Shown: positions 1 to 64,000 of the stretch, piece by piece
How positions within the stretch are numbered: the first letter of the stretch is position 1
How the letters are laid out: each line of letters begins with the position of its first letter
Assembly (NCBI RefSeq): GCF_900087015.1
Contig: NZ_FLKP01000002.1
Coordinates: forward strand, 1,674,001 to 1,738,000
From: Christensenella timonensis
Lineage (GTDB): Bacteria; Bacillota; Clostridia; Christensenellales; Christensenellaceae
DNA: 64,000 nucleotides
Direction: 5' to 3'
Translations under genes and position numbers: made by a program
Notes under the pieces: model-generated
Databases searched by the model: none
What the model saw: the letters and a program-made list of their open reading frames with translations, nothing else
What the model was told of the DNA's origin: nothing

Positions 1-343
1 CTGCCCTTCCCCATGCCGATCTTCCGTTCACCCTTTTATAGGAACGGATCACAAAGGGCGTAGAAGCCGACCCAGGCATCTCGCTTTCCATTGCGGCCGC
101 TACTGCTGCCGTAAGGACTGCCAGAAGCTCATCGTCCTGCACGGCTACCGTGGGAACCGGCGGCATCGGTTTTACCTGTTTGGGCAGTTCTGCCGTCTCT
201 TTTTTACGTTCCCTGAGGATCGCCGACATCACCACCATGATCACGATGATCAGTGCCAGGCAAGCAAAAACGACCAGCAAGCCGAGGGCAATCGTCTGCC
301 CGCCCATAGCCATATCTTGCCCAAGCGTCATATTGTTACCCAT
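1..343 (-). CDS. OadG-like gamma subunit of a Na+-pumping decarboxylase (3' end cut by window)
   Basis: Read by hand from the minus strand: 114 open codons starting ATG at 343 and running off base 1. The protein has one hydrophobic segment at about residues 17-40 (GLLVVFACLALIIVIMVV), then a charged stretch, a Pro/Val linker and a C-terminal part with YKRVNGRSAWGRA, like the Arg/Trp tail that ends OadG-family proteins. Only a few codons are probably missing. In this family the single helix anchors the carboxyltransferase to the membrane sodium pump. The carboxyltransferase gene lies 15 nt upstream, so the two are co-transcribed. The biotin carrier and beta subunit would be expected just beyond base 1. 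Confidence 0.75.
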   Translation of the reverse strand, partial: MGNNMTLGQDMAMGGQTIALGLLVVFACLALIIVIMVVMSAILRERKKETAELPKQVKPMPPVPTVAVQDDELLAVLTAAVAAAMESEMPGSASTPFVIRSYKRVNGRSAWGRA

Positions 344-358
344 TCTCCATCACCCCGC

Positions 359-1864
359 TTACAGTGGCAACACGCCGTGTTTTTTAGGCAGCTTTTCTTC
401 GCGCTTGGAAATCGCCATTTCCAAAGATGCGATCAATACCTGCCGCGTATGCGCAGGTTCGATCACATCGTCGATCGCTCCCTGCTGGGCAGCCTGCCAC
501 GGATTTGCATATTCTTCGATATATCGATCGATGATCTGCCTTTTAGCCGCGATCCCGTCGCTGGCCTTAGCAATTTCGTCCCCATAAAGCAAAATCGCTC
601 CCGCTTCGGCTGGCATCGCCGAAATCTGCGCCGTGGGCCACGCATAAACCATATCTGCGCCCAGCGCTTTGGGACACATGATTGCAAAACCGTCGCCGAT
701 CGCTTTTCCAACGACCACATTGAGCTTAGCCATACCCGACGTTGCATAGGCGCTTACCAGGCGTGCAAAATCAGGGATCAAACGCCCCTGTTCTTTTTCG
801 AGATCCACCTCCGAGCTCCCGCAGTTGGTAAACGTGACAGCCGGAATATTGTATGCGTCCAGAAAGCTCAGGAAACGCGCTGCTTTGCGCGCGGCACACT
901 GTGTCAGCGCGCCGTCCGCGCTGTTTGCGATAAACCCGCAAGCATTGCCGTTCAGGCGGCCAAACATAGTAACGATCCCGGTGGCAAAATCCGCTTGGTA
1001 TTCAAGTACGTCGCCGTTATCAGCAACCGCGCGGATCAGCTCTCCCGCATCTGGTATATCTTCCCCAAACGGGAGCTGGCGGTTAAGGTCGTCGGAATTC
1101 ATTTCGTAAGGCGCTTCATCTAAGTTGTTGGAAGGCACGAAAGATAAAAGCTTGCGCAGTGTCGCCATACATTCCATCTCATCCGCGCACAAAAATTGTG
1201 CAACGCCCGTATTCTTATTATGGTTTTTTGCACCGAACGAAGCATCCGCATCCAGCTCTTTGCCCATAGCGGAAGCGTAAATCTGCGGGCCATGGAGCGC
1301 AAGCTCCGCCATACCGTCGACCATCAGCGTAAAGTCTGTAAGAGAGGCAATGTAGGCTGCGGTGCCGATGCACGGGCCCGCAACGACCGAGATCGTCGGG
1401 ATCACTCCAGAAATATCGCTTAGCTTCTTCATGATTTCCGCTGTGGCACTGATCGCCGCTACTCCCTCTGAAATCCGGGCGCCGCCCGAATCCAGTATGC
1501 CGATGACAGGCACGCCGTTTTTGACAGCCATATCCATCGTCTTTAAAATCTTAGCAGCATGAGCCGACGAGAGCGACCCTTTCAGCACCGTATAATCCTG
1601 TGCAAACATAAACACCGGCCTTTCATCGATCGTCCCGTAGCCGCAGACAACCCCCTCTCCGGTCTCACTGGCTGCTTCAAGCCCGGGCGTTGCATAGGTA
1701 CGCTTTAGAAATTTATCGATTTCAACAAAGCTTCCCTGATCAAGCAAGAGCCCGATACGTTCGCGCGCAGTCTTTTTTCCTGCGTCATGCTGAGCGAGAA
1801 TTTGCTGCTGCCCGCCTAAAAGAGCATCGGCGTTTCTTTTTCTCAACTCTTCCAACTTGCTCAT
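359..1864 (-). CDS. mmdA: Acyl-CoA carboxyltransferase / methylmalonyl-CoA decarboxylase alpha-type subunit
   Basis: 501 residues, normal for the biotin-dependent carboxyltransferase family (MmdA, PccB, GcdA). Two crotonase-like halves are visible: the N-terminal half with TARERIGLLLDQGSFVEID and GILDSGGARISEGVAA, and the C-terminal half with NCGSS, VVVGKAIGDGFAIMCPK and MPAEAGA. It transfers the carboxyl group from an acyl-CoA to biotin on a carrier protein. With the OadG-like gene next to it, the likely role is a sodium-pumping decarboxylase rather than a biosynthetic carboxylase. The substrate (methylmalonyl-, glutaconyl- or malonyl-CoA) cannot be fixed from sequence. The start at 1864 is preceded by GGAGG about 7 nt upstream; an upstream in-frame start at 1942 has no such site. 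Confidence 0.85.
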   Translation of the reverse strand: MSKLEELRKRNADALLGGQQQILAQHDAGKKTARERIGLLLDQGSFVEIDKFLKRTYATPGLEAASETGEGVVCGYGTIDERPVFMFAQDYTVLKGSLSSAHAAKILKTMDMAVKNGVPVIGILDSGGARISEGVAAISATAEIMKKLSDISGVIPTISVVAGPCIGTAAYIASLTDFTLMVDGMAELALHGPQIYASAMGKELDADASFGAKNHNKNTGVAQFLCADEMECMATLRKLLSFVPSNNLDEAPYEMNSDDLNRQLPFGEDIPDAGELIRAVADNGDVLEYQADFATGIVTMFGRLNGNACGFIANSADGALTQCAARKAARFLSFLDAYNIPAVTFTNCGSSEVDLEKEQGRLIPDFARLVSAYATSGMAKLNVVVGKAIGDGFAIMCPKALGADMVYAWPTAQISAMPAEAGAILLYGDEIAKASDGIAAKRQIIDRYIEEYANPWQAAQQGAIDDVIEPAHTRQVLIASLEMAISKREEKLPKKHGVLPL

Positions 1865-1935
1865 TATGATACCTCCATACAAATTAATAAACCACGGATA
1901 TCCGCACGCACCCTGCCGCATCCATCCGATAAAAA

Positions 1936-1964
1936 TATACAAAATAATCTTATATGAATAACAA
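1936..1964 (-). promoter_or_regulatory. Candidate sigma-A promoter for the decarboxylase genes
   Basis: On the minus strand TTGTTA (1959-1964) and TGTATA (1936-1941) are separated by 17 nt, in an AT-rich gap upstream of the carboxyltransferase. The match to consensus is moderate. Confidence 0.45.
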
Positions 1965-2024
1965 AAAAATTACCCTATATTAAATATATTCCATACTCTC
2001 CCCTTTGATTCCTTCAAAATCGGA

Positions 2025-2744
2025 TTATAACTTCAGGCTTTTTCTTAAATACTGCACTTCATCCTGCTTCAAATGCCGGTACTTCCCCTTTTTCAGGTTT
2101 CCAAGGCCGATATCGCCGATCCCCACACGCTTCAGGTAACAAACGTTTTTTTCGATGGCCGCAAACATCCTGCGGATCTGGCGGTTTTTTCCCTCGCCGA
2201 TCACGCACAATACTTCGCTGCGCGCAGGCGAGGAAGAAAGGATCTTGAATACCGCGGGCGCGGTTTTGTACCCGTCATCGAGTACCACCCCCTTAGCAAG
2301 CCTTTCCGTATCCTCCTCCGTGACCTCGCCGTCTACTACGGCAAGATACTTCTTTTGCATATTATGTTTCGGATGTGTCAGCCTGTTTGCCATCTCCCCG
2401 TCATTGGTTAAAATCAGCAGGCCTTCCGTCGTAAAATCCAGACGGCCGACCGGGTACAGCCGTTCCTTGATATCCTTCACATATTGCATGACGGTAGGCC
2501 TTCCGCTCTCGTCCTTGCAGGTAGATACACAGCCTGCCGGTTTGTTCAGCATAATATATACCTTATTGCTGCTCAAGCGAACGGGCTTGTTCATATATTT
2601 GACTTGATCCTTATCCGGGTTTACGATGAACCCCATCTCACGAACCGTGATACCGTTCACCTCGACCCTGCCTGCCGCAATGTACTCTTCCGCTTTACGG
2701 CGCGAGGCAATGCCCGCCTCCGCAAGAAATTTCTGTAATCTCAT
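2025..2744 (-). CDS. rluB: Ribosomal large-subunit pseudouridine synthase, RsuA/RluB family
   Basis: 239 residues. An S4 RNA-binding domain covers about residues 1-60 (MRLQKFLAEAGIASRRKAEEYI), followed by the catalytic domain with the family motif GRLDFTTEGLLILTNDG, whose Asp is the nucleophile, and the later GKNRQIRRM motif. It isomerises a uridine in rRNA. RluB (23S 2605-type) is the usual assignment for the copy that follows scpA-scpB in Firmicutes; RsuA cannot be excluded. The ATG at 2744 has AGGGAGAG just upstream. That site comes directly after a terminator hairpin overlapping the end of scpB, so its expression may depend on read-through. Confidence 0.88.
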   Translation of the reverse strand: MRLQKFLAEAGIASRRKAEEYIAAGRVEVNGITVREMGFIVNPDKDQVKYMNKPVRLSSNKVYIMLNKPAGCVSTCKDESGRPTVMQYVKDIKERLYPVGRLDFTTEGLLILTNDGEMANRLTHPKHNMQKKYLAVVDGEVTEEDTERLAKGVVLDDGYKTAPAVFKILSSSPARSEVLCVIGEGKNRQIRRMFAAIEKNVCYLKRVGIGDIGLGNLKKGKYRHLKQDEVQYLRKSLKL

Positions 2745-2756
2745 TCTTCTCTCCCT

Positions 2757-2788
2757 TAAAAAAACAGCCTAAGTAGTCAGGCTGTTTT
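2757..2788 (-). terminator. Intrinsic terminator overlapping the scpB stop codon
   Basis: Stem AAAACAGCCT (2761-2770) pairs with AGGCTGTTTT (2779-2788) around an 8-nt loop. On the minus strand it ends in seven T residues. It includes the scpB TAG stop (2769-2771) and stops just before the rluB ribosome-binding site. Confidence 0.75.
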
Positions 2789-3329
2789 CCACTGATTCGT
2801 CCTTGTCTGTTTCCAACGCTTCAAAATCGATCTTTGGCAATTCTTCCAAGGAAGCAATACCAAAATGGCGCAAAAATTCATCCGTCGTTCCCAGAAGCGC
2901 CGGCCTTCCCAACGCGTCCTTGCGTCCGATTACCCGGATCAATCCCTTTTCAGTGAGCGTCGATACCGCGTAATTTGACCTCACGCCGCGCACTTCATCT
3001 ATTTCAGCCCGCGTCACCGGCTGTTTGTAGGCAATGATACTCAGCGTTTCCATCACCGCGGCGGAAAGCGACGTCCGTTCTTCCGGAGCGAGCAGCTCCT
3101 TTACTACATCCCCATATTTCTGGTTGGTACAGAGCTGTACCTTGTCACCGATGCGGACAAGCAGGATGCCGTCTTCACGCCGCGCACAGTCTTCCATGAT
3201 CTCCTGCACCATAATATCGACCTCATCGATATCCATGTCAAAAAACGCTGCAAACGCGGACAAATCGATTGCATCGCCCGATACGAAAAGCGTTGCAAAA
3301 ATTGCTCCGCTCAACTCATTCTTTGTCAA
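2769..3329 (-). CDS. scpB: Segregation and condensation protein B
   Basis: 186 residues, standard ScpB length, with tandem winged-helix domains. The N-terminal part resembles LSGAIFATLFVSGD, and the central SIIAYKQPVTRAEIDEVRGV is the family signature. ScpB dimers bind the ScpA kleisin and SMC to form the chromosome condensin. The start is TTG, overlapping the scpA TGA stop (TTGA at 3326-3329), so the two genes are translationally coupled. The C-terminus is acidic (DKDESVENSLTT). Confidence 0.93.
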   Translation of the reverse strand: MTKNELSGAIFATLFVSGDAIDLSAFAAFFDMDIDEVDIMVQEIMEDCARREDGILLVRIGDKVQLCTNQKYGDVVKELLAPEERTSLSAAVMETLSIIAYKQPVTRAEIDEVRGVRSNYAVSTLTEKGLIRVIGRKDALGRPALLGTTDEFLRHFGIASLEELPKIDFEALETDKDESVENSLTT

Positions 3330-4075
3330 CTTGCCATTCCCCCGTTTTGATATTCCAGCATGATATCCGCAAATGCGCTTTTTTGGCGGATCGATATCTT
3401 ACCCGTATGCCATAATTCAAGTAAAGCGATAAAAGTTACGGCAACTTCCATGTGCGAAGCTTGCTTTTCAAACAAAGAGAAAAAAGAAACCTTCTTTTCG
3501 CTTTTCAAACGTCCAAGTATCTTCTTTTTTTGCACGCGGATACTGAATGTATCCTGCTTGATCTCCACCTTACGATACTGTTCGCCCTGTTCATCGTCCT
3601 TTTTTCGCCTTTTCAGGAGTTCCATGAACGCCAGATACAATACGTCGGTATCCGCTCCGTCGATGACAAGCTCCTGTGACATATCCAGCAGTTCTTCCGG
3701 CAGCTTGTAATACGTTTGGGCCGCATCCTTTTCCAGACCGGCTAACCGCTGTCCCAGCTCTTTATACATCTTATAAGCGCGCAAACGTTCGATCAGCTCT
3801 GTTTCAGGATCCACAAAGTCCTCATCTTCCAGTTCCTCGCGTTTCGCGGGCAGCAGCGCGCGCGATTTGATATATAGCAGCGTCGCCGCCATATTCAGGA
3901 ATTCACTTGCACGATCCATATCGATTTCTTCGATCTGCTCCATATAGTTGAGGTACTGCTCCGTGATTTCGGACACAAAAATATCTTGCAAGTCAATCTT
4001 TGCTTTTCCCACCAAATGCAGAAGCAGGTCGAGCGGTCCTTCAAATTGTGCAAGCCGTACGGTATACCCTTCCAT
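3326..4075 (-). CDS. scpA: Segregation and condensation protein A (kleisin)
   Basis: 249 residues. The N-terminus YTVRLAQFEGPLDLLLHLVGKAKIDLQDI is the ScpA/kleisin hallmark that contacts SMC. The C-terminal winged helix (TFIALLELWHTGKISIRQKSAFADI) closes the ring. It works with ScpB and SMC in chromosome compaction and segregation. AGGA precedes the ATG by about 10 nt. The M50 protease gene ends 12 nt upstream, so M50-scpA-scpB form one transcription unit. Confidence 0.95.
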   Translation of the reverse strand: MEGYTVRLAQFEGPLDLLLHLVGKAKIDLQDIFVSEITEQYLNYMEQIEEIDMDRASEFLNMAATLLYIKSRALLPAKREELEDEDFVDPETELIERLRAYKMYKELGQRLAGLEKDAAQTYYKLPEELLDMSQELVIDGADTDVLYLAFMELLKRRKKDDEQGEQYRKVEIKQDTFSIRVQKKKILGRLKSEKKVSFFSLFEKQASHMEVAVTFIALLELWHTGKISIRQKSAFADIMLEYQNGGMAS

Positions 4076-4087
4076 AGACAGAGGTTC

Positions 4088-4738
4088 CTAAAAGATCGGG
4101 ATAAAGAGATTGAAAAACCTCATATAGTTGAGGATCAGCCAATCGGAGAATGTCCCTAAGATCAGGCCTGTCACCCCTGTAACGATCAATATCAGCAGGA
4201 TGATGAAACCGTATCTCTGCAAAACATTGACCACGCCTTGCGCCTTATACGGCAGGAAGCTGCTGAGCACCTGGAAACCGTCGAGCGGCGGGATCGGCAA
4301 AATATTGAATACCGCCAGTGTGATATTCAGCAGAATGATATAGCTCATGATATTCTGGAAAATAACATTCCGGAACCCAAACCCATAGGAAACGATATGG
4401 AATATCGCGTATGCGACAAAGGACAGGATCATGTTCGCAATAATGCCCGAAAGCGAGACAAGCACATTGTCACGGCGCGGATGCTTGAAGTTGCGGGAAT
4501 TGACCGGCACAGGCTTTGCCCATCCAAAATGGAACAGCAAAAGGCAAATCGTACCGATTGGATCCAGATGCTTTAACGGATCCATCGTCATGCGCCCTAA
4601 ATTGCGCGCAGTGGGATCGCCGCACTTATAGGCAGCGTATGCGTGCGCCGCTTCATGTACGGAAAGTGCCAGCAGGACTGCCGGGATGCTGTATAACAGC
4701 CCCATCCAATAGTTCGGATCAGCAAAATATGAAAACAT
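4088..4738 (-). CDS. Site-2-protease-like M50 membrane metalloprotease
   Basis: 216 residues, highly hydrophobic, with about five to six membrane segments. The zinc motif HEAAH is at residues 28-32 and the second motif NILPIPPLDG, whose Asp is the third zinc ligand, at about 145-155. This is the short M50 subfamily without a PDZ domain (Bacillus YwhC/YdjP-type), commonly found beside scpA in Firmicutes. It should cleave within the membrane; its substrate is unknown. It is not the sporulation protease SpoIVFB, which carries a CBS domain. Confidence 0.85.
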   Translation of the reverse strand: MFSYFADPNYWMGLLYSIPAVLLALSVHEAAHAYAAYKCGDPTARNLGRMTMDPLKHLDPIGTICLLLFHFGWAKPVPVNSRNFKHPRRDNVLVSLSGIIANMILSFVAYAIFHIVSYGFGFRNVIFQNIMSYIILLNITLAVFNILPIPPLDGFQVLSSFLPYKAQGVVNVLQRYGFIILLILIVTGVTGLILGTFSDWLILNYMRFFNLFIPIF

Positions 4739-4791
4739 TCAGTATGAACCTCGATTCCTTAACTTTGGTTTATTTCTAAACGCATTGTACT

Positions 4792-4821
4792 ATTCTAACA
4801 CGTTTGCCGGATATCCGTAAA
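4792..4821 (-). promoter_or_regulatory. Possible promoter for the M50-scpA-scpB unit
   Basis: TTTACG (4816-4821) and TAGAAT (4792-4797) are 18 nt apart on the minus strand in the 85-nt gap downstream of punA. The -10 is 5/6 and the -35 is 4/6. Confidence 0.4.
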
Positions 4822-4823
4822 GG

Positions 4824-5642
4824 TTATTCCAGCTTCTCCACTACGCCGTCTATGAGCGTGCGCATTTTGGAAGCGACCATCTTTCCTGCCTCGATCACTT
4901 CTTCCATGGTCAGGGCATGTTTTGCAACGCCGGCCGCAAGGTTGCTGATGCAGGAAATGGCGGCTGTTTTAGCGCCCGCATGCGAAGCAGCCACAACCTC
5001 GTGTACGGTCGACATACCGACAGCGTCCGCCCCCAGCGTCCGCAGCGCACGGATCTCCGCCGGCGTTTCATAAGAGGGGCCGACCATATATCCATAAACG
5101 CCGTGCCGCAGCTTCATGCCGTTCTCCTTTGCCGTAGCATCGATCATATCCCTGATCTCCTTTGCATAGGCAAACGACATATCCGGGAATCGCGGCCCCA
5201 GCTCATCGATATTCGGCCCGGTCAGCGCGTTATGTGCAGAGAAATTGATATGATCTTCCACCACCATCAGGTCTCCCGCGGCAAAATCCGTATTGATCCC
5301 TCCCGCCGCATTGGTCAGAAGCACATATTTTGCACCCATCATCAGGATCGTGCGCAGCGGGATCACTGTCTCGGCGGCGCTATACCCTTCATAACAATGA
5401 AAACGTCCCGCAAACAGCGCAACGCACTTTCCTTTTTTGCAGCCAAAGGTCAGCTTGCTCGCATGCCCGGGAGCAGTCGAAACCGGGAACCCCGGGATCG
5501 ATGCATAATCAAACTCTATGACGACCTCATCCAGCGTATCCGCATAATCTCCAAGCCCGGAGCCCAGCACGATCGCGATCTCCGGTTTGAAACCTGTTTT
5601 TGATTCGATGTAATTTTTGGCAATGTTCAGTTTTTCCTTCAT
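4824..5642 (-). CDS. punA: Purine-nucleoside phosphorylase
   Basis: 272 residues. Hallmarks of the trimeric class II enzyme are AIVLGSGLGDYAD, the phosphate site APGHASKL, GRFHCYEGYS, LTNAAGGIN and GPSYETPAEIRALRTLGADAVGMSTVHEVVAA. It splits (deoxy)guanosine and inosine with phosphate in purine salvage. The start at 5642 is preferred because AAGGA lies 7 nt upstream and the N-terminus matches the family. An alternative ATG at 5657 overlaps the spo0A stop as ATGA and would add five residues. It is the last gene of the nadK-argR-recN-spo0A-punA run. Confidence 0.93.
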   Translation of the reverse strand: MKEKLNIAKNYIESKTGFKPEIAIVLGSGLGDYADTLDEVVIEFDYASIPGFPVSTAPGHASKLTFGCKKGKCVALFAGRFHCYEGYSAAETVIPLRTILMMGAKYVLLTNAAGGINTDFAAGDLMVVEDHINFSAHNALTGPNIDELGPRFPDMSFAYAKEIRDMIDATAKENGMKLRHGVYGYMVGPSYETPAEIRALRTLGADAVGMSTVHEVVAASHAGAKTAAISCISNLAAGVAKHALTMEEVIEAGKMVASKMRTLIDGVVEKLE

Positions 5643-5653
5643 TATTTTTCCTT

Positions 5654-6397
5654 TCATTCATCCTGCAACCTTAACTTATCTGCCAGCGTTGCAATAAATT
5701 CCCCGTTGGTCGGTTTTCCTTTTTCCGAGCTTACCGTATATCCAAAATAAGCGTTGAAGGCATCCGGGTCGCCCCTTGTCGCGGCCGTTTCGATCGCATG
5801 CCTGATGTTGCGTTCCACGCAGGAGCTTTGCGTGCCATGCTTTTCGGCAAGCACCTGGTAAATATTTTTATTGATCGCCTGCGTTTTGCTGAAATCCATA
5901 CACACGATATAAAGCGCGTCGCGCAGCAGCTTGTATCCCTGCACATTGGCCGGAATCCCCAGCCGTTTTAGCGATACGGATATCCTGCTGTATAAAAGCT
6001 GGTTGACGCCCACTTCCGTCTGCCGGTTCATATCCCTAAAGTCCGCGGCCTCCAATATCCGCGACACAAAAACATCCCGGATATATGGCTTCACAAAAAG
6101 ATAATTGGCATTCAGCTCAAACGCCTTTTTGATGATCAGCTCCTGATTCATCGACGTCAGCACGATTTTGATGATATCGGATTCGAGCATATGCTCCATC
6201 AACGCAAAACCATCATATCCTGGCATAATCGCTTCTACCAGTACCAGATCCGGGTTGTACTGGTCGTACAGCGAGATCGCGTTGCTCCCGTCCGTGGTAG
6301 ACTGAAAGGAATCAGATACGTCCGCAAGCATTTCTTTGATCTGCATCACATACTTTTTACTTTGTTCTACTATCAAGGTGCGCTTGAATCTCGCCAA
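5654..6397 (-). CDS. spo0A: Spo0A response regulator with a degenerate receiver domain
   Basis: 247 residues. The C-terminal effector domain (about 135-247) is clearly Spo0A: SLKRLGIPANVQGYKLLRDA, CVERNIRHAIETAATRG and FGYTVSSEKGKPTNGEFIATLADKLRL. The N-terminal receiver keeps the fold and the conserved Lys (FVKPY), but the phosphoacceptor position in DLVLVEAIMPGYDG is Glu55 instead of Asp. The acidic pair that binds Mg2+ is Glu11-Gln12 instead of Asp-Asp. In the family, phosphorylation of that Asp drives dimerisation and binding at 0A boxes. Here phosphorylation looks impossible and Glu may mimic it. The gene lies 13 nt after recN, as in other Clostridia where spo0A sits near argR-recN. Confidence 0.9.
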   Translation of the reverse strand: MARFKRTLIVEQSKKYVMQIKEMLADVSDSFQSTTDGSNAISLYDQYNPDLVLVEAIMPGYDGFALMEHMLESDIIKIVLTSMNQELIIKKAFELNANYLFVKPYIRDVFVSRILEAADFRDMNRQTEVGVNQLLYSRISVSLKRLGIPANVQGYKLLRDALYIVCMDFSKTQAINKNIYQVLAEKHGTQSSCVERNIRHAIETAATRGDPDAFNAYFGYTVSSEKGKPTNGEFIATLADKLRLQDE

Positions 6398-6409
6398 AAG
6401 GTACCTCCG

Positions 6410-8128
6410 TCACTTTCCGGTTCCGGGAAGCCCGGCTTTAAAACGCGCTGCATTCTGTATCAGGTCCTGCGCATACTTTTCAGAGCTTTCCGATTCAATA
6501 CCGCCGGACAGGCGCGAGACTTCTGCGACCTTACGTTCTTTCGTGAGCCGCACAACATCCGTATTGGTCACGCCATCCTCCGTATGCTTGCTGATCAGGT
6601 AGTTTTCATCTCCCATCGCCGCGATCTGCGGCAGGTGCGAAACGCAGATCACCTGTCTTTCCTGCGCGATCGCCGCCATTTTTTCCGCTACAGTCAATGC
6701 CATTTTCCCACTGATCCCGGTATCGATTTCATCAAATATCATGGTCGATATATGATCCATACCGGCTGACAGGTTTTTAAAGGCCAGCATGATGCGCGAT
6801 ATTTCCCCGCCAGATGCCGTTTTACTCAAAGGCTTTAAGGGTTCGCCCACATTCGTAGAGATCATGAATTCCATATCGTCGATCCCGTTGCGTGTATATA
6901 CGGCTTCATCCATGCCTTTGAGCGGCTCAAAACGCGCCTGAAACTGCGCGTCCGGCATCCCCAGGTCATGAAGCTCAGCGAGCAGCTTTTCCCCCAGGCG
7001 CCCTGCCGATTCTTTGCGCGCCTCCGATAAGGCGATATAACGCCCATACAATTCTTTTTTCAGTCCTTCGATCTGCCCCGCCAGCTCCGTCGCCACTTTT
7101 TCTGCATTCTGCAGCTTATATAAGCGGTCTTCCGCCTCCTGCAGGTAAGCAAGTATTTCCTCTTCATCCGCTCCATATTTCCGCTTCAGCGAATGGATCA
7201 GGTCAAGGCGCTGTTCGATTTCTTCCTGCCGCTGCTCGTCAAAGACGACATCGTCCGCCAAACTGCGCATATCATGCGCGCATTCCTCAACAGTATACAC
7301 GCTTTCCTGCAATTTATCCGCGAGTACACGGTATCGCTCGTCATAGTGCGTGATTTCCGATAAGCGGGCCACGACCTCCTGCAGCATGGAAAGTACGCTT
7401 CCCCCCTCGTCGCTCCCCGCATAAAGCGCCTCATAACCCGAGGACAGCGATTGCGCGATAGTCTGCGCATGCATTATTTTTTCACGTTCTTCCCTGAGCG
7501 CATCTTCTTCCCCTGCCACAAGCCCTGCCGCTTCAATCTCCTTGATTTGGAAAGAGAGTAAATCGACGCTCTGCGCCCGGTCACGCTCGCCGCCGCCCAC
7601 TGCCTCAAGCTGCCTTTGGGCGTCCTTTAAGCGGTCGTACAATCCGTTGATCGCCTGCTTGATCGGTAAAATCGTTTCCTTTCCAAAGCTATCGACAAAA
7701 TCCAAATGGCTTTTTGCGTACAAAAGCGATTGATGCTGGTGCTGTCCATGCAGGTCGATGATATGGTCAGTAAGCTCCTTTAAGGCCGCGAGGCTCACCA
7801 CCACACCGTTGATCCGGCAGACATTCTTGCCCGCCGCCGACAAGTCGCGCGACAAAATCAATTCATCCTCAGCGTCCAACTCATTTTTTTCAAAAAAATC
7901 GGCAAGGGCTGCGGAGTCGATATGCAAAACAGCTTCCACACGCGCCTTTTCGCGCCCATGGCGGATCAGCTCCTTATCTGCACGCTCGCCCAAAACAAGG
8001 TTCATGGAATCCACAACGATGGACTTCCCCGCCCCGGTTTCCCCGGAAAGCACATTCAGCCCTTTTCCAAATTCAATATGGAGCTCATCAATCAATGCGA
8101 TGTTTTTGATTGTCAGACTGCAAATCAT
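6410..8128 (-). CDS. recN: DNA repair ATPase RecN
   Basis: 572 residues. SMC-like architecture: N-terminal Walker A GETGAGKSIVVDS at about residues 30-42, a long coiled-coil middle, and a C-terminal signature (KTASGGEISRIMLAFK) with Walker B (TMIFDEIDTGISG). It acts at double-strand breaks with RecA, which is encoded 3 kb away. The N-terminus MICSLTIKNIALIDELHIEFGKG fixes the start at 8128. The upstream extension to 8203 overlaps argR and is not conserved in type. The spacing of 17 nt from argR gives an argR-recN operon typical of Firmicutes. Confidence 0.95.
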   Translation of the reverse strand: MICSLTIKNIALIDELHIEFGKGLNVLSGETGAGKSIVVDSMNLVLGERADKELIRHGREKARVEAVLHIDSAALADFFEKNELDAEDELILSRDLSAAGKNVCRINGVVVSLAALKELTDHIIDLHGQHQHQSLLYAKSHLDFVDSFGKETILPIKQAINGLYDRLKDAQRQLEAVGGGERDRAQSVDLLSFQIKEIEAAGLVAGEEDALREEREKIMHAQTIAQSLSSGYEALYAGSDEGGSVLSMLQEVVARLSEITHYDERYRVLADKLQESVYTVEECAHDMRSLADDVVFDEQRQEEIEQRLDLIHSLKRKYGADEEEILAYLQEAEDRLYKLQNAEKVATELAGQIEGLKKELYGRYIALSEARKESAGRLGEKLLAELHDLGMPDAQFQARFEPLKGMDEAVYTRNGIDDMEFMISTNVGEPLKPLSKTASGGEISRIMLAFKNLSAGMDHISTMIFDEIDTGISGKMALTVAEKMAAIAQERQVICVSHLPQIAAMGDENYLISKHTEDGVTNTDVVRLTKERKVAEVSRLSGGIESESSEKYAQDLIQNAARFKAGLPGTGK

Positions 8129-8145
8129 AGCTTCTTCGCTTTCTG

Positions 8146-8598
8146 TTACTTGTTGATGATCTTCATCAGTTTTCCAGCAATATCTTCCGAGGCCTGCTGG
8201 CAATCCGTCGCCACAAAAATCGTATTGTCACCCGCAAGGGTTCCCATAACGCCATTGAAATGCAGGCTGTCTATCACTTCTGCCGCCGCGTTCGCGCTTC
8301 CCGAAAGCGTTTTGATGACCAGCAGGTTGGATGCAAAATCAATCGATAAGACCGTGTCCTTAAAAATGCGCATCAAAATGTCCATATCGTTTGTCTTATG
8401 CTTTTTATTGACTGCATATTTATACGCGCCGGAGCTCGCCTGCACCTTGATCAGCTGCAGCTCCTTGATATCCCGGGAGATCGTAGCCTGCGTTACCTTG
8501 AACCCGGATTCATTCAGCCGCGTCACCAGCTCTTCCTGTGTCTCGATCTCATCATTTTCGATCAAGTCCAGTATCTTATTTTGCCGTTTTGATTTCAT
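8146..8598 (-). CDS. argR: Arginine repressor
   Basis: 150 residues, full length. The N-terminal winged helix includes TQEELVTRLNESGFKVTQATISRDIKELQLIKV. The C-terminal oligomerisation and arginine-binding domain includes GTLAGDNTIFVATD, in which the Asp residues contact arginine. As a hexamer it represses arginine biosynthesis genes. No arginine gene lies in the window. The location upstream of recN is conserved in Firmicutes. Confidence 0.95.
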   Translation of the reverse strand: MKSKRQNKILDLIENDEIETQEELVTRLNESGFKVTQATISRDIKELQLIKVQASSGAYKYAVNKKHKTNDMDILMRIFKDTVLSIDFASNLLVIKTLSGSANAAAEVIDSLHFNGVMGTLAGDNTIFVATDCQQASEDIAGKLMKIINK

Positions 8599-8608
8599 AT
8601 CGATACTC

Positions 8609-9448
8609 CTACTTTTTTGTGATGCTCCATTGAGCCAGCTTATCCTTTAGCTGCGGGAAAAAGTGGTTCTTATGGAAACGTATAAACTGCGTCGCCGACT
8701 GCGAACGGCAGATCGTCACTTCCTCCTGCTCGGAAATCCGCACAATATCCTGCCCATCCGCCGTGAGCGTTACATCCTCTTCCCCGTCAAAAGGCGCCAC
8801 CTTTATGATATCGCTGAATTTTGCGATGATGCTGCGCGCATACAACGAATGCGGACAGATCGGCGTCACCAGCACGCAATTCACATTCGGCGCTACGATC
8901 GGCCCGCCCGCCGAAAGGGAGTAGGCCGTAGAGCCTGTAGGCGTGGATACGATCAGCCCGTCGCCATTGTAAAGCTCCGCGAGCGAATCGTTGATGTACA
9001 AGTCAAGCTTTACCATATGGGTACGGTTTTCTTTGGAAATAATGAAATCATTGAGCGCCAGCAAAGGCTTTGCAACGTTCGATACGTGCGCCTCCAGCAT
9101 CATGCGCTCATCGACCAGGTATTCCTCATGCAATACCCTTTCAATCGCTTCATCCAGGTCATCCATGCCGATCTCGCTCATAAAACCAAGGTGTCCAATA
9201 TTGATCCCCAGCAGCTTGATGCCATATCCCACATATTTACGCGCCGCGCGCAAAATGGTGCCGTCCCCGCCCAAAACGAGGAGTACGTCCGCATGCCTTG
9301 CGTCTTCAAACGTCGATATATCCAGCATTTGCGCCGTATCATCATCATGACAAACCGTACATTCATGCCTTTTGAGCGCGTCAATGACTATACGGGTTGC
9401 CTGAAGGCCCGGGTCCTTTTTCTCATTTGTATAGACGCCGAATTTCAT
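8609..9448 (-). CDS. nadK: NAD kinase
   Basis: 279 residues. GGDGTILRAAR (about residue 60) is the ATP/NAD kinase motif, and NGDGLIVSTPTGSTAYSLSAGGPIV is the second signature. It phosphorylates NAD+ to NADP+. It is first in the run nadK-argR-recN-spo0A-punA and has a plausible promoter of its own in the 93-nt gap downstream of tlyA. Confidence 0.95.
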   Translation of the reverse strand: MKFGVYTNEKKDPGLQATRIVIDALKRHECTVCHDDDTAQMLDISTFEDARHADVLLVLGGDGTILRAARKYVGYGIKLLGINIGHLGFMSEIGMDDLDEAIERVLHEEYLVDERMMLEAHVSNVAKPLLALNDFIISKENRTHMVKLDLYINDSLAELYNGDGLIVSTPTGSTAYSLSAGGPIVAPNVNCVLVTPICPHSLYARSIIAKFSDIIKVAPFDGEEDVTLTADGQDIVRISEQEEVTICRSQSATQFIRFHKNHFFPQLKDKLAQWSITKK

Positions 9449-9486
9449 CCTGAAAACCCCGTTCTGATTATTAAGATATCAATATT

Positions 9487-9516
9487 AGTATACACTAAAA
9501 ATGCATAGATATACAA
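9487..9516 (-). promoter_or_regulatory. Promoter for nadK-argR-recN-spo0A-punA
   Basis: TTGTAT (9511-9516) and TATACT (9487-9492) are 18 nt apart on the minus strand in an AT-rich intergenic gap, about 40 nt upstream of the nadK start. Confidence 0.6.
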
Positions 9517-9541
9517 GGATATACGGAATAAATTTACAAAA

Positions 9542-10333
9542 CTACAAACGCTCGTGGGAGAGCGCTACAATGCGCTGCACGTCCTCCCTGCCCATCCGGC
9601 AAAGTCCTGCTTGCCTCTCAAACAGGGCAAGGTATTCGATATTTCCGTTTGGCCCTTTGATGGGGGAATACGTTAAATTGCGGATCGCCAACCCGTTTTC
9701 CGCTGCCTTGCCGATCACACTGCAAATGACGTCCTCATGGACGGCCGCGTCCCGCACCACGCCCTTTTTCCCAACATGTTCTTTGCCCGCCTCGAATTGC
9801 GGTTTGATCAGCGCAACCGCCTGCATATCAGGCGCTCCTACACGTATGACAGCAGGAAAAATCAGGCCCAGTGAAATAAAGGAAACGTCTATGCTCGCAA
9901 AATCGACCGGCCTGTCCTGCGCTTCCAAATAACGAGCGTTGGTACGCTCCATCAGTTTTACACGGCCATCGTTCCTCAAAGCCCAGTCGAACTGGCCATA
10001 CCCGACGTCCACTGCATATACATAGGCCGCCCCGCTCTTTAGCATACAGTCCGTAAAGCCTCCCGTAGAGGCCCCAATGTCCATACAGACCTTTCCCTCC
10101 AGGTCAAGCTGGAATTCCTTCATCGCTTTTTCAAGCTTCAGGCCGCCCCTGCTGACATACGGACAATGATCCTGCCCGACCGCGATCTTTACATCCTCTT
10201 CAAAGGTATCGGAAGGCGCTTTCACAAGCTTTCCCTCTACCGTCACCTCGCCTGCGATCACCAGAGCTTTCGCTTTTTCACGGCTTTTGGCAAGGCCCTT
10301 TTCCGCCAGCAGGACATCAATTCTCTTTTTCAT
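9542..10333 (-). CDS. tlyA: TlyA-family rRNA 2'-O-methyltransferase
   Basis: 263 residues. An N-terminal S4 domain (MKKRIDVLLAEKGLAKSREKAKALVIAG) is followed by an FtsJ-type SAM methyltransferase domain with MDIGASTGGFTDCMLKSGA as the SAM-binding loop. In mycobacteria TlyA methylates 16S and 23S rRNA riboses; older annotations call the family haemolysin A. It starts 17 nt inside the end of oapA, so the two are tightly coupled. A TlyA-type gene next to oapA is also part of published OLE RNA loci, which supports the call on the upstream RNA. Confidence 0.92.
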   Translation of the reverse strand: MKKRIDVLLAEKGLAKSREKAKALVIAGEVTVEGKLVKAPSDTFEEDVKIAVGQDHCPYVSRGGLKLEKAMKEFQLDLEGKVCMDIGASTGGFTDCMLKSGAAYVYAVDVGYGQFDWALRNDGRVKLMERTNARYLEAQDRPVDFASIDVSFISLGLIFPAVIRVGAPDMQAVALIKPQFEAGKEHVGKKGVVRDAAVHEDVICSVIGKAAENGLAIRNLTYSPIKGPNGNIEYLALFERQAGLCRMGREDVQRIVALSHERL

Positions 10334-10868
10334 TGTTTTTGCCCTTCTTAAAACTGAAAAAATGCGCGATCGAACCGATCGTCATGACAATATCCTTGTT
10401 CTTTTTCAGGGCGATCCCCTTGCCCCACGCTTTTCCCGCAACGGTAAGCGCTGCGATCAGTGCGGATACGGCAATGGAAATCACCATATCCGGGAATGGG
10501 AACTGAAAGACGATCGCCTTCAAGGCGATGGCGGCGCCTGCAGCGCCGCTGACGATCCCGCAGATATCGCCGATCACGTCATTGCAAAAATTAGACACTA
10601 CATCTGCATTTTTCAGCATTTTGAGGGCATAATGCGCCTTTGTGTTTTTCCGTGCGGACATCGCGATAAACGGCGATTGATCACAGCTTGCAAAGGCCAC
10701 GCCAACGATATCAAAGAGGATACCGACCGCGATCAGCGCAATGACAACGCCTACGGATGCAAGCAGCGATAAGTTGGAAATAAAATATTCCGCAGCGACG
10801 GATACGCCTGCGGAAATAAACAATGTAATAAAAAATATTTTGATCGCCCAGTGCTTGATGACCTTCAT
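10317..10868 (-). CDS. oapA: OLE-associated membrane protein OapA
   Basis: 183 residues with about four hydrophobic segments (roughly 8-28, 33-59, 94-122, 126-146), a basic loop between the second and third (SARKNTKAHYALK) and a Lys-rich tail. Asp97 and Asp101 form an i/i+4 pair in NDVIGD at the start of the third segment. GILFDIVGVAFASCDQSPFIAMSA is the other strongly patterned stretch. Published work shows OapA binds OLE RNA and holds it at the membrane; it is tied to stress tolerance and Mg2+ physiology. The start at 10868 has GGAG 5 nt upstream, and a longer frame to 11033 would run into the RNA gene. The call rests on size, topology and position directly after the RNA and before tlyA. 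Confidence 0.82.
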   Translation of the reverse strand: MKVIKHWAIKIFFITLFISAGVSVAAEYFISNLSLLASVGVVIALIAVGILFDIVGVAFASCDQSPFIAMSARKNTKAHYALKMLKNADVVSNFCNDVIGDICGIVSGAAGAAIALKAIVFQFPFPDMVISIAVSALIAALTVAGKAWGKGIALKKNKDIVMTIGSIAHFFSFKKGKNNEKEN

Positions 10869-10888
10869 CGTTACTCCAATATAAAAAT

Positions 10889-11474
10889 ATGGTGGTGACA
10901 ATAAGGGTAGACCTTGCAGTATTTGGTCCGGTAGGATTTCCCCACAGTCTGCTCCCCGTCGCCGAAAGGAGTGGTTTCCCCTTAGAGCCTGCGGTGCAGT
11001 GTTACCTGCTGCACGACCGGATTGCCTGTTCAAACCACACTATAATCCCCTTATTGCCTGAAATACAGTCTAGGAGCTTTCCTCGACAGCACAAATCCGA
11101 TTTCTAGTCTCTTTTGCCAGCATGGTTTTTTACAGTCATGGTCCCTGAACATCCGTACGCAATGTTTCAGTGATCGTCTTCCTGCTTTTCCACCATGCCA
11201 ACGCAAGACAGGCTACTCTGTACACAGCGTAGTACCGCATAACAGGTTCCACCCTGCCCAGTAATGAAAAGGTCTCACCACCCAAGCAGGTCTCCGCGAA
11301 AGCTGGGTCAACGCCCATATGCCCTTATGGATCGCCCTTCTTTCTTAACTCCCAGCACCAGCCCCCGACGGGGCGTCAGCGGCCAGCACCAGAAACTTCA
11401 TCGATGTGCCCTTTAACGGATTTTTAGGCCCGCCTTCGAAATCGGCAGTACCGACTAGAATACTGCACCACCAT
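10889..11474 (-). ncRNA. ole: OLE RNA (ornate large extremophilic RNA)
   Basis: No plausible protein fits the 617-nt gap between recA and oapA. The minus strand reads as a structured RNA of about 586 nt. Its ends pair perfectly over 9 bp: AUGGUGGUG (11474-11466) with CACCACCAU (10897-10889). Further local helices are visible, for example GCAGUA with UACUGC near the 5' end and GCCCC with GGGGC around 11363-11376. Known OLE RNAs are about 600 nt, lie directly 5' of oapA, and cluster with tlyA, argR and recN; all of that is found here. The RNA starts 12 nt after the recA stop and ends 20 nt before the oapA start, with no terminator, so it is part of a longer transcript. Confidence 0.85.
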
Positions 11475-11485
11475 AAACCAATGGT

Positions 11486-12529
11486 TTACTTTTCCTTCTT
11501 TTCTTCCTCTTCCGTAGGTTCTTCATCCGGCATATCCGCATATTCCCCCAGCTTGTATGCCTTCAATATCTCCTGTTTGATCGTTTCCGCGATTTCCGGG
11601 TTTGCAGCAAGGTACAGCCGCACATTGTCACGCCCCTGGCCGATCTGCTCCCCATTGTAAGAGAACCACGAACCGGATTTGACGATAATCCCCAGCTGCG
11701 TTGCAAGGTTTAAGATACTTGCCGTTTCACTGATCCCCTCGCCGTAATAAATCTCAAATTCAGCCGTCTTGAACGGCGGAGCTACTTTGTTCTTCACGAC
11801 CTTGATGCGGGTACGGTTACCGATCATCTGGTCTCCGACCTTGATCGTCTCGATCCGGCGCACGTCAAGACGCACAGAAGCGTAGAATTTCAGGGCTTTA
11901 CCGCCTGTCGTCGTTTCCGGGCTGCCGAACATCACGCCGATCTTCTCGCGCAGTTGGTTAATGAATACTGCGATCGTGTTGGAACGGTTGATCACGCCCG
12001 CCAGTTTGCGGAGCGCTTGCGACATCAGTCTTGCTTGCGCACCGACATGCGAATCCCCCATCAAGCCTTCGATCTCCGATTTTGGCACCAGTGCCGCAAC
12101 AGAGTCGACGACAATGATATCGATCGCGCCGCTCCTCGTGAGGGCTTCCGTGATCTCCAGCGCTTCCTCTCCCGTGCTGGGCTGGGAGACGTACAGGTTA
12201 TCGATGTCAACGCCGAGGTTCTTTGCATAGACCGGATCGAGCGCGTGCTCCGCGTCGATAAACGCCGCTGCGCCGCCCTGCTTTTGCACTTCAGCGATCA
12301 TATGCAGCGCTACCGTCGTTTTACCGGACGATTCCGGCCCATATATCTCAACGATCCTGCCGCGCGGCACACCGCCGATCCCAAGGGCGATATCAAGCTC
12401 CAGGCACCCTGTCGGAACAACGGATACGTTCATATTTTTCGCGGCATCCCCAAGCTTCATGACCGCGCCTTTCCCAAACTGTTTTTCGATTTGGGCCAGT
12501 GCCACGTCCAATGCTTTATCTTTTTCCAT
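11486..12529 (-). CDS. recA: Recombinase RecA
   Basis: 347 residues. Walker [14 protein letters not shown], loop L1/L2 region [42 protein letters not shown], and a very acidic C-terminal tail ([15 protein letters not shown]). It performs homologous strand exchange and stimulates LexA cleavage. The start MEKDKAL at 12529 has AGGA about 9 nt upstream; the ORF extension to 12559 overlaps pgsA. It follows pgsA by 26 nt, the usual pgsA-recA order, and is followed at once by the OLE RNA. No LexA-type operator was recognised here. Confidence 0.97.
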
Positions 12530-12555
12530 TCTCCAAATTCCTTTCTGTTTTCCAA

Positions 12556-13098
12556 TCAATCCTTCAGTACTTTTGCGTTTTTAACCATATATTCGATGCA
12601 TGAGTATACAGCTAATGCCGCGCTTACCCAAATCAGTATCGAACCGACCGAGACCGGCACAAACATGAACGGCCAGTCGTTTAGGAGCAACAATATGATG
12701 GCTACGAACTGTACGACCGTTTTCAGCTTGCCCGACATATCCGCTGCGATCACCACGCCCTTCGAGGCCGCCAGTGAACGTACGCCGCCGATGATCAACT
12801 CCCGCGCCTCGATGATCAGTACGGGAATCAGGCCGACCTTACCCCAGTCCATCAGCAAAAGCAATGCCGCCAACACCAGCAGCTTGTCCGCGATCGGATC
12901 CCAAAGCTTGCCAAAATTCGATACCTGGTTGTTCCTGCGCGCAAGAAACCCGTCCAGCCAGTCTGTAAAAGCCGCTGCAATGAATATTATAGCAGCATAG
13001 ATGTTCCAATCAGGTACATTGACAAAATAAAATAATACAAAAAACGGGATCAGTACCATGCGTGCCAGGGTCAATATGTTCGGTGCATTCCATTTCAT
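12556..13098 (-). CDS. pgsA: CDP-diacylglycerol-glycerol-3-phosphate 3-phosphatidyltransferase
   Basis: 180 residues with about four to five membrane helices. The CDP-alcohol phosphotransferase motif is intact: [28 protein letters not shown], that is D-x2-DG-x2-AR-x8-G-x3-D-x3-D. It makes phosphatidylglycerophosphate, the first committed step to phosphatidylglycerol. It overlaps the rimO stop by 4 nt (ATGA), so it is translationally coupled. Confidence 0.95.
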
Positions 13099-14420
13099 CG
13101 TTCCAGCTCTCCTACACAGTCATAGCTGTATGCTCTTGTAATCCTCACGTTATAATATTTTCCTTCTTCCAATTCCTGTTGCGTTTCAATAAATATCTTG
13201 CCGTCTACATCAGGCGCTTCGGCATACGACCGGCCATAGTATGCCCCGGTCTGTGTATCCTTCCCTTCCACCAGTACTTCGTAGACCCTGCCGATACGCT
13301 TTTGGTTCAGGTCAAGCGAGATCGAGGACTGCACATTGAGCACCGCGTCCTTGCGGAATTCCTTTTCCTCTTCGTCGATCTGCCCCGCCATCTCCCCGGC
13401 AGGCGTATTTTCCTCCTGAGAATAAGTAAATACGCCCAACCTGTCAAACTGCAACTTTTTCATTGTGCTGTAGAGGTGCACGACATTATCCCGCGTTTCC
13501 CCCGGGAAACCGACGATCACTGTCGAACGGATGACGAAATCCGGCGACGTCTCGCGAATTTTCCGCACCACTTCACAGGTGGATTCGCGCGTATTCCTCC
13601 GGTTCATCGGCTCCAGCACTTCGTTATCGAGATGCTGCACCGGAATATCGATATATTTGACGATATTATCATGCTTCATCATAACGTCGAGAAGCTCGTC
13701 CGTCACGCCATTCGGATAGCTGTACAATACGCGCAGCCACTTCACGCCCTCAATTTGCGCCGCCTCGTCCATCAGCTTTGCGAGGTTGATATTCCCTTGA
13801 AGGTCACTTCCATAATTCGTCGTATCCTGTGCGATGAGGATGATCTCGGAAAAGCCCTCCTTGACAAGCATACGGATCTCTTCAAGGATCGACTGCGGGC
13901 TACGGCTCTGGTAGCTTCCCCGGATCGACGGGATCACACAATAGCTGCAGCAATTGTCGCAGCCTTCCGCAATCCTGACATAAGCGGTGGGGGCAACCGT
14001 CGTGACCACCCGCTCGTGGTACGTTTCGTCGAATGTTACATCGGCATATTTGGTAAAATGCCCGCCGTTTGCGACCTCTTCGACCGCCGCGGCAATATCT
14101 TTATAGGCCGCCGTACCCAAAAAGGCGTCGACCCGCGGAAGGGTTTCCGAAAGTTCTTCACGGAAACGCTGCGGCAGGCAGCCCGTTACCACAATACCTT
14201 TTACATTGCCGAATTTTTTCTGCTGTTCCGCCTCCAGGATCGTGTTGATCGATTCTTCCTTGGCTTCATCCGTAAAAGCACAAGTATTGATCAGCACAAT
14301 ATCGGCCTCTGCGATATCCTGCACAAATACATAATCCTTCTTGAGCTGTGCGAGCATCAACTCAGTATCCATCCTGTTTTTTGCACATCCCAGCGAAATC
14401 ACGCCAATCTTTACAGCCAT
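13095..14420 (-). CDS. rimO: Ribosomal protein S12 methylthiotransferase RimO
   Basis: 441 residues. Three domains: UPF0004 (GVISLGCAKNRMDTE with further Cys in INTCAF and VTGCLPQR), radical SAM (EGCDNCCSYC, giving C-x3-C-x2-C with an extra Cys where Arg is common) and a C-terminal TRAM domain (RIGRVYEVLVEG). It uses two 4Fe-4S clusters to methylthiolate an Asp of ribosomal protein S12. RimO is favoured over MiaB by the N-terminus and by the rimO-pgsA gene order. Confidence 0.92.
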   Translation of the reverse strand: MAVKIGVISLGCAKNRMDTELMLAQLKKDYVFVQDIAEADIVLINTCAFTDEAKEESINTILEAEQQKKFGNVKGIVVTGCLPQRFREELSETLPRVDAFLGTAAYKDIAAAVEEVANGGHFTKYADVTFDETYHERVVTTVAPTAYVRIAEGCDNCCSYCVIPSIRGSYQSRSPQSILEEIRMLVKEGFSEIILIAQDTTNYGSDLQGNINLAKLMDEAAQIEGVKWLRVLYSYPNGVTDELLDVMMKHDNIVKYIDIPVQHLDNEVLEPMNRRNTRESTCEVVRKIRETSPDFVIRSTVIVGFPGETRDNVVHLYSTMKKLQFDRLGVFTYSQEENTPAGEMAGQIDEEEKEFRKDAVLNVQSSISLDLNQKRIGRVYEVLVEGKDTQTGAYYGRSYAEAPDVDGKIFIETQQELEEGKYYNVRITRAYSYDCVGELER

Positions 14421-14422
14421 AC

Positions 14423-16837
14423 TTACTCTTCCTCTCCCTGAGGGGATACAACCCGGTCAAATTCTTCCCTGGTGATCAGCACCTGTCTTGGCTTACTGCC
14501 ATCCATCGGTGAAATATACCCATTCTCCTCCAACTGGTCGATCAGCCGCGCAGCACGCGCATAGCCGATCCTCAGCCTTCTTTGCAGCATCGAGGTAGAA
14601 GCCTGCTCATATTCCATCACGACCTCCAGGGCCTTGATGAACAGCTCGTCCGTCTGTTCCTGTCCGGCGATCGGCGAAGCGGATTCCTTGGATATTCCAT
14701 CCAGTACCCGCGTATCATAATCGGCTGTTGTCCGCTCTTTTAAGAAATTCGTAACGGCTTCGACCTCTTTATCCGAAATAAAGCATCCCTGCAGGCGCAC
14801 AGGTTTGGGAGCGCCTGACGGGTAAAACAGCATATCGCCCTGTCCTAAAAGTTTTTCCGCCCCCGCCATATCGAGAATCGTACGCGAATCCACCTGCGAA
14901 GATACCGCAAATGCCACCCTCGAAGGGATGTTAGCCTTGATAATACCGGTAATCACATCTACCGAAGGACGCTGTGTGGCAATAACAAGGTGGATGCCGC
15001 TGGCACGGCCAAGCTGCGCGATCCGGCAGATCGCGTCTTCCACTTCGCCCGGCGCGACCATCATCAGGTCTGCAAGCTCGTCTATGATAACAAGGATATG
15101 CGGCAGCTTTTCCTGTTCCTCCGCCAGCATGATTTCATTATATTTCTTTAAGTCCTTCGCACCCTTTGCCGCGAACATGCGGTAACGCATCGTCATTTCA
15201 TTGACGGCCCAATTGATGGCGGAAGCCGCCTTTTTGGGATCGGTGACCACAGGAATCAATAAATGCGGGATATCGTTGAATACATTGAGCTCGACCACTT
15301 TGGGGTCGATCATGATCATCTTCACATCTTCCGGCGAAGAATGGTAAAGGATGCTTACGATCAGCGAATTGATGCATACGCTTTTGCCGGAACCCGTAGC
15401 CCCCGCAATCAGCATATGCGGCATACGCCCGATATCCGCATATACGTTAGATCCTGCGATATCCTTCCCCAGCGCGAAGGCGATCGGGCTTTTCAGCCGC
15501 TTGAAATCTTCCGCACTTACAAGCTCACGCAGCCCGACCGAACTCGTTTCCGTATTCGGGATCTCTATCCCTACCACGGGTTTGCCCGGAACAGGCGCTT
15601 CGATACGCACATCCCGCGCGGCAAGGTTCATCGCGATATCATCTGCCAGGTTCACAATTTTACTGACCTTGATTCCCGGCGCCGGCTGCACTTCGTAACG
15701 TGTCACGACCGGCCCCCGGCTGACGTTCACCACTTTGGCGCTTACATGGAAACTCGCAAGCGTATTTTCCAATATCTCTACATTCTTGCGCAGGTCGGAA
15801 GCCGATGTGCGCCCGCCCTGCCCCTGCGGCATCGCCAGCAGGTTCAGCGGCGGCTTTACATACTTGGAAGCATTCTGTTTGGGCGGGGTCATCAGGTTAG
15901 CAGCCCTGGAAACGGATGTTGCGGCAGTTCCCGCAGCCGTACCCTTCGTTTTAACTACGGCCGGAATCGGCTGTGTCACTTCAATCCTGCGCCTGCTGCG
16001 CGTTTCCGTCGGTACGTCATCGTCAAATGTAATATCCGTATCCGAAAAGACCTTCCTATATTCCTCCGGATTATAATCTGCAAATTCGTCTTCTTCAGGC
16101 ATATCCTGCACAGCTGTTCCCTCCGGCTGCGCCATACCTTCCATATTCTCGATCTGCATATTAAACTCATCATCTTCCGGCTCCAGGAAAGCAGCTTCCT
16201 GCATAGCATTCAAGTTCTCGATATAAAGCTGTTTTTGCTCCCGGCGTTCTTCTGCCCGCGCACGGTATTCATCGTATGTCGTCTTGACCGCCGTACCCAG
16301 GTCCGCGCTCATTTTCTTGATAGAAAGGTTGGTCAGCGCCAGGATACATGCCGCCGTCCCGGTAATAAACACAATATAACTGCCGACAAGGCTCAAAAAG
16401 CGATACGTCCAATAGGTGAGTAGGGAGCCGATCGCACCCGCACCCACAAGGTTTGCCGCACCTGCGTCATAGGACGCTTTCACGAAGTCAGGAAAACTGT
16501 TTCCCGTCTGGTAGATATCCTCGATCGCAAAGAGATGCACCAGCGAAAACACAAAAAACACCGCCAAGGCCATCAGAACAAGCTTCCCTGCATTGGGATA
16601 CTTTTTGCGCGCGGCAATAAACAATACGCCGATCACGCCGAGGATCACCGGTACGACATAGCCGATCACGCCGCACAAACCAAAAATAAAGCCTTTGATC
16701 ATATCACCAAAGACACTGCCAACGCTAAAGTATATTGTTATTGCAGCAAATACCGCCAGTCCGATAATGACGATACCGATTATTTCGCCTGCTTTTGATG
16801 TGCTTTTTTTCTTTTTCCTCTTGCGCGCCGTCGCCAT
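14423..16837 (-). CDS. ftsK: DNA translocase FtsK/SpoIIIE
   Basis: 804 residues. A Lys-rich start, four membrane helices (about residues 20-190), an acidic linker rich in Glu/Pro (about 200-330), the motor core with Walker [15 protein letters not shown] and [21 protein letters not shown], and a C-terminal gamma winged helix ([26 protein letters not shown]) that reads polar DNA sequences. It pumps DNA through the septum during division or sporulation. From sequence alone it cannot be split between FtsK and SpoIIIE. It heads the ftsK-rimO-pgsA-recA-OLE-oapA-tlyA transcript. Confidence 0.95.
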
Positions 16838-16873
16838 ATTATCCCCTCAAAAAACCAAAAAACCTGATATCAT

Positions 16874-16902
16874 ATTATAGCACCGAAACAAATTTTTTTC
16901 AA
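16874..16902 (-). promoter_or_regulatory. Sigma-A promoter for the ftsK-recA-OLE-oapA-tlyA unit
   Basis: TTGAAA (16897-16902) and a perfect TATAAT (16874-16879) with a 17-nt spacer on the minus strand, about 35 nt before the ftsK start. The -35 overlaps the last codon and stop of the upstream peptidase gene. Confidence 0.75.
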
Positions 16903-18191
16903 ATCCGTCCGCCGCTTTCCGCAATAATATTTTTCAGCGGTTCCTCGTCGGGAATGTTCCCTACACCGGTCAGCGTCAGGTTGCTTAAATCGATACAGTA
17001 ACCGGCAACATCCATGACCTCATCATATTTTACTTCTTCTATCATCTGCAGGACTTCTTCATCCGAATACACTTTTCCGGTAAGCAAAAGCGCCTTTCCG
17101 ATCGCACTCATTTTGGACGAGGTGCTTTCCAGCGAGAGGATCATGCTGCCCTTCAGCTGTTCCTTGCTTTGCAAAAATTCTTCCTTCGTAATCCCGTCTT
17201 TTTTAACCAGCATCAGCTCCCGCAGGATCATTTCCGTCACTTTTTCCGCATTGCCTGCCATCGTTCCCGCATATACGCCGTACATGCCTGTGTCCCTGTA
17301 AAGCGCAGGATAAGTAAATACGGAATACGCCATGCCCATCTCTTCCCTTATTTTCTGGAACAAGCGCGAGCTCATGGAGCCGCCCACTACATTATTGAGG
17401 ATATTGAGTGCAAAACGCTTTTGATCCCTGATATCAAAGCATGGCATCCCCATGCACAGATGCACCTGCTCGATTTCACGCTTGTTTACACGAAATCCGC
17501 TGTGCGTACGGAAACCGCCGCAGTTGGAAAATGCAGGCAGCTTCAAGTCGTTTTTATTAACGTCCGTCAGATAGCGGTTCAGGGATTCTTTCAGCTCCCG
17601 CTCATCAAAGTTACCGGCTACCGCGATCACGATGTTGGAAGCGGTATAATAGCGCTGCATATAGGAAACGAGGTCATCCCTTGAAAACCGCCTGATGTTT
17701 TCCGGCGGGCCAATGATCGTTTTGGACAGCGAACATCCGTCAAAGAAAGTGCTTGAAATGAGATCCATCGCGGCATCTTCCGGATTGTCGTTGCTCATGG
17801 CGATTTCTTCCAGCACTACGCCCTTTTCCTTTTCCAGCTCCACCGGGTCAAGCGTCGCGTTGCAGAAAAGATCTGTCAGGATCTCAAGCCCTGCGTCCAG
17901 CTTTTCATCGATCACTTTGATATAATAACAGGTACATTCTTTGGACGTAAAGGCATTGATCTGTCCGCCTATATTGTCCACATCCACCGCAATCTGTTTC
18001 GCACTGCGCTTCTTTGTGCCTTTGAACAGCATATGCTCGATCAGGTGCGAAATACCGTTTTCCTCCGGCGTTTCCGTGATCGAACCCGCACCGACCCAGA
18101 CGCCTACCGTCACCGAATGGAAGTTCGGCAGTTTTTCCGCGATCAGCGTAACGCCGCTCTTCAATTTTTCGTTGATAAATACTGTACTCAT
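16899..18191 (-). CDS. M16-family zinc metallopeptidase (processing-peptidase-like)
   Basis: 430 residues, the one-module M16B size. The inverted zinc motif HLIEH sits in GISHLIEHMLFKGTKKR, with the downstream Glu in EKGVVLEEIAMSNDNPEDAA. The C-terminal half has the family's GGSMSSRLFQKIREEMGMAYSV substrate-binding stretch. This is the YmxG/MlpA-type peptidase found after pnp in Firmicutes; its substrate is unknown. It begins 37 nt after the pnp terminator with no room for a good promoter. GGGAG lies about 9 nt before the ATG. Confidence 0.92.
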   Translation of the reverse strand: MSTVFINEKLKSGVTLIAEKLPNFHSVTVGVWVGAGSITETPEENGISHLIEHMLFKGTKKRSAKQIAVDVDNIGGQINAFTSKECTCYYIKVIDEKLDAGLEILTDLFCNATLDPVELEKEKGVVLEEIAMSNDNPEDAAMDLISSTFFDGCSLSKTIIGPPENIRRFSRDDLVSYMQRYYTASNIVIAVAGNFDERELKESLNRYLTDVNKNDLKLPAFSNCGGFRTHSGFRVNKREIEQVHLCMGMPCFDIRDQKRFALNILNNVVGGSMSSRLFQKIREEMGMAYSVFTYPALYRDTGMYGVYAGTMAGNAEKVTEMILRELMLVKKDGITKEEFLQSKEQLKGSMILSLESTSSKMSAIGKALLLTGKVYSDEEVLQMIEEVKYDEVMDVAGYCIDLSNLTLTGVGNIPDEEPLKNIIAESGGRI

Positions 18192-18228
18192 AAATAACTA
18201 CTCCCTGCGCACACAGGCGCATCGTAAT

Positions 18229-18254
18229 AAAAAAGCCGGGGATACCGGCTTTTT
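18229..18254 (-). terminator. Intrinsic terminator of pnp
   Basis: A 9-bp stem AAAAGCCGG (18231-18239) with CCGGCTTTT (18245-18253) and a 5-nt loop, ending in six T on the minus strand, just after the pnp stop. Confidence 0.88.
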
Positions 18255-18267
18255 ACCAATTGCTGTG

Positions 18268-20367
18268 TTATTGCTGGTCTTCAGCCTTTACACCTTTATG
18301 TGTCAAGTTGATCCTGCCCTGTTTGTCAATCTCGATAACTTTAACAAGCAGCTCGTCGCCAATGTTGCAAACATCTTCGACTTTTTTGACGAATTCATTG
18401 GAGAGGTTTGAAATCCGGCACATGCCTTCCTTGCCGGGAGCCAGTTCCACGAATGCCCCAAAATTCATGATACGCGTTACCTTACCGTTGAATACTTCGC
18501 CGACTTTAACGTCCTTCACGATCGTTTCGATGATCTTGCGCGCTTTTGAAGCCGCTTCATCGTCCGGCGTCAGGATAGAAACGCTTCCGTCGTCTTCAAT
18601 GTCGATCTTCACGCCAGTGTCTTCGATGATCTTGTTGATCACCTTACCGCCGCTGCCGATGACTTCGCGGATTTTGTCCGGATCGATCGTGAAACGGATG
18701 ATCTTCGGTGCATAAGGCGACAAATGATCCTTGGGCGCAGGCATGACTTCCGTCATCTTGTCCAGGATGAATAACCTGCCGCGCAGGGCCTGTGCCAATG
18801 CACGTTCCAAAATTTCCTTATCGATCCCCTTGATCTTGATATCCATCTGGATTGCCGTGATACCCTTTGCGGTACCGGCTACCTTGAAGTCCATATCCCC
18901 GAGGAAGTCCTCCAGGCCCTGGATATCGGTCAGTACGACAATCTTGCCGTTTTCTTCATCTTTGATCAGCCCCATCGCGCAGCCCGCGACCGGCGCTTTG
19001 ATCGGTACGCCCGCGTCCATCAGCGCAAGGCAGCTCGCACATACGCTCGCCTGTGACGTCGAACCATTCGAGCTGATGACCTCGGATACGGAACGGATCG
19101 CGTAGGGGAATTCTTCTTCCGACGGCAGGACGGGTTCCAGCGCCCTGGCAGCCAGTGCGCCATGCCCGATTTCACGCCGCGATGTCGAACGCATCATACG
19201 CGCTTCCCCCGTCGAATACGGCGGCATATTGTAATGATGCATATAGCGCTTGAAATCTTCTTCCGAAATACCGTCAAGGTTCTGGCCTTCGCGCATACCG
19301 CCCAGCGTAACGATATTCATCGCCTGTGTGAGGCCGCGTGTGAATACCGCGCTGCCGTGCGTCCTCGCAAAAATTCCGGTTTCGCACCAGATCGGACGGA
19401 TATCTTCATATTTACGGCCATCCGGGCGCGTTTCGTCATTGACAATCTTGCCGCGGATGACTTCCTTTGTCATATAATAAAGCACGTCCGCAACATCGGC
19501 GGCACTGTCCGGGTACTCTTCTGCAAAGTGCTCGATCACTTCCTGCTTTACCTGATCCTGACGCGTTTCGCGCTCCGTCCTGTCGAACGTATCGACGCTC
19601 CACACTACTTTATCAGCGGCATAGGCACGCACCGCCTCATTGAGCTCGTCCGGAATCTGGTGGATCTCAACTTCCTTTTCGGGCTTGCCGATATCATTTT
19701 TGATGTCTTCAATAAACGCACAGATGCGTTTGATCTCTTCGTGCCCAAAGAGGATCGCGCCCAACATTTCCTCTTCCGTGATCTCATTTGCACCGGCTTC
19801 CACCATCATAACGGCGTCTTTTGTACCGGAAACCGTCAGGTGCAGGCGGCTCTTTTCGCGCTGCTCGCTATCGGGGTTGATCACATATTCGCCGTCTACA
19901 AGGCCTACGACAACCGTACCTGTCGGCCCGGCAAAAGGCAGGCCGGAGATGCTCAGTGCCGCGGAAGAACCGATCATCGCGAAAGCTTCCGGCGGGATAT
20001 CCGTATCTACCGACATGACCGTAGCAATAATCTGTACGTCATTGCGGTAGCCTTTCGGAAAAAGCGGACGGATCGGGCGGTCGATCAGGCGCGCCGCCAA
20101 GATCGCCTTTTCGGAAGGTCTTCCCTCCCGCTTGATAAATCCGCCGGGAATCTTCCCTACGGAATACATTTTTTCTTCAAATTCTACGCTCAGCGGAAAA
20201 AAGTCGATCCCTTCCCTCTGCGTTTTTGATGCTGTGGCAGTTACCAGTACAGCCGTATCCCCGCATCTTACGATGACTTCGCCGTCTGCCTGGAAGGCGT
20301 ACTTACCGCTCTCCACAGTGAGAGTCCGGCCGCCCAGTTCCATTTCATATACATGGTTTTGTTGCAT
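18268..20367 (-). CDS. pnp: Polyribonucleotide nucleotidyltransferase
   Basis: 699 residues. Two RNase PH-like domains (first: [33 protein letters not shown]; second: [21 protein letters not shown] and [10 protein letters not shown]), then a KH domain ([25 protein letters not shown]) and an S1 domain ([21 protein letters not shown]). It is a phosphorolytic 3'-5' exoribonuclease and degradosome component. The GGAGG before the start is 12 nt away, unusually far, and no closer in-frame ATG exists. It follows rpsO, the normal order, with a terminator between them. Confidence 0.97.
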
Positions 20368-20461
20368 AATTTATTCATTCCTCCTGGATTTGATACACCA
20401 TCGTTCCCATATATCCGTCCCTCAAACAATATAAGGCCGGCGGCTATATGACATTTACATG

Positions 20462-20486
20462 AAAAAGAGCGAGAAAACCCCGCTCC
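20462..20486 (-). terminator. Intrinsic terminator of rpsO
   Basis: GAGCG (20481-20485 on minus) pairs with CGCTC (20467-20471), followed by five T on the minus strand. The stem is short but GC-rich, right after the rpsO stop. Confidence 0.65.
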
Positions 20487-20491
20487 ATTTC

Positions 20492-20755
20492 TTATTTTCT
20501 TAAGTTGAGACTTTCGATCAGGCTCCTGTATCTTTCGATATCTTTCTCTTTCAGGTAATTGAGCAAACCTCTTCTCTTACCAACCATTTTCAGCAACCCA
20601 CGTCTTGAGTGCGAGTCCTTATTGAACGCTTTCAGATGTTCGTTCAAGTGGTTGATACGGTATGTGAGAAGCGCAATCTGCACTTCCGGGGAACCAGTGT
20701 CGCCCTCTTTCTGGGCATACTTCTGAATGATCTCTGTCTTTACTGCCTTATCCAT
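20492..20755 (-). CDS. rpsO: Ribosomal protein S15
   Basis: 87 residues, the usual size. Family motifs are [25 protein letters not shown] and [20 protein letters not shown]. It binds the central domain of 16S rRNA in the small subunit. The start at 20755 has GGAGG 8 nt upstream. An in-frame ATG at 20770 overlaps that site and would prepend MEVEK, which is not part of S15. Confidence 0.98.
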
Positions 20756-20772
20756 TTTTTCTACCTCCATTT
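20750..20772 (-). promoter_or_regulatory. Strong ribosome-binding site of rpsO, shared word-for-word with atpE
   Basis: These 23 bases around the rpsO start, including ATG-GAGGT and the true ATG, are identical to 55068-55090 in front of atpE. They contain an upstream in-frame ATG fused to the Shine-Dalgarno sequence. Confidence 0.7.
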
Positions 20773-20851
20773 TCTTGTAAATCCCGCAATGCTATGGTGG
20801 CGTCGGAGTGTCGCGCATCAGGGCATCCGGTAAAAGTACACGAGAATTATT

Positions 20852-21772
20852 CTAACATATTATGTAGTCTTTGTAAACCTCTAAATTCTCAAGCATGCCG
20901 CTTGCACTGCGCGCATCACTGGCAATCTGGCGCTTGAGTTCGTCCACATTCGCGAAAGCTTTTTCCCTGCGGATCTGGCGGACAAAATAGACGCGCATCT
21001 CCTCATTGTATACGTCGCCCGAAAAATCCAGGATAAACGTCTCGATATTCGGCGTATCGTCGCTTTTTACCGTTGGTTTTGTCCCTACATTCGTTACCGC
21101 GCTGTAAAGGTTACCGTCCACCTGGGCGATCGTCGCATATACGCCGTATTGCGGCAGCAGCTTGTCTGTCGAGATGTTCGCCGTCGGAAAACCGATTTTC
21201 GAACCAAGATGGTTCCCCTTTTCGATCGTACCGTCCACAAAATAAAAACGCCGTAAAAGCTTTGCCGTCTCTTCCATATTCCCGGCGAGAATCAACTCCC
21301 GGATGTATGAGCTGCTGACTTTTTCGCCATGGTATTCGATACGCGGCATGACGTGCAGGGTATAACCGTATTTTCCACTTTGCTCCCGAAGATAGTCCGT
21401 CGTACCCTCCGCATTTTTTCCAAATCGAAAATCAAAACCGACCGTAATATGCTTTGCATGGAAATCATGGACAAGCCGCTTGATAAATTCCTGCTTCGTC
21501 ATCTGCGAAAACTGCCGGTCAAAGGCCTGTAAATAAAAACCGTCCACTTGCATGTCCGCAAAAATTTCTTCTTTTTCCTGCAGCGTATAAATATTTTTGT
21601 ACGCTGCGTGGTTCGGCTTCCCGTCAAACGTATAAACCAGAGAAAAAAGGCCCTCTTGGTTTTCAATATCCTCGATCAGCGTCCTGTGCCCTTCGTGTAC
21701 TCCGTCAAACAGCCCGATCGCCACCGCTGTATCCTGCCGTATCGGCAAATCATCTTGTGTCAATATTTTCAT
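20852..21772 (-). CDS. ribF: Bifunctional riboflavin kinase / FAD synthetase
   Basis: 306 residues. The N-terminal nucleotidyltransferase domain has AIGLFDGVHEGHRTLIED and VGFDFRFGKNAEG. The C-terminal kinase domain has GTIEKGNHLGSKIGFPTANI and the NVGTKPTV / NIETFILDF motifs. It makes FMN then FAD from riboflavin. The start at 21772 is chosen because MKILTQDDLP fits the family and the longer frame to 21859 overlaps truB. It follows truB by 2 nt, as in most Firmicutes. Confidence 0.95.
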   Translation of the reverse strand: MKILTQDDLPIRQDTAVAIGLFDGVHEGHRTLIEDIENQEGLFSLVYTFDGKPNHAAYKNIYTLQEKEEIFADMQVDGFYLQAFDRQFSQMTKQEFIKRLVHDFHAKHITVGFDFRFGKNAEGTTDYLREQSGKYGYTLHVMPRIEYHGEKVSSSYIRELILAGNMEETAKLLRRFYFVDGTIEKGNHLGSKIGFPTANISTDKLLPQYGVYATIAQVDGNLYSAVTNVGTKPTVKSDDTPNIETFILDFSGDVYNEEMRVYFVRQIRREKAFANVDELKRQIASDARSASGMLENLEVYKDYIIC

Positions 21773-21774
21773 GC

Positions 21775-22668
21775 CTACCCCTCGCGCAGTTTGAGCATCG
21801 AAACGATTTTCAGCATATCCGCTGCGCGTTTTCCAATCCCAATCAGTTCGTTCCTGCAATAGACGGCATAAGTAACGCCGCTTTCCACCTGCAGGTTTGG
21901 TGCCTTATTCAAATCAACGGGCGTCCCCGTTGTCAGGATATCATATAAATATCCTCCGCAGCATATGCGGGGCATAAAATCCAGCGCCGTTTCAAGGGGG
22001 ATCATGGCCCTGCCGATTTCCTGCGTTTTGCACAACGCCTCCAGTTCATCCAGTGTCCACGCATCCTCGATCCTGTAGCCGCCTGTTTTTGTACGCATTA
22101 AAAACGACGTATAGGCATAGGCGCCGAGTGCGCGTCCCATATCTGCACACAGGCTTCTGATATATGTCCCTTTGGAACATTGCACTTTCAGCAAAAAACG
22201 GTTCTTTTCCGCATGCAGGATGTCGATCGCATGGATACACACCTCACGAGGAGGTTTTTCCACTTCGATTCCCTTGCGGGCCAGCTGATAGAGCTTCCTG
22301 CCCTCGTGCTTGATGGCCGAATACATGGGCGGCCGCTGCATGACCGTCCCCAGAAATCGCGGAATGACCCTTTGCAGGTCGTCCCGCGAAACAAAAGTAT
22401 CCGCGCGGTTTATGATTACGCCATAGCTGTCCTGCGTATCCGTTTCCGCTCCAAAGCAGATCTCCGCGATATATTCCTTTTCAGCCGCCATGATATAGTC
22501 CGCGACTTTTGTCGCCCGTCCGACGCACACGGGAAGCACTCCCGCCGCCCCCGGGTCAAGCGTACCCGTATGCCCTGTCTTGCGCACGCCCAACATACGC
22601 CGCAGGCGCGTCACCACATCGCTTGAGGTCATCGCCGGCGGCTTCAACACATTCAGGACGCCGTTCAT
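21775..22668 (-). CDS. truB: tRNA pseudouridine-55 synthase
   Basis: 297 residues. MNGVLNVLKPPAMTSSDVVTRLRRML starts the protein. The catalytic motif is VRKTGHTGTLDPGAAGVLPVCVG with the nucleophilic Asp; RPPMYSAIKHEGRKLYQLARKG and the C-terminal PUA-like part follow. It modifies U55 in the T-loop of tRNAs. The ATG at 22668 overlaps the nrnA stop as ATGA. Confidence 0.96.
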   Translation of the reverse strand: MNGVLNVLKPPAMTSSDVVTRLRRMLGVRKTGHTGTLDPGAAGVLPVCVGRATKVADYIMAAEKEYIAEICFGAETDTQDSYGVIINRADTFVSRDDLQRVIPRFLGTVMQRPPMYSAIKHEGRKLYQLARKGIEVEKPPREVCIHAIDILHAEKNRFLLKVQCSKGTYIRSLCADMGRALGAYAYTSFLMRTKTGGYRIEDAWTLDELEALCKTQEIGRAMIPLETALDFMPRICCGGYLYDILTTGTPVDLNKAPNLQVESGVTYAVYCRNELIGIGKRAADMLKIVSMLKLREG

Positions 22669-23615
22669 TGCAGGTGATTCTCCGCCGATTTGTCGATCCG
22701 TTCCAGAATATCGTAGATATTGCCTTTCATCATGCAGCCTGCCGCTTTGGTATGCCCGCCGCCGCCGCACTGCGCCGCCATAGCGCCCACATCCGCATAA
22801 TCGTTGGAACGGAAACTAACTTTATAGGTATCCTTGCTCATTTCACGAACAAACACCGCGATCTCGACGCCATCCACTTCACGCGCATAATTGATCAGTA
22901 TCTCGCAATCCTCGACAAGCGCGCCCGTTTCCTCAAGGTCGGACAGCGTGATCACCGAAACAGCCAGCCGCCCGTCCTTCGCAAAACGCATCTTATCAAT
23001 AAAACGGGCGATCAGCTTCGTCGCTCCCAGGGAGCGCCTGTTGAAAATCTGGTCGGCCATCTCAACAAGCGGGAAACCGCACTGCATCAACTGCGAAAAG
23101 GTTGCCAAGGTCTTTTCCGTGGTATTGGAATATGTGAAATTGCCGCTGTCTGTCGCGATCGCCATATAGATCGCCATCGCCGTCGTCCGGTCGATATCGA
23201 TCCCCAGCTTGCCAAGCAGCTCAAAAATAATTTCGCCTGTCGCCGCCGCTTCCTCCACATAATTGACCTTACCGTAATCCGTATTGGAGATATGGTGGTC
23301 GATATTGCAGTTTGGCTTGCTCAAAAAAATCTCCTGTGCATCGGAAAGGCGGGGAAGCGTCGCGCAATCTACGCTGATCGCCGCATCATATGCCTCTTCC
23401 TTTACATCGCCGATCAAGCGGTAAAGCGGTTTAAACTCTTCAAACGCAAGCTTTTTCGGAGGTTCTGACAATAAAATAACCTCGGCTTTTTTGCCAAGAT
23501 TATCGAGCCCCCGCGCGAGGGCATAAGCGCTCCCGAGCGCATCCCCATCGGGGTGGAGATGCGTCAGGATCGCAAAGTTTTCGTGTTCTTTGATAAAGCC
23601 GATTACTTCTTTCAT
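22665..23615 (-). CDS. nrnA: DHH-family nanoRNase / 3',5'-bisphosphate nucleotidase
   Basis: 316 residues. DHH phosphoesterase motifs: LTHLHPDGDALGSAYAL, ISVDCA and NIDHHISNTDYG; the DHHA1 domain ends with GGGGHTKAAGCMM. NrnA degrades short oligoribonucleotides and pAp. Its place between rbfA and truB is conserved in Firmicutes (YtqI/NrnA-like). It overlaps the rbfA stop by 4 nt. Confidence 0.92.
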   Translation of the reverse strand: MKEVIGFIKEHENFAILTHLHPDGDALGSAYALARGLDNLGKKAEVILLSEPPKKLAFEEFKPLYRLIGDVKEEAYDAAISVDCATLPRLSDAQEIFLSKPNCNIDHHISNTDYGKVNYVEEAAATGEIIFELLGKLGIDIDRTTAMAIYMAIATDSGNFTYSNTTEKTLATFSQLMQCGFPLVEMADQIFNRRSLGATKLIARFIDKMRFAKDGRLAVSVITLSDLEETGALVEDCEILINYAREVDGVEIAVFVREMSKDTYKVSFRSNDYADVGAMAAQCGGGGHTKAAGCMMKGNIYDILERIDKSAENHLQ

Positions 23616-23971
23616 TCACTGTCCTTACTGTTGACGTCATCCAGAATTTTGGAAATCTTGATGCTGTATTCAATGGAATCATCCAATACAAAGGAAAGCT
23701 CCGGTACACGCCTCAAATCCACCGCTTTTGCAAGCTTTGTACGGATAAAGGACGCGCCATGATTGAGCGCGTCGACAGACGCATGGCGTTTCTTGTCCGA
23801 CGCATCGTAGACGCTGATATATACTTTGGCAAATTTGAGGTCGGAGGTAATTTCCACCCTCGTTACGCTCGTCATCGCAGAGAGCCTGTCGTCCTTGACG
23901 TCGGTACGGATGATATCCGCAAGCGCGCGCTTGACTTCCTCGTCGATCCTGTTCATTCTGTTTGTTGACAT
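23612..23971 (-). CDS. rbfA: Ribosome-binding factor A
   Basis: 119 residues, typical KH-like single-domain protein. MNRIDEEVKRALADIIRTDVKD and VTRVEITSDLKFAKVYISVY are the family stretches, ending with RVPELSFVLDDSIEYSIKISKIL. It helps 16S 5'-end maturation. It lies 10 nt after infB, the standard order. Confidence 0.96.
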   Translation of the reverse strand: MSTNRMNRIDEEVKRALADIIRTDVKDDRLSAMTSVTRVEITSDLKFAKVYISVYDASDKKRHASVDALNHGASFIRTKLAKAVDLRRVPELSFVLDDSIEYSIKISKILDDVNSKDSE

Positions 23972-23981
23972 TTCAAGACAC

Positions 23982-26477
23982 CTACCGTTCTATTTCGCGC
24001 ATCTCAAAGCATTCAATAACGTCGCCTTCCTTAAGATCGTTGTAGTTATCGAGGGAGAGGCCACATTCGTACCCTTGCGCGACTTCTTTCGCATCGTCCT
24101 TGAATCGCTTCAATGAACTCAGCGTTCCTTCATATATAACCACATTATCCCGCAGCAAACGAACCTGGCAATTGCGCTTTACAACGCCGTCCGTTACATA
24201 GCAGCCAGCAATCGTTCCGACGCTCGAAACCTTGAACGTTTGGCGCACCTCCGCATGGCCGATCACGGCTTCTTCGTATTCCGGTTCCAGCATGCCCTTC
24301 ATGGCTGCTGTGATATCCTCAATCGCCTTATAAATAATGCGGTACAAACGGACGTCGACCTTTTCATGCTCGGCCGCAGCCATCGCCATATTGTCCGGGC
24401 GCACGTTGAAGCCGATGATGATCGCGTTCGCCGCCGAGGCCAGCATCACGTCTGTTTCCGTGATCGCACCTACGCCGCAATGGATCGCGCGCACACGCAC
24501 TTCATCATTCGATAGCTTCTCCAAAGACTGGCGTACCGCTTCCACAGAACCTTGTACATCCGCCTTGATGACGATATTGAGATCCTTGATCTGGCCCTCC
24601 GCGATCTGGCTGAAAAGATCGTCCAAAGATACCTTGGACATCTTCTTGAGCATTTCCGCTTTCTGCCGGTCTTTCCGTTCTTCCGCGACCTGCTTGGTAA
24701 GCTTGTCTGCCGGTGCCGCGTGCAGGATGTCGCCTGCGGCGGGAACCTCCGAAAACCCAATCACCTCAACAGGCTGTGACGGCAGCGCCTCGTCGACCAT
24801 CTGCCCCCTGTCGTTCACCATTGCGCGCACACGGCCGTATGCCGTTCCTGCAACGATCGTATCCCCAACCTTAAGGGTTCCCGTCTGTACCAAAACAGTC
24901 GCGACCGGGCCGCGGCCCTTATCGAGCTGCGCCTCCACGATCGTTCCCCTCGCAAGGCGATCCGGGTTTGCTTTCAATTCCTGTACGTCCGCAACCAGCA
25001 GGATCATTTCGAGAAGCTTGTCGATCCCTTCGCCCGTCTTTGCGGACACTGGTACGACGATCGTATCCCCGCCCCATTCCTCGGGCAGCAATTCGTATTC
25101 CGTCAATTCCTGCATGATCTTCTGCGGGTTCGCATTTTCACGGTCGATCTTGTTGATCGCAACGATGATCGGAACTCCCGCGGATTTTGCATGGTTGATC
25201 GCTTCCACGGTCTGCGGCATAACGCCGTCGTCCGCCGCGACAACGATGATCGCTACGTCCGTGACCTGTGCGCCCCGTGCACGCATCGCCGTAAAAGCTT
25301 CATGTCCCGGCGTATCGATGAAGGTGATCTTTTCCCCATTCAATTCGACCTGGTACGCGCCGATGTGCTGCGTGATCCCGCCCGCTTCGTTTTCCGTTAC
25401 CTTGGAAAGCCTGATCTTGTCGAGCAGGGAGGTTTTACCATGGTCAACATGTCCCATGATCGTAACGATCGGCGGACGCTTGACAAGCTGTTCCTCCGTA
25501 TCTTCCGCTTCATCCACGAGGATATCTTCGGCTGTTTGCGCAATTTTCTGCTCCAGCTCGATGTCATATTCGCTCGCGATCAGCTGTGCCGTATCAAAAT
25601 CGATTTGAGAGTTGATAGTAGACATCATGCCGAGCAGCAATAGCTTTTTGAGGATTTCCGATACCGGTTTGCCAATTTTTTCAGAGAACAGCTTAACGGA
25701 AATCGTTTCCTCTGTAATCGTCGCCTTCTCGATTTTGATTGGTTCGATCACCGTCTTAGGCTGCTGTTGCTGCTTTTTATGGCGCTTTCTGGAACCCTTC
25801 GGAAAATCATCCTCATCGATCGCAAAAACGCGTTCTTTGATTTTCGGACGCTTATTACGGTCGTCTTCCTGCTGTTTCTTGCTCTTACCGTGATCGAAAC
25901 CGCCGCCCGGCTTTTTGGAGGAGAATTTCTTCTCCGGACGCGCTTCCGTTGTTGTCCCTGCTGTCTGTGGGCGCTGCGGCCTGCGCGAATCCCCGGCATC
26001 CTGCCTGGGGGCCGGCTTCCTGTCTTCCGGACGCTTATTCTCAAATGCCCGCTTTGCTTCCTGTGGTTTTCTCTGTTCGCTTTTTTGTGCCGCGGGGGTA
26101 TTCTGCGGCTTATTCTCCCGAACAGAAACAACTTCTTCAGGTTTTATGCTTTCTTTCACAGTTTCCTGTTTGATGCTTTTCGCAGGCTCTTCCACTGTCT
26201 TTGCAACAGCTTCCGGTTCTTTCGCGCTCTCTTTTGCTTCCTGCTCTTTTTGCGCAGCAAGCTCCTGCTCGCGCTGCTCTTTCAAACGCTGCTCTTCGCG
26301 CTCGGCACGCGCTTTTTCATTTTTGATTTTTTCTATATCAAGAATCTTTGTTTCGATCGCCTTGATTTCTTTGATTTGCGCCTCTGCGTCCGTCTGCATT
26401 TCCAAAATCGTATTGAAAACAGACTGCGCGTTGCTCAACAGGTTTTTGTTCGATTCCAAAATTTTAATCTTGCTCAA
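23982..26477 (-). CDS. infB: Translation initiation factor IF-2
   Basis: 831 residues from a TTG start at 26477, which has GGGGGTGA 6-12 nt upstream and gives [14 protein letters not shown], an IF2-like N-terminus. The first in-frame ATGs lie either inside the upstream gene or 26 codons later. After a long Lys/Glu/Gln/Pro-rich linker (about 40-250) comes an IF2_N module ([22 protein letters not shown]), the GTPase domain ([33 protein letters not shown]) and beta-barrel domains. It brings initiator tRNA to the ribosome. The start overlaps the preceding gene by 14 nt. Confidence 0.95.
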
Positions 26478-26805
26478 TGATTTCACCCCCGGAAGTAGTG
26501 TGGTATTTTTCCCATGCATGCTTTGCAAAATCCGGACACACTATCCCAATAATTTTATTGTTTGGTTTATTCAGGCTCCTGCCCAGTACATCGTCCTCAT
26601 TTAGAACGATGATCCTCGTTTTATAATAACTGCACGCGTCACGGAACGCCTTTTTAGTGGGTTCCGACGCATTCCCGTCCAAAACGACCAGCTTTACCCT
26701 GCCGCTTTTGATTCCTTTATCAACAGATTCAGCGCCATAGACGACCTTGCCTGCGCGGGCTGCCAGCCCCAGAAAATCGAGGAATTTATTTCTTTGCATA
26801 CCCAT
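26464..26805 (-). CDS. L7Ae-family k-turn RNA-binding protein (YlxQ-like)
   Basis: 113 residues with the L7Ae/L30e fold: [48 protein letters not shown]. The family binds kink-turn RNA; YlxQ proteins in the nusA-infB operon have no settled function. Start at 26805 (MGMQRNKF) or 26799 (MQRNKF) is equally plausible behind GAGGGC. It overlaps ylxR by 20 nt and infB by 14 nt. Because one OLE-binding protein (OapC) belongs to this superfamily, it is a candidate partner for the OLE RNA 15 kb away, but that is inference only. Confidence 0.88.
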
Positions 26806-27061
26806 CCGCCGCCCTCATCAGTTCCTCATACAATGCGTCGTCCATCCGGCAGCGCATCGCCTTGCCGAATATCTTTCTGGCTTTTTCGATGCATGCGGCA
26901 TCCGGGCACACATAGGCCCCTCGTCCGCCCTGCTGCTTTCCTGTCAGGTCTGCCCGGTAATTCCCATCGCGCGATTTTACTATGCGTATCAGCTCTTGCT
27001 TTGGCTTGCTCTTCCGGCAGGCGATGCAAGTACGCAGCGGAAGATGCTTCTGTTTATCCAT
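26786..27061 (-). CDS. ylxR: YlxR-family RNA-binding protein (RnpM-like)
   Basis: 91 residues. The family signature LRTCIACRKSKPKQELIRIVKS is at residues 9-30, followed by GRGAYVCPDAACIEKARK. In Bacillus this protein (RnpM) binds RNase P RNA and modulates it. It lies 6 nt after nusA and overlaps the L7Ae-type gene by 20 nt, so nusA-ylxR-ylxQ-infB are tightly packed. Confidence 0.93.
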   Translation of the reverse strand: MDKQKHLPLRTCIACRKSKPKQELIRIVKSRDGNYRADLTGKQQGGRGAYVCPDAACIEKARKIFGKAMRCRMDDALYEELMRAADGYAKK

Positions 27062-27067
27062 TCCCTA

Positions 27068-28267
27068 TTACTCGTTCTGCTCGTCTTCCCCTTCGGCAGC
27101 TTCTTCCAGCGTGTCCAGTAAGACGTCTTCTTCCACTTCTTCGACCGCTTCTTCCTCGTTGAGTTCGTCTACAAGGTCAAACTCATCCGAAATCGTCGTG
27201 TCCGCATTGGCGAAATCTTCCCCAAATACTTCCTGCTCCGTCTGAGACTGGCTCTTGATATCGATCTTCCAACCTGTCAGTTTTGCGGCCAGGCGCGCAT
27301 TCTGCCCTTCCTTACCGATCGCCAGCGACAGCTGGTAATCCGGCACGATGACCTTCGCGGCTTTTTCATCTTCATTGATCTGAACCATCACGACTTTTGC
27401 CGGACGCAATGCATTGGCAATAAACTCGATCGCATCCGAGCTCCATGGCACAACGTCGATCTTTTCCCCATTCAGCTCCTCAACGACTCTTTCGATCCGC
27501 GTACCCTTGTGCCCAACGCAGGCGCCTACCGGATCGATATCCTTTTCATCGCTCCAAACGGCTATTTTTGTCCGTCCGCCCGCCTCGCGCGCGATGCTCT
27601 TGATCTGTACGACGTTCTGGCGGATTTCAGGCACTTCCAGCTCGAATAAGCGTTTGATCAGGGATGGGTGCGTACGGGACACAATGATCTGCGGCCCCTT
27701 GTTCGTCTTTTTCACTTCCAGCACATAGACCTTGATACGGTCGTTGATATTGTATTGTTCCGTATAAACCGTTTCGCTGACGGGAATGATCCCTTCCGCG
27801 CGTCCCAGCTCAACATATACGTTTCCACGCTCGATGCGGTGCACGATCGCCGTCAGTACCTCGTTTTCCTTTTCGGCATACTGGTCATAGATGATGCCGC
27901 GCTCCGCTTCACGGATACGCTGCACGACCACCTGCTTTGCAGTCTGCGCCGCAATACGTCCGAAATCGCGGGGCGTAACCTCTGTTTCCACAACATCGCC
28001 CACTTCGTATTTATCATGGATCTCCCGCGCTTCCTCCAAAGTTATCTCCGTCTCCGGATCTTCTATCTCCGCAACCACATTCTTGATCGCAAAAACTTTG
28101 ATCTCGCCCGTATCTCCGTCGATTTCCACACGTGCGTTCTGGTCTGTGCCGAAATGTCTCTTATATGCCGAAATCAGCGCGGTCTCTATCGCTTCCAGTA
28201 AAATATCCTTTTTTATTCCCTTATCGTGCTCCAGGTCACTTAAGGCTTCCATAAATTCCGTATTCAT
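27068..28267 (-). CDS. nusA: Transcription factor NusA
   Basis: 399 residues. The N-terminal RNAP-binding domain ([40 protein letters not shown]) is followed by S1 ([33 protein letters not shown]), KH1 ([29 protein letters not shown]) and KH2 ([28 protein letters not shown]). An acidic tail of about 55 residues follows, longer than in Bacillus NusA. It controls pausing, termination and antitermination. The ATG at 28267 has AAGGAG 7 nt upstream; a TTG at 28273 is less likely. Confidence 0.97.
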
Positions 28268-28279
28268 AGCCAATCTCCT

Positions 28280-28738
28280 TTATATGTCTAAATGCAAATT
28301 CATTTTTGCAACTTCACTTTTTTCAAAGACAATCTCATGTTCTTCCGTTTCGATCGTTACCGTATTGTCGGTATATCCCGTCAGCACGCCCACAAAAAGT
28401 TTGCTGCCCTCAAACGGCTTATAAAGCTTGATATCGATTTCCTTGCCCATGCTGCGGACAAAATCGCCCTCCGTTTTCAGCTCGCGATCCAGCCCCGGCG
28501 ATGAAACGCACAGGCAATAACTTTCCGCGATCGGATCCCGCTCGTCGAGCACCGCCTCGATCGCGCGGCTCGCCTGCTCACAGTCGTCTAAAAGCACGCC
28601 GCCGTCCTTATCGATATAAACCGTCAGCATCCACTCCTGCCCTTGTTTAGCATACTCTGTATCGATATAGATAAGTCCCATATCCTCAACGATAGGACGG
28701 GCGATTTCCTCCACCGCCGACTTTACATTTTTCGCCAT
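28280..28738 (-). CDS. rimP: Ribosome maturation factor RimP
   Basis: 152 residues. Motifs include GLIYIDTEYAKQGQEWMLTVYIDKDGGVLLDDCEQASRAIEAVLDE and YCLCVSSPGLDRELKTEGDF. It assists 30S assembly. It is the first gene of the rimP-nusA-ylxR-ylxQ-infB-rbfA-nrnA-truB-ribF-rpsO run, preceded by a 131-nt leader with notable inverted repeats. Confidence 0.95.
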   Translation of the reverse strand: MAKNVKSAVEEIARPIVEDMGLIYIDTEYAKQGQEWMLTVYIDKDGGVLLDDCEQASRAIEAVLDERDPIAESYCLCVSSPGLDRELKTEGDFVRSMGKEIDIKLYKPFEGSKLFVGVLTGYTDNTVTIETEEHEIVFEKSEVAKMNLHLDI

Positions 28739-28770
28739 TTTTTCTCCAAAAATTCGTATTTATAATGCGA

Positions 28771-28795
28771 AAGAGTGGGCGTCAATCCCACTCTT
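28771..28795 (-). promoter_or_regulatory. Leader hairpin upstream of rimP-nusA
   Basis: A perfect 9-bp stem (AAGAGTGGG 28771-28779 with CCCACTCTT 28787-28795, 7-nt loop) lies about 35 nt before the rimP start. No T-run follows on the minus strand, so it is not a canonical terminator. It could be a regulatory or processing stem for this translation operon. Confidence 0.5.
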
Positions 28796-28823
28796 CGATG
28801 CTAGCATCCTATTAACATTATAT

Positions 28824-28852
28824 AGGATAGCACAATTTTCCGCTTTATGCAA
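28824..28852 (-). promoter_or_regulatory. Possible promoter of the rimP-nusA-infB operon, with overlapping inverted repeat
   Basis: TTGCAT (28847-28852) and TATCCT (28824-28829) have a 17-nt spacer on the minus strand. A TATAAT (28817-28822) lies just downstream. A 7-bp inverted repeat, ATCCTAT (28806-28812) and ATAGGAT (28822-28828), brackets that TATAAT and could be an operator. Confidence 0.45.
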
Positions 28853-28869
28853 GCGTTTTTTAACACTTG

Positions 28870-29472
28870 TCATTTTTTGGAAAGACTCAATTTGTGCTCT
28901 GTTCCATGGATCAGGCGTTTGATATTTTCCCTGTGGCTGAAAACGCCCAGCACCGCAATGATCAGTACCGATAAGATCTGGAACCAATTTCCCTGTGCAA
29001 ACACGATAGCGGCGATCGCGCTCAGGATCAGGCCGATGATAGAGCCGATGCTCATGATTTTCGTACAGGCGACAATGATGATGGAGATCGTAAAAATCAC
29101 CAGCGTAGGGATCGGCTGAATAAGCAGCAGCACGCCGATCGTGGAAGCGATGCCCTTACCGCCCTTGAATTTGAGGAAACAGGAATAGTTGTGTCCCACG
29201 ATTGCAAATACGCCCGCTACGCAAAGCCCCTCATATCCGGCAATCGCGCCGCCGATCAGCGCGGCCGCAACCGCCTTTAAAACATCCCCCGCAAAAACGG
29301 CAATGCCAAGGCCCCATCCATAGTTACGCAGTACATTTGTCGTTCCCGCGTTGCCGCTTCCCTTTTCACGGATGTCCTCATGCCTGACTTTTTTCGTAAA
29401 AATATAAGAAAAAGAGACCGACCCCAATACATATGCAATTACGGCGCAAAGAATAAGCACCCAAACTTCCAT
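28870..29472 (-). CDS. plsY: Glycerol-3-phosphate acyltransferase PlsY
   Basis: 200 residues with about five membrane helices. The three conserved cytoplasmic motifs are visible: GSVSFSYIFTK, REKGSGNAGTTNVLRNYGW and GHNYSCFLKFKGGKGIAST. It acylates glycerol-3-phosphate from acyl-phosphate made by PlsX (34129-35130). It lies 3 nt after der, a common pairing. An 8-bp hairpin without a T-run follows the stop (28849-28868). Confidence 0.95.
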   Translation of the reverse strand: MEVWVLILCAVIAYVLGSVSFSYIFTKKVRHEDIREKGSGNAGTTNVLRNYGWGLGIAVFAGDVLKAVAAALIGGAIAGYEGLCVAGVFAIVGHNYSCFLKFKGGKGIASTIGVLLLIQPIPTLVIFTISIIIVACTKIMSIGSIIGLILSAIAAIVFAQGNWFQILSVLIIAVLGVFSHRENIKRLIHGTEHKLSLSKK

Positions 29473-29475
29473 ACC

Positions 29476-30810
29476 TTACGATTCCTCCCTGCCCTCGTTA
29501 CGTTGCCTAATTATTATTTTAATCGGCGTCCCGCTAAAGTCAAACGTTTTGCGCAAATAATTCTCCAGATAACGCTGGTAGGAAAAATGCATCAGCGGCA
29601 CTTCGTTCACAAACAATACGAACGTCGGCGGCTTGATACTTACCTGCGTCATGTAGAATACCTTTAACCTGCGGCCGTTCGTTGCAGGCGGCTCCACCGC
29701 CGTGATCGCATCCTGCAGGCAGTCGTTGAGAATCCCCGTTGGGATACGCTGCGCATTGTGCTCATACGCTTCATGCAATAGGGCAAACAGCTTATCGACG
29801 CGCAGCCCTGTTGCCGCTGAAATATATATTTTTTTCGCATACGGCATGAACGCCAGGTCGGCGGAAATCTTTTTATTGTATTCCTCGATCGTATAAGTAT
29901 CCTTTTCCACCGCGTCCCACTTGTTGACGGCGATCACACTGGGCTTACCTTCGTCATCGACGAAACCCGCGACCTTGACGTCCTGTTCCGTGATTCCTTC
30001 TGTCGCGTCGATCATCACCACCACTACGTCTGCCCTGCGCACCGCGTTCAGCGAGCGTATCACGCTGTAACGTTCGATCGATTTATCGTCGATCCTGCCG
30101 CGCTTGCGCATGCCCGCCGTGTCGATGATCGTATATTTGGCGCCGTCACGCTCAAATACGGAATCGATCGCATCACGCGTCGTTCCCGGTATGTCACTGA
30201 CGATCGCGCGCTCATACCCCAGTATTTTGTTGGTCAGCGAGGATTTCCCAACGTTCGGTTTGCCGACGAGCGCGATTTTTAGCGTATCATCCTCTCCCTC
30301 GCCGGGCTCATAATCCCCAATGTAGCCGATGATCTCATCCAACAATTCGCCCAGGCCAAGTCCCTGTGAAGAGGATATCCCCACTACATCGCCGATCCCC
30401 AGCTCATAAAAATCAAATATATTTTGCTCATCCGATGGATTGTCGATCTTATTGACTACCACGATCACTGGTTTTCCGGACTTGCGCAGCATCTTTGCCA
30501 CTTCGTAATCTTCCGAAGTGATCCCGGTTTTGCCGTCCACAAAAAAGAGGATCAGCTCCGCCGAATCGATGGCGATCTCCGCCTGCACACGCATTTGTTT
30601 TAAGATCACATCGTCCGTATCCATATCGATACCGCCCGTGTCGATCAGCGTGAATTCCTTGTTCAGCCACTCCGCATCCGCATATATCCTGTCACGCGTA
30701 ACGCCCGGCGTATCCTCGATGATCGCCAGTTTTGTCTTTGTGATCCTGTTAAAAAATGTAGACTTGCCGACATTCGGCCTGCCTACGATTGCCACCAGCG
30801 GCTTTGCCAT
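29476..30810 (-). CDS. der: Ribosome biogenesis GTPase Der (EngA)
   Basis: 444 residues with two tandem GTPase domains: GRPNVGKSTFFNRI...DTGG...NKID, then GKPNVGKSSLTNKIL...DTAG...NKWD, and a C-terminal KH-like domain (FYMTQVSIKPPTFVLFVNEVPLMHFSYQRYLENYLR). It acts in late 50S assembly. It sits 14 nt after the DUF512 gene and 3 nt before plsY. Confidence 0.97.
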   Translation of the reverse strand: MAKPLVAIVGRPNVGKSTFFNRITKTKLAIIEDTPGVTRDRIYADAEWLNKEFTLIDTGGIDMDTDDVILKQMRVQAEIAIDSAELILFFVDGKTGITSEDYEVAKMLRKSGKPVIVVVNKIDNPSDEQNIFDFYELGIGDVVGISSSQGLGLGELLDEIIGYIGDYEPGEGEDDTLKIALVGKPNVGKSSLTNKILGYERAIVSDIPGTTRDAIDSVFERDGAKYTIIDTAGMRKRGRIDDKSIERYSVIRSLNAVRRADVVVVMIDATEGITEQDVKVAGFVDDEGKPSVIAVNKWDAVEKDTYTIEEYNKKISADLAFMPYAKKIYISAATGLRVDKLFALLHEAYEHNAQRIPTGILNDCLQDAITAVEPPATNGRRLKVFYMTQVSIKPPTFVLFVNEVPLMHFSYQRYLENYLRKTFDFSGTPIKIIIRQRNEGREES

Positions 30811-30824
30811 AGCTTAAAACTCCT

Positions 30825-32132
30825 TTATTCAATGAGCATAGCGCGGATCCATTCATATCCGTCGTTTTCTATCTTCCTGCACGGGACGCCCAACGCATCT
30901 GCAAGATCGTCAAGAGATACCTCGTCCAGCATCGTTTCTTCATTTTCTTTAAAACAACAACTGCTCAAAAACAACACTTCTCCGCGCAGCTTGCCCTTGA
31001 GCTGCCTGATCATATCGCCTCCGGTCAGCAATCCCGTCACTGTTACCATTTCGCCGAAAAAATCATTCCTGACCGCATACACGTTGATCTTGATCTTCAG
31101 CCTTTCTTCCGCTTCCCGTGCGATCTCCTTCAGAAAGGGATAAAAATCCACTCCGGTGATCATGCCGATTTCTCGGTAACGCGGCCGTTCTCCACCCAGG
31201 TCCTCAAGCGCATCCTTTGCCTCGTCCACAAACGACCGCACCATTCCCACGCCATTTTCAATCTGTTCAAACCCTTCGTATTCCTCAAGCTCCGGCAGCG
31301 GAAGGCCCGCTTTGATATACATCTCGTCTGCCGGGAAAACAAACCGCGTTTCCTTATTCTCCCGGAGGAATTCCTGTTGATACGCATGTATCATTTCTAC
31401 GGTTTTACGTGCATTTTTCCTGCTCACAGGCTTTAATGGGTAGCGATTCTCACGAAACCTGGTAAGGCCTGCGGGCACGACCGCCAACGAGCGTACGCCC
31501 GGGTAGAGCGCGTAAAGTTCCTCTATCGTTTCCCGCAGGATTTCCCCATCGTTGATCCCTTCGCACATCACCACCTGCGTATGCACCTCAATGCCATTCT
31601 CCACGAAGCGCCCAAGGATATCAAAGGTTTTCTGCGCATCATCATTTCCCAGCAGCATATTGTGCACTGCATGGTCATAGGCATGCACCGATACATACAG
31701 CGGAGAGATATGTTGGGCCACAATGCGCCCGATATCCCCGTCGCTCAGGTTTGTCAGCGTGATATAGCTTCCCATCAGGAAGGACATGCGCCAGTCGTCA
31801 TCCTTAAAATACAGGGTCTTGCGCATCCCTTTGGGCATTTGGTCTACAAAGCAAAACACACATTTGTTGCGGCATACGATCTTTCTGCCGAAACCGTCGT
31901 CAGCAAAGCCGATCCCCAGTTCTTCATACGGATCTTTCTCGATCTCAATTTCTTCCTCGCTGCCGTCCGCTTTACGGATCAGCAGCAAAAGCCTCTCCTC
32001 CGATACCGCGTATGCGTAATCGATATAGTCACGCATTTGCTGCCCATTGATCTTGAGCAGGACGTCGCCTACGCCAATGCCGCATAAGGCCGCGATGCTT
32101 CCCTCTTCAATTGTACTGATACGGCGGCCCAT
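30825..32132 (-). CDS. DUF512 protein with PDZ-like and radical-SAM-type domains
   Basis: 435 residues. The N-terminal 60 residues form a PDZ-like fold (ISTIEEGSIAALCGIGVGDVLLKINGQQMRDYIDYAYAV). The middle has the cysteine motif CRNKCVFCFVDQMPKGMR, a CxxxCxxC of radical-SAM type, and VPAGLTRFRENRYPLKPV. The C-terminal DUF512 part contains ITGVDFYPFL and TVTGLLTGGDMI. Function is not established; the gene is often beside der in Clostridia. ATG at 32132 has AGGAG 8 nt upstream; a GTG at 32141 overlaps that site. The glyA terminator lies only 13 nt before the start, so it may depend on read-through. Confidence 0.88.
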   Translation of the reverse strand: MGRRISTIEEGSIAALCGIGVGDVLLKINGQQMRDYIDYAYAVSEERLLLLIRKADGSEEEIEIEKDPYEELGIGFADDGFGRKIVCRNKCVFCFVDQMPKGMRKTLYFKDDDWRMSFLMGSYITLTNLSDGDIGRIVAQHISPLYVSVHAYDHAVHNMLLGNDDAQKTFDILGRFVENGIEVHTQVVMCEGINDGEILRETIEELYALYPGVRSLAVVPAGLTRFRENRYPLKPVSRKNARKTVEMIHAYQQEFLRENKETRFVFPADEMYIKAGLPLPELEEYEGFEQIENGVGMVRSFVDEAKDALEDLGGERPRYREIGMITGVDFYPFLKEIAREAEERLKIKINVYAVRNDFFGEMVTVTGLLTGGDMIRQLKGKLRGEVLFLSSCCFKENEETMLDEVSLDDLADALGVPCRKIENDGYEWIRAMLIE

Positions 32133-32144
32133 GTATACCACTCC

Positions 32145-32173
32145 TAAAAGAAAGCGGGCAAGCCGCCCGCTTC
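32145..32173 (-). terminator. Intrinsic terminator of glyA
   Basis: An 8-bp stem AAGCGGGC (32152-32159) with GCCCGCTT (32165-32172), 5-nt loop, followed by TCTTTT on the minus strand. Its end abuts the ribosome-binding site of the next gene. Confidence 0.8.
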
Positions 32174-32198
32174 TTCAATACTTGTTCTGTGTCGCCGC

Positions 32199-33437
32199 TT
32201 ATTTATAAAGCGGGAATTCCTCGCACAGCGCAAAGACTTGTTTCGTTACATCGTCCCTCGCACTTTCACCTTCCTTGATCATCTTCGCGATCAGGCTGCC
32301 GATGATCTCCATCTGCGGCTCTTTCATCTTGCGTGTCGTAGCCGCAGGCGTACCGATGCGGATGCCGCTTGTTACAAACGGGCTCAATGTTTCAAACGGG
32401 ATCGTATTCTTATTGACTGTGATGTGAGCGGAATCGAGCAGGGCTTCCACTTCTTTTCCGGTCTTTCCCTGCTTTCCTACGTCAAGGAGCATCAGGTGGT
32501 TGTCCGTGCCGCCGGAAACGAGCCGGATCCCATGATCCATCAGCGTCTTTGCAAGCACAGCAGCATTCTTCACGATCTGTTCCTGATATTGCTTAAATTC
32601 AGGCTGCAGCGCCTCGTGGAAGGAGACGGCTTTTGCCGCGATCACATGCATCAGCGGGCCACCCTGTATCCCCGGGAATACCGCTTTATTGATCGCCGGG
32701 CCATATTCTTCCGAACAGAGGATCATGCCGCCGCGCGGCCCGCGCAGCGTTTTATGTGTCGTCGTAGTCGTAAAATGGGCATACGGCACCGGATTGGGAT
32801 GCAAGCCCGCCGCAACGAGTCCGGCGATGTGCGCCATGTCTACCATCAGGTAAGCGCCGGCAGCATCCGCGATCTCGCGGAATTTTGCAAAATCGATCGT
32901 ACGCGGATAAGCGCTCGCTCCTGCGACGATCATTTTCGGCTTGTGTTCCATGGCCAGCTTGTATACCTGGTCATAATCGATCGTTTCATTTTCTTCACTT
33001 ACACCATAAGGTACGATGTTGAAATATTTACCTGAAATGTTGACCGGGCTGCCATGCGTTAGGTGTCCGCCATGCGATAAGTTCATACCGAGAATCGTAT
33101 CTCCCGGATCAAGCATCGCAAAATATACTGCCGTGTTCGCCTGCGCGCCCGAATGCGGCTGTACATTTGCAAATTCTGCGCCAAACAGCTTCTTGGCACG
33201 GTCGCGCGCCAGATCCTCCACCTCGTCGACAAATTCGCAGCCGCCGTAGTAACGCTTGCCCGGATATCCCTCTGCGTATTTGTTCGTCAGGTGCGAGCCC
33301 ATCGCCTGCATCACTGCCGGAGAAACAAAGTTCTCGGACGCAATCAGCTCGATGTTATGCTCCTGGCGGTCAAGCTCGCGCATCATCGAATCATATACTT
33401 CACTGTCCGCTTTCTTTACTTCAGAAAAATCCAACAT
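32199..33437 (-). CDS. glyA: Serine hydroxymethyltransferase
   Basis: 412 residues. PLP enzyme motifs: [60 protein letters not shown] and the PLP lysine in [15 protein letters not shown]. It interconverts serine and glycine with methylene-tetrahydrofolate, linking to FthC (41904-42455). It lies 5 nt after rnc in the plsX-rnc-glyA unit. Confidence 0.97.
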
Positions 33438-33442
33438 ATTTT

Positions 33443-34129
33443 TTACCCCTTATAAATTTTATCAAAATTTGCGATCGCAAATTTAGCTGCATTTTGTTCC
33501 GCTTCCTTTTTGGAGCCGCCTACGCCCTCACAGATGACCTCGCTTCCTACGATCAGCCGCACATAAAAGGTCGTATTATGCGGCGGGCCTTCCTGCCTGC
33601 TGACAAGGTAATTGATCTCCTGCTTGACAGTTTTTTGCACCATTTCCTGCAATTGCGATTTATAGTCATGATCGGAAATACGGGTCATCGCCGCCTTGAT
33701 CGTATTGAAAAACAATACATTGATCACGCTCTGTGCCGCATAAAACCCACCGTCCGTATAAATGGCTCCCATGAGCGCTTCCAGTACATTTTCCAGGATT
33801 GACGTTTTATTCCTGCCGCCCGACTGTTCCTCCCCGTTTCCAAGGAAGATATAATGACCCAGATCGATCGTCCGCGCAATACCGGCCAGGGATTTGGAAC
33901 AAACGATATCCGCGCGTTTTTGCGTGAGCATCCCTTCCGAAAAATCTCCGTAATGGTTGAACAGGTAATCGCTGATGATCAGCTCTATTACCGCGTCCCC
34001 TAAAAACTCCAACCGCTCATAGTTGGGTACATTGCCGCATGACGGGTGTGTCAGCGCGCGTACAAGCAAGTCCCCGTCATGGAAGTCATATCCGATTCTC
34101 TTTTGCAGTTCCCTTAAAAGCTCATCCAT
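33443..34129 (-). CDS. rnc: Ribonuclease III
   Basis: 228 residues. RNase III signature [22 protein letters not shown] with the catalytic Glu/Asp, the second acidic cluster [16 protein letters not shown], and a C-terminal dsRNA-binding domain ([38 protein letters not shown]...[15 protein letters not shown]). It processes rRNA and double-stranded RNA. Its ATG overlaps the plsX stop (TAATG). Confidence 0.97.
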
Positions 34130-35130
34130 TATTGATCCGTCAACTTCGCGATCTCTTCCTTGATCACTTCCACGACATTTCCAGAAACAAATTTGCGTGA
34201 ATTCCTGATCGTATTAAAAATTGCCTTTTCATCCGAGCTGCCATGCGATTTCACAACGCCGCCCCGAAGTCCCAAAAGCAATGAACCGCCATATTCCGTA
34301 TAGTCCATCTTCTTTTTCAACTTTCCGAAAGCGCCTTTCATAAAGGCTGCCCCCAGCTTAGCGCTTGTTGATTCCTTAATGTATCCCTTGAGCATACCGA
34401 GGATCGTCTTTGCACATCCTTCGACGAACTTCAGCACGATATTTCCTGTGAAACCGTCGCATACCAATACGTCAAACTGTCCTGACAATAAATCCCTGCC
34501 TTCGGCATTTCCCACAAAATGAAGCGGGGCTTCCTTTAACAGCTGATACGCCTGTTTGGTAAGCTCGCTGCCCTTTTCTTCCTCGCCGCCGATGTTGATC
34601 AGGCCCACTTTTGGCGCCTGCATACCAAACACTTTTTCCATATAGATACTGCCCATGACGCCAAACTGCTGTAAATATTTGGGCGTACATTCCGTATTCG
34701 CGCCCACGTCAATTAACAGCACCTCACCCGTCTGCGTAGGCAGTACCGGTGCCAGCGCAGGCCGTTTGATCCCCGGGATGCGCTTGACGATCAGCGTAGC
34801 GCCTGCGACCAATGCGCCGGTGTTGCCGGCAGAAACGGCAATATCTCCCTTTCCCTCCGCCAAGAGCTTGAGCGCAACCGCCATTGAGGAATCCGGCTTT
34901 TCTTTGAGTGCCTTAACCGGCGAATCGTTCATTTCGATCAGCTGCGTCGTATGTACGATTTCCAGACGGCTTTTATCATAAGTAAGCCCGCCCAATATCC
35001 CTTCGATCCGTTCCCGATCGCCTGTCAATACGATATTGACGTCCGGAAACGCCTCGATTCCTGCCGCCGCGCCCCTTACAATTGCTTCGGGAGCGTTATC
35101 ACCGCCCATAGCGTCCATTATGATCTTCAT
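34129..35130 (-). CDS. plsX: Phosphate acyltransferase PlsX
   Basis: 333 residues. MKIIMDAMGGDNAPEAIVRGAA and SAGNTGALVAGATLIVKRIPGIKRPALAP are family signatures. It converts acyl-ACP to acyl-phosphate, the substrate for PlsY. The start at 35130 follows GAGGGA; the ORF extension to 35196 runs into its own promoter. It follows yceD-rpmF, the usual cluster, but a terminator and a new promoter separate it from rpmF. Confidence 0.96.
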   Translation of the reverse strand: MKIIMDAMGGDNAPEAIVRGAAAGIEAFPDVNIVLTGDRERIEGILGGLTYDKSRLEIVHTTQLIEMNDSPVKALKEKPDSSMAVALKLLAEGKGDIAVSAGNTGALVAGATLIVKRIPGIKRPALAPVLPTQTGEVLLIDVGANTECTPKYLQQFGVMGSIYMEKVFGMQAPKVGLINIGGEEEKGSELTKQAYQLLKEAPLHFVGNAEGRDLLSGQFDVLVCDGFTGNIVLKFVEGCAKTILGMLKGYIKESTSAKLGAAFMKGAFGKLKKKMDYTEYGGSLLLGLRGGVVKSHGSSDEKAIFNTIRNSRKFVSGNVVEVIKEEIAKLTDQ

Positions 35131-35167
35131 GTCTATCCCTCTCAAATCTTCAAACAAATACAAATAC

Positions 35168-35196
35168 AGTATACATGAAAATGTGATGATTTCCAA
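35168..35196 (-). promoter_or_regulatory. Sigma-A promoter of plsX-rnc-glyA
   Basis: TTGGAA (35191-35196) and TATACT (35168-35173) with a 17-nt spacer on the minus strand, directly after the rpmF terminator and 37 nt before the plsX start. Confidence 0.75.
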
Positions 35197-35208
35197 CCTA
35201 ATTCAACG

Positions 35209-35239
35209 AAAAAAGGGTCTGTATTCTAACAGACCCCTT
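35209..35239 (-). terminator. Intrinsic terminator of yceD-rpmF
   Basis: An 8-bp stem GGGTCTGT (35215-35222) with ACAGACCC (35229-35236), 6-nt loop, followed by six T on the minus strand. Confidence 0.9.
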
Positions 35240-35252
35240 TTATAACGCAATC

Positions 35253-35444
35253 TTATTTAGCAGCTCCCTCTTTCGGCGCTACGACGAGTCTTCCGTTGTA
35301 GTATCCGCAATTCGGGCAAACTCTATGCGCAAGCTTCGGCTGATGGCACTGCGGGCACTGCGATACAGCAGGAGCAGTCAGCTTCCAATGCGCTCTTCTT
35401 GTACGTTTCCGTTGCTTAGAAGTCCTATTCTTTGGTACTGCCAC
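35253..35444 (-). CDS. rpmF: Ribosomal protein L32
   Basis: 63 residues. MAVPKNRTSKQRKRTRRAHWKL is the standard L32 start, and the zinc ribbon is intact (CPQCHQPKLAHRVCPNC, two CxxC pairs). This is the zinc-binding form. It lies 19 nt after yceD. Confidence 0.98.
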   Translation of the reverse strand: MAVPKNRTSKQRKRTRRAHWKLTAPAVSQCPQCHQPKLAHRVCPNCGYYNGRLVVAPKEGAAK

Positions 35445-35463
35445 TTTCTACACCTCCCTGGGT

Positions 35464-35949
35464 TCAAAACAATCCCTTTAATTTTGCAAACGGATTTGTT
35501 TCATCCGTGTCATTTACCGCACAGTTACATTGCGTCTCATTCAAGTCCTGTCCGCACACCGGGCATAACCCCTTGCATGCTTCATCACACAGGAACTGGT
35601 GCGGCAAGCCTAATATAATGACATCATACACCATCTTGTCGAGGCAAAGCGCCTCTCCCTTGTAGGTATATTCATCCTCGCCCTGCGTACCCTCCGGCAG
35701 GAATACTTCATCGAACTCCCCCGCAAAATCGTACGTCATGTCTTTTAAACAGCGGTCGCACTGTACGTTGAGGACAGCAGCAAGCGTCCCGTTCACGCTG
35801 ACGCGCCTTTCGTTCACGCTGTACTCTGCCTTAAGCCGGATCGGCTGATCGAAATCGATATCTTCGCCCAGATCCGGGATACCGTTATACTCATAAGAAT
35901 ACGTCGTTCCCTCGTTTTTCAGCGCGTTTGAAAGCTTGATATCAATCAT
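35464..35949 (-). CDS. yceD: YceD-family (DUF177) protein
   Basis: 161 residues. Two Cys pairs, VQCDRCLKDMTYDF and DEACKGLCPVCGQDLNETQCNC, match DUF177. The family is linked to 23S rRNA accumulation, and to plastid rRNA processing in plants; its biochemical role is unclear. The yceD-rpmF order is nearly universal. It is driven by a perfect consensus promoter. Confidence 0.92.
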   Translation of the reverse strand: MIDIKLSNALKNEGTTYSYEYNGIPDLGEDIDFDQPIRLKAEYSVNERRVSVNGTLAAVLNVQCDRCLKDMTYDFAGEFDEVFLPEGTQGEDEYTYKGEALCLDKMVYDVIILGLPHQFLCDEACKGLCPVCGQDLNETQCNCAVNDTDETNPFAKLKGLF

Positions 35950-35982
35950 ATTTTTTCCTCAGCAAAAAACAGCTACCATATC

Positions 35983-36011
35983 ATTATATTTTTATGCCTT
36001 TTAATTGTCAA
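35983..36011 (-). promoter_or_regulatory. Perfect consensus sigma-A promoter of yceD-rpmF
   Basis: TTGACA (36006-36011) and TATAAT (35983-35988) with exactly 17 nt between them on the minus strand, downstream of ackA. Confidence 0.9.
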
Positions 36012-36033
36012 TATCTTTTTTGATGCAACGCCT

Positions 36034-37236
36034 TTATTTACAGCAGATTTCATAGGTATCTTTTGCAATCGTCATTTCCTCGTCTGTTGGGATAACGAGG
36101 ATCTTGACCTTGGAATCCGCCGCGGAAATTTCCATCTCCTCGCCGCGCATACCGTCGTTCTTTGCTTTGTCGAGCTTGATGCCCATAAATTCGAGGCCCT
36201 CCACTGCATGTGCGCGGACATCCCAGTCGTTCTCTCCTACGCCGCCGGCAAAGGTCAGCACGTCAACGCCTCCCATCGCCGCCGCATAAGCGCCGATGAA
36301 TTTCTTCAAGCGGTAGTTGAATACGTCGAGCGCCAGTTTTGCGCGTTCGTTTCCTTTTTCTTCTTCTGCCCAAAGGTCGCGGAAATCACTGGAAACACCG
36401 GAAATGCCCCATACGCCGGATTCCTTATTCAGGTAATTGATCGCTTGGTCGACATCCATATTCAGTTTTCCCATCAGGTAAGGAACGATCGCAGCATCAA
36501 GGTCGCCGCTGCGCGTGCCCATCACAAGGCCTTCCAGAGGGGTAAAGCCCATGGAGGTATCGACCGATACGCCGCCGTCCACTGCCGCGACGGAAGAACC
36601 GTTCCCAAGGTGACAGGTAATGATCTTCAGATCCTTGATATCTTTGCCCAGGATTTCCGCAGCCCTCTGCGAAACATACTTGTGCGAGGTACCATGGAAA
36701 CCGTAACGCCTTACCTTGTAATCCGTATACGCGGAATAAGGGATGCCGTACAGGAATGCTTTCTTAGGCATTTTTGCATGGAACGCCGTATCAAACACGC
36801 CGACCATCGGTACGCCCGGCATCAGTTTCTGGCAGGCAGCGATGCCCATCAGGTTAGCAGGATTATGAAGCGGCGCAAGCTCGATGTTTTCCTTGAGCGC
36901 CTCGATCACTTCGTCATTGATCAGCACGGAACCGCTGAATTTTTCACCGCCGTGCACCACACGGTGTCCAACAGCCTTGATGCTGGAAAGATCGGAAACT
37001 ACGCCATGAACCGGATCTGTAAGGGCTTTGATGACTTGCTCCATCGCGTCGTTATGATCCTTCATCGGCGTTTCGATCTCAACCTTATCTTTTCCGGAAG
37101 GCTTGTGCTTGATTACAGAGTGATCGATGCCGATCCTCTCGACCAGGCCTTTCGCGATCACATCCTCCGTGTCCATATCAATCAGCTGATATTTCAGCGA
37201 GGAACTCCCGGCATTGATTACCAATACATTTGTCAT
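36034..37236 (-). CDS. ackA: Acetate kinase
   Basis: 400 residues. Motifs: [65 protein letters not shown] and [10 protein letters not shown]. It makes ATP and acetate from acetyl-phosphate, the main fermentative ATP step with Pta. The start at 37236 is the family N-terminus; the extension to 37350 overlaps pta. It is co-transcribed with pta, 19 nt upstream. Confidence 0.98.
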
Positions 37237-37255
37237 TTTACTATACCCCTTTACC

Positions 37256-38251
37256 TTAAAAAGACTGTGCCTGTACCGCTGTGATCGCCACAACCGATAC
37301 GATATCTTCCACACTGCACCCGCGCGACAAATCGTTGACCGGCCGTGCAAGTCCCTGGCTCACCGGGCCGATCGCTTCTGCGCCGCCCAGCCTCTGTACC
37401 AGCTTGTATCCAATATTCCCCGCTTGGATGTCCGGGAATATCAATACATTCGCGTGTCCCGCAACCTTGCTGCCCGGGCTTTTCAGCTGTCCTACCGCCT
37501 CGATCAACGCTGCATCCGCCTGCAGCTCTCCATCTATATTGAGATCCGGCGCAAGCTCTTTTGCGATCTTGGTCGCTTCCACTACCTTATCCACATGGGG
37601 ATGCTTCGCACTGTTCTTTGTGGAAAACGAGAGCATCGCTACGCGGGGCTCGATCCCTGCAAGCGTTTTCGCCGTATCCGCCGAAGCGATCGCGATCGCC
37701 GCCAACTCTTCCGCATTCGGATCGATATTGATCGCGCAGTCTGCAAAGACCATAACGCCGTCGTCACCCCATTTTGAATCAGGATGCTCCATGATAAAGC
37801 TGCTGGACACGATCGAAACGCCCGGCTTCGTCTTGATAACCTGCAGCGCCGGGCGGAGCGTATCGCCCGTCGAATGCACCGCGCCGGACACCATACCGTC
37901 GGCGTCGTTGTTTTTGATCATCATGACGGCATAATAAAGGGTATCCTTACAGGTTTCTCTTGCCTGACCTAAAGTGATACCCTTGCTTTTACGCATTTCG
38001 TAAAACATCTCCGCATATTCGTCAAGCTTTGCCGAAGTAGCCGGATTGATGATAGTGGCTTTTGACAAATCCACATGCTTTGTGTTGGCGGCTTCGATTT
38101 CAGCTTCGTCTCCCAACAAGATCACATGGGCGATCCCCTGTTCGGCTATCTTTGCAGCAGCCTCGATCGTTCTCGGCTCGTTTCCTTCCGGTAAAACAAT
38201 ATTCTTGCTGACTGATTTTGCCTTTTCCTTGATTTTGTCCATTAACGACAT
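37256..38251 (-). CDS. pta: Phosphate acetyltransferase
   Basis: 331 residues, the short single-domain form (PTA_PTB). Motifs include [42 protein letters not shown] and [32 protein letters not shown]. It converts acetyl-CoA to acetyl-phosphate. Its own strong promoter lies in the divergent region shared with tmcAL. Confidence 0.97.
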
Positions 38252-38298
38252 TTTCGATACACCTCTTGTTAATATTTATTTCAAAAATTTGGTTTCTC

Positions 38299-38307
38299 TG
38301 TTATAAT
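38299..38307 (+). promoter_or_regulatory. Extended -10 promoter of tmcAL
   Basis: TG at 38299-38300, one spacer base, then a perfect TATAAT at 38302-38307 on the plus strand, 50 nt before the tmcAL start. No good -35 is seen, as expected for an extended -10 element. Confidence 0.65.
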
Positions 38308-38318
38308 GACACTCATAT

Positions 38319-38347
38319 ATTATATATAAAAACGTTATGCTTTGCAA
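38319..38347 (-). promoter_or_regulatory. Sigma-A promoter of pta-ackA
   Basis: TTGCAA (38342-38347) and a perfect TATAAT (38319-38324) with a 17-nt spacer on the minus strand. The -35 lies just before the ribosome-binding site of the divergent tmcAL gene, so the two units physically overlap. Confidence 0.8.
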
Positions 38348-38356
38348 AGGTATTTT

Positions 38357-39541
38357 ATGAAAATAGCAGGAATAATAGCCGAATACAACCCTTTTCATGC
38401 TGGACATGCCTATCATATTTTACAAACGTCAAAATCATACGGTGCGGACGCTGTGATTTGCCTGATGAGCGGTCATTTCGTCCAACGCGGCGAAGCCGCG
38501 ATCTACGATAAATGGACGAGGGCGCAGGCCGCCGTAACAGGAGGCGCCGACCTTGTACTGGAACTGCCTTTTTTTTATGCTGCGCAAAGCGCCGAAGGGT
38601 TTGCACAAGGTGCAGTTTCAATCCTAAACGCACTGCACTGCGTTTCCCTGCTCTCATTTGGAACGGAAACGCACGACCTGGATAGCCTCCGGGATATTGC
38701 CGGTATTTTAGCGGAGGAGTCCCCCGCTTTTTCGATGGAAATAAAGGAGCGGCTTTCAGAGGGCGTGTCCTATCCGGCAGCGCGTGCCGCAGCCCTCAAG
38801 GCCTGCTTCCCCGCCATCGAGCCTGCTGTATACAGCTCACCCAACAACATCCTTGCCATCGAATATATGAAGGCGCTCGCTGGACAAAACAGTGCCATCA
38901 AGCCTGTTAATATCGTACGTTTGGGAAACCGGTATGCGGACAGTACCCTGTCCGAACAGTATTCCAGCGCCACCGCCGTCCGCCGTGAGCTGTTGTCAAA
39001 CGGGATGGAAAACCTGAACGATTCCGATATCCCCGCTGTAGTCCGGCCCCTGTATAGCGGCGACCCTCTCCCTCCCGAAGCTGTCTTTCCCTATCTTCTT
39101 TTTTGCCTGCGAAGTATGGAGATTGGGCAGATGCGGCAAATATACGAAGTGTCCGAGGGACTGGAATACAAATTGCAAAAAGCAGCCTGTCAGGCCGGGA
39201 GCTATGCTGAATTCATCGAAATGGTAAAGAGCAAACGCTATACGCAAACGCGCATCCAGCGTATCCTGCTCTATTGCCTGCTGCATCTCACCAAAGAAAA
39301 AGCACAGGAACTGAAAGCCCAGTCTCCCTACGCCCGCGTCCTGGCCGTCAAAAAAGAACGACTCGGCCTTTTGGGCGAGATAAAAGCGCACTCCTCTATC
39401 CCGGTTGTCACCAAGGCTTCCGAATTCCCGGGAACTCCACTTTTTGACCTGGATATCAAAGCAAGCGACATCTATGCTTTACTGCACAAAAAAATCGCGC
39501 CTGCGCGGCGCGATTTCACACAAAAATTCCTGGTTATTTGA
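38357..39541 (+). CDS. tmcAL: tRNA(Met) cytidine acetate ligase
   Basis: 394 residues, one of two convincing plus-strand genes. The HIGH-like nucleotidylyltransferase motif is KIAGIIAEYNPFHAGHAYHI, followed by ICLMSGHFVQRGEAAIYDKW and SPNNILAIEYMKAL. TmcAL uses ATP and free acetate to form N4-acetylcytidine at the wobble base of elongator tRNA-Met. Divergence from pta-ackA fits an acetate link. The start at 38357 has AAAGG upstream. Its last 8 nt overlap the convergent patatin gene, and its final codons also encode that gene's terminator. Confidence 0.93.
   Translation: MKIAGIIAEYNPFHAGHAYHILQTSKSYGADAVICLMSGHFVQRGEAAIYDKWTRAQAAVTGGADLVLELPFFYAAQSAEGFAQGAVSILNALHCVSLLSFGTETHDLDSLRDIAGILAEESPAFSMEIKERLSEGVSYPAARAAALKACFPAIEPAVYSSPNNILAIEYMKALAGQNSAIKPVNIVRLGNRYADSTLSEQYSSATAVRRELLSNGMENLNDSDIPAVVRPLYSGDPLPPEAVFPYLLFCLRSMEIGQMRQIYEVSEGLEYKLQKAACQAGSYAEFIEMVKSKRYTQTRIQRILLYCLLHLTKEKAQELKAQSPYARVLAVKKERLGLLGEIKAHSSIPVVTKASEFPGTPLFDLDIKASDIYALLHKKIAPARRDFTQKFLVI
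39487..39516 (-). terminator. Terminator of the patatin gene, inside the tmcAL coding region
   Basis: A 9-bp stem AAATCGCGC (39492-39500) with GCGCGATTT (39508-39516) around 7 nt, followed by a T-run on the minus strand (39487-39494). On the plus strand the same bases are tmcAL codons near its 3' end. Confidence 0.8.
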
Positions 39542-40307
39542 TACCCAGCGCTTTTTTGATCCCAGGCATCGCGGCAGTCGCCGCTTCCATCCCACGTTCA
39601 ATGATCTTTTGCGTATCTTTATAATCGCTCCCTTTGATGTCGTTGATCTCCGGTAGGACAAGCACATCCGCTTCTTTCAAATACGTCTGCGTTAAGTACC
39701 ATTCGGAAATGGTGAAGGTATCCTGCAGTAAATCGACAACAGTCCTGGGCGTTTCGAGCGCTTCCCCACGGTACGAGACATCCACGCCGATTACGATATC
39801 CGCGCCCATTTCCCGCGCTGCACGGATCGCCGTCCTGTCGATCACCCCGCCATCGATATATGTTTTTCCATCCAGCTCGTACGGCGTGAAAATCCCGGGA
39901 ATAGAAATGCTAGCCCGCACCGCTTCATGGATCGGGCCACTGGTAAACCGGCGCAGCTTGGCATCCTCTACGCACGTCGCAATACAACTGAAAGGAACGG
40001 CCGCTTTTTCTATGTTGATGTTTTTGGTCATCAGCTTCAGCAGCTCCTGCACCTTGTTCCCTTTTACATATCCTGACGACGAGAGCGTGATATCGAAATA
40101 TTTCTTTGAATCAAAAACGATCGCGAGGCTCTCCAAGGCGTCAAGGTCTCCTTCCGCCGCAAAAATACCGCCGATGAGCGACCCCATGCTGCACCCTGCA
40201 ATATAGTCAAGCGGGATCTTCTCCTGTAGTAAAACCCTCAGGACGCCGATATGCGCAAAGCCCCTGGCAGAACCTCCGCCCAATGCCAACCCGATTTTTT
40301 TCCTCAT
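39534..40307 (-). CDS. Patatin-like phospholipase / acyl hydrolase (RssA-type)
   Basis: 257 residues. The oxyanion loop GGGSARGFAHIG is at residues 10-21, the nucleophile elbow GCSMG at about 38-42, and the dyad aspartate in DGGVIDRTAIRAAREMGAD. It should hydrolyse lipid acyl esters on the cytoplasmic side; the substrate is unknown. GGAGTGGG precedes the ATG. It follows a terminator by about 30 nt. Confidence 0.92.
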   Translation of the reverse strand: MRKKIGLALGGGSARGFAHIGVLRVLLQEKIPLDYIAGCSMGSLIGGIFAAEGDLDALESLAIVFDSKKYFDITLSSSGYVKGNKVQELLKLMTKNINIEKAAVPFSCIATCVEDAKLRRFTSGPIHEAVRASISIPGIFTPYELDGKTYIDGGVIDRTAIRAAREMGADIVIGVDVSYRGEALETPRTVVDLLQDTFTISEWYLTQTYLKEADVLVLPEINDIKGSDYKDTQKIIERGMEAATAAMPGIKKALGIK

Positions 40308-40338
40308 ATTCCCACTCCTTCCGGCAGCCTTGCCGATA

Positions 40339-40376
40339 ATAAAAAATCTTTATATCGTCGCCAACATAAAGATTTT
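40339..40376 (-). terminator. Intrinsic terminator after the coaD/coiled-coil genes
   Basis: An 11-bp stem AAAATCTTTAT (40343-40353) with ATAAAGATTTT (40366-40376), AT-rich, 12-nt loop, ending in T residues on the minus strand. A second small stem (CGGCA/TGCCG) follows directly before the patatin ribosome-binding site. Confidence 0.7.
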
Positions 40377-40410
40377 ATACCATATCTACCACAGTCCTGA
40401 AACACCAATG

Positions 40411-40878
40411 TCAGAATTCCGCCTGATCTTTGTTTTTCTTGTTGATAAAGTTCGATTGGTTCTCCTTGATGATGTCCATATATTCCCGCATGTACGAAGA
40501 CAGATCCTCCAAAACATTGACCGCATAGTCGTTCGCGTTCACGCGGATCTCATATGCCTGCTTTTGCGCCATATCGATCATACGGTTCGATTTCTCGTAC
40601 GCAAGCTGCGTCACGCGGTGCTCTTCGATCAACTCCGCCAAGCGGTTGTCCACGCCGTCCAGGATATTCTTTGCCTTTTCCTGCGCCTGGTTGATGATCT
40701 CCTGTTTATGCCCCAGCACCTCCTGCGCATACAAAAGGTCTTCCGGGATCGAATCCTTGATCTCCTGCAATATCTCCAATACAAAATCTACTTCGATCGT
40801 TTTTTTATTGCCAAACAGAGATTTTCTACCGTTTTCAATCTCGTCCAAAATTTCGTCAATCAAATCGAAAATCTTCAT
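40411..40878 (-). CDS. Coiled-coil protein of unknown function
   Basis: 155 residues, almost all predicted helix, with no membrane segment. Heptad-like stretches run through EILQEIKDSIPEDLLYAQEVLGHKQEIINQAQEKAKNILDGVDNRLAELIEEHRVTQLAYEKSNRMIDMAQKQAYEIRVNAN. The N-terminus (MKIFDLIDEILDEIENGRKSLFGNKKTIEVDFVLEIL) looks like a small cap, a DivIVA/GpsB-like or ATP-synthase-b-like layout. Similar proteins lie next to coaD in other Clostridia. It starts 3 nt after coaD and is clearly in the same operon. No catalytic motif was seen. Confidence 0.8.
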   Translation of the reverse strand: MKIFDLIDEILDEIENGRKSLFGNKKTIEVDFVLEILQEIKDSIPEDLLYAQEVLGHKQEIINQAQEKAKNILDGVDNRLAELIEEHRVTQLAYEKSNRMIDMAQKQAYEIRVNANDYAVNVLEDLSSYMREYMDIIKENQSNFINKKNKDQAEF

Positions 40879-40881
40879 GCA

Positions 40882-41355
40882 CTATTCTCCTTTGTCAATC
40901 ATGCTGAGTATTGCCTCTGGCACATAATCCGAAACGTCCGCGTGAAAAGCAAGCAATTCGCGCACAGCGGTCGAACTGATATAATGCGTTTCAGGCCTTG
41001 AAAGCAGTGCTAAGGTCTCGGTTCCCTCAAGCAGCTTCCCGTTGATAAATGCATATTGCTGTTCCAGCTCCAGGTCAGTACCTGTCCTAAGCCCGCGGAT
41101 GATGACCCTAGCATCCAGTGTCTTTAGCAAATCGACCAGCAAACCATCAAACGAAACCACCTGTATATTTTTGATGTGCCTTGTTGCCGCCTTCACCATT
41201 TCTACGCGCTTTTCCACACTGAACATGCACCTTTTGGAAATGTTGTTCAGCACCCCCACATACACTGTGGAAAAAATCACGCCCGCACGCTCGATGATAT
41301 CGAGGTGCCCCTTTGTGATCGGATCAAAACTGCCCGGATATACACATGCTTCCAT
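40882..41355 (-). CDS. coaD: Phosphopantetheine adenylyltransferase
   Basis: 157 residues. CVYPGSFDPITKGHLDIIERA carries the T/HxGH motif (here TKGH), and RGLRTGTDLELEQQYAFIN and ISSTAVREL are family motifs. It makes dephospho-CoA from 4'-phosphopantetheine. It abuts rsmD, the standard rsmD-coaD pair. Confidence 0.96.
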   Translation of the reverse strand: MEACVYPGSFDPITKGHLDIIERAGVIFSTVYVGVLNNISKRCMFSVEKRVEMVKAATRHIKNIQVVSFDGLLVDLLKTLDARVIIRGLRTGTDLELEQQYAFINGKLLEGTETLALLSRPETHYISSTAVRELLAFHADVSDYVPEAILSMIDKGE

Positions 41356-41907
41356 TTACTTTTTATCCCACCTGAAAAACGTCAAATGCGTTTTTCCGTA
41401 CTTTTTATTTTTATAGATGCAGTACCTCTCGTCAACGATCCCGACCGCAGCATCACTTTCCGCCACAAGGATCGCCCCCGGCTTTAAAACCTGTTCTTCC
41501 GCCAGAAGCCCGAATGCCGTTGCGTAATAATTGGCTTTATATGGCGGGTCTATAAATACTATATCAAACTTCTTTGTATTTTTAAATACTTTAATTGCAT
41601 GAATATAATCATTTTTTACGACTTGTGAACGTTTATCATATCCCAGCTTCCTGATGTTTTTTTGGATAATTTTTACACTTTCGTCATACCTATCGCAAAA
41701 AACAGCATGACCTGCCCCGCGCGACAAAGCTTCCAGCCCAAGCGCACCGCTTCCGGCAAAAAGATCCAAAACCTCCGCTCCCGCGATCTCAAACTGGATA
41801 CATCCAAACAAGGCTTCGCGCACTCTGTCCGTTGTAGGGCGCGTATGATCCCCGGGAAGCGTAAAAAGCTGCGTTCCCCTTTTTTCGCCCGCAATGATCC
41901 GTGTCAT
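41356..41907 (-). CDS. rsmD: 16S rRNA (guanine966-N2)-methyltransferase RsmD
   Basis: 183 residues. MTRIIAGEKRGTQLFTLPGDHTRPTTDRVREALFG is the family start. The SAM-binding motif is VLDLFAGSGALGLEALSRGA and the catalytic motif DIVFIDPPYKANYY. It methylates 16S rRNA. Its start overlaps the fthC stop by 4 nt. Confidence 0.95.
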   Translation of the reverse strand: MTRIIAGEKRGTQLFTLPGDHTRPTTDRVREALFGCIQFEIAGAEVLDLFAGSGALGLEALSRGAGHAVFCDRYDESVKIIQKNIRKLGYDKRSQVVKNDYIHAIKVFKNTKKFDIVFIDPPYKANYYATAFGLLAEEQVLKPGAILVAESDAAVGIVDERYCIYKNKKYGKTHLTFFRWDKK

Positions 41908-42455
41908 GCAATCACTTCGTCCGGCGTCACGATCATATCCATTTTGATATCGTGCGCCTCCGGTACCAATTGTCCAAGGATCTGGAAATCGTAAGCGAGC
42001 GCAATTTTTTTCGCCAAAGACGCCTCTTTCAGGAAAGCGTCGTAGTAGCCCCCGCCGAATCCGATACGGTTCAACGCCCGGTCAAAGGCTATGCCCGGGA
42101 CAATGATCAGGTCAAGTTTGCCCGGTTCGATCAATTCCGCCTCATCATATTTTGGCTGTGCTACGCCAAAACAGCTAAGCTCCAGCACTGCGCTTTTGAT
42201 ATTTGCCGCATACATCTTTTTTTTGTGTATGACCGGCAAAAACACCTGCGCACCATGATATAATAGCCATCCCGTGAGGGCTGCCGTCTTGATCTCCCCG
42301 TCAAAATCGCTGTAAACCAAAACGTTCCTGCCATCCTTCAATGCCGGCAGGTTAAGCAGGCGTTCCATCACTTTCATGGATTCGTCCTCGATATACTTTG
42401 AAGTCAGGCTTCTGCGCATATTTAATACTTTTTCGCGTATTTCCTGCTTTGTCAT
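41904..42455 (-). CDS. fthC: 5-formyltetrahydrofolate cyclo-ligase
   Basis: 183 residues from ATG 42455, which has GGAG 7 nt upstream; a GTG at 42467 overlaps that site. Motifs: KVLNMRRSLTSKYIEDESMKVMERLL at the N-terminus, LDLIIVPGIAFDRALNRIGFGGGYYDAFL at the active site. It converts 5-formyl-THF to 5,10-methenyl-THF. It may serve folate balance with GlyA. Confidence 0.92.
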   Translation of the reverse strand: MTKQEIREKVLNMRRSLTSKYIEDESMKVMERLLNLPALKDGRNVLVYSDFDGEIKTAALTGWLLYHGAQVFLPVIHKKKMYAANIKSAVLELSCFGVAQPKYDEAELIEPGKLDLIIVPGIAFDRALNRIGFGGGYYDAFLKEASLAKKIALAYDFQILGQLVPEAHDIKMDMIVTPDEVIA

Positions 42456-42476
42456 CTTCTTCTCCACTAATGTGTT

Positions 42477-43604
42477 TCAATAAACGCGCGGTATGCGCCC
42501 ATTAAAGCCCAGCAGCACTTCGTAGCTGATCGTGCCGCACAAACCAGCGATCTCGTCCGCGTCGATTTTTTTATCGCCCGCTGTGCCGAGGACGACCGCT
42601 TCATCCCCTACCGACAACCGTCCCTCCACATCCGTCACGTCGATCATCGTCTGATCCATGCAAACGCGGCCGAGGATCGGCGCGTAATAAGCGCCTTTTT
42701 CCGTTTTCACGATCATCCTGCCCTTGTTTGAAAGCAGACGGTTATAGCCGTCGCCATAACCGATTTGAACAGTCGCGACCCTCGTTTCACGCGCCGTGGT
42801 AAACGTACTGCCATAGCCGATGCACGTCCCCTTCGGAACGGTCTTGATATGCGATATCTCTGCGAAAACCTCCATCACCGGCAGCAGTTCCACCTTCTCC
42901 TTACAGACATAAGGCGAAGCATAGTATCCGTACATGGATATCCCGTAACGTACCATATCATGCCCAAACTGCGGCAAGTCGATCGTTCCCGCACTATTGT
43001 CGGCATGCACCATAGGAGCAAACCCACAGTCATGGATGCGCTTTACATAGCGCATAAACAGGTCGTGCTGACCGGAGGCATGTTCCTTGCTTTGCGCATC
43101 GCTGTTCGCAAAGTGGGTGAATACGCCATTTAACAGGATGCGGTCGCAACTGCGCAGCGTATCTAAAAAGCAATCCAGCTCCTCCATGCTGCGCAGACCA
43201 ATCCGGCTCATGCCCGTATCGATTTTCAAATGCACCCTGACCATTTTATCGGCTTTCCGCGCTTCCTTTTGCAATAGCCTTAGCTCCGCCGGTGTAAAGA
43301 TACACGGTTCCAGCCCGAGCTGTACCGCCAACTTCAGCTGCACTGCATTGGAACGCCCGATGATCATGACCGGGAGGCTCGTCCCGTTCTCGCGAAGCGG
43401 GATCGCTTCTTCCGCCAAAGCCACCGCCAGCATCTCCGCCCCGGCACGCTGTGCGGCCCGGGCACACATAACCGCACCGTGGCCATAAGCGTCCGCTTTT
43501 ACAACGGCAGCGACCTTGCAGCCTTCCGGCAAATGCTTTATCGCATTTTTGATGTTCTTCTCCAGGTTTTCAAGGCGTATCCGCGCGTACGTTTTCCTAT
43601 ACAA
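42477..43604 (-). CDS. alr: Alanine racemase
   Basis: 375 residues. The PLP lysine is in VAAVVKADAYGHGAVMCARAA. The second catalytic residue is the Tyr in GTCIGYGSTFTTARET, and RVCMDQTMIDVTDV is also conserved. It makes D-alanine for peptidoglycan. It follows the ACT gene by 9 nt. Confidence 0.96.
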   Translation of the reverse strand: MYRKTYARIRLENLEKNIKNAIKHLPEGCKVAAVVKADAYGHGAVMCARAAQRAGAEMLAVALAEEAIPLRENGTSLPVMIIGRSNAVQLKLAVQLGLEPCIFTPAELRLLQKEARKADKMVRVHLKIDTGMSRIGLRSMEELDCFLDTLRSCDRILLNGVFTHFANSDAQSKEHASGQHDLFMRYVKRIHDCGFAPMVHADNSAGTIDLPQFGHDMVRYGISMYGYYASPYVCKEKVELLPVMEVFAEISHIKTVPKGTCIGYGSTFTTARETRVATVQIGYGDGYNRLLSNKGRMIVKTEKGAYYAPILGRVCMDQTMIDVTDVEGRLSVGDEAVVLGTAGDKKIDADEIAGLCGTISYEVLLGFNGRIPRVY

Positions 43605-43613
43605 AACATAACC

Positions 43614-44045
43614 TCAAATGTTATAGAGCATTTCTTCCGTCAAAATTTTAAGCCCGGAATTTTTCAACAGCTCAAAAGCCTTTTCCGTTTCTTCTGCGCG
43701 GAAAATAATAAGCGCATTGTCGCTGCGTGTCCCCACAAAGGAATACAGGTATTCCACGCTGATATCATTCTGGTTGAGGATATCCATCACCTTTGCAAGT
43801 CCGCCCGGCTCGTCTTCCACTTCAACCCCCAGGACTTCGGTCACGCTCGCGGTAAAACCCGCGTCCTTCACGATCTTTAACGCGGCCTGCGGGTCGTTTA
43901 CAATACAACGCAGGATGCCAAATTCCGAAGTATCCGAAATACTCAGCGCTTTCAAATCGATCCCGCTGTCCGCAAGCGCCTTGGTCAGGCTGTAAAGCCG
44001 GCCTTTTTTATTTTCTACAAATACGGAAATTTGTTTGATCAGCAT
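43614..44045 (-). CDS. Tandem ACT-domain regulatory protein
   Basis: 143 residues made of two ACT modules: ISVFVENKKGRLYSLTKALADSGIDLKALSISDTSEFGILRCIV and LGVEVEDEPGGLAKVMDILNQNDISVEYLYSFVG. No catalytic domain is attached. ACT domains bind amino acids. Proteins of this kind lie next to paaK and ior genes in many anaerobes, so an aromatic amino acid ligand is likely but inferred. GGAGGG precedes the ATG by 8 nt. Confidence 0.88.
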   Translation of the reverse strand: MLIKQISVFVENKKGRLYSLTKALADSGIDLKALSISDTSEFGILRCIVNDPQAALKIVKDAGFTASVTEVLGVEVEDEPGGLAKVMDILNQNDISVEYLYSFVGTRSDNALIIFRAEETEKAFELLKNSGLKILTEEMLYNI

Positions 44046-44091
44046 ATTGGTCGCCCTCCTGTTTGTTTCGTAGCCCTTTCACTGCCCTGCC

Positions 44092-44670
44092 TTACAGGGA
44101 ATACCCCAGCTCGAACGCTTTTTCATTCATGGAAATAAATTTCGGTTTTACCACTGCGCGTATGGCTTCCAGCCAGATTTCCTTATCGATATCCATATTC
44201 TTTGCAAGGACTCCCAAAAGCACCGTATTGACCGCCTTCACATTTCCCGCCTCGTTCGCCAGGGAAAGTGCGTCTACAAATACGGCGTCCGCAAAATATT
44301 CCCTGATCTTTTCCGGGATATCCTGCGGATATTCCATAGCGCCCGTAATCACAGGCATGGGCAAAATTTTCTGCGTATTGCAATATACTTTTCCGCCATC
44401 CGGTTTTACAAACGGCATCCACCGCAAACCCTCCAACTGCTCAAACGCAAGCAGTATGTCCGCCCCGCACTCGTCGATCACAGGGGAATATATTTTCTCG
44501 CCCCGGTCTCCGATCCGCACATAGGTCACGACGCTTCCACCGCGCTGCGCCATACCGTGCACCTCGGAAAGCTTTACATCATAGCCAAGCTTCAAAGCAA
44601 TCTGTCCGAACACCATGCTTGTAAGCAGGGTTCCCTGTCCGCCGACCCCGGCAATTACGATACTCTTCAT
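44092..44670 (-). CDS. iorB: Indolepyruvate:ferredoxin oxidoreductase beta subunit
   Basis: 192 residues. MKSIVIAGVGGQGTLLTSMVFGQIALKLGYDVKLSEVHGMAQRGGSVVTYVRIG is the gamma-type domain of pyruvate-ferredoxin oxidoreductases. It works with IorA to oxidise indolepyruvate and other aryl-2-oxoacids to aryl-acetyl-CoA. Start 44670 overlaps the iorA stop as ATGA; the longer frame to 44871 is an iorA shadow. Confidence 0.94.
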   Translation of the reverse strand: MKSIVIAGVGGQGTLLTSMVFGQIALKLGYDVKLSEVHGMAQRGGSVVTYVRIGDRGEKIYSPVIDECGADILLAFEQLEGLRWMPFVKPDGGKVYCNTQKILPMPVITGAMEYPQDIPEKIREYFADAVFVDALSLANEAGNVKAVNTVLLGVLAKNMDIDKEIWLEAIRAVVKPKFISMNEKAFELGYSL

Positions 44671-46394
44671 TCTGCCGCACCTCCGATCGCATGGAACGGA
44701 CAAATGTCCGCGCATAGTCCGCATCCGATACAGAGCGAAGGATCGATCTGCACCTTGCTTTCCCCCTTGACGATCGCCGGGCAGCCGAGCTTCATACACG
44801 CGCCGCAATTCCGGCAGTCGTCGCAGACGCACAACGCGCCTTTGACCGAGGCCCGGTCGATCAGGACGCATGGGCGCCGTGTGATGATCACAGACAGTTC
44901 GTCACGCTGCGTTTCTTCCTTCAACGCCTTTTCCAGCTCCGGAAGATCGAACGGATCCAAAATCCTGACGTGCTTGACGCCGATCGTTTCCACCAGTTTT
45001 TCAATGCTGACGGCAGGAGCCGGTTCCCCCTTGGCATTTTTCCCTGTAGCCGGGTGATCCTGGTGCCCGGTCATACCCGTCGTGGAGTTATCGAGAATCA
45101 ACACGGTAGAAGTCGCACCGTTATAAAGCATGTTGACCAGCCCTGTAATACCCGAATGCATAAACGTACTGTCGCCGATCACGCTCACCAGCTTACGCGC
45201 AAAGTCCTTTCCGCGCGCTTTCTCCATGCCGTGCGCCATACCGATCGAAGCGCCCATGCAAAGCGTCGTATCGATCGCATTTAGCGGTGCGCCCGCCCCC
45301 AGTGTATAGCAGCCGATATCCCCCATCGCCGTAAGCTTTAACTTGTTGAACATATAATAGACCGCCCTGTGCGGACATCCCGGGCAAAGCACCGGCGGGC
45401 GCATGGGCAGCGCTTCCGCCCTGGCAGGCCGGCATACTTCGCCGCATAACTTTTCCTTGATCATATTGACGGAGTACTCTCCCTGTACCGTAAACAGCTC
45501 TTTTCCGCTTACAGGAATACCCATCACACGGATCTGGTTTTCAAAAAACGGTTCCAATTCCTCGATCACATACAGCTTTTTGACCTTGGAAGCAAATTCA
45601 GCAATCAGTTTCTTAGGCAGCGGGTACACCATCCCCAGCTTAAGGACACTCGCATTGGGCAGCGCTTCCTTTACATAGTTATAACAAGTACCGCTCGTGA
45701 CCACGCCGACCTCATCGCTTAAATATTCCGCACGGTTCAGCTCGCACGTATCCGCAAACGCTTCCAAATCCTTCATCCGCTGTTCTACCACGATGTGGCG
45801 CGCTTTTGCCATCCCCGGCATCATCACGTACTTCCTGATATCTTTTTGGTAATCCTTTAAGGGCGCTTCTTCCCGCCCGCCGATTTCCACGATGCCGCGC
45901 GAATGTGAAATCCGCGTGTTAGAACGCAAAAGTACAGGCGTATCAAACTTTTCACTCAGCGAAAATGCATATTTCATAAATTCCTTTGCTTCCATGCTGT
46001 CTGATGGCTCCAGCATCGGCACATGGGAACTGCGCGCATAAAAACGCGAATCCTGCTCATTCTGGCTGGAATGCATCCCCGGGTCGTCCGCCACCAGGAT
46101 CACCAATCCGCCGTTCACGCCCGTATAGGACGCCGTAAAAAGCGGATCGGCCGCCACGTTCAGTCCCACATGCTTCATACAGCAAAGCGCCCGCGCGCCG
46201 CCATAGCAAGCCCCCGCCGCAACTTCGAGCGCCACCTTTTCGTTGGGCGCCCACTCTGCATATACCTCGTCATATTTGACGATATTCTCCGTTACCTCCG
46301 TACTCGGCGTACCGGGATAGGAGGAAACGACATTTACACCGCCTTCGTACGCCCCTTGTGCATACGCCTCATTTCCAAGCATAATTTTCTTCAT
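44667..46394 (-). CDS. iorA: Indolepyruvate:ferredoxin oxidoreductase alpha subunit
   Basis: 575 residues. The N-terminal pyrimidine-binding half has VNVVSSYPGTPSTEVTENI. The TPP half has LCPGCPHRAVYYMFNKL, GDIGCYTLGAGAPLNAIDTTLCMGASIGMAHG and GDSTFMHSGITGLVNMLYN. The C-terminal ferredoxin domain binds two 4Fe-4S clusters (CRNCGACMKLGCP and CIGCGLCADICPFHAI). It is strictly anaerobic and makes reduced ferredoxin from aromatic 2-oxoacids. The start at 46394 follows paaK by 22 nt. Confidence 0.96.
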   Translation of the reverse strand: MKKIMLGNEAYAQGAYEGGVNVVSSYPGTPSTEVTENIVKYDEVYAEWAPNEKVALEVAAGACYGGARALCCMKHVGLNVAADPLFTASYTGVNGGLVILVADDPGMHSSQNEQDSRFYARSSHVPMLEPSDSMEAKEFMKYAFSLSEKFDTPVLLRSNTRISHSRGIVEIGGREEAPLKDYQKDIRKYVMMPGMAKARHIVVEQRMKDLEAFADTCELNRAEYLSDEVGVVTSGTCYNYVKEALPNASVLKLGMVYPLPKKLIAEFASKVKKLYVIEELEPFFENQIRVMGIPVSGKELFTVQGEYSVNMIKEKLCGEVCRPARAEALPMRPPVLCPGCPHRAVYYMFNKLKLTAMGDIGCYTLGAGAPLNAIDTTLCMGASIGMAHGMEKARGKDFARKLVSVIGDSTFMHSGITGLVNMLYNGATSTVLILDNSTTGMTGHQDHPATGKNAKGEPAPAVSIEKLVETIGVKHVRILDPFDLPELEKALKEETQRDELSVIITRRPCVLIDRASVKGALCVCDDCRNCGACMKLGCPAIVKGESKVQIDPSLCIGCGLCADICPFHAIGGAAE

Positions 46395-46416
46395 CTGCTC
46401 TGCTTCCCTCTTCCAT

Positions 46417-47727
46417 CTATTCGTTCGTGCGCAGGTCTGTGACCCTCTGCGCCTTGCCTTCAAACCGTTTTAAGGACTGCGGCTCTGCCAGCGTTACCTT
46501 CACATGCATATTGAGCACGGTAAAGATATTATGTGCAATGCGCTCCTTGAGCGCTTCCAAAGCTTTATAGCTTGTGAGCAGCCCCTCGTCTGCAACCTCG
46601 ACCTTTACTTCGATGCGGTCCAGATGCTTTTCCGTGGTCAGGACGATCTCGTAATGCGGCGCCACGTCCTCCATGCCCAGCAGCACGCCCTCAATCTGCG
46701 ATGGGAATACGTTCACCCCGCGGATGATCAGCATATCATCCGTACGTCCCGAAACCTTTTCCATACGCGTCGTCGTACGTCCGCATGGGCAGGGCTCGTC
46801 GGACAGCCGCGTGATATCCTTCGTACGGTAACGCAGGATGGGCAGCGCTTCCTTGGTCAGGCTCGTCACAACAAGCTCGCCTTTCTCCCCCATCGGCAGC
46901 ACCTCTCCCGTGTCCGGGTCGATGATTTCAGAGATAAACTCGTCGTCCGCGATATGCATTCCATTTTGCTTGTAACATTCGCCGGAGAAGCCCGGCCCGA
47001 TGACTTCGGAAAGCCCATAGTTTTCCGTGTCTGTGATGTTCAGGTATTTCTCGATCTGCTTTTGCATCTCTTTGGTATGCCCTTCGCCTCCAAAAAGCCC
47101 CAGGCGCAGCTTCAGCTTTTTAAAATCGATGCCCATCTTCTGCGCCGTTTCTCCTAAATAGAGCGCATACGACGGCGTGCTGATGAGAACCGTGCTTCCG
47201 AAATCCTGCATGAACTTAATCTGGCGCTCCGTGTTCCCGCTCGATACGGGAATGACGCTCGCGCCTACATTTTCCAGCCCATAATGCAATCCGAAGCCTC
47301 CGGTAAAAAGCCCGTAGCCAAAGGATATCTGCGCAATATCGTCCGGGAGCAGCCCTGCGGCGCAGGCAATACGCGAAACAAGGCCCGTCCACATATCAAG
47401 GTCGTGGCGCGTATATCCGACGATCGTCGGATTTCCCGTCGTGCCCGAAGAACCGTGTACGCGCACGACCTGCTTCATCGGCACGGCAAACATTCCGTAC
47501 GGATAATTCTCACGCAAATCGTCTTTGGTGGTAAACGGCAGTTTCCTGATGTCTTTCAAGGTCTTGATATGCTCTGGCTTTAAACCGATTTCGTCCAGCT
47601 TCTTCTTGTAATGCGGAACATTATCATAACAATACGCTACCGTGTGTTTCAATCGTTCAAGCTGCAGTTCCCTTATTTTACCACGGTCTGCACATTCCAT
47701 TTCCTTGTTCCAGATAATGTGTTCCAC
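46417..47727 (-). CDS. paaK: Phenylacetate-CoA ligase (aryl-acetate-CoA ligase)
   Basis: 436 residues of the adenylate-forming family. Motifs: VRVHGSSGTTGNPTIVGYTRHDLD (phosphate loop), NYGLSEVIGPGFSGEC, RTKDITRL and GRTDDMLIIRGVNVFPSQIE. It interconverts aryl-acetate and its CoA ester with ATP. Downstream of iorA/iorB in function, it can recover ATP from aryl-acetyl-CoA or recycle aryl acids. The gene leads paaK-iorA-iorB and probably ACT-alr. Confidence 0.93.
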   Translation of the reverse strand: MEHIIWNKEMECADRGKIRELQLERLKHTVAYCYDNVPHYKKKLDEIGLKPEHIKTLKDIRKLPFTTKDDLRENYPYGMFAVPMKQVVRVHGSSGTTGNPTIVGYTRHDLDMWTGLVSRIACAAGLLPDDIAQISFGYGLFTGGFGLHYGLENVGASVIPVSSGNTERQIKFMQDFGSTVLISTPSYALYLGETAQKMGIDFKKLKLRLGLFGGEGHTKEMQKQIEKYLNITDTENYGLSEVIGPGFSGECYKQNGMHIADDEFISEIIDPDTGEVLPMGEKGELVVTSLTKEALPILRYRTKDITRLSDEPCPCGRTTTRMEKVSGRTDDMLIIRGVNVFPSQIEGVLLGMEDVAPHYEIVLTTEKHLDRIEVKVEVADEGLLTSYKALEALKERIAHNIFTVLNMHVKVTLAEPQSLKRFEGKAQRVTDLRTNE

Positions 47728-47780
47728 TCAAATTCCCTCCTAAAACGAAAACGGCCTCAGCCGCTAAACAAATCATAAAT

Positions 47781-47786
47781 ATTATA
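47781..47786 (-). promoter_or_regulatory. Candidate -10 element upstream of paaK-iorAB
   Basis: A perfect TATAAT on the minus strand in the 110-nt AT-rich gap between cobC and paaK. No good -35 is seen at 16-18 nt. A small 6-bp stem (AGCGGC/GCCGTT) followed by T-rich sequence lies between it and the paaK start. Confidence 0.35.
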
Positions 47787-47837
47787 ATACAATGCGCTTG
47801 AAAAAGAAACACCATTCTACGGTTTTTAACAACGGAG

Positions 47838-48404
47838 TCATACTTCCAGCGACACCGTTTCCGCATTCCCGATATCGCGCGACAACACGTCTCCTCCGTC
47901 ATGCGTCAAAAGTGCAGACAGGCAGTTCAGAATAAACCCCTTGTGTCCAACGACCAGGATGCTTTTTCCGCCGTATTTATCGATCAATCCATCCACCCAT
48001 CGGCTGCATGAGTTGTAATATGCCGCGACCCCGTCTCCCTGCGGGAAAACATAAGTTCGCCAGTCGTCCATGTACTTTTGCCATTCTTCCGGGTATCGTT
48101 TGGCGACCTCGCGATAGTGCAGCCCCTCAAATATCCCAAAATCCATTTCGCGGATTTCTTCCGCCTGTAAAATAGCGGCCGGTTTTTGGCGCAGCTTTGC
48201 GACCACCGCTTCCGCCGTCTTACAAACACGCCTGGCCCTTCCGTAAAGCACAACATCAAACTTCGTATTCCCGAGCAGCGCTGCCGCCTGCGCCGCTTGC
48301 CGCTTCCCCGTTTCATTCAGGGGCAGGTCGAGGCTGCCGCAAAAATTACCATCCTTGTTCGCGTCCGTCTGCGCGTGGCGCAGGAAAGTTATTTTTGTTT
48401 TCAC
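47838..48404 (-). CDS. cobC: Histidine phosphatase, probable alpha-ribazole phosphatase
   Basis: 188 residues from a GTG at 48404, whose GTGA overlaps the cobS stop. The motif is FLRHAQTDAN (RHA instead of the usual RHG), with the second His in VVGHKGFILN and MDFGIFEGLHYREV between. Family members remove the phosphate from alpha-ribazole phosphate or adenosylcobalamin phosphate. Assignment to cobalamin assembly rests on its position after cobU-cobS; a general phosphoglycerate-mutase-like phosphatase is possible. The long frame to 48689 is a cobS shadow. Confidence 0.82.
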   Translation of the reverse strand: MKTKITFLRHAQTDANKDGNFCGSLDLPLNETGKRQAAQAAALLGNTKFDVVLYGRARRVCKTAEAVVAKLRQKPAAILQAEEIREMDFGIFEGLHYREVAKRYPEEWQKYMDDWRTYVFPQGDGVAAYYNSCSRWVDGLIDKYGGKSILVVGHKGFILNCLSALLTHDGGDVLSRDIGNAETVSLEV

Positions 48405-49138
48405 AGCATCACCGCCATCACCAGCAGAAAAACGATCTCTCCCAGTTCGTTGCACGCGCCCAACACATCGCCCGTCGCGCCGCCGATCTTTTGGCCGGCA
48501 ATAAAATGCATCGCCGCCCCAATCGCGATCATGCAGGCTACAGAGACCGACCCTGCGGCAAACCCGCCGGCCAGAACGGCGGCAGCGGCACAAAGGGTGA
48601 TCGCAACCAGCGCCGTATCCGTTTTCAGGTGTTCTACAATACATTTCGCCATACCGTCTTGCCGCGGATAACGGCTCAGTTTGGCACAAAACACGAGCGG
48701 GATCTTACCGCATAGCGGCGCCGCCAGCAATATCCACAATACCCGCGCGGGATCGACAGACGGGATCAAAAATGTTTTGCTTGCTACGACAAAGATGATG
48801 CCCAGGACGCCGTACGTCCCGACGCGGCTGTCCTTCATGATCTCCAAGGTGCGTTCTTTTGTTTTCCCTGTAAAAAAAGCGTCGCACACATCCGCAAACC
48901 CATCGATATGCAATCCGCCTGTAAACATGATCCCTGCGACCACACATAAAAACGCCGGCAGGTAGGGGATGCCCGTCAATAAAAAAAGCTGGTAGACAGC
49001 CAGCATCACCGCGCCCGTCATGAGCGCCGTCAACGGAAACCATGCAACGCTGTCCGCGTAATCCTGGCAGGTAACGTCAAATTGTTTTTTCAGCGGCAAT
49101 CTCGTCATCGTCTGGATCGCCAGTCCAAGTTTTTTCAT
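48401..49138 (-). CDS. cobS: Adenosylcobinamide-GDP ribazoletransferase (cobalamin synthase)
   Basis: 245 residues, about six membrane helices. GGLHIDGFADVCDAFFTGKTKERTLEIMKDSRVGTYG is the conserved acidic catalytic region, and MGKCIVEH-like and GGATGDVLGACNELGE stretches follow. It joins adenosylcobinamide-GDP with alpha-ribazole in the membrane. It overlaps cobU and cobC by 4 nt each. Confidence 0.95.
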   Translation of the reverse strand: MKKLGLAIQTMTRLPLKKQFDVTCQDYADSVAWFPLTALMTGAVMLAVYQLFLLTGIPYLPAFLCVVAGIMFTGGLHIDGFADVCDAFFTGKTKERTLEIMKDSRVGTYGVLGIIFVVASKTFLIPSVDPARVLWILLAAPLCGKIPLVFCAKLSRYPRQDGMAKCIVEHLKTDTALVAITLCAAAAVLAGGFAAGSVSVACMIAIGAAMHFIAGQKIGGATGDVLGACNELGEIVFLLVMAVML

Positions 49139-49701
49139 GCGCCGCCTTTCAGAAGCATCAGCATCCCGCTTACCACAAAATACGCTTCATAGGCCTGTTG
49201 TGCCAGCATCTGGTTAGCCCTGCCGCTGATATCGCGGAACAGCCTTCCCAGGGAATTCTCCGGCACGAGTCCCATCCCCACTTCATTGGTCACAATAATA
49301 AAATCCGCTTTGCTTGCGCTGCACGCCGCAAGAAGCTCCCTGATTTTTGTTTCGATTTTATATTCCAGCTCCGCTTGTTCGCCGGCCGAAAGGATTTCCC
49401 ATTCATCCCAATCATTCTTTTCTGCCCAGATCAGGTTCGTGATATAAACGGTCAGGCAATCGATCAGATAAACATCGTGGTTCCCATAAGCGGTCACTTT
49501 TTTCAGGTCATATGGTTCCTCATAGGTCGTCCATTCCTGCGGACGATCCTGCCTGTGCCGCCTGATCCGTTTTTCCATCTCTTCGTCTGTATTGATCGCC
49601 GTCGCCACATACGCCACATCCCTGTAGCCGGAAGCAAATTGCTGTGCATACGCGCTTTTCCCGCTGCGCGCGCCTCCGGTCAGCATGATGATCCTTCCCA
49701 T
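49135..49701 (-). CDS. cobU: Bifunctional adenosylcobinamide kinase / guanylyltransferase
   Basis: 188 residues. P-loop LTGGARSGKSAYAQQ at the N-terminus, VAYVATA, RRHRQDRPQEWTTYEEP (with the guanylylated His) and VTNEVGMGLVPENSLGRLFRDISGRANQ. It activates adenosylcobinamide for CobS. It starts 25 nt after the atpC terminator, and no cobalamin riboswitch fits in the gap. Confidence 0.95.
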   Translation of the reverse strand: MGRIIMLTGGARSGKSAYAQQFASGYRDVAYVATAINTDEEMEKRIRRHRQDRPQEWTTYEEPYDLKKVTAYGNHDVYLIDCLTVYITNLIWAEKNDWDEWEILSAGEQAELEYKIETKIRELLAACSASKADFIIVTNEVGMGLVPENSLGRLFRDISGRANQMLAQQAYEAYFVVSGMLMLLKGGA

Positions 49702-49725
49702 AGCTGTTTTCTCCCCTTTGTCGAT

Positions 49726-49757
49726 AAAAAAGACGGGGCCGATATCCTCGTCTTTTT
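49726..49757 (-). terminator. Intrinsic terminator of the ATP synthase operon
   Basis: A stem of AAAAAGACG (49727-49735) with CGTCTTTTT (49749-49757), extended by a GG/CC pair after one mismatch, followed by T residues on the minus strand, 7 nt after the atpC stop. Confidence 0.85.
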
Positions 49758-49763
49758 ACGCCG

Positions 49764-50177
49764 CTACAGCGTCGTTTTTCTTTTTGTCAGGCTCAGCCTT
49801 GCCATCGCGCGCGCAAGCGCGATCTTGCTGCGCCGGTATTCCTCCGCGCTCATCCGCTGCCGCATGCGTTCCTCCGCGCGTTCCTTTGCACGTTCCGCAC
49901 GTTTTACGTCTATTTCCTCCGGCCATTCCGCGGCCTGTGTAAACATGATCGTTTCATCCGGGCGCACTTCCAGAAAGCCTTCCGCGACAGAACAGATCAG
50001 CCATTTCTTTCCCGTATTTATTTTCACCTCGCCCGGCACGACCGTCACAACTTCCGATTCATGCCCTTTCTGGATAGACATCTGCCCATCCTCCGTCGGA
50101 AAAATGATGGATTGGACATTGTCGCAGAAAAAAGAGCGTTCGGGCGTTAAAATTTCCACCAGGAATTCTGCAGCCAT
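49764..50177 (-). CDS. atpC: ATP synthase epsilon subunit
   Basis: 137 residues. The N-terminal beta-sandwich (FLVEILTPERSFFCDNVQSIIFPTEDGQMSIQKGHESEVVTVVPGEVKI) is followed by the C-terminal helical hairpin (EIDVKRAERAKERAEERMRQRMSAEEYRRSKIALARAMARL). It regulates and couples the central stalk. It abuts atpD with no gap. Confidence 0.95.
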   Translation of the reverse strand: MAAEFLVEILTPERSFFCDNVQSIIFPTEDGQMSIQKGHESEVVTVVPGEVKINTGKKWLICSVAEGFLEVRPDETIMFTQAAEWPEEIDVKRAERAKERAEERMRQRMSAEEYRRSKIALARAMARLSLTKRKTTL

Positions 50178-52460
<2,283 letters not shown>

Positions 52461-52464
<4 letters not shown>

Positions 52465-54323
52465 TCCGCGTCCACACTCACTTTCGCTTCCAGCGATTCA
52501 GCCACGGGGAACTCCTCCGTCTGCGCCTTTTCCTTCAGGAAGCCGCGTTTGAATTCTGCTACCGCATCCAAAATCAATTTCTCGTTTTCTTCGGACAACT
52601 GGCCTGTTTCTTTGATCCCGCCTTTTACCTGTGGATATTTCGCGTTGACAAAGTCCAGAAAATCGTCATTGAACGTCCGCACCTTATCGACCGGCACATC
52701 CATCAGCTGCTTATTGGTCGCCACACACAGCAAAATGACCTGGTTTTCCACAGGGTAGGGCGCATACTGCGGCTGGATCAATGCCTGCGTTACCTTCAGG
52801 CCGTTCGTCAGTGCGTCCTGCGTCGCTTTGTCCAGGTCGGATGCAAACTGCGAGAACACTTCCAGCTCGCGATACTGCGCAAGCTCTAAGCGCAGCGGCC
52901 CCGCCACCTTGCGCATTGCCTTGATCTGCGCGCTGCCGCCGACACGGGATACCGAAAGGCCTACGTTAACTGCCGGCCGCTGTCCGGAGTTGAACAGCTC
53001 CGTCTCAAGGTATATCTGCCCGTCTGTGATCGAGATCACGTTCGTCGGGATATAAGACGAAATATCCCCTTCCATTGTCTCAATGATCGGCAGTGCCGTC
53101 ATAGAACCGCCGCCCAACTTATCTGAAAGCTTGGCCGCGCGTTCCAAAAGGCGCGAATGGAGGTAGAATACATCGCCCGGATACGCTTCACGTCCCGGCG
53201 GCCTGCGGAGCAGCAGGGACATCGTCCTGTAAGCTACCGCATGCTTTGAAAGGTCGTCATAGACGATCAGCACATCCTCTCCGCGATACATAAAGCTTTC
53301 CGCGATCGCACAGCCCGCGTACGGTGCAATGTACTGCATCGGCGCTGTGTCGCTTGCCGTAGAGGCCACGATTGCCGTATAATCGAGCGCGCCGAATTCA
53401 TCCAGCCTGTTGACGATCTCCGCGATCGTAGAGGCCTTTTGCGCGATCGCAACATATACGCACTTCACGTTTTTGCCCTTTTGGTTGATGATCGTATCGA
53501 CCGCGATCGCCGTCTTTCCCGTCTGGCGGTCGCCGATGATCAGTTCCCTCTGGCCCCTGCCGATCGGGATCATCGAATCGATGGCCATGATGCCAGTCTG
53601 CAATGGCGTATCGACCGACTGCCTGTCGATGATCGACGGAGCGGGCGTTTCGATCGGGCGGCTTTCATCCGTCAGGATGTTCCCTTTCCCATCGATCGGA
53701 TGCCCCAACGGGTTCACGACGCGCCCCAGCACGGCATCGCCCACCGGAACTTTTACCACATCGCCCGTATGCCGTACCATGGAACCTTCCACAACATCTG
53801 CAACGCCGTTTAAGAGCACCGCTCCCACGCGTTCCGTTTCCAGGTTCATGACGATTCCGTATGCCTCGTTTTCAAACTGCAGGAGCTCGCCGTATTTGCA
53901 CCCTTCAAGGCCGCGTACAAAGACAACGCCGTCGCCCGTACGTTCCACGATACCGATCATGGCAATATCATATTTCACATCATATTGCGTAATTTTCTTT
54001 TCCAGCTCGCTCCCAATGGAACTTTCCCTAAGCTCCCCGCTCACTTTCTGCCTGAGCGTCTCTATGATGTCCTCGATTTTCTCCGAGCTTGCCTGTCCCG
54101 AATGGTCGCCGATATAATCCTGCATCCTGTCAAGATAAGACTTCGCGCTCAAATCGTAAACCATATTGTTTACCGTTGCGGTAAACCCGCTGATAAGCGT
54201 AGGGTCGATCTCGACCTTGAAATCTATTTTCGCATCAAAAAGCTTTTCAAACTTTGCGACAATCGCAGAAATTTCGTCGGGTGTAAATTCAGTTGCGCAA
54301 ACGAGTTTTCCCTTTAATTCCAA
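52461..54323 (-). CDS. atpA: ATP synthase alpha subunit with fused delta C-terminal domain
   Basis: 620 residues, well above the usual 500-510 for alpha. Residues from about 80 on are a complete alpha: [26 protein letters not shown]-loop [27 protein letters not shown] and [30 protein letters not shown]. The first 75 residues look like the C-terminal half of delta/OSCP: a beta strand, [17 protein letters not shown], then [14 protein letters not shown] and [13 protein letters not shown], matching the delta pattern D-P-x-L-I-G-G ... S ... L. No separate atpH exists between atpF and atpA. The start is TTG with AAGGTGAG upstream; it lies 3 nt after the atpF stop. Confidence 0.93.
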
Positions 54324-54326
54324 CTG

Positions 54327-54803
54327 TTAACTCACCTTCTCAAAAAATTTGTTGATGATATTCTTGTTATCCTCATAAGACACTTCGCGCTCCAAAACCT
54401 TCTCCGCGATCTGGATCGCCATTTTGGTCACTTCTTGCCTCATCTCAATCACTGCCTGCTGCTTCTGCGATTCAATATGCTTATCCGTACGCGCACGGAT
54501 CTCTTCCGCCGCTTCTTCCGCTTCCGCAACAATCTGGCGCGCCTGCTCGTCTGCGACCGACTTGCCTTTGTTGATCAGTTCCGTCGCCAAGTCCTGCGCG
54601 TTGTGCATCATCTCGTCATATCTTGCTTTCAATTGCTCCGCATCCGAATACTTCTGCGCAGCCTCGTCGATCTGTTTTTGTATCTCGTTCGTACGGTTTG
54701 CCAAAAACTTTGTGATCGGCTTATAAAGAAGCCACCGCAAAAAGAAAAACAGTATTACGATATTTACGATATAAAGCAGTATCTCAACTACATTGATTTC
54801 CAT
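54327..54803 (-). CDS. atpF: ATP synthase b subunit
   Basis: 158 residues. One N-terminal membrane helix (VEILLYIVNIVILFFFLRWLLYKPI) is followed by a long coiled coil rich in Ala/Glu/Arg. It forms the peripheral stalk. It ends REVSYEDNKNIINKFFEKVS, so it has no fused delta part. It is followed directly by the delta-alpha fusion gene. Confidence 0.95.
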   Translation of the reverse strand: MEINVVEILLYIVNIVILFFFLRWLLYKPITKFLANRTNEIQKQIDEAAQKYSDAEQLKARYDEMMHNAQDLATELINKGKSVADEQARQIVAEAEEAAEEIRARTDKHIESQKQQAVIEMRQEVTKMAIQIAEKVLEREVSYEDNKNIINKFFEKVS

Positions 54804-54842
54804 ACCAATCCCTCATGAGCCTTCTGTCAAAAATCGTTATCC

Positions 54843-55073
54843 CTATTTTCCCATCGTGAAAATCATGATAATAGAAATAACAAATCCATAAATTGCCGTA
54901 GATTCTGCCAATGCCAGGCCAATCAAAAGCACCTGGTTGATCTTGCCCGTTGCTTCGGGCTGCCTCGCCACCGCCTCACAAGCCTTGCTCGTAGCGATAC
55001 CCATACCAATCCCTGCGCCCATGCCAGTGAAAACAGCGATACCTGCGCCAATTGCGATCAAACCAACATCCAT
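54843..55073 (-). CDS. atpE: ATP synthase c subunit
   Basis: 76 residues, two helices with the loop ARQPEATGKINQ. The ion-binding carboxylate is Glu in LALAESTAIYGF. Around it the E-S-T-x-x-Y residues of sodium-type rings are present, but the helix-1 position that is Gln in Na+ enzymes (GxGQG) is Met here (GIGMG). Coupling ion is thus uncertain. The start MDVGLIAIG at 55073 has GGAGG 8 nt upstream. Confidence 0.96.
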   Translation of the reverse strand: MDVGLIAIGAGIAVFTGMGAGIGMGIATSKACEAVARQPEATGKINQVLLIGLALAESTAIYGFVISIIMIFTMGK

Positions 55074-55090
55074 TTTTTCTACCTCCATTT
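55068..55090 (-). promoter_or_regulatory. Ribosome-binding site of atpE, identical to that of rpsO
   Basis: The 23 bases spanning the Shine-Dalgarno and start codon are the same as at 20750-20772. Both contain an in-frame upstream ATG overlapping the GGAGG. Confidence 0.7.
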
Positions 55091-55136
55091 ATTGCAATAA
55101 AAATTTTTTATCCGCGTTACACGGTTTTGAACCCTC

Positions 55137-55811
55137 TTAAAGCTTTTCTTCCATGAACGACATGGTCAGCATCGTGAATACATAAGACTGCATGCCGAGG
55201 TGGAATAATATGAAATAGATCGAAGCAAGGGCCGGAATACCTATCGCAAAGTAACCGAGCGCCCCATAAAGCATATCCATAACCACAAGCCCGCTGAACA
55301 TATTGCCAAACAACCGGCAGGCAAGCGAGACCGGGACAGCGAGCGAAGAAAGCACGTTGATCGGAACCATAAACGGTTTGGGTTCCGCATATGTTTTCAG
55401 CCATCCCTTCACACCCCTGTAACGGATGGAAAAGGCAATGATCAGAACAAAAGTGATCAGTGCAAGCCCGATCGTACAGTCAAGGTCGGTAGCCGGGGAA
55501 CGTATCCCCAAAAATTCCAACGCACCGCTTAAGATGATAAAGGCAAACACCGTCAGGATATATGGCGCGATCGCCTTTGCTTTGTCGCCCATGATCGACG
55601 AAGAGAATTTATTGACGCCGTCCACCATGAGCTCCATGACGTTTTGGAATCCTTTGGGAACCCTCTTGAAATTTTTTAAAATAACAAAACGAAAGATAAG
55701 CGCAAAAATAATGATGCCGATCGTTGTTCCGAAAGCAGCGATCAAGGTCTGGCTCACCTGTATTCCGCCGAATATCGTAACCTTTGCGGGAAATACACTG
55801 GGTATATTCAT
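55137..55811 (-). CDS. atpB: ATP synthase a subunit
   Basis: 224 residues, about five to six membrane helices. The essential Arg is in VPVSLACRLFGNMFSGLVVMD, and the C-terminal helix has YFILFHLGMQSYVFTMLTMSF. It forms the ion half-channels against the c-ring. It overlaps the atpI-like gene by 4 nt. Confidence 0.95.
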   Translation of the reverse strand: MNIPSVFPAKVTIFGGIQVSQTLIAAFGTTIGIIIFALIFRFVILKNFKRVPKGFQNVMELMVDGVNKFSSSIMGDKAKAIAPYILTVFAFIILSGALEFLGIRSPATDLDCTIGLALITFVLIIAFSIRYRGVKGWLKTYAEPKPFMVPINVLSSLAVPVSLACRLFGNMFSGLVVMDMLYGALGYFAIGIPALASIYFILFHLGMQSYVFTMLTMSFMEEKL

Positions 55812-56107
55812 TGCTTTTGCTCACCTCCATGCTGCTGATGCTTATATTTTTTTATAGTAGCAATACTGTTTAAGACCGGGATGACGATCATCGTTGCCGC
55901 AGTGCCCGCCGCGCACCAGAGCATCGCCTCGATCGAAACAAAGTTTGCCATCAGAAAAAGAACGGCCAGAATCAGGGCCAGCTTCAATATCGTGACCGGC
56001 ACTGCGATTGCCGCCGAACTGCGCGTAGCCGTCATCATAGCAATCAACTTTTTCAAGATCACGATCTCCAGTACCCCGAGGCCGATCCCTACAAAGACTC
56101 CCCACAT
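55808..56107 (-). CDS. atpI: AtpI-like small membrane protein of the ATP synthase operon
   Basis: 99 residues with about three to four hydrophobic segments (MWGVFVGIGLGVLEIVIL, VPVTILKLALILAVLFLMANF, AMLWCAAGTAATMIVIPVLNSIATI) and a polar tail rich in Lys/Gln/His. Position as first gene before atpB and the topology match AtpI/UncI-type assembly factors for the c-ring. Sequence similarity of this family is low, so the name rests partly on context. Confidence 0.75.
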   Translation of the reverse strand: MWGVFVGIGLGVLEIVILKKLIAMMTATRSSAAIAVPVTILKLALILAVLFLMANFVSIEAMLWCAAGTAATMIVIPVLNSIATIKKYKHQQHGGEQKQ

Positions 56108-56139
56108 GGCAGCTTCCTTCTCCCATAAAATTATATATT

Positions 56140-56168
56140 ATAATAATCCTATTTGCTTGATAATGCAA
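56140..56168 (-). promoter_or_regulatory. Promoter of the ATP synthase operon
   Basis: TTGCAT (56163-56168) and TATTAT (56140-56145) with a 17-nt spacer on the minus strand, in an AT-rich gap about 35 nt upstream of the atpI-like start. Confidence 0.65.
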
Positions 56169-56214
56169 GTAATGCCGGGCATAAAAAAACGAACTAAAAA
56201 ACTGAACAGCAAAA

Positions 56215-57273
56215 TCAATAGGTCTCGAAAAAGACAGCCGTCTGCCTTTGAAAAAAATCCGCGCATATATCGTCCGCCGGGAACGCTCCTGCGGCGGCTT
56301 TGGCAAATTCCGAAATAGAAAGCGCGATATCCGGCGAACCCGCAAAAGGCTCCACCCTGTTCTTCTGACCATCCGCCGCTATGATTTCAAACAAATAATC
56401 CTCTCCCAGAAAAGGATCGGCAACCGCGACCGTGAACCTGTCTTTTTTTAATACAAGTCCCGTCAGTACAGCGGCAGGATCGAGCACACGCATCATCGTG
56501 AATTCTTCCTCGCCGCCCGTGTCATTTGTGGCCGGGAGAAAATAATTGACCGTTTCCGCCGGGATCGCATCCAGCAAATGCTGCCGCTGCGCTTCCTCCG
56601 CGCATACCAGCTCAAAGACCTCTGCAATATCGCCTTCCATATAGTAAAGTGCATAAGCACAGGTATCCGTTCCCGCCAGCGTGGCACAGCATCCACCGTC
56701 TGCAAACAGTAAGCGCAGCCAGCCTTCAAAGCGTTCCTCCGTACGGACAAAAGCATTATCGAAACGCGCGATATATTTGCCGTATGCGTCAAACATTCGC
56801 CTCACAGGTACGTCCTGAAACGCCGTATCGATCCTGGCCATATCCCCATCGCCGTTTGTACGTCGCGGCTTCATACTTTCCCGCCGGACATAAGCAACCG
56901 TTTCATAGCCGAATTGCCGGTAAAAGGCATGCAAAAACGGATGAAGGTAGGTAACCACCCTGCCGCGTTTTTTCATGTCCAGCATCGCTTCCCGGACAAG
57001 CCTACGCATCAGCCCCTGCTTCCTTGCCTCTGGCAGCGTTGCGCAGCCTGCCAAAAAGTCCGCTTCATACAGCCTTCCCTGCAGCTTTCCGCAGAACGGC
57101 AGCATAAAAAGATCTGCTAACAGCTTGCCGCCTTCGTAACAGCCAAGGGTTCTTTCATACTGCACAAAACTTTTAAAATATCGATCGATAAATGCGTCCG
57201 AATCGCCAAAGCAGGTCTTCCAGACTTGCTTTGCCTCCTGCGCGCGCGATCCATCAAGCGGCCGGATGTTCAT
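56215..57273 (-). CDS. Eis-like GNAT N-acetyltransferase with SCP2-type C-terminal domain
   Basis: 352 residues. The acetyl-CoA loop is in GCATLPEARKQGLMRRLVREAML (residues about 70-95), with FYRQFGYETVAY behind it. A second GNAT-like part and a C-terminal SCP2-like part (FTVAVADPFLGEDYLFEIIAADG) complete the Eis layout. Eis proteins acetylate amines such as aminoglycosides and lysines; the substrate here is unknown. Start 57273 overlaps the upstream stop as ATGA. Confidence 0.85.
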   Translation of the reverse strand: MNIRPLDGSRAQEAKQVWKTCFGDSDAFIDRYFKSFVQYERTLGCYEGGKLLADLFMLPFCGKLQGRLYEADFLAGCATLPEARKQGLMRRLVREAMLDMKKRGRVVTYLHPFLHAFYRQFGYETVAYVRRESMKPRRTNGDGDMARIDTAFQDVPVRRMFDAYGKYIARFDNAFVRTEERFEGWLRLLFADGGCCATLAGTDTCAYALYYMEGDIAEVFELVCAEEAQRQHLLDAIPAETVNYFLPATNDTGGEEEFTMMRVLDPAAVLTGLVLKKDRFTVAVADPFLGEDYLFEIIAADGQKNRVEPFAGSPDIALSISEFAKAAAGAFPADDICADFFQRQTAVFFETY

Positions 57274-58190
57274 CGCTCTTCCCCACTCAACAGCACATCG
57301 TATTTTTCCAGCATAAATGCCGGGTGATAAGACTTTTTCGCTTTCCGAATCCCGGGGACGCCCATATCCTCCGCGCGGTTGATATATTTGCAGTGCGACC
57401 ATACGCGTTTGACGAACTCATGATTGATAAAAGCATAGAGGCCGTTGACGCCTGCCTTTGCCTTTTCAATATGAATGATCGCCGTATCGCGGTTGATTTG
57501 TTCTCCAAATGAGAACGCCACTACTTCCCCTTTGATCTTGACCACGCAGCCTTTAAAATTGAGCTCGCGCCAGTGGTCGAGCGCTTTCTCAATGGAAAGC
57601 AGCTCCTCCTGCGCCTCGCGCGGATCGCCGTCCTTTTCTTTTGACCATTCGATCTGAAGCTTCAGGCATGCGTCCCTGTACTGATCGTCATAGGGCTCCA
57701 CCGTGCTTTCATAGTCGCGCAAAAACGCGTTCACATGGTTTCGCTTGGAATGATACTTTTTGCCTGATAAATTGATCAAATCCTCGGTATTATAGGCATA
57801 TTCCGAGTTGTATTCGTCATACGCGAAGCTGTAGCGGTCGCCGCAATCGCGTTTGATCTTTTCCACCATCTCCGGCGTTGCGCATTTGATGTAAAAAACG
57901 CCGTTCTCCTTTGCCATATAGTCTTCACACATCTGCATATACGGCGCAATGGATTGGCTTAAGTCCTTTAAGTACGGCGGAAGCATAAACGGCTTATAGA
58001 CGTCGCTGTACATCTTGACAAACAACGCGTTTTCATACACCGCCATCTGGATATCCCAGGCTTCCTGCCAGGTATACATGTTGGAAAAGGATGCTTCCGA
58101 GTGCCTGTAGTCGTTCACCAGCACAAAGCTGTCAAAAAGAGGTTTGTCTTCGACCTCCAACGGTTTAAAATTCAGCATAAATCCAATCAT
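57270..58190 (-). CDS. DUF2156 (phosphatidylglycerol lysyltransferase C-terminal-like) protein
   Basis: 306 residues, soluble, with a GNAT-like double fold: SFSNMYTWQEAWDIQMAVYENALFVKMYS, GKKYHSKRNHVNAFLRDYE, GEVVAFSFGEQINRDTAIIHIEKAKAGVNGLYAFINHEF and INRAEDMGVPGIRKAKKSYHPAFMLEKY. The domain resembles the tRNA-dependent aminoacyl-lipid transferase part of MprF but lacks its membrane flippase. Its substrate is unknown. The ATG at 58190 overlaps the pyk stop (ATGA); 58178 is an alternative start. Confidence 0.85.
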   Translation of the reverse strand: MIGFMLNFKPLEVEDKPLFDSFVLVNDYRHSEASFSNMYTWQEAWDIQMAVYENALFVKMYSDVYKPFMLPPYLKDLSQSIAPYMQMCEDYMAKENGVFYIKCATPEMVEKIKRDCGDRYSFAYDEYNSEYAYNTEDLINLSGKKYHSKRNHVNAFLRDYESTVEPYDDQYRDACLKLQIEWSKEKDGDPREAQEELLSIEKALDHWRELNFKGCVVKIKGEVVAFSFGEQINRDTAIIHIEKAKAGVNGLYAFINHEFVKRVWSHCKYINRAEDMGVPGIRKAKKSYHPAFMLEKYDVLLSGEER

Positions 58191-59938
58191 TCCTCACTGT
58201 TTTCATTGCAAACAAGTCCGCGCTCCGCGTCCAGCTTGATATGCGTCCCGCTCTTCAGGATCTGCGTCGCACTGACCGCGCCCACAAGGACGGGGATATC
58301 AAGCGCCATGCCGACGATGGCAGCATGCGAATCCAGGTTGTCGTCCTCTGTTATAATACCCGCGGACTGCTTCATTAAATCCAGAATATAGTTGGAGGTT
58401 TTCGGAATGACCAGGATATCTCCTTGCTTGAACAGCTGCCGTGCCTGCTTTTCCGTATTAGCCACACACAAATTTCCGGAGGCACAGAGATTGTTGACAC
58501 CCACGCCTTTCACTAGGACATTGCCCACGATATGCACCTTCAAAAGATTCGTGGTTCCGGCGATCCCAAGCGGCACGCCCGCCATGATTACGACCAGGTC
58601 GCCATTTTTTAAATATCCTGCCTGTTTTGCCGTATCCACCACTGTGGAAAACAATTCATCCGTATTGTTTTTCTGCTCCACCTCCAGCGGGATCACACCC
58701 CAAGACATGCTCAATTGCCTGCACACGATCGGATCTGGCGAGCAGCCGATGATTGGGATGGACGGTCGGTATTTTGAGGTCATACGCACCGACGTGCCCG
58801 TTTTGGTGACGGTAATAATCGCCGAGGCCCCCAGGTCATAAGCCGTGGTACATGCCGCATGCGAGATCGCATTCGTCACATCTGAAAAACAATCGATATC
58901 GTTTTGTTCAAAGCGTTCCTTATAATCGATATCTTTTTCCGCGCGCAGCGCAATACGAGCCATCGTTTGCACCGCTTCCACCGGGTAGCTTCCCGCCGCC
59001 GTTTCCCCTGAAAGCATGATCGCGCTCGTGCCGTCGTAAATCGCTGTCGCGACGTCCGTCGTTTCGGCCCTTGTGGGGCGCGGGTTATGTATCATGCTAT
59101 CCAGCATCTGTGTTGCCGTAATGACGATCTTGCCCGCCGTATACGCTTTATCGATCAGGCGTTTCTGGTAGACCGGGACGTCTTCTAAGGGGATTTCCAC
59201 ACCCATGTCCCCACGCGCGACCATAATGCCGTCCGAAACCCGCAGGATATCGTCGATGTTCCTAACGCCTTCCGCATTCTCGATCTTGGCAATGACCCGG
59301 ATGCTCCTGTTGTGGTGTTCCTCCAATATCTTTTTGATATCAAGGATATCCTGCTCCGTACGCGTAAAGCTTGCCGCAATGAAATCAAATTCATTTTCGA
59401 TGCCAAAAACAATATCCGCCCTGTCTTTTTCGCTGATATAAGGCAGGGAGATCGAAAACCCGGGAACATTGACGCCTTTTCGGTCTCCCAATTTCCCGCC
59501 ATTCAATATTTTACACGCAATATCCGTTTCGGTGATGTTGGTCGCCTGCAGCTCGATCAGGCCATCGTCGATCAGGATCACCGCCCCTTGCTTTAAATCA
59601 CGCGGCAAGTCCTTGAACGAGATCGATACCACCGTTTCGTCTCCCAGCACCTCGCGTGTCGTCAACGTGAACGTGTTGCCTGTTTTCAGCTCTACAGAGC
59701 CGTTTTCAAACTTGCCGATCCTGATTTCCGGCCCTTTGGTATCCAGCATGCAGGAGATATAACGTCCCATTTTTTTGCTGATCTTGCGGATCTTCTGGAT
59801 CCTTTCCTTCTGCACTTCATGCTCGCCATGCGAAAAATTGAACCGCGCAACATCCATGCCCGCTTCCATCATTCTCTCAATGGTGTTCTCGTCTTCACAG
59901 GCGGGGCCAAGCGTACATATAATCTTTGTTTTCCTCAT
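58187..59938 (-). CDS. pyk: Pyruvate kinase with C-terminal PEP-utiliser domain
   Basis: 583 residues. MRKTKIICTLGPACEDENTIERMMEAGMDVARFNFSHG, the active-site IENAEGVRNIDDILRVSDGIMVARGDMGVEIP and ATQMLDSMIHNPRPTRAETTDVATAIYDGTSAIMLSGETA are clear. About 110 extra C-terminal residues (GITEDDNLDSHAAIVGMALDIPVLVGAVSAT) form the mobile swivelling domain found in Bacillus/Geobacillus-type enzymes. It makes ATP and pyruvate from PEP. ATG 59938 has GGAG 9 nt upstream. Confidence 0.96.
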   Translation of the reverse strand: MRKTKIICTLGPACEDENTIERMMEAGMDVARFNFSHGEHEVQKERIQKIRKISKKMGRYISCMLDTKGPEIRIGKFENGSVELKTGNTFTLTTREVLGDETVVSISFKDLPRDLKQGAVILIDDGLIELQATNITETDIACKILNGGKLGDRKGVNVPGFSISLPYISEKDRADIVFGIENEFDFIAASFTRTEQDILDIKKILEEHHNRSIRVIAKIENAEGVRNIDDILRVSDGIMVARGDMGVEIPLEDVPVYQKRLIDKAYTAGKIVITATQMLDSMIHNPRPTRAETTDVATAIYDGTSAIMLSGETAAGSYPVEAVQTMARIALRAEKDIDYKERFEQNDIDCFSDVTNAISHAACTTAYDLGASAIITVTKTGTSVRMTSKYRPSIPIIGCSPDPIVCRQLSMSWGVIPLEVEQKNNTDELFSTVVDTAKQAGYLKNGDLVVIMAGVPLGIAGTTNLLKVHIVGNVLVKGVGVNNLCASGNLCVANTEKQARQLFKQGDILVIPKTSNYILDLMKQSAGIITEDDNLDSHAAIVGMALDIPVLVGAVSATQILKSGTHIKLDAERGLVCNENSEE

Positions 59939-60040
59939 GTCATAACGCTCCATATATATAAATTTTTATGATTCATCACAATGATTCTATTCTATCACAA
60001 ATACGGACAAAATGCTCGTATGCTACCCCACATTTTTACA

Positions 60041-60072
60041 AAAGAAAAGCTGCACCACTTTCTGATGCAGCT
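60041..60072 (-). terminator. Intrinsic terminator of the EF-G-like gene
   Basis: A 9-bp stem (60048-60056 with 60064-60072, one G-U pair) with a 7-nt loop, ending TTTTCTTTT on the minus strand. Confidence 0.8.
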
Positions 60073-60087
60073 CACAGATAACGTTTT

Positions 60088-62163
60088 TTATTCTTCCATA
60101 TCCTGTTTCGCCTGCGCGATTACTTTATCCGCCATCTGGGCCGGGACCTCCTCGTAACGCTCAAACGTCTGCTTGAAGCTTCCGCGCGCCTGTGTCATGG
60201 AGCGAAGGTCAGTCGCGTATTTGAACATCTCGCTCATCGGGACTTCCGCCGTCACTTCCTGCATACCGTCTGCCGGGTTCATTCCCAGTATCCTGCCGCG
60301 CCTGCGGTTCAGGTCTCCAATGATATCGCCCATATATTCGTCGGGGATCGTGACCACGACCTTGACGATAGGCTCCAAAAGAACCGGGTTCGCTTCGGCC
60401 ATGCCCTTTTTAAACGCAAGGTTCGCCGCCACTTTAAAAGCCATTTCGGAAGAGTCTACTGTGTGGTACGATCCGTCGTACAACGTACACTTCAAGCCTA
60501 CGACCGGATAACCCGCAAGCACGCCCTTCTTGATGCTCTCCTTGAGTCCCTTCTCCACGGCAGGGATATACTGGCGCGGTACTACGCCGCCCACGATCTT
60601 ATCCTCAAAGATAAAGTCTGCAAGCCCGTCCGGCACCGGCGAGAATTCGATCCATACATCGCCGTATTGCCCATGGCCGCCCGACTGCTTTTTATGTTTT
60701 CCCTGTGCCTTGACAGGTTTTTTGATTGCTTCCCGGTAAGGGATACGCGGATCGTGCAATTCGCCTTCCACATTAAATTTGCTCTTCAGTTTGTTGTTGA
60801 TGATTTCCAGATGCATTTCTCCCATACCGTTCGCCAGCATATCGCCCGTTTCGGTATCTTTGACGAGCTTGAACGTCGGGTCCTCATCCTCCAACCTGTG
60901 CAGCCCGGCAAAAACCTTTTCCTCTTCGCCTTTTTTCTTTGCCGTAACCGCAAGGGAAATCGAAGGCTCCGGAAATGCGATCGGCGGAAAACGCAGCGTA
61001 CACGCGCCCGTGCACAGGGTGTCTCCCGTCGCCGTGTTCTGCAATTTGGCGATCGCGCCAATATCGCCCGCCACCAGCTTGGCTGCATTGATCAGCTTTT
61101 TGCCGCGCATCATGCCCAGGTTCGAGCATTTCTCCTGTTTGCTGGTATTTCCATTGGTGACCGTCATATCCGAGGTAAGCGTTCCCTGTACGATTTTAAT
61201 AATCGAAAGCTTTCCAACAAACGGGTCGGCGATCGTCTTTAAGACATGCGCTACAAACGGGGCTGCCGGATCCCTCTTGAGCTCGATTTCCTTACCGCTC
61301 GCGTCTTCTGCGTATATCGGAGCGATTTCAGCGGCCAACGGCATCAGTGCCAGCAGGCCGTCCATCAGTACGTTTACGCCCAGGTCGCTTGCTGCAGCGG
61401 CCGCAAAAACAGGAGCAACCGTTCCCTGCAGGATGCCTGCCCGCATGCCGTTGATGATATCCTCTTTGGACAATTCCTGCCCGTCAAAGAATTTTTCCAT
61501 CAATGCTTCGTCATTGCCCGCGGCATTTTCTACCAGGGTTTCCCGCAGCGCGTTCGCCTCGTCCGCAATATCCGCCGGGATATCCGTTTCTTTCAGGGAT
61601 TTCCCGTCAAAGAGGTATCCTTTCATATCGATCAGGTCTACCACGCCTTCAAATTTTCCGCTGTTCATGATCGGCATCTGTACTGCCGTTACCGCAGCGC
61701 CATATTTTGTCCCCAGCGCGCCGACCGTCTTTGCAAAATCAGTGTTTTCCTTATCAATCTGATTGATGACGAACGCACGCGGGATATCATGCTTCACGCA
61801 ATAGTCGTATGCTTTTTGCGCACCTACCGGAACGACACCGTTCGGCCCTAAAACAATGAGCGCGCTATCCGCAAGCTCATACGCCGCAACCGCTTCGCCT
61901 TCAAAATCAAAATAACCCGGCACATCGATCAAATTTATTTTTTTATTTTTCCACTCGACAGGCGCAAGACCCATCCCGATTGAAATATGCCTCTTGATTT
62001 CTTCGCTGTCATAGTCTGTTACCGTGTTTCCGTCTTCCACTTTTCCCATACGCTCCAGCGCACCGGAATCAAAAAGCATCGCTTCTGTAAGCGTGGTCTT
62101 TCCTTCACCGCCGTGCCCGACGACAGCTATGTTCAAGATGTCTTGTGGATTGTATTCTTTCAT
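60088..62163 (-). CDS. Elongation-factor-G-like GTPase (EF-G2-type paralogue)
   Basis: 691 residues with EF-G domain order I-V. Domain I has altered GTPase motifs: G1 GHGGEGKTTL instead of AHIDAGKTT, G3 DVPGYFDF instead of DTPGHVDF, and G4 NQID instead of NKMD; the switch I RGITI is replaced by RHISI. Domains III-V are normal (GMGEMHLEII, GGVVPRQYIPAVEKGLKE, YATDLRSMTQARGSFKQTFERYEEVP). This fits the EF-G-2 group, whose role differs from classical translocation and is not settled. The housekeeping fusA beside rpsL/rpsG is not in the window. GGAGG is 9 nt before the ATG. Confidence 0.88.
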   Translation of the reverse strand: MKEYNPQDILNIAVVGHGGEGKTTLTEAMLFDSGALERMGKVEDGNTVTDYDSEEIKRHISIGMGLAPVEWKNKKINLIDVPGYFDFEGEAVAAYELADSALIVLGPNGVVPVGAQKAYDYCVKHDIPRAFVINQIDKENTDFAKTVGALGTKYGAAVTAVQMPIMNSGKFEGVVDLIDMKGYLFDGKSLKETDIPADIADEANALRETLVENAAGNDEALMEKFFDGQELSKEDIINGMRAGILQGTVAPVFAAAAASDLGVNVLMDGLLALMPLAAEIAPIYAEDASGKEIELKRDPAAPFVAHVLKTIADPFVGKLSIIKIVQGTLTSDMTVTNGNTSKQEKCSNLGMMRGKKLINAAKLVAGDIGAIAKLQNTATGDTLCTGACTLRFPPIAFPEPSISLAVTAKKKGEEEKVFAGLHRLEDEDPTFKLVKDTETGDMLANGMGEMHLEIINNKLKSKFNVEGELHDPRIPYREAIKKPVKAQGKHKKQSGGHGQYGDVWIEFSPVPDGLADFIFEDKIVGGVVPRQYIPAVEKGLKESIKKGVLAGYPVVGLKCTLYDGSYHTVDSSEMAFKVAANLAFKKGMAEANPVLLEPIVKVVVTIPDEYMGDIIGDLNRRRGRILGMNPADGMQEVTAEVPMSEMFKYATDLRSMTQARGSFKQTFERYEEVPAQMADKVIAQAKQDMEE

Positions 62164-62295
62164 ATAACCAGACCTCCAAGTGTAATTATTTATGTGAAGT
62201 CTTTAAAATTCAAAAAATAGGATAAAATGTATATTCTTAGTTTAACAGATATCCCCTGAAAAAGGAAATCTTTTTTTATTGTTGCACTGAAATTC

Positions 62296-62324
62296 TTGTG
62301 TTACGGGGCAATATTATATATAAT
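62296..62324 (+). promoter_or_regulatory. Sigma-A promoter of the small membrane protein gene
   Basis: TTGTGT (62296-62301) and a perfect TATAAT (62319-62324) with a 17-nt spacer on the plus strand, 45 nt before the start. Confidence 0.75.
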
Positions 62325-62368
62325 ATTGAAGTCGCTATAAATTAATCAAATTGTGAGGTATGTGTCCC

Positions 62369-62815
62369 ATGAGCGAAACAGATAAAGAGAAAGTAGAAGA
62401 ACAGGAGACTCCGGCAGCGCAGGAAGAAACACCGGAAACCGAATTGACAGTCCAGGACGAAAACGCGGACACGGAAACTCCTGAAGAAGAGGAAGAGGAT
62501 ACCCTTCCCGTTATCACCCACGTATCCAAGTTTTCACAAAAAACGATCAATATCATCCAGGCTATCTTAGGGATCGCCGCGGGCGGTGCAATATGGCTTT
62601 GTATCACCTTTGGTTCCGGCTCAGACAACGTATTGCTGCAATACCTGTTTGTCATCGTATTTGCCGCTGTGCTGCTCATACAGCGTGCGGTGGAACGCAA
62701 GCTCGGCCTTTCCACGCGGGTATTCGTGAAATTCTGGCTCATCGGTTTGATCGTTTTCCTTGCGATCTTCGTTATTTACGGCATTGCGACAGGCCAGTTC
62801 ACAAGCGGTTCCTGA
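62369..62815 (+). CDS. Small membrane protein with acidic N-terminal tail, function unknown
   Basis: 148 residues. The first 50 are very acidic and Thr/Pro-rich (SETDKEKVEEQETPAAQEETPETELTV...), then three hydrophobic segments: INIIQAILGIAAGGAIWLCITF, VLLQYLFVIVFAAVLLIQ and VFVKFWLIGLIVFLAIFVIYGI. No family recognised. ATG 62369 is chosen because GAGGT lies about 9 nt upstream; an in-frame ATG at 62360 overlaps it. It has its own promoter and a shared terminator, so it is a single-gene unit on the otherwise rare plus strand. Confidence 0.85.
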   Translation: MSETDKEKVEEQETPAAQEETPETELTVQDENADTETPEEEEEDTLPVITHVSKFSQKTINIIQAILGIAAGGAIWLCITFGSGSDNVLLQYLFVIVFAAVLLIQRAVERKLGLSTRVFVKFWLIGLIVFLAIFVIYGIATGQFTSGS

Positions 62816-62830
62816 TTGATCTGGAATATA

Positions 62831-62861
62831 AAAAAGGCTCCGGAAGCTCCGGGGCCTTTTT
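62831..62861. terminator. Bidirectional terminator between convergent genes
   Basis: A stem of about 13 bp (AAAAAGGCTCCGG with CCGGGGCCTTTTT, one wobble pair) and a 5-nt loop. It has a T-run on the plus strand and A/T symmetry for the minus strand. It can end both the small membrane protein gene and the TIM-barrel gene. Confidence 0.88.
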
Positions 62862-62862
62862 C

Positions 62863-63525
62863 TTACAGTTTTTCGCGGTATACCTGCATCGTCATACGGA
62901 ACAGCTCCGCATTGGAAGGCGGCGTGTACGTGATCGCGTCCGCACCACATTCGATCGTTTCGCGGATCGTTTCATCCGTCGGCCCTCCCGTCGCAATGAT
63001 CGGTATATAAGGACATTTATTCCGTATCTGCTCTATGATCTTACAAGTATTCTCAGCACCTGAAACGTTCAGGATGTCAGCGCCGCTTTCGATCCTTCTT
63101 TCCACATCCTCCCGCTCGGATACCACGGTCACTACCGTGGGGATATCGATACGCTTTTTGAGCTTTGCCACAAGCTCGTTATCTGCAACAGGGTTCAGCA
63201 CCGCGCCGAACGCGCCTCCCCATTCAGCTTCCATCGCCATGTGAAGCACCCGGTCGTCGGCCAGTTCACCGCCGCCCACACTGCACATCACAGGGATACT
63301 TGCAGTATTCAGGATCGCCTGGTTGATCGCCGGCTGCGGCGGAAAAGGATATACGGCCATGACCGCGTCCGCGTCCGTGTTTTTGATCAGGGAAGTATCT
63401 GTTGTAAAAAGGAAAGACCGCAGCGTCCTTCCGAATATCTTGATTCCCGGCGCCCGGCTGATCACTTCAGGCATCGTCAGGATCATATAACGGAGCTTGC
63501 TTTCATATTCTTTGCTTTGTAACAT
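62863..63525 (-). CDS. TIM-barrel protein of unknown function (ThiG/HisA-like fold)
   Basis: 220 residues. Alternating hydrophobic strands end in Gly-rich phosphate-binding turns: VMCSVGGGELADD, GAFGAVLNPVADNE, VVTVVSEREDVERRIESGADILNVSGAENT and IIATGGPTDETIRETIECGADAITYTPP. This is the layout of (beta/alpha)8 barrels such as thiazole synthase, HisA or nitronate-monooxygenase relatives. No specific catalytic residue could be assigned. AAAGGG lies 9 nt before the ATG. The gene ends at the bidirectional terminator. Confidence 0.8.
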   Translation of the reverse strand: MLQSKEYESKLRYMILTMPEVISRAPGIKIFGRTLRSFLFTTDTSLIKNTDADAVMAVYPFPPQPAINQAILNTASIPVMCSVGGGELADDRVLHMAMEAEWGGAFGAVLNPVADNELVAKLKKRIDIPTVVTVVSEREDVERRIESGADILNVSGAENTCKIIEQIRNKCPYIPIIATGGPTDETIRETIECGADAITYTPPSNAELFRMTMQVYREKL

Positions 63526-63552
63526 CCGTCTACCCTTTCCAGAGAAACAATT

Positions 63553-64000
63553 TTATGCAAAAACAACTTCTACGTCTGTCCCGCTGTTTTTGCGGCTCAA
63601 GGAGAAGTCCTTGAGCAATTGGTCGATCTTACCTGTGCCATCGTCCTGCAGCAAGACGCTGTTTTCCAGCTCCTGCAGCGCGATCCCCAGTTCATTTCCT
63701 TTTTGGATCAGTGCCTGCCTGTCCACCGCACTGCCCGCCTGGATCTTTTCCGGCGCCGCATCCATCATGGAAGCGGCGCGTCCATTTCCCGCCTGCGGCG
63801 GTGCGGACTGGGGCGTACTTTCTGCCGTTGCCGCAGGTGCCGGGGCTGCTTTGGAATCTGTCGTGCTTTCCGTCAGTTCGGATTCCACGATAGGCTGCTG
63901 TGTTTCCTGTTCTTCCTGCGCTGCGCCATCTTCCCCCGCATCCTTCGCTGCAGGCTCGTCCGCCGCTTCGGGGGCTGCGGCAACCGCCTCGTCATTATGC
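63553..64000 (-). CDS. C-terminal part of an Ala/Pro/Glu-rich protein (5' end outside window)
   Basis: Open without a stop from 64000 down to TAA at 63553, so 148 codons are visible. The first 95 are low-complexity (Ala, Pro, Glu, Gln, Ser, Thr), for example AAKDAGEDGAAQEEQETQQP, typical of a linker or surface-exposed region. The last 50 (RQALIQKGNELGIALQELENSVLLQDDGTGKIDQLLKDFSLSRKNSGTDVEVVFA) look like a small folded end. No family recognised. A GTG at 63888 is only an internal codon. Confidence 0.65.
   Translation of the reverse strand, partial: HNDEAVAAAPEAADEPAAKDAGEDGAAQEEQETQQPIVESELTESTTDSKAAPAPAATAESTPQSAPPQAGNGRAASMMDAAPEKIQAGSAVDRQALIQKGNELGIALQELENSVLLQDDGTGKIDQLLKDFSLSRKNSGTDVEVVFA

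Follow-up and report, generated by a model that had tools for sequence, protein, structure and literature searches.

Genomic context of the ole gene

The gap between recA and oapA in Christensenella timonensis holds an ole gene on the minus strand (Table 1). The window, by which we mean the entire 64-kb stretch of DNA analyzed, contains a single Rfam match at gathering scores, and that match is to OLE (RF01071). It extends over 612 nt (10876-11487), scores 437.4 bits (E = 4e-125) against a gathering score of 50 bits, and covers model positions 1 to 616 of 616, i.e., the full length. The host genome carries one copy. The first-pass annotation had recognized an OLE RNA here from the sequence and named a covariance-model search as the check; the significant match across the whole region confirms the identity, and the assignment of the gap as a gene for full-length OLE RNA is essentially settled. 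The proposed location also holds, and only the extent needs a slight correction, the Rfam match being somewhat wider than the original 10889-11474.

Table 1. Positions of the ole gene, its structural elements, and neighboring genes in the window
Feature	Position	Strand	Evidence or remark
recN	6410..8128	-	PF02463, 4.2e-16
argR	8146..8598	-	NF001680, 1.8e-56
nadK	8609..9448	-	PF20143, PF01513
tlyA	9542..10333	-	TIGR00478, 3.2e-79
oapA (183-aa membrane protein OapA)	10317..10868	-	Invariant D97-x3-D101; CNNM-like predicted fold
OLE RNA (ole), full-length form	10876..11487	-	Rfam RF01071 match and covariation
P1 3' arm, CACCACCAU	10889..10897	-	Perfect complement of 11466-11474
P13 loop region (UCGGCGACGG), place of published OapB site	10956..10965	-	GG..AC motif conserved
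L9.3 loop palindrome CGUACG, self-kissing bridge B3	11154..11159	-	In 6/6 Christensenella species
L6.1 loop GGGC (consensus UGGC), bridge B2 partner	11321..11324	-	Variant base 11324
L5.1 loop GCCCC (consensus GCCCA), half of bridge B2	11370..11374	-	Variant base 11370
L4 A-rich loop (AAAAA), published dimer bridge B1	11421..11425	-	CUAAAAAUCC nearly invariant among 231 OLE RNAs
P1 5' arm, AUGGUGGUG	11466..11474	-	Perfect complement of 10889-10897
recA, upstream neighbor	11486..12520	-	PF00154, 1.9e-140

The P1 stem starts 12 nt downstream of the recA stop codon and ends about 20 nt upstream of the oapA ATG (10868). The gene order downstream of OLE is oapA, tlyA, nadK, argR, and recN, which agrees with the earlier reading of this locus as a known OLE neighborhood, with a 183-residue membrane protein (OapA) followed by tlyA and with argR and recN nearby. 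Genes for pnp and an M16 peptidase also lie around ole; the literature names PnpA and ArgR as candidate OLE partners and reports a correlation with OLE for MlpA and YmfH, two M16 peptidases. A search for a promoter-like site upstream of OLE found none. The distance from the recA stop to P1 ranges from 7 to 41 nt across all six Christensenella species: three have a spacer of about 40 nt, enough to accommodate a small promoter or a hairpin, and the other three have nearly none.

Two genomes encode an oapA (L072 and L084) with no adjoining OLE; their full OLE sits at a different place in the assembly (L277 and L278), where a second oapA may lie next to it. Such separation of oapA and OLE departs from the tandem arrangement usually seen.

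The RNA is noncoding and its fold is conserved

We found stop codons in all six frames of the OLE region in each of the six Christensenella species, and one-base insertions or deletions distinguish the species from one another. A coding region was thus rejected, in keeping with the original statement that the gap holds no credible protein; a conserved open reading frame in relatives would have spoken for one, and no frame is kept across the genus.

The secondary structure is conserved instead. The perfect 9-bp pairing between the two ends, already noticed in the first-pass annotation, is P1 of OLE; within the genus it is paired in 96% of cells, and three of its pairs show double changes. Over the whole model, 820 of 917 cells (89%) hold standard pairs in the genus, compared with 38 to 44% once the partners have been shifted by one or two positions, and compensatory changes on both sides are seen in 22 of the 154 model pairs. 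A broader set of 231 distinct OLE RNAs gives a similar result, with 87% of cells paired versus 41 to 45% after shifting. The OLE fold in Christensenella is under selection.

Distribution of OLE and comparison with known representatives

OLE is present in all six Christensenella genomes, in 1 of 12 other genomes of the family, in 135 of 297 genomes of the order, and, at the level of the phylum, in 290 of the 398 genomes sampled. As many as 2,822 Bacillota genomes with OLE, gut clades included, were already listed in 2024 (PMC11332333). Given both counts, a mesophilic host is unsurprising, and the suggestion that OLE would be notable in such an organism does not hold: it is common in Clostridia, gut species among them, and the naming of the class after extremophiles is historical. 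One match (locus L191 of genome G444, 31-861) is drawn out to 831 nt, a length that points to an insertion within the RNA or to an assembly gap there.

The Christensenella RNA shares with the RF01071 representatives from H. halodurans, C. acetobutylicum, and C. botulinum its full model length and structure, closure by P1, the A-rich L4 loop, an oapA directly downstream, and the tlyA/nadK/argR/recN neighborhood. It differs in its L5.1/L6.1 loops (GCCCC/GGGC instead of GCCCA/UGGC), in L9.3 (CGUACG instead of GGCC), in lacking a CCUCC mimic in P6, and in its gut host. OLE variants 1 (TANB77) and 2 (RF39) likewise occur in gut Bacillota; however, they lack or shorten P7 to P9 and often come without OapB and OapC, whereas Christensenella has the full-length RNA and both proteins. 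Within the collection of papers searched, none deals with OLE RNA in Christensenella. The object is of a known kind, and what is modestly new is a well-equipped gut genus together with natural evidence on two dimer bridges.

Protein partners of OLE

The D-x3-D motif of OapA (D97 and D101) is invariant and is likely the counterpart of the functional D100/D104 of H. halodurans. The predicted structure (mean pLDDT 79) consists of long helices and resembles the CNNM membrane domain of MtCorB (7m1t; Z 13.6, rmsd 2.5 over 129 residues), with unrelated chains scoring Z 8.4 and below. The sequence scores against CNNM (PF01595), 8.9 bits for OapA and 19.8 bits for a genus relative, fall below the cutoff of 28.4, and the likeness lies in the predicted fold only. 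This fold agrees with the published link between OapA and MpfA: membrane helices and predicted fold are common to OapA and the CNNM/MpfA family, but the 183 residues of OapA are too few to accommodate the CBS and CorC domains found in MpfA. Sequence-only searches found no solved relatives of OapA. A viral occurrence of OapA was considered and rejected, as no relative was found in viral contigs.

The remaining known components are also encoded in the host genome. OapB lies between map and infA (best PDB match 7k9b, OLE-associated protein B; E = 1.6e-6), OapC/YbxF lies between rpoC and rpsL (match to YbxF 4lck; E = 2.4e-11), and a bS21 gene is present. One MpfA-type CNNM gene is present in the host as well, from a family that published work describes as anticorrelated with OLE; within this bacterial family the anticorrelation is uninformative, one CNNM gene being found both with and without OLE. 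The anti-Shine-Dalgarno mimic CCUCC, which belongs to the bS21 site in P6 of H. halodurans OLE, is absent from the OLE RNA in the window, so that its bS21 contact may differ. The mimic does not define the class, since only 27 of the 231 OLE RNAs contain it and 204 do not.

Dimer contact loops

Cryo-EM structures show OLE as a dimer bridged by A-A pairs between the L4 loops, by contacts of L5 and L7 with L6 of the opposite chain, and by a self-kissing L9.3 (PMC12286853, PMC12265935, PMC12412911). The corresponding loops of the OLE RNA in the window fit such a dimer: L4 is kept, L5.1 and L6.1 are complementary, and L9.3 is palindromic.

The variable position of bridge B2 has changed from A-U in the consensus to C-G in the window. 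Where both loops were readable among the 231 RNAs, L5.1/L6.1 carry A/U in 133, A/C in 45, A/A in 25, A/G in 11, and C/G in 14. All 14 RNAs with C in L5.1 thus have G in L6.1, and C occurs in none of the 203 RNAs with another base in L6.1. Conversely, 81 of the 214 RNAs with A in L5.1 lack a U partner; the coupling is clear, but the pair is not a strict one, an A that faces C or A being tolerated in many RNAs. Among the columns tested, the L5.1 base shares the most mutual information with the L6.1 base (0.095, next 0.041).

On a tree built without the two loops, C arose in L5.1 about six times, and every origin falls on a branch that already has G in L6.1 or acquires it. These branches account for 7% of tree length, giving a probability of about 1e-7 for six of six origins; three of the six have weak branch support, and counting only three raises the probability to 3e-4. 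Elsewhere in the family, a relative from a different genus carries A/G, a plausible intermediate between A/U and C/G. The register of the bridge may be either CC(A/C) with (U/G)GG or GCC with GGC plus one. We did not find the L5.1-L6.1 coupling in the main texts consulted, and it may be described in supplements or in the second cryo-EM paper.

At bridge B3, all six species keep CGUACG in L9.3 while the stem beneath has diverged. Palindromes of at least 4 bases occur in 185 of 226 predicted L9.3 loops versus 98 (SD 6.5) after shuffling, the former count being approximate because some nonpalindromic calls are folding misassignments (L005, which holds CGUACG, is one) or short P9 variants. The excess persists when GGCC loops are left out (28 of 69 versus 13, SD 2.8). 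The cores include GUAC, UGCA, and GCGC besides GGCC and AGCU; the main text of the cryo-EM paper names GGCC, GAUC, and AGCU, and the GUAC core of Christensenella is beyond these three.

Interpretation and alternative explanations

OLE ranks among the largest structured RNAs of bacteria for which no biochemical function is known. We consider it highly probable that Christensenella possesses a genuine ole gene, encoding a full-length, structure-conserved RNA ahead of oapA, and that the published role as dimer and scaffold carries over. While identity, structure, and partner genes were observed here, the dimer, membrane location, and stress role would follow by analogy with H. halodurans and two Clostridium OLE structures. 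The RNA would be transcribed with its operon and then processed, would fold into a dimer through L4, L5.1-L6.1, and L9.3, and would be held at the membrane by the CNNM-like OapA. Together with OapA, OapB, and OapC, it could form a scaffold that aids adaptation to stresses such as cold, alcohols, and Mg2+.

The short distance to oapA and the lack of a clear promoter of its own could also be expected of a cis-acting, riboswitch-like leader of oapA. We regard this as very improbable, because the match extends over the entire model of an RNA known to occur in free form, OLE has been described as an abundant RNA of its own that binds OapA, and in the two exceptional genomes the full OLE is not next to the oapA found. 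Still more remote is a decaying, nonfunctional copy: 437 bits is below the score of many other members (up to 583 bits) and some loops depart from the consensus, yet OLE is kept in all six species, stem changes are compensated, and the departing loops are paired or palindromic.

The loop changes fit the proposed dimer, as C-G replaces A-U at the variable B2 position and L9.3 remains self-complementary, and we favor, with some reserve, the view that the roughly six independent compensatory changes at L5.1-L6.1, together with L9.3, reflect selection for OLE dimerization in living cells, Christensenella being a double variant. The same coupling could instead stem from a contact within one chain or from shared ancestry. 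Covariation is unable to separate cis from trans, the pair is loose in the 81 A-bearing RNAs noted above, and half of the origins sit on weakly supported branches. Against this, L5 faces L6 of the partner chain in the published structures, and C arose only on the small share of the tree with G; we therefore judge an intrachain or ancestral origin rather unlikely. In addition to the published L9.3 case, the coupled loop changes allow the cryo-EM dimer to be tested by evolution at a second bridge, and if dimerization is indeed selected, the Christensenella double variant could serve for compatibility tests. With its cultured species and all the genes of the OLE particle, this human-gut genus also provides a mesophilic model.

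Additional observations at neighboring genes

The oapA and tlyA reading frames overlap by 17 nt (10317-10333), which suggests that their translation may be coupled. On the far side of recN, a Spo0A homolog (5654-6397, minus strand; Spo0A_C, 1e-33) has Glu at the position of the phospho-acceptor Asp (PDLVLVEAIMPG). The same Glu is present in all four other Christensenella species read, and it looks like a genus-wide phosphomimetic.

Follow-up and report, generated by a model that had tools for sequence, protein, structure and literature searches.

Some divergently transcribed bacterial operons are served by promoters that face each other and overlap, and the bioA/bioBFCD and argE/argCBH regions of Escherichia coli are the textbook representatives of this kind. 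In each of these regions a repressor operator, recognized by BirA or ArgR respectively, extends across both promoters. A related class, the bidirectional promoters of Grainger and co-workers, is described in the excerpted text of PMC10268837 as common, with start sites 7-25 bp apart, most frequently 18, and -10 positions that reciprocally overlap. Here, we describe a computational analysis of the divergent gap between the acetate genes pta-ackA and the tRNA modification gene tmcAL in a 64,000-nucleotide stretch of the Christensenella timonensis genome (the window), together with the equivalent gaps of its relatives. We think it likely, from the arrangement of predicted elements and their comparison across genomes, that this gap is a compact face-to-face divergent σA promoter whose layout is old in the order and which entails some mutual interference. 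A face-to-face promoter is known in kind; on our best reading, the conserved instance at tmcAL/pta-ackA is apparently unreported in the open-licence literature, where no report of the pairing was found among the matches listed. As excerpted, PMC9045289 and PMC3271303 give no pta start site.

The two gene sets are separated by 105 bp (38252-38356), with pta on the minus strand and tmcAL on the plus strand (Table 1). The identities proposed for pta-ackA and tmcAL in an earlier sequence-only reading of this DNA are borne out by homology, through profile families and, for tmcAL, PDB matches. The plus-strand gene encodes a full-length homologue of TmcAL (PDB 5y0n-5y0t), with HIGH_NTase1 homology along its entire length. 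It aligns with PDB 5y0p at E 4.4e-79 and with the Thermotoga maritima TmcAL, 5y0r, at E 8.4e-61, and because both alignments begin at residue 1 the assigned ATG is supported. By homology, the product would carry out acetate-dependent formation of ac4C34 on tRNA(Met); the excerpted text of PMC7408541 describes TmcAL as using ATP to activate acetate, for a single position in the tRNA.

Table 1. Genes and predicted expression signals at the tmcAL/pta-ackA locus (window coordinates)
Feature	Position	Strand	Basis
tmcAL, tRNA(Met) cytidine acetate ligase, 394 aa, ATG start	38357..39541	+	PF05636 E 3.7e-130; NF010191 above cut-off
pta, phosphate acetyltransferase, 331 aa	37256..38251	-	TIGR00651 and NF004167 above cut-off; PF01515
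ackA, acetate kinase, downstream of pta, 19-bp gap	36034..37236	-	TIGR00016 above cut-off; PF00871
Predicted extended -10 of tmcAL, TGTTATAAT, TG-t-TATAAT (TG 38299-38300, TATAAT 38302-38307)	38299..38307	+	Promoter scan
Predicted weak -35 of tmcAL, TTCAAA, 16-bp spacer	38280..38285	+	Promoter scan; variable in genus
Predicted -10 of pta-ackA, TATAAT	38319..38324	-	Promoter scan
Predicted -35 of pta-ackA, TTGCAA, 17-bp spacer (alternative TTTGCA, 18 bp)	38342..38347	-	Promoter scan
Shine-Dalgarno of tmcAL, AAAGG	38346..38350	+	Read directly
Shine-Dalgarno of pta, AAGAGGTG	38260..38267	-	Read directly
11 bp separating the two -10 boxes, containing both predicted starts	38308..38318	.	Inferred from -10 positions

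Each strand of the gap carries a TATAAT-like -10 together with an extended TG or a -35 spaced 16-18 bp away, and each predicted promoter scores 10/12. The full spans are TTCAAA-16-TGtTATAAT at 38280-38307 (+) and TTGCAA-17-TATAAT at 38347-38319 (-), so that the pta-ackA promoter proposed earlier, and the tmcAL extended -10 proposed to lie within 50 bp of it, are both present; their -10 boxes in fact face each other inside 23 bp, with 11 bp between them. The usual 7-nt rule below the -10 places the predicted starts at 38314 for tmcAL (+) and 38312 for pta (-), 2 bp apart. With facing -10 boxes, overlapping predicted footprints and divergent genes, the gap has the composition of a face-to-face promoter. 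RNA polymerase protects roughly -55 to +20, and the footprints of the two predicted promoters would overlap almost wholly. The extended -10 promoter would drive tmcAL rightwards and the -35/-10 promoter pta-ackA leftwards; each would lie inside the polymerase footprint of the other, and each transcript would cross the core elements of the other. Only one polymerase could then be accommodated at a time, and initiations would be partitioned between pta-ackA and tmcAL; how strongly the two interfere would depend on promoter occupancy. The mutual blocking of polymerases suggested by the sequence-only reading is consistent with this interlocked geometry. Its placement of the pta -35 just before the tmcAL ribosome-binding site is slightly off, since the -35 and the Shine-Dalgarno AAAGG (38346-38350) have two bases in common.

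The gap resembles the bio and arg regions of E. coli in that two promoters occupy one short gap, their -10 boxes face each other and each transcript would cross the other promoter, but the operator that spans both promoters in those systems has no counterpart found in the window gap. It shares with the bidirectional promoters of Grainger and co-workers the close divergent starts and the capacity, as predicted, for polymerase to bind either way; however, with predicted starts 2 bp apart and separate -10 boxes it falls outside the 7-25 bp definition as given in the excerpted source, which several relatives would satisfy by prediction. The facing layout exceeds chance expectation. Shuffled sequence predicts 0.01 occurrences of TATAAT-N6-16-ATTATA in the window, which has one; genome-wide the pattern is found at 8 sites against 3 for a reversed control pattern, and so is rare in the genome, not unique.

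Conservation within the genus bears on whether both promoters are real. In a six-way alignment of congeneric species, all six columns of each -10 hexamer are invariant, and 29 of the 35 columns of the interval 38290-38324 are invariant, as compared with 16/131 fourfold sites in pta and 6/64 in tmcAL (Fisher 2e-17, columns treated as independent). Pairwise identity to the window at fourfold sites is 0.41-0.58 for pta and 0.27-0.39 for tmcAL. The pta leader flank (38252-38289) is partly conserved too, at 21/38 invariant columns; the minus-strand spacer (38325-38341) retains 5/17 and the segment holding the pta -35 and tmcAL Shine-Dalgarno (38342-38351) 8/10, while the weak -35 of tmcAL, TTCAAA, varies. 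A pattern of the block, allowing at most 3 mismatches, occurs once each in 5/6 genus genomes. The genome it misses, G005, has 10 bp between the -10 boxes, one base fewer, and TTTTCA as its -35. That only one of the promoters is genuine, the other -10 being a by-product of TATAAT symmetry or A+T richness, seems to us very unlikely. Symmetric -10 boxes do commonly give divergent starts according to the excerpts of PMC10268837, and in some of the order's overlapping pairs, discussed below, a -10 with bases in common could be such a shadow. In the window, however, the two hexamers are distinct, with 11 bp between them, and neither changes across the six species; one has a -35 and the other a TG, and a promoter is presumably required by each of the flanking genes.

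The same alignment could be read as an operator for a regulator controlling both genes, as genus-wide conservation extends to columns beyond the -10 boxes (TTTCTC, CACT). The interval between the -10 boxes is invariant at 8/11 columns within the genus, but its sequence differs outside it, and the genome contains TTTCTCTGYTATAAT exactly at this locus only (18 sites with at most 2 mismatches against 11 for a reversed control). CcpA-regulated pta-ackA operons carry the cre consensus TGNAANCGNTNNCA in the control region, and an exact search of the 76 pta/tmcAL and ackA/tmcAL gaps, duplicates included, returned no match, which leaves room for weaker or more distant sites. Genus-only conservation between the -10 boxes, the lack of a second exact TTTCTCTGYTATAAT site and the lack of an exact cre in the gaps scanned led us to reject a shared operator as the main reading, and we regard an operator for a regulator of both genes at the block as highly improbable. 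Two further candidates were rejected: the palindrome CTTTGCAAAG (38340-38349), considered as an operator, is absent wherever the motif reads TTTGAAAA, and a Rex-like site near 38266, judged by eye, is not kept in relatives.

The pairing extends far beyond the genus. tmcAL is present in 55 of 61 genomes of the order (the window's genome included) and stands head-to-head with pta in 40 and with ackA in 13 in which no pta was found, for a total of 53/55; in the two exceptions tmcAL and ackA are on different contigs (G020) or about 1 kb apart (G047). Genera g3 and g4 of the same family (G007, G008, G010, G011 and G013-G017), some of whose genomes are incomplete, keep ackA opposite tmcAL, and pta was not found in them. 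To compare promoters, the top-scoring predicted promoter of either strand was taken in every gap, using approximate consensus frequencies and arbitrary cut-offs, and D was defined as the plus-strand start minus the minus-strand start. Pairs in which both promoters scored at least 7 were scorable; |D| ≤25 was called overlapping and D ≥50 back-to-back. The order set comprised one analyst-chosen representative per genus, 39 gaps in all (34 pta, 5 ackA). L055, L058 and L149 were left out of the promoter scoring since they have no assigned start codon.

Predicted promoters overlap in 31 of the 37 scorable pairs from these 39 representatives, against 2.6/39 in shuffles, and at a cut-off of 8 in 24/28, against 0.9. 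All five representatives with ackA in place of pta are among the overlapping ones. The six remaining pairs comprise three that are back-to-back (D ≥50) and three at D -140, -35 and +44. Separate -10 boxes (D -23 to 12) account for 21 of these 31 pairs and abutting boxes (D 13) for one; in the remaining nine, for example TATAATTATA, some bases belong to both -10 boxes (D 15-23). It is these nine that a single-promoter reading could treat as shadows. Choice of representative matters somewhat: L021 (D +54, from the genus of L011) and L089 (D -46, from the genus of L146) are at odds with the members chosen, and swapping both in gives 29/37 overlapping. L052 and L063 (D +81) also disagree, the rumen group being represented by L050.

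Sixty-two other divergent gaps of 80-350 bp, drawn from 60 order stretches of 20 kb and the window with genes from a simple and crude ORF caller and pairs not reduced by genus, served as controls; 29 were scorable, with 5 overlapping, 21 back-to-back and 3 between. The pta/tmcAL set compared with them, 38 representatives of which 4 lie outside the order, overlaps in 27/35 scorable pairs (Fisher 3e-6, and 3e-6 to 3e-4 over cut-offs 6-9; these values are too small and should be taken as indicative because the genomes share ancestry and the controls are not genus-reduced). When only gaps of at most 160 bp are considered, 24/26 pta/tmcAL pairs overlap as opposed to 2/7 controls (Fisher 0.0016). 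The 62-pair set supersedes two smaller ones, of 30 pairs including the target and of 13 pairs with 2/8 scorable overlapping.

Outside the order the neighbourhood also occurs, mostly with a different predicted promoter arrangement. The samples were 40 named loci and 30 class loci, the latter the best 30 of 98 genomes and hence biased and not reduced by genus. tmcAL is head-to-head with pta in 9 and with ackA in 12 of the named loci, and the nearest detected divergent neighbour is pta in 12 and ackA in 7 of the class loci. Taken with the order, this 19/30 of the biased class sample supports a wide association of tmcAL with acetate genes, and the locus documents one between acetate kinase genes and an acetate-dependent tRNA modification enzyme. 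At L033 and L035, pta is head-to-head with tmcAL and followed by rpmF, with ackA not detected in the DNA examined. The tmcAL matches of G071, G099 and G144, all of one genus, contain one in-frame TAA each, which could mean that the match overruns the genuine stop codon or that the gene is truly interrupted. Three of the 19 class pairs have no scored gap (L174 and L190 gave none and L178 lies beyond 500 bp); with near-duplicates among the named loci dropped, 29 gaps were scored. In the 21 scorable ones, 7 pairs overlap and 14 are back-to-back (Fisher 1.7e-4 for overlap in the order versus outside). The median gap is 218 bp outside versus 122 bp in the order, and among gaps of at most 160 bp overlap occurs in 27/29 pairs in the order versus 3/5 outside (Fisher 0.09), so gap length explains part of the difference. 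At L046 and L051 the two genes share one strand, with ackA about 82 and 77 bp downstream of tmcAL and rpmF further on. With such separate predicted promoters and co-directional loci, the pairing does not need exclusive transcription.

This last point weighs on the proposal that overlap was selected as a regulatory device, such that strong pta-ackA transcription would lower tmcAL and vice versa, thereby tuning tRNA acetylation. The persistence of overlap across the order with drifting spacing, even where ackA replaces an absent pta, would fit such a device, as would the use of acetate and ATP by TmcAL in the excerpts of PMC7408541. The 14/21 back-to-back pairs and the two one-strand loci speak against it; an exact cre scan and an Rfam scan of the gap, which returned no family at gathering score, found no acetate-responsive element; and competition would count only at high occupancy. 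We hold it to be unlikely. For these same reasons, namely the outside layouts and the absence of an Rfam family or exact cre, the earlier proposal of a balance between acetate flux and tRNA acetylation, set by mutually exclusive transcription, finds no support. Compared with the flux through fermentation, a single tRNA wobble base calls for a negligible amount of acetate, and since TmcAL spends acetate on one tRNA position, the flux idea fails on scale. According to the excerpts of PMC5171806, pta-ackA of Clostridium phytofermentans has an operator of the regulator Cphy2742. An order-wide selected switch, in which polymerase choice at the shared site would set the ratio of acetate-forming enzyme to tRNA acetylase with no regulator and with a -35 embedded in a ribosome-binding site, is a shade more doubtful still. 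If true, such a regulator-free switch would tie decoding fidelity to overflow metabolism.

The simplest role for a face-to-face promoter at this locus would be to express two housekeeping functions of an acetate-forming anaerobe constitutively and compactly. It is also quite possible, if short of an even call, that the overlap was fixed once in the ancestor of the order and passively inherited, each promoter being kept for itself, with negligible interference and no role. This account is compatible with the one we favour, the sole difference being how large the interference would be. The short in-order gap and the bases common to the -35 and Shine-Dalgarno argue for it. So does the frequent retention of yceD, rpmF and plsX behind ackA (at L060 the closest divergent gene detected is yceD), since something other than acetate may then account for the age of the neighbourhood. 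On the other hand, D ranges from -23 to +23 while overlap is maintained, which is more re-tuning than strict inheritance needs. Strong conservation of a self-interfering layout would be unexpected if interference were harmful. The dozens of natural variants of this one gene pair (facing, shared -10, back-to-back and co-directional) make it possible to test by comparison whether promoter overlap is costly or useful.

The face-to-face layout appears to be locked in, given the short gap and the bases that serve both the pta -35 and the tmcAL ribosome-binding site. The motif TTTG[AC]AAA just upstream of tmcAL contains both the minus-strand -35 and the beginning of the Shine-Dalgarno. It was found in 10/52 representatives, 8 of which have an ATTATA in range at 15-16 bp, corresponding to a -35 spacing of 16-18. 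The longer form TTTG[AC]AAAG lies within 35 bases of the start in 5/52 tmcAL genes as compared with 5/859 other genes. At L010 and L026 the -35-like TTTGAAAA remains 15 bp from the pta -10, the box ending 77 and 70 nt before the assigned tmcAL start, and a separate Shine-Dalgarno, AGGAGG or AAAGGAGG, is present. Thus the -35-like box, once apart from its ribosome-binding role, stays with pta.

Elsewhere in the window, the only Rfam match at gathering score is a full-length OLE RNA (RF01071, 437 bits, model positions 1-616 of 616) at 10876-11487 on the minus strand. It lies directly downstream of 11486-12559, which from its sequence we take to be recA; next after the RNA, around 10317, comes a small ORF that looks membrane-like.
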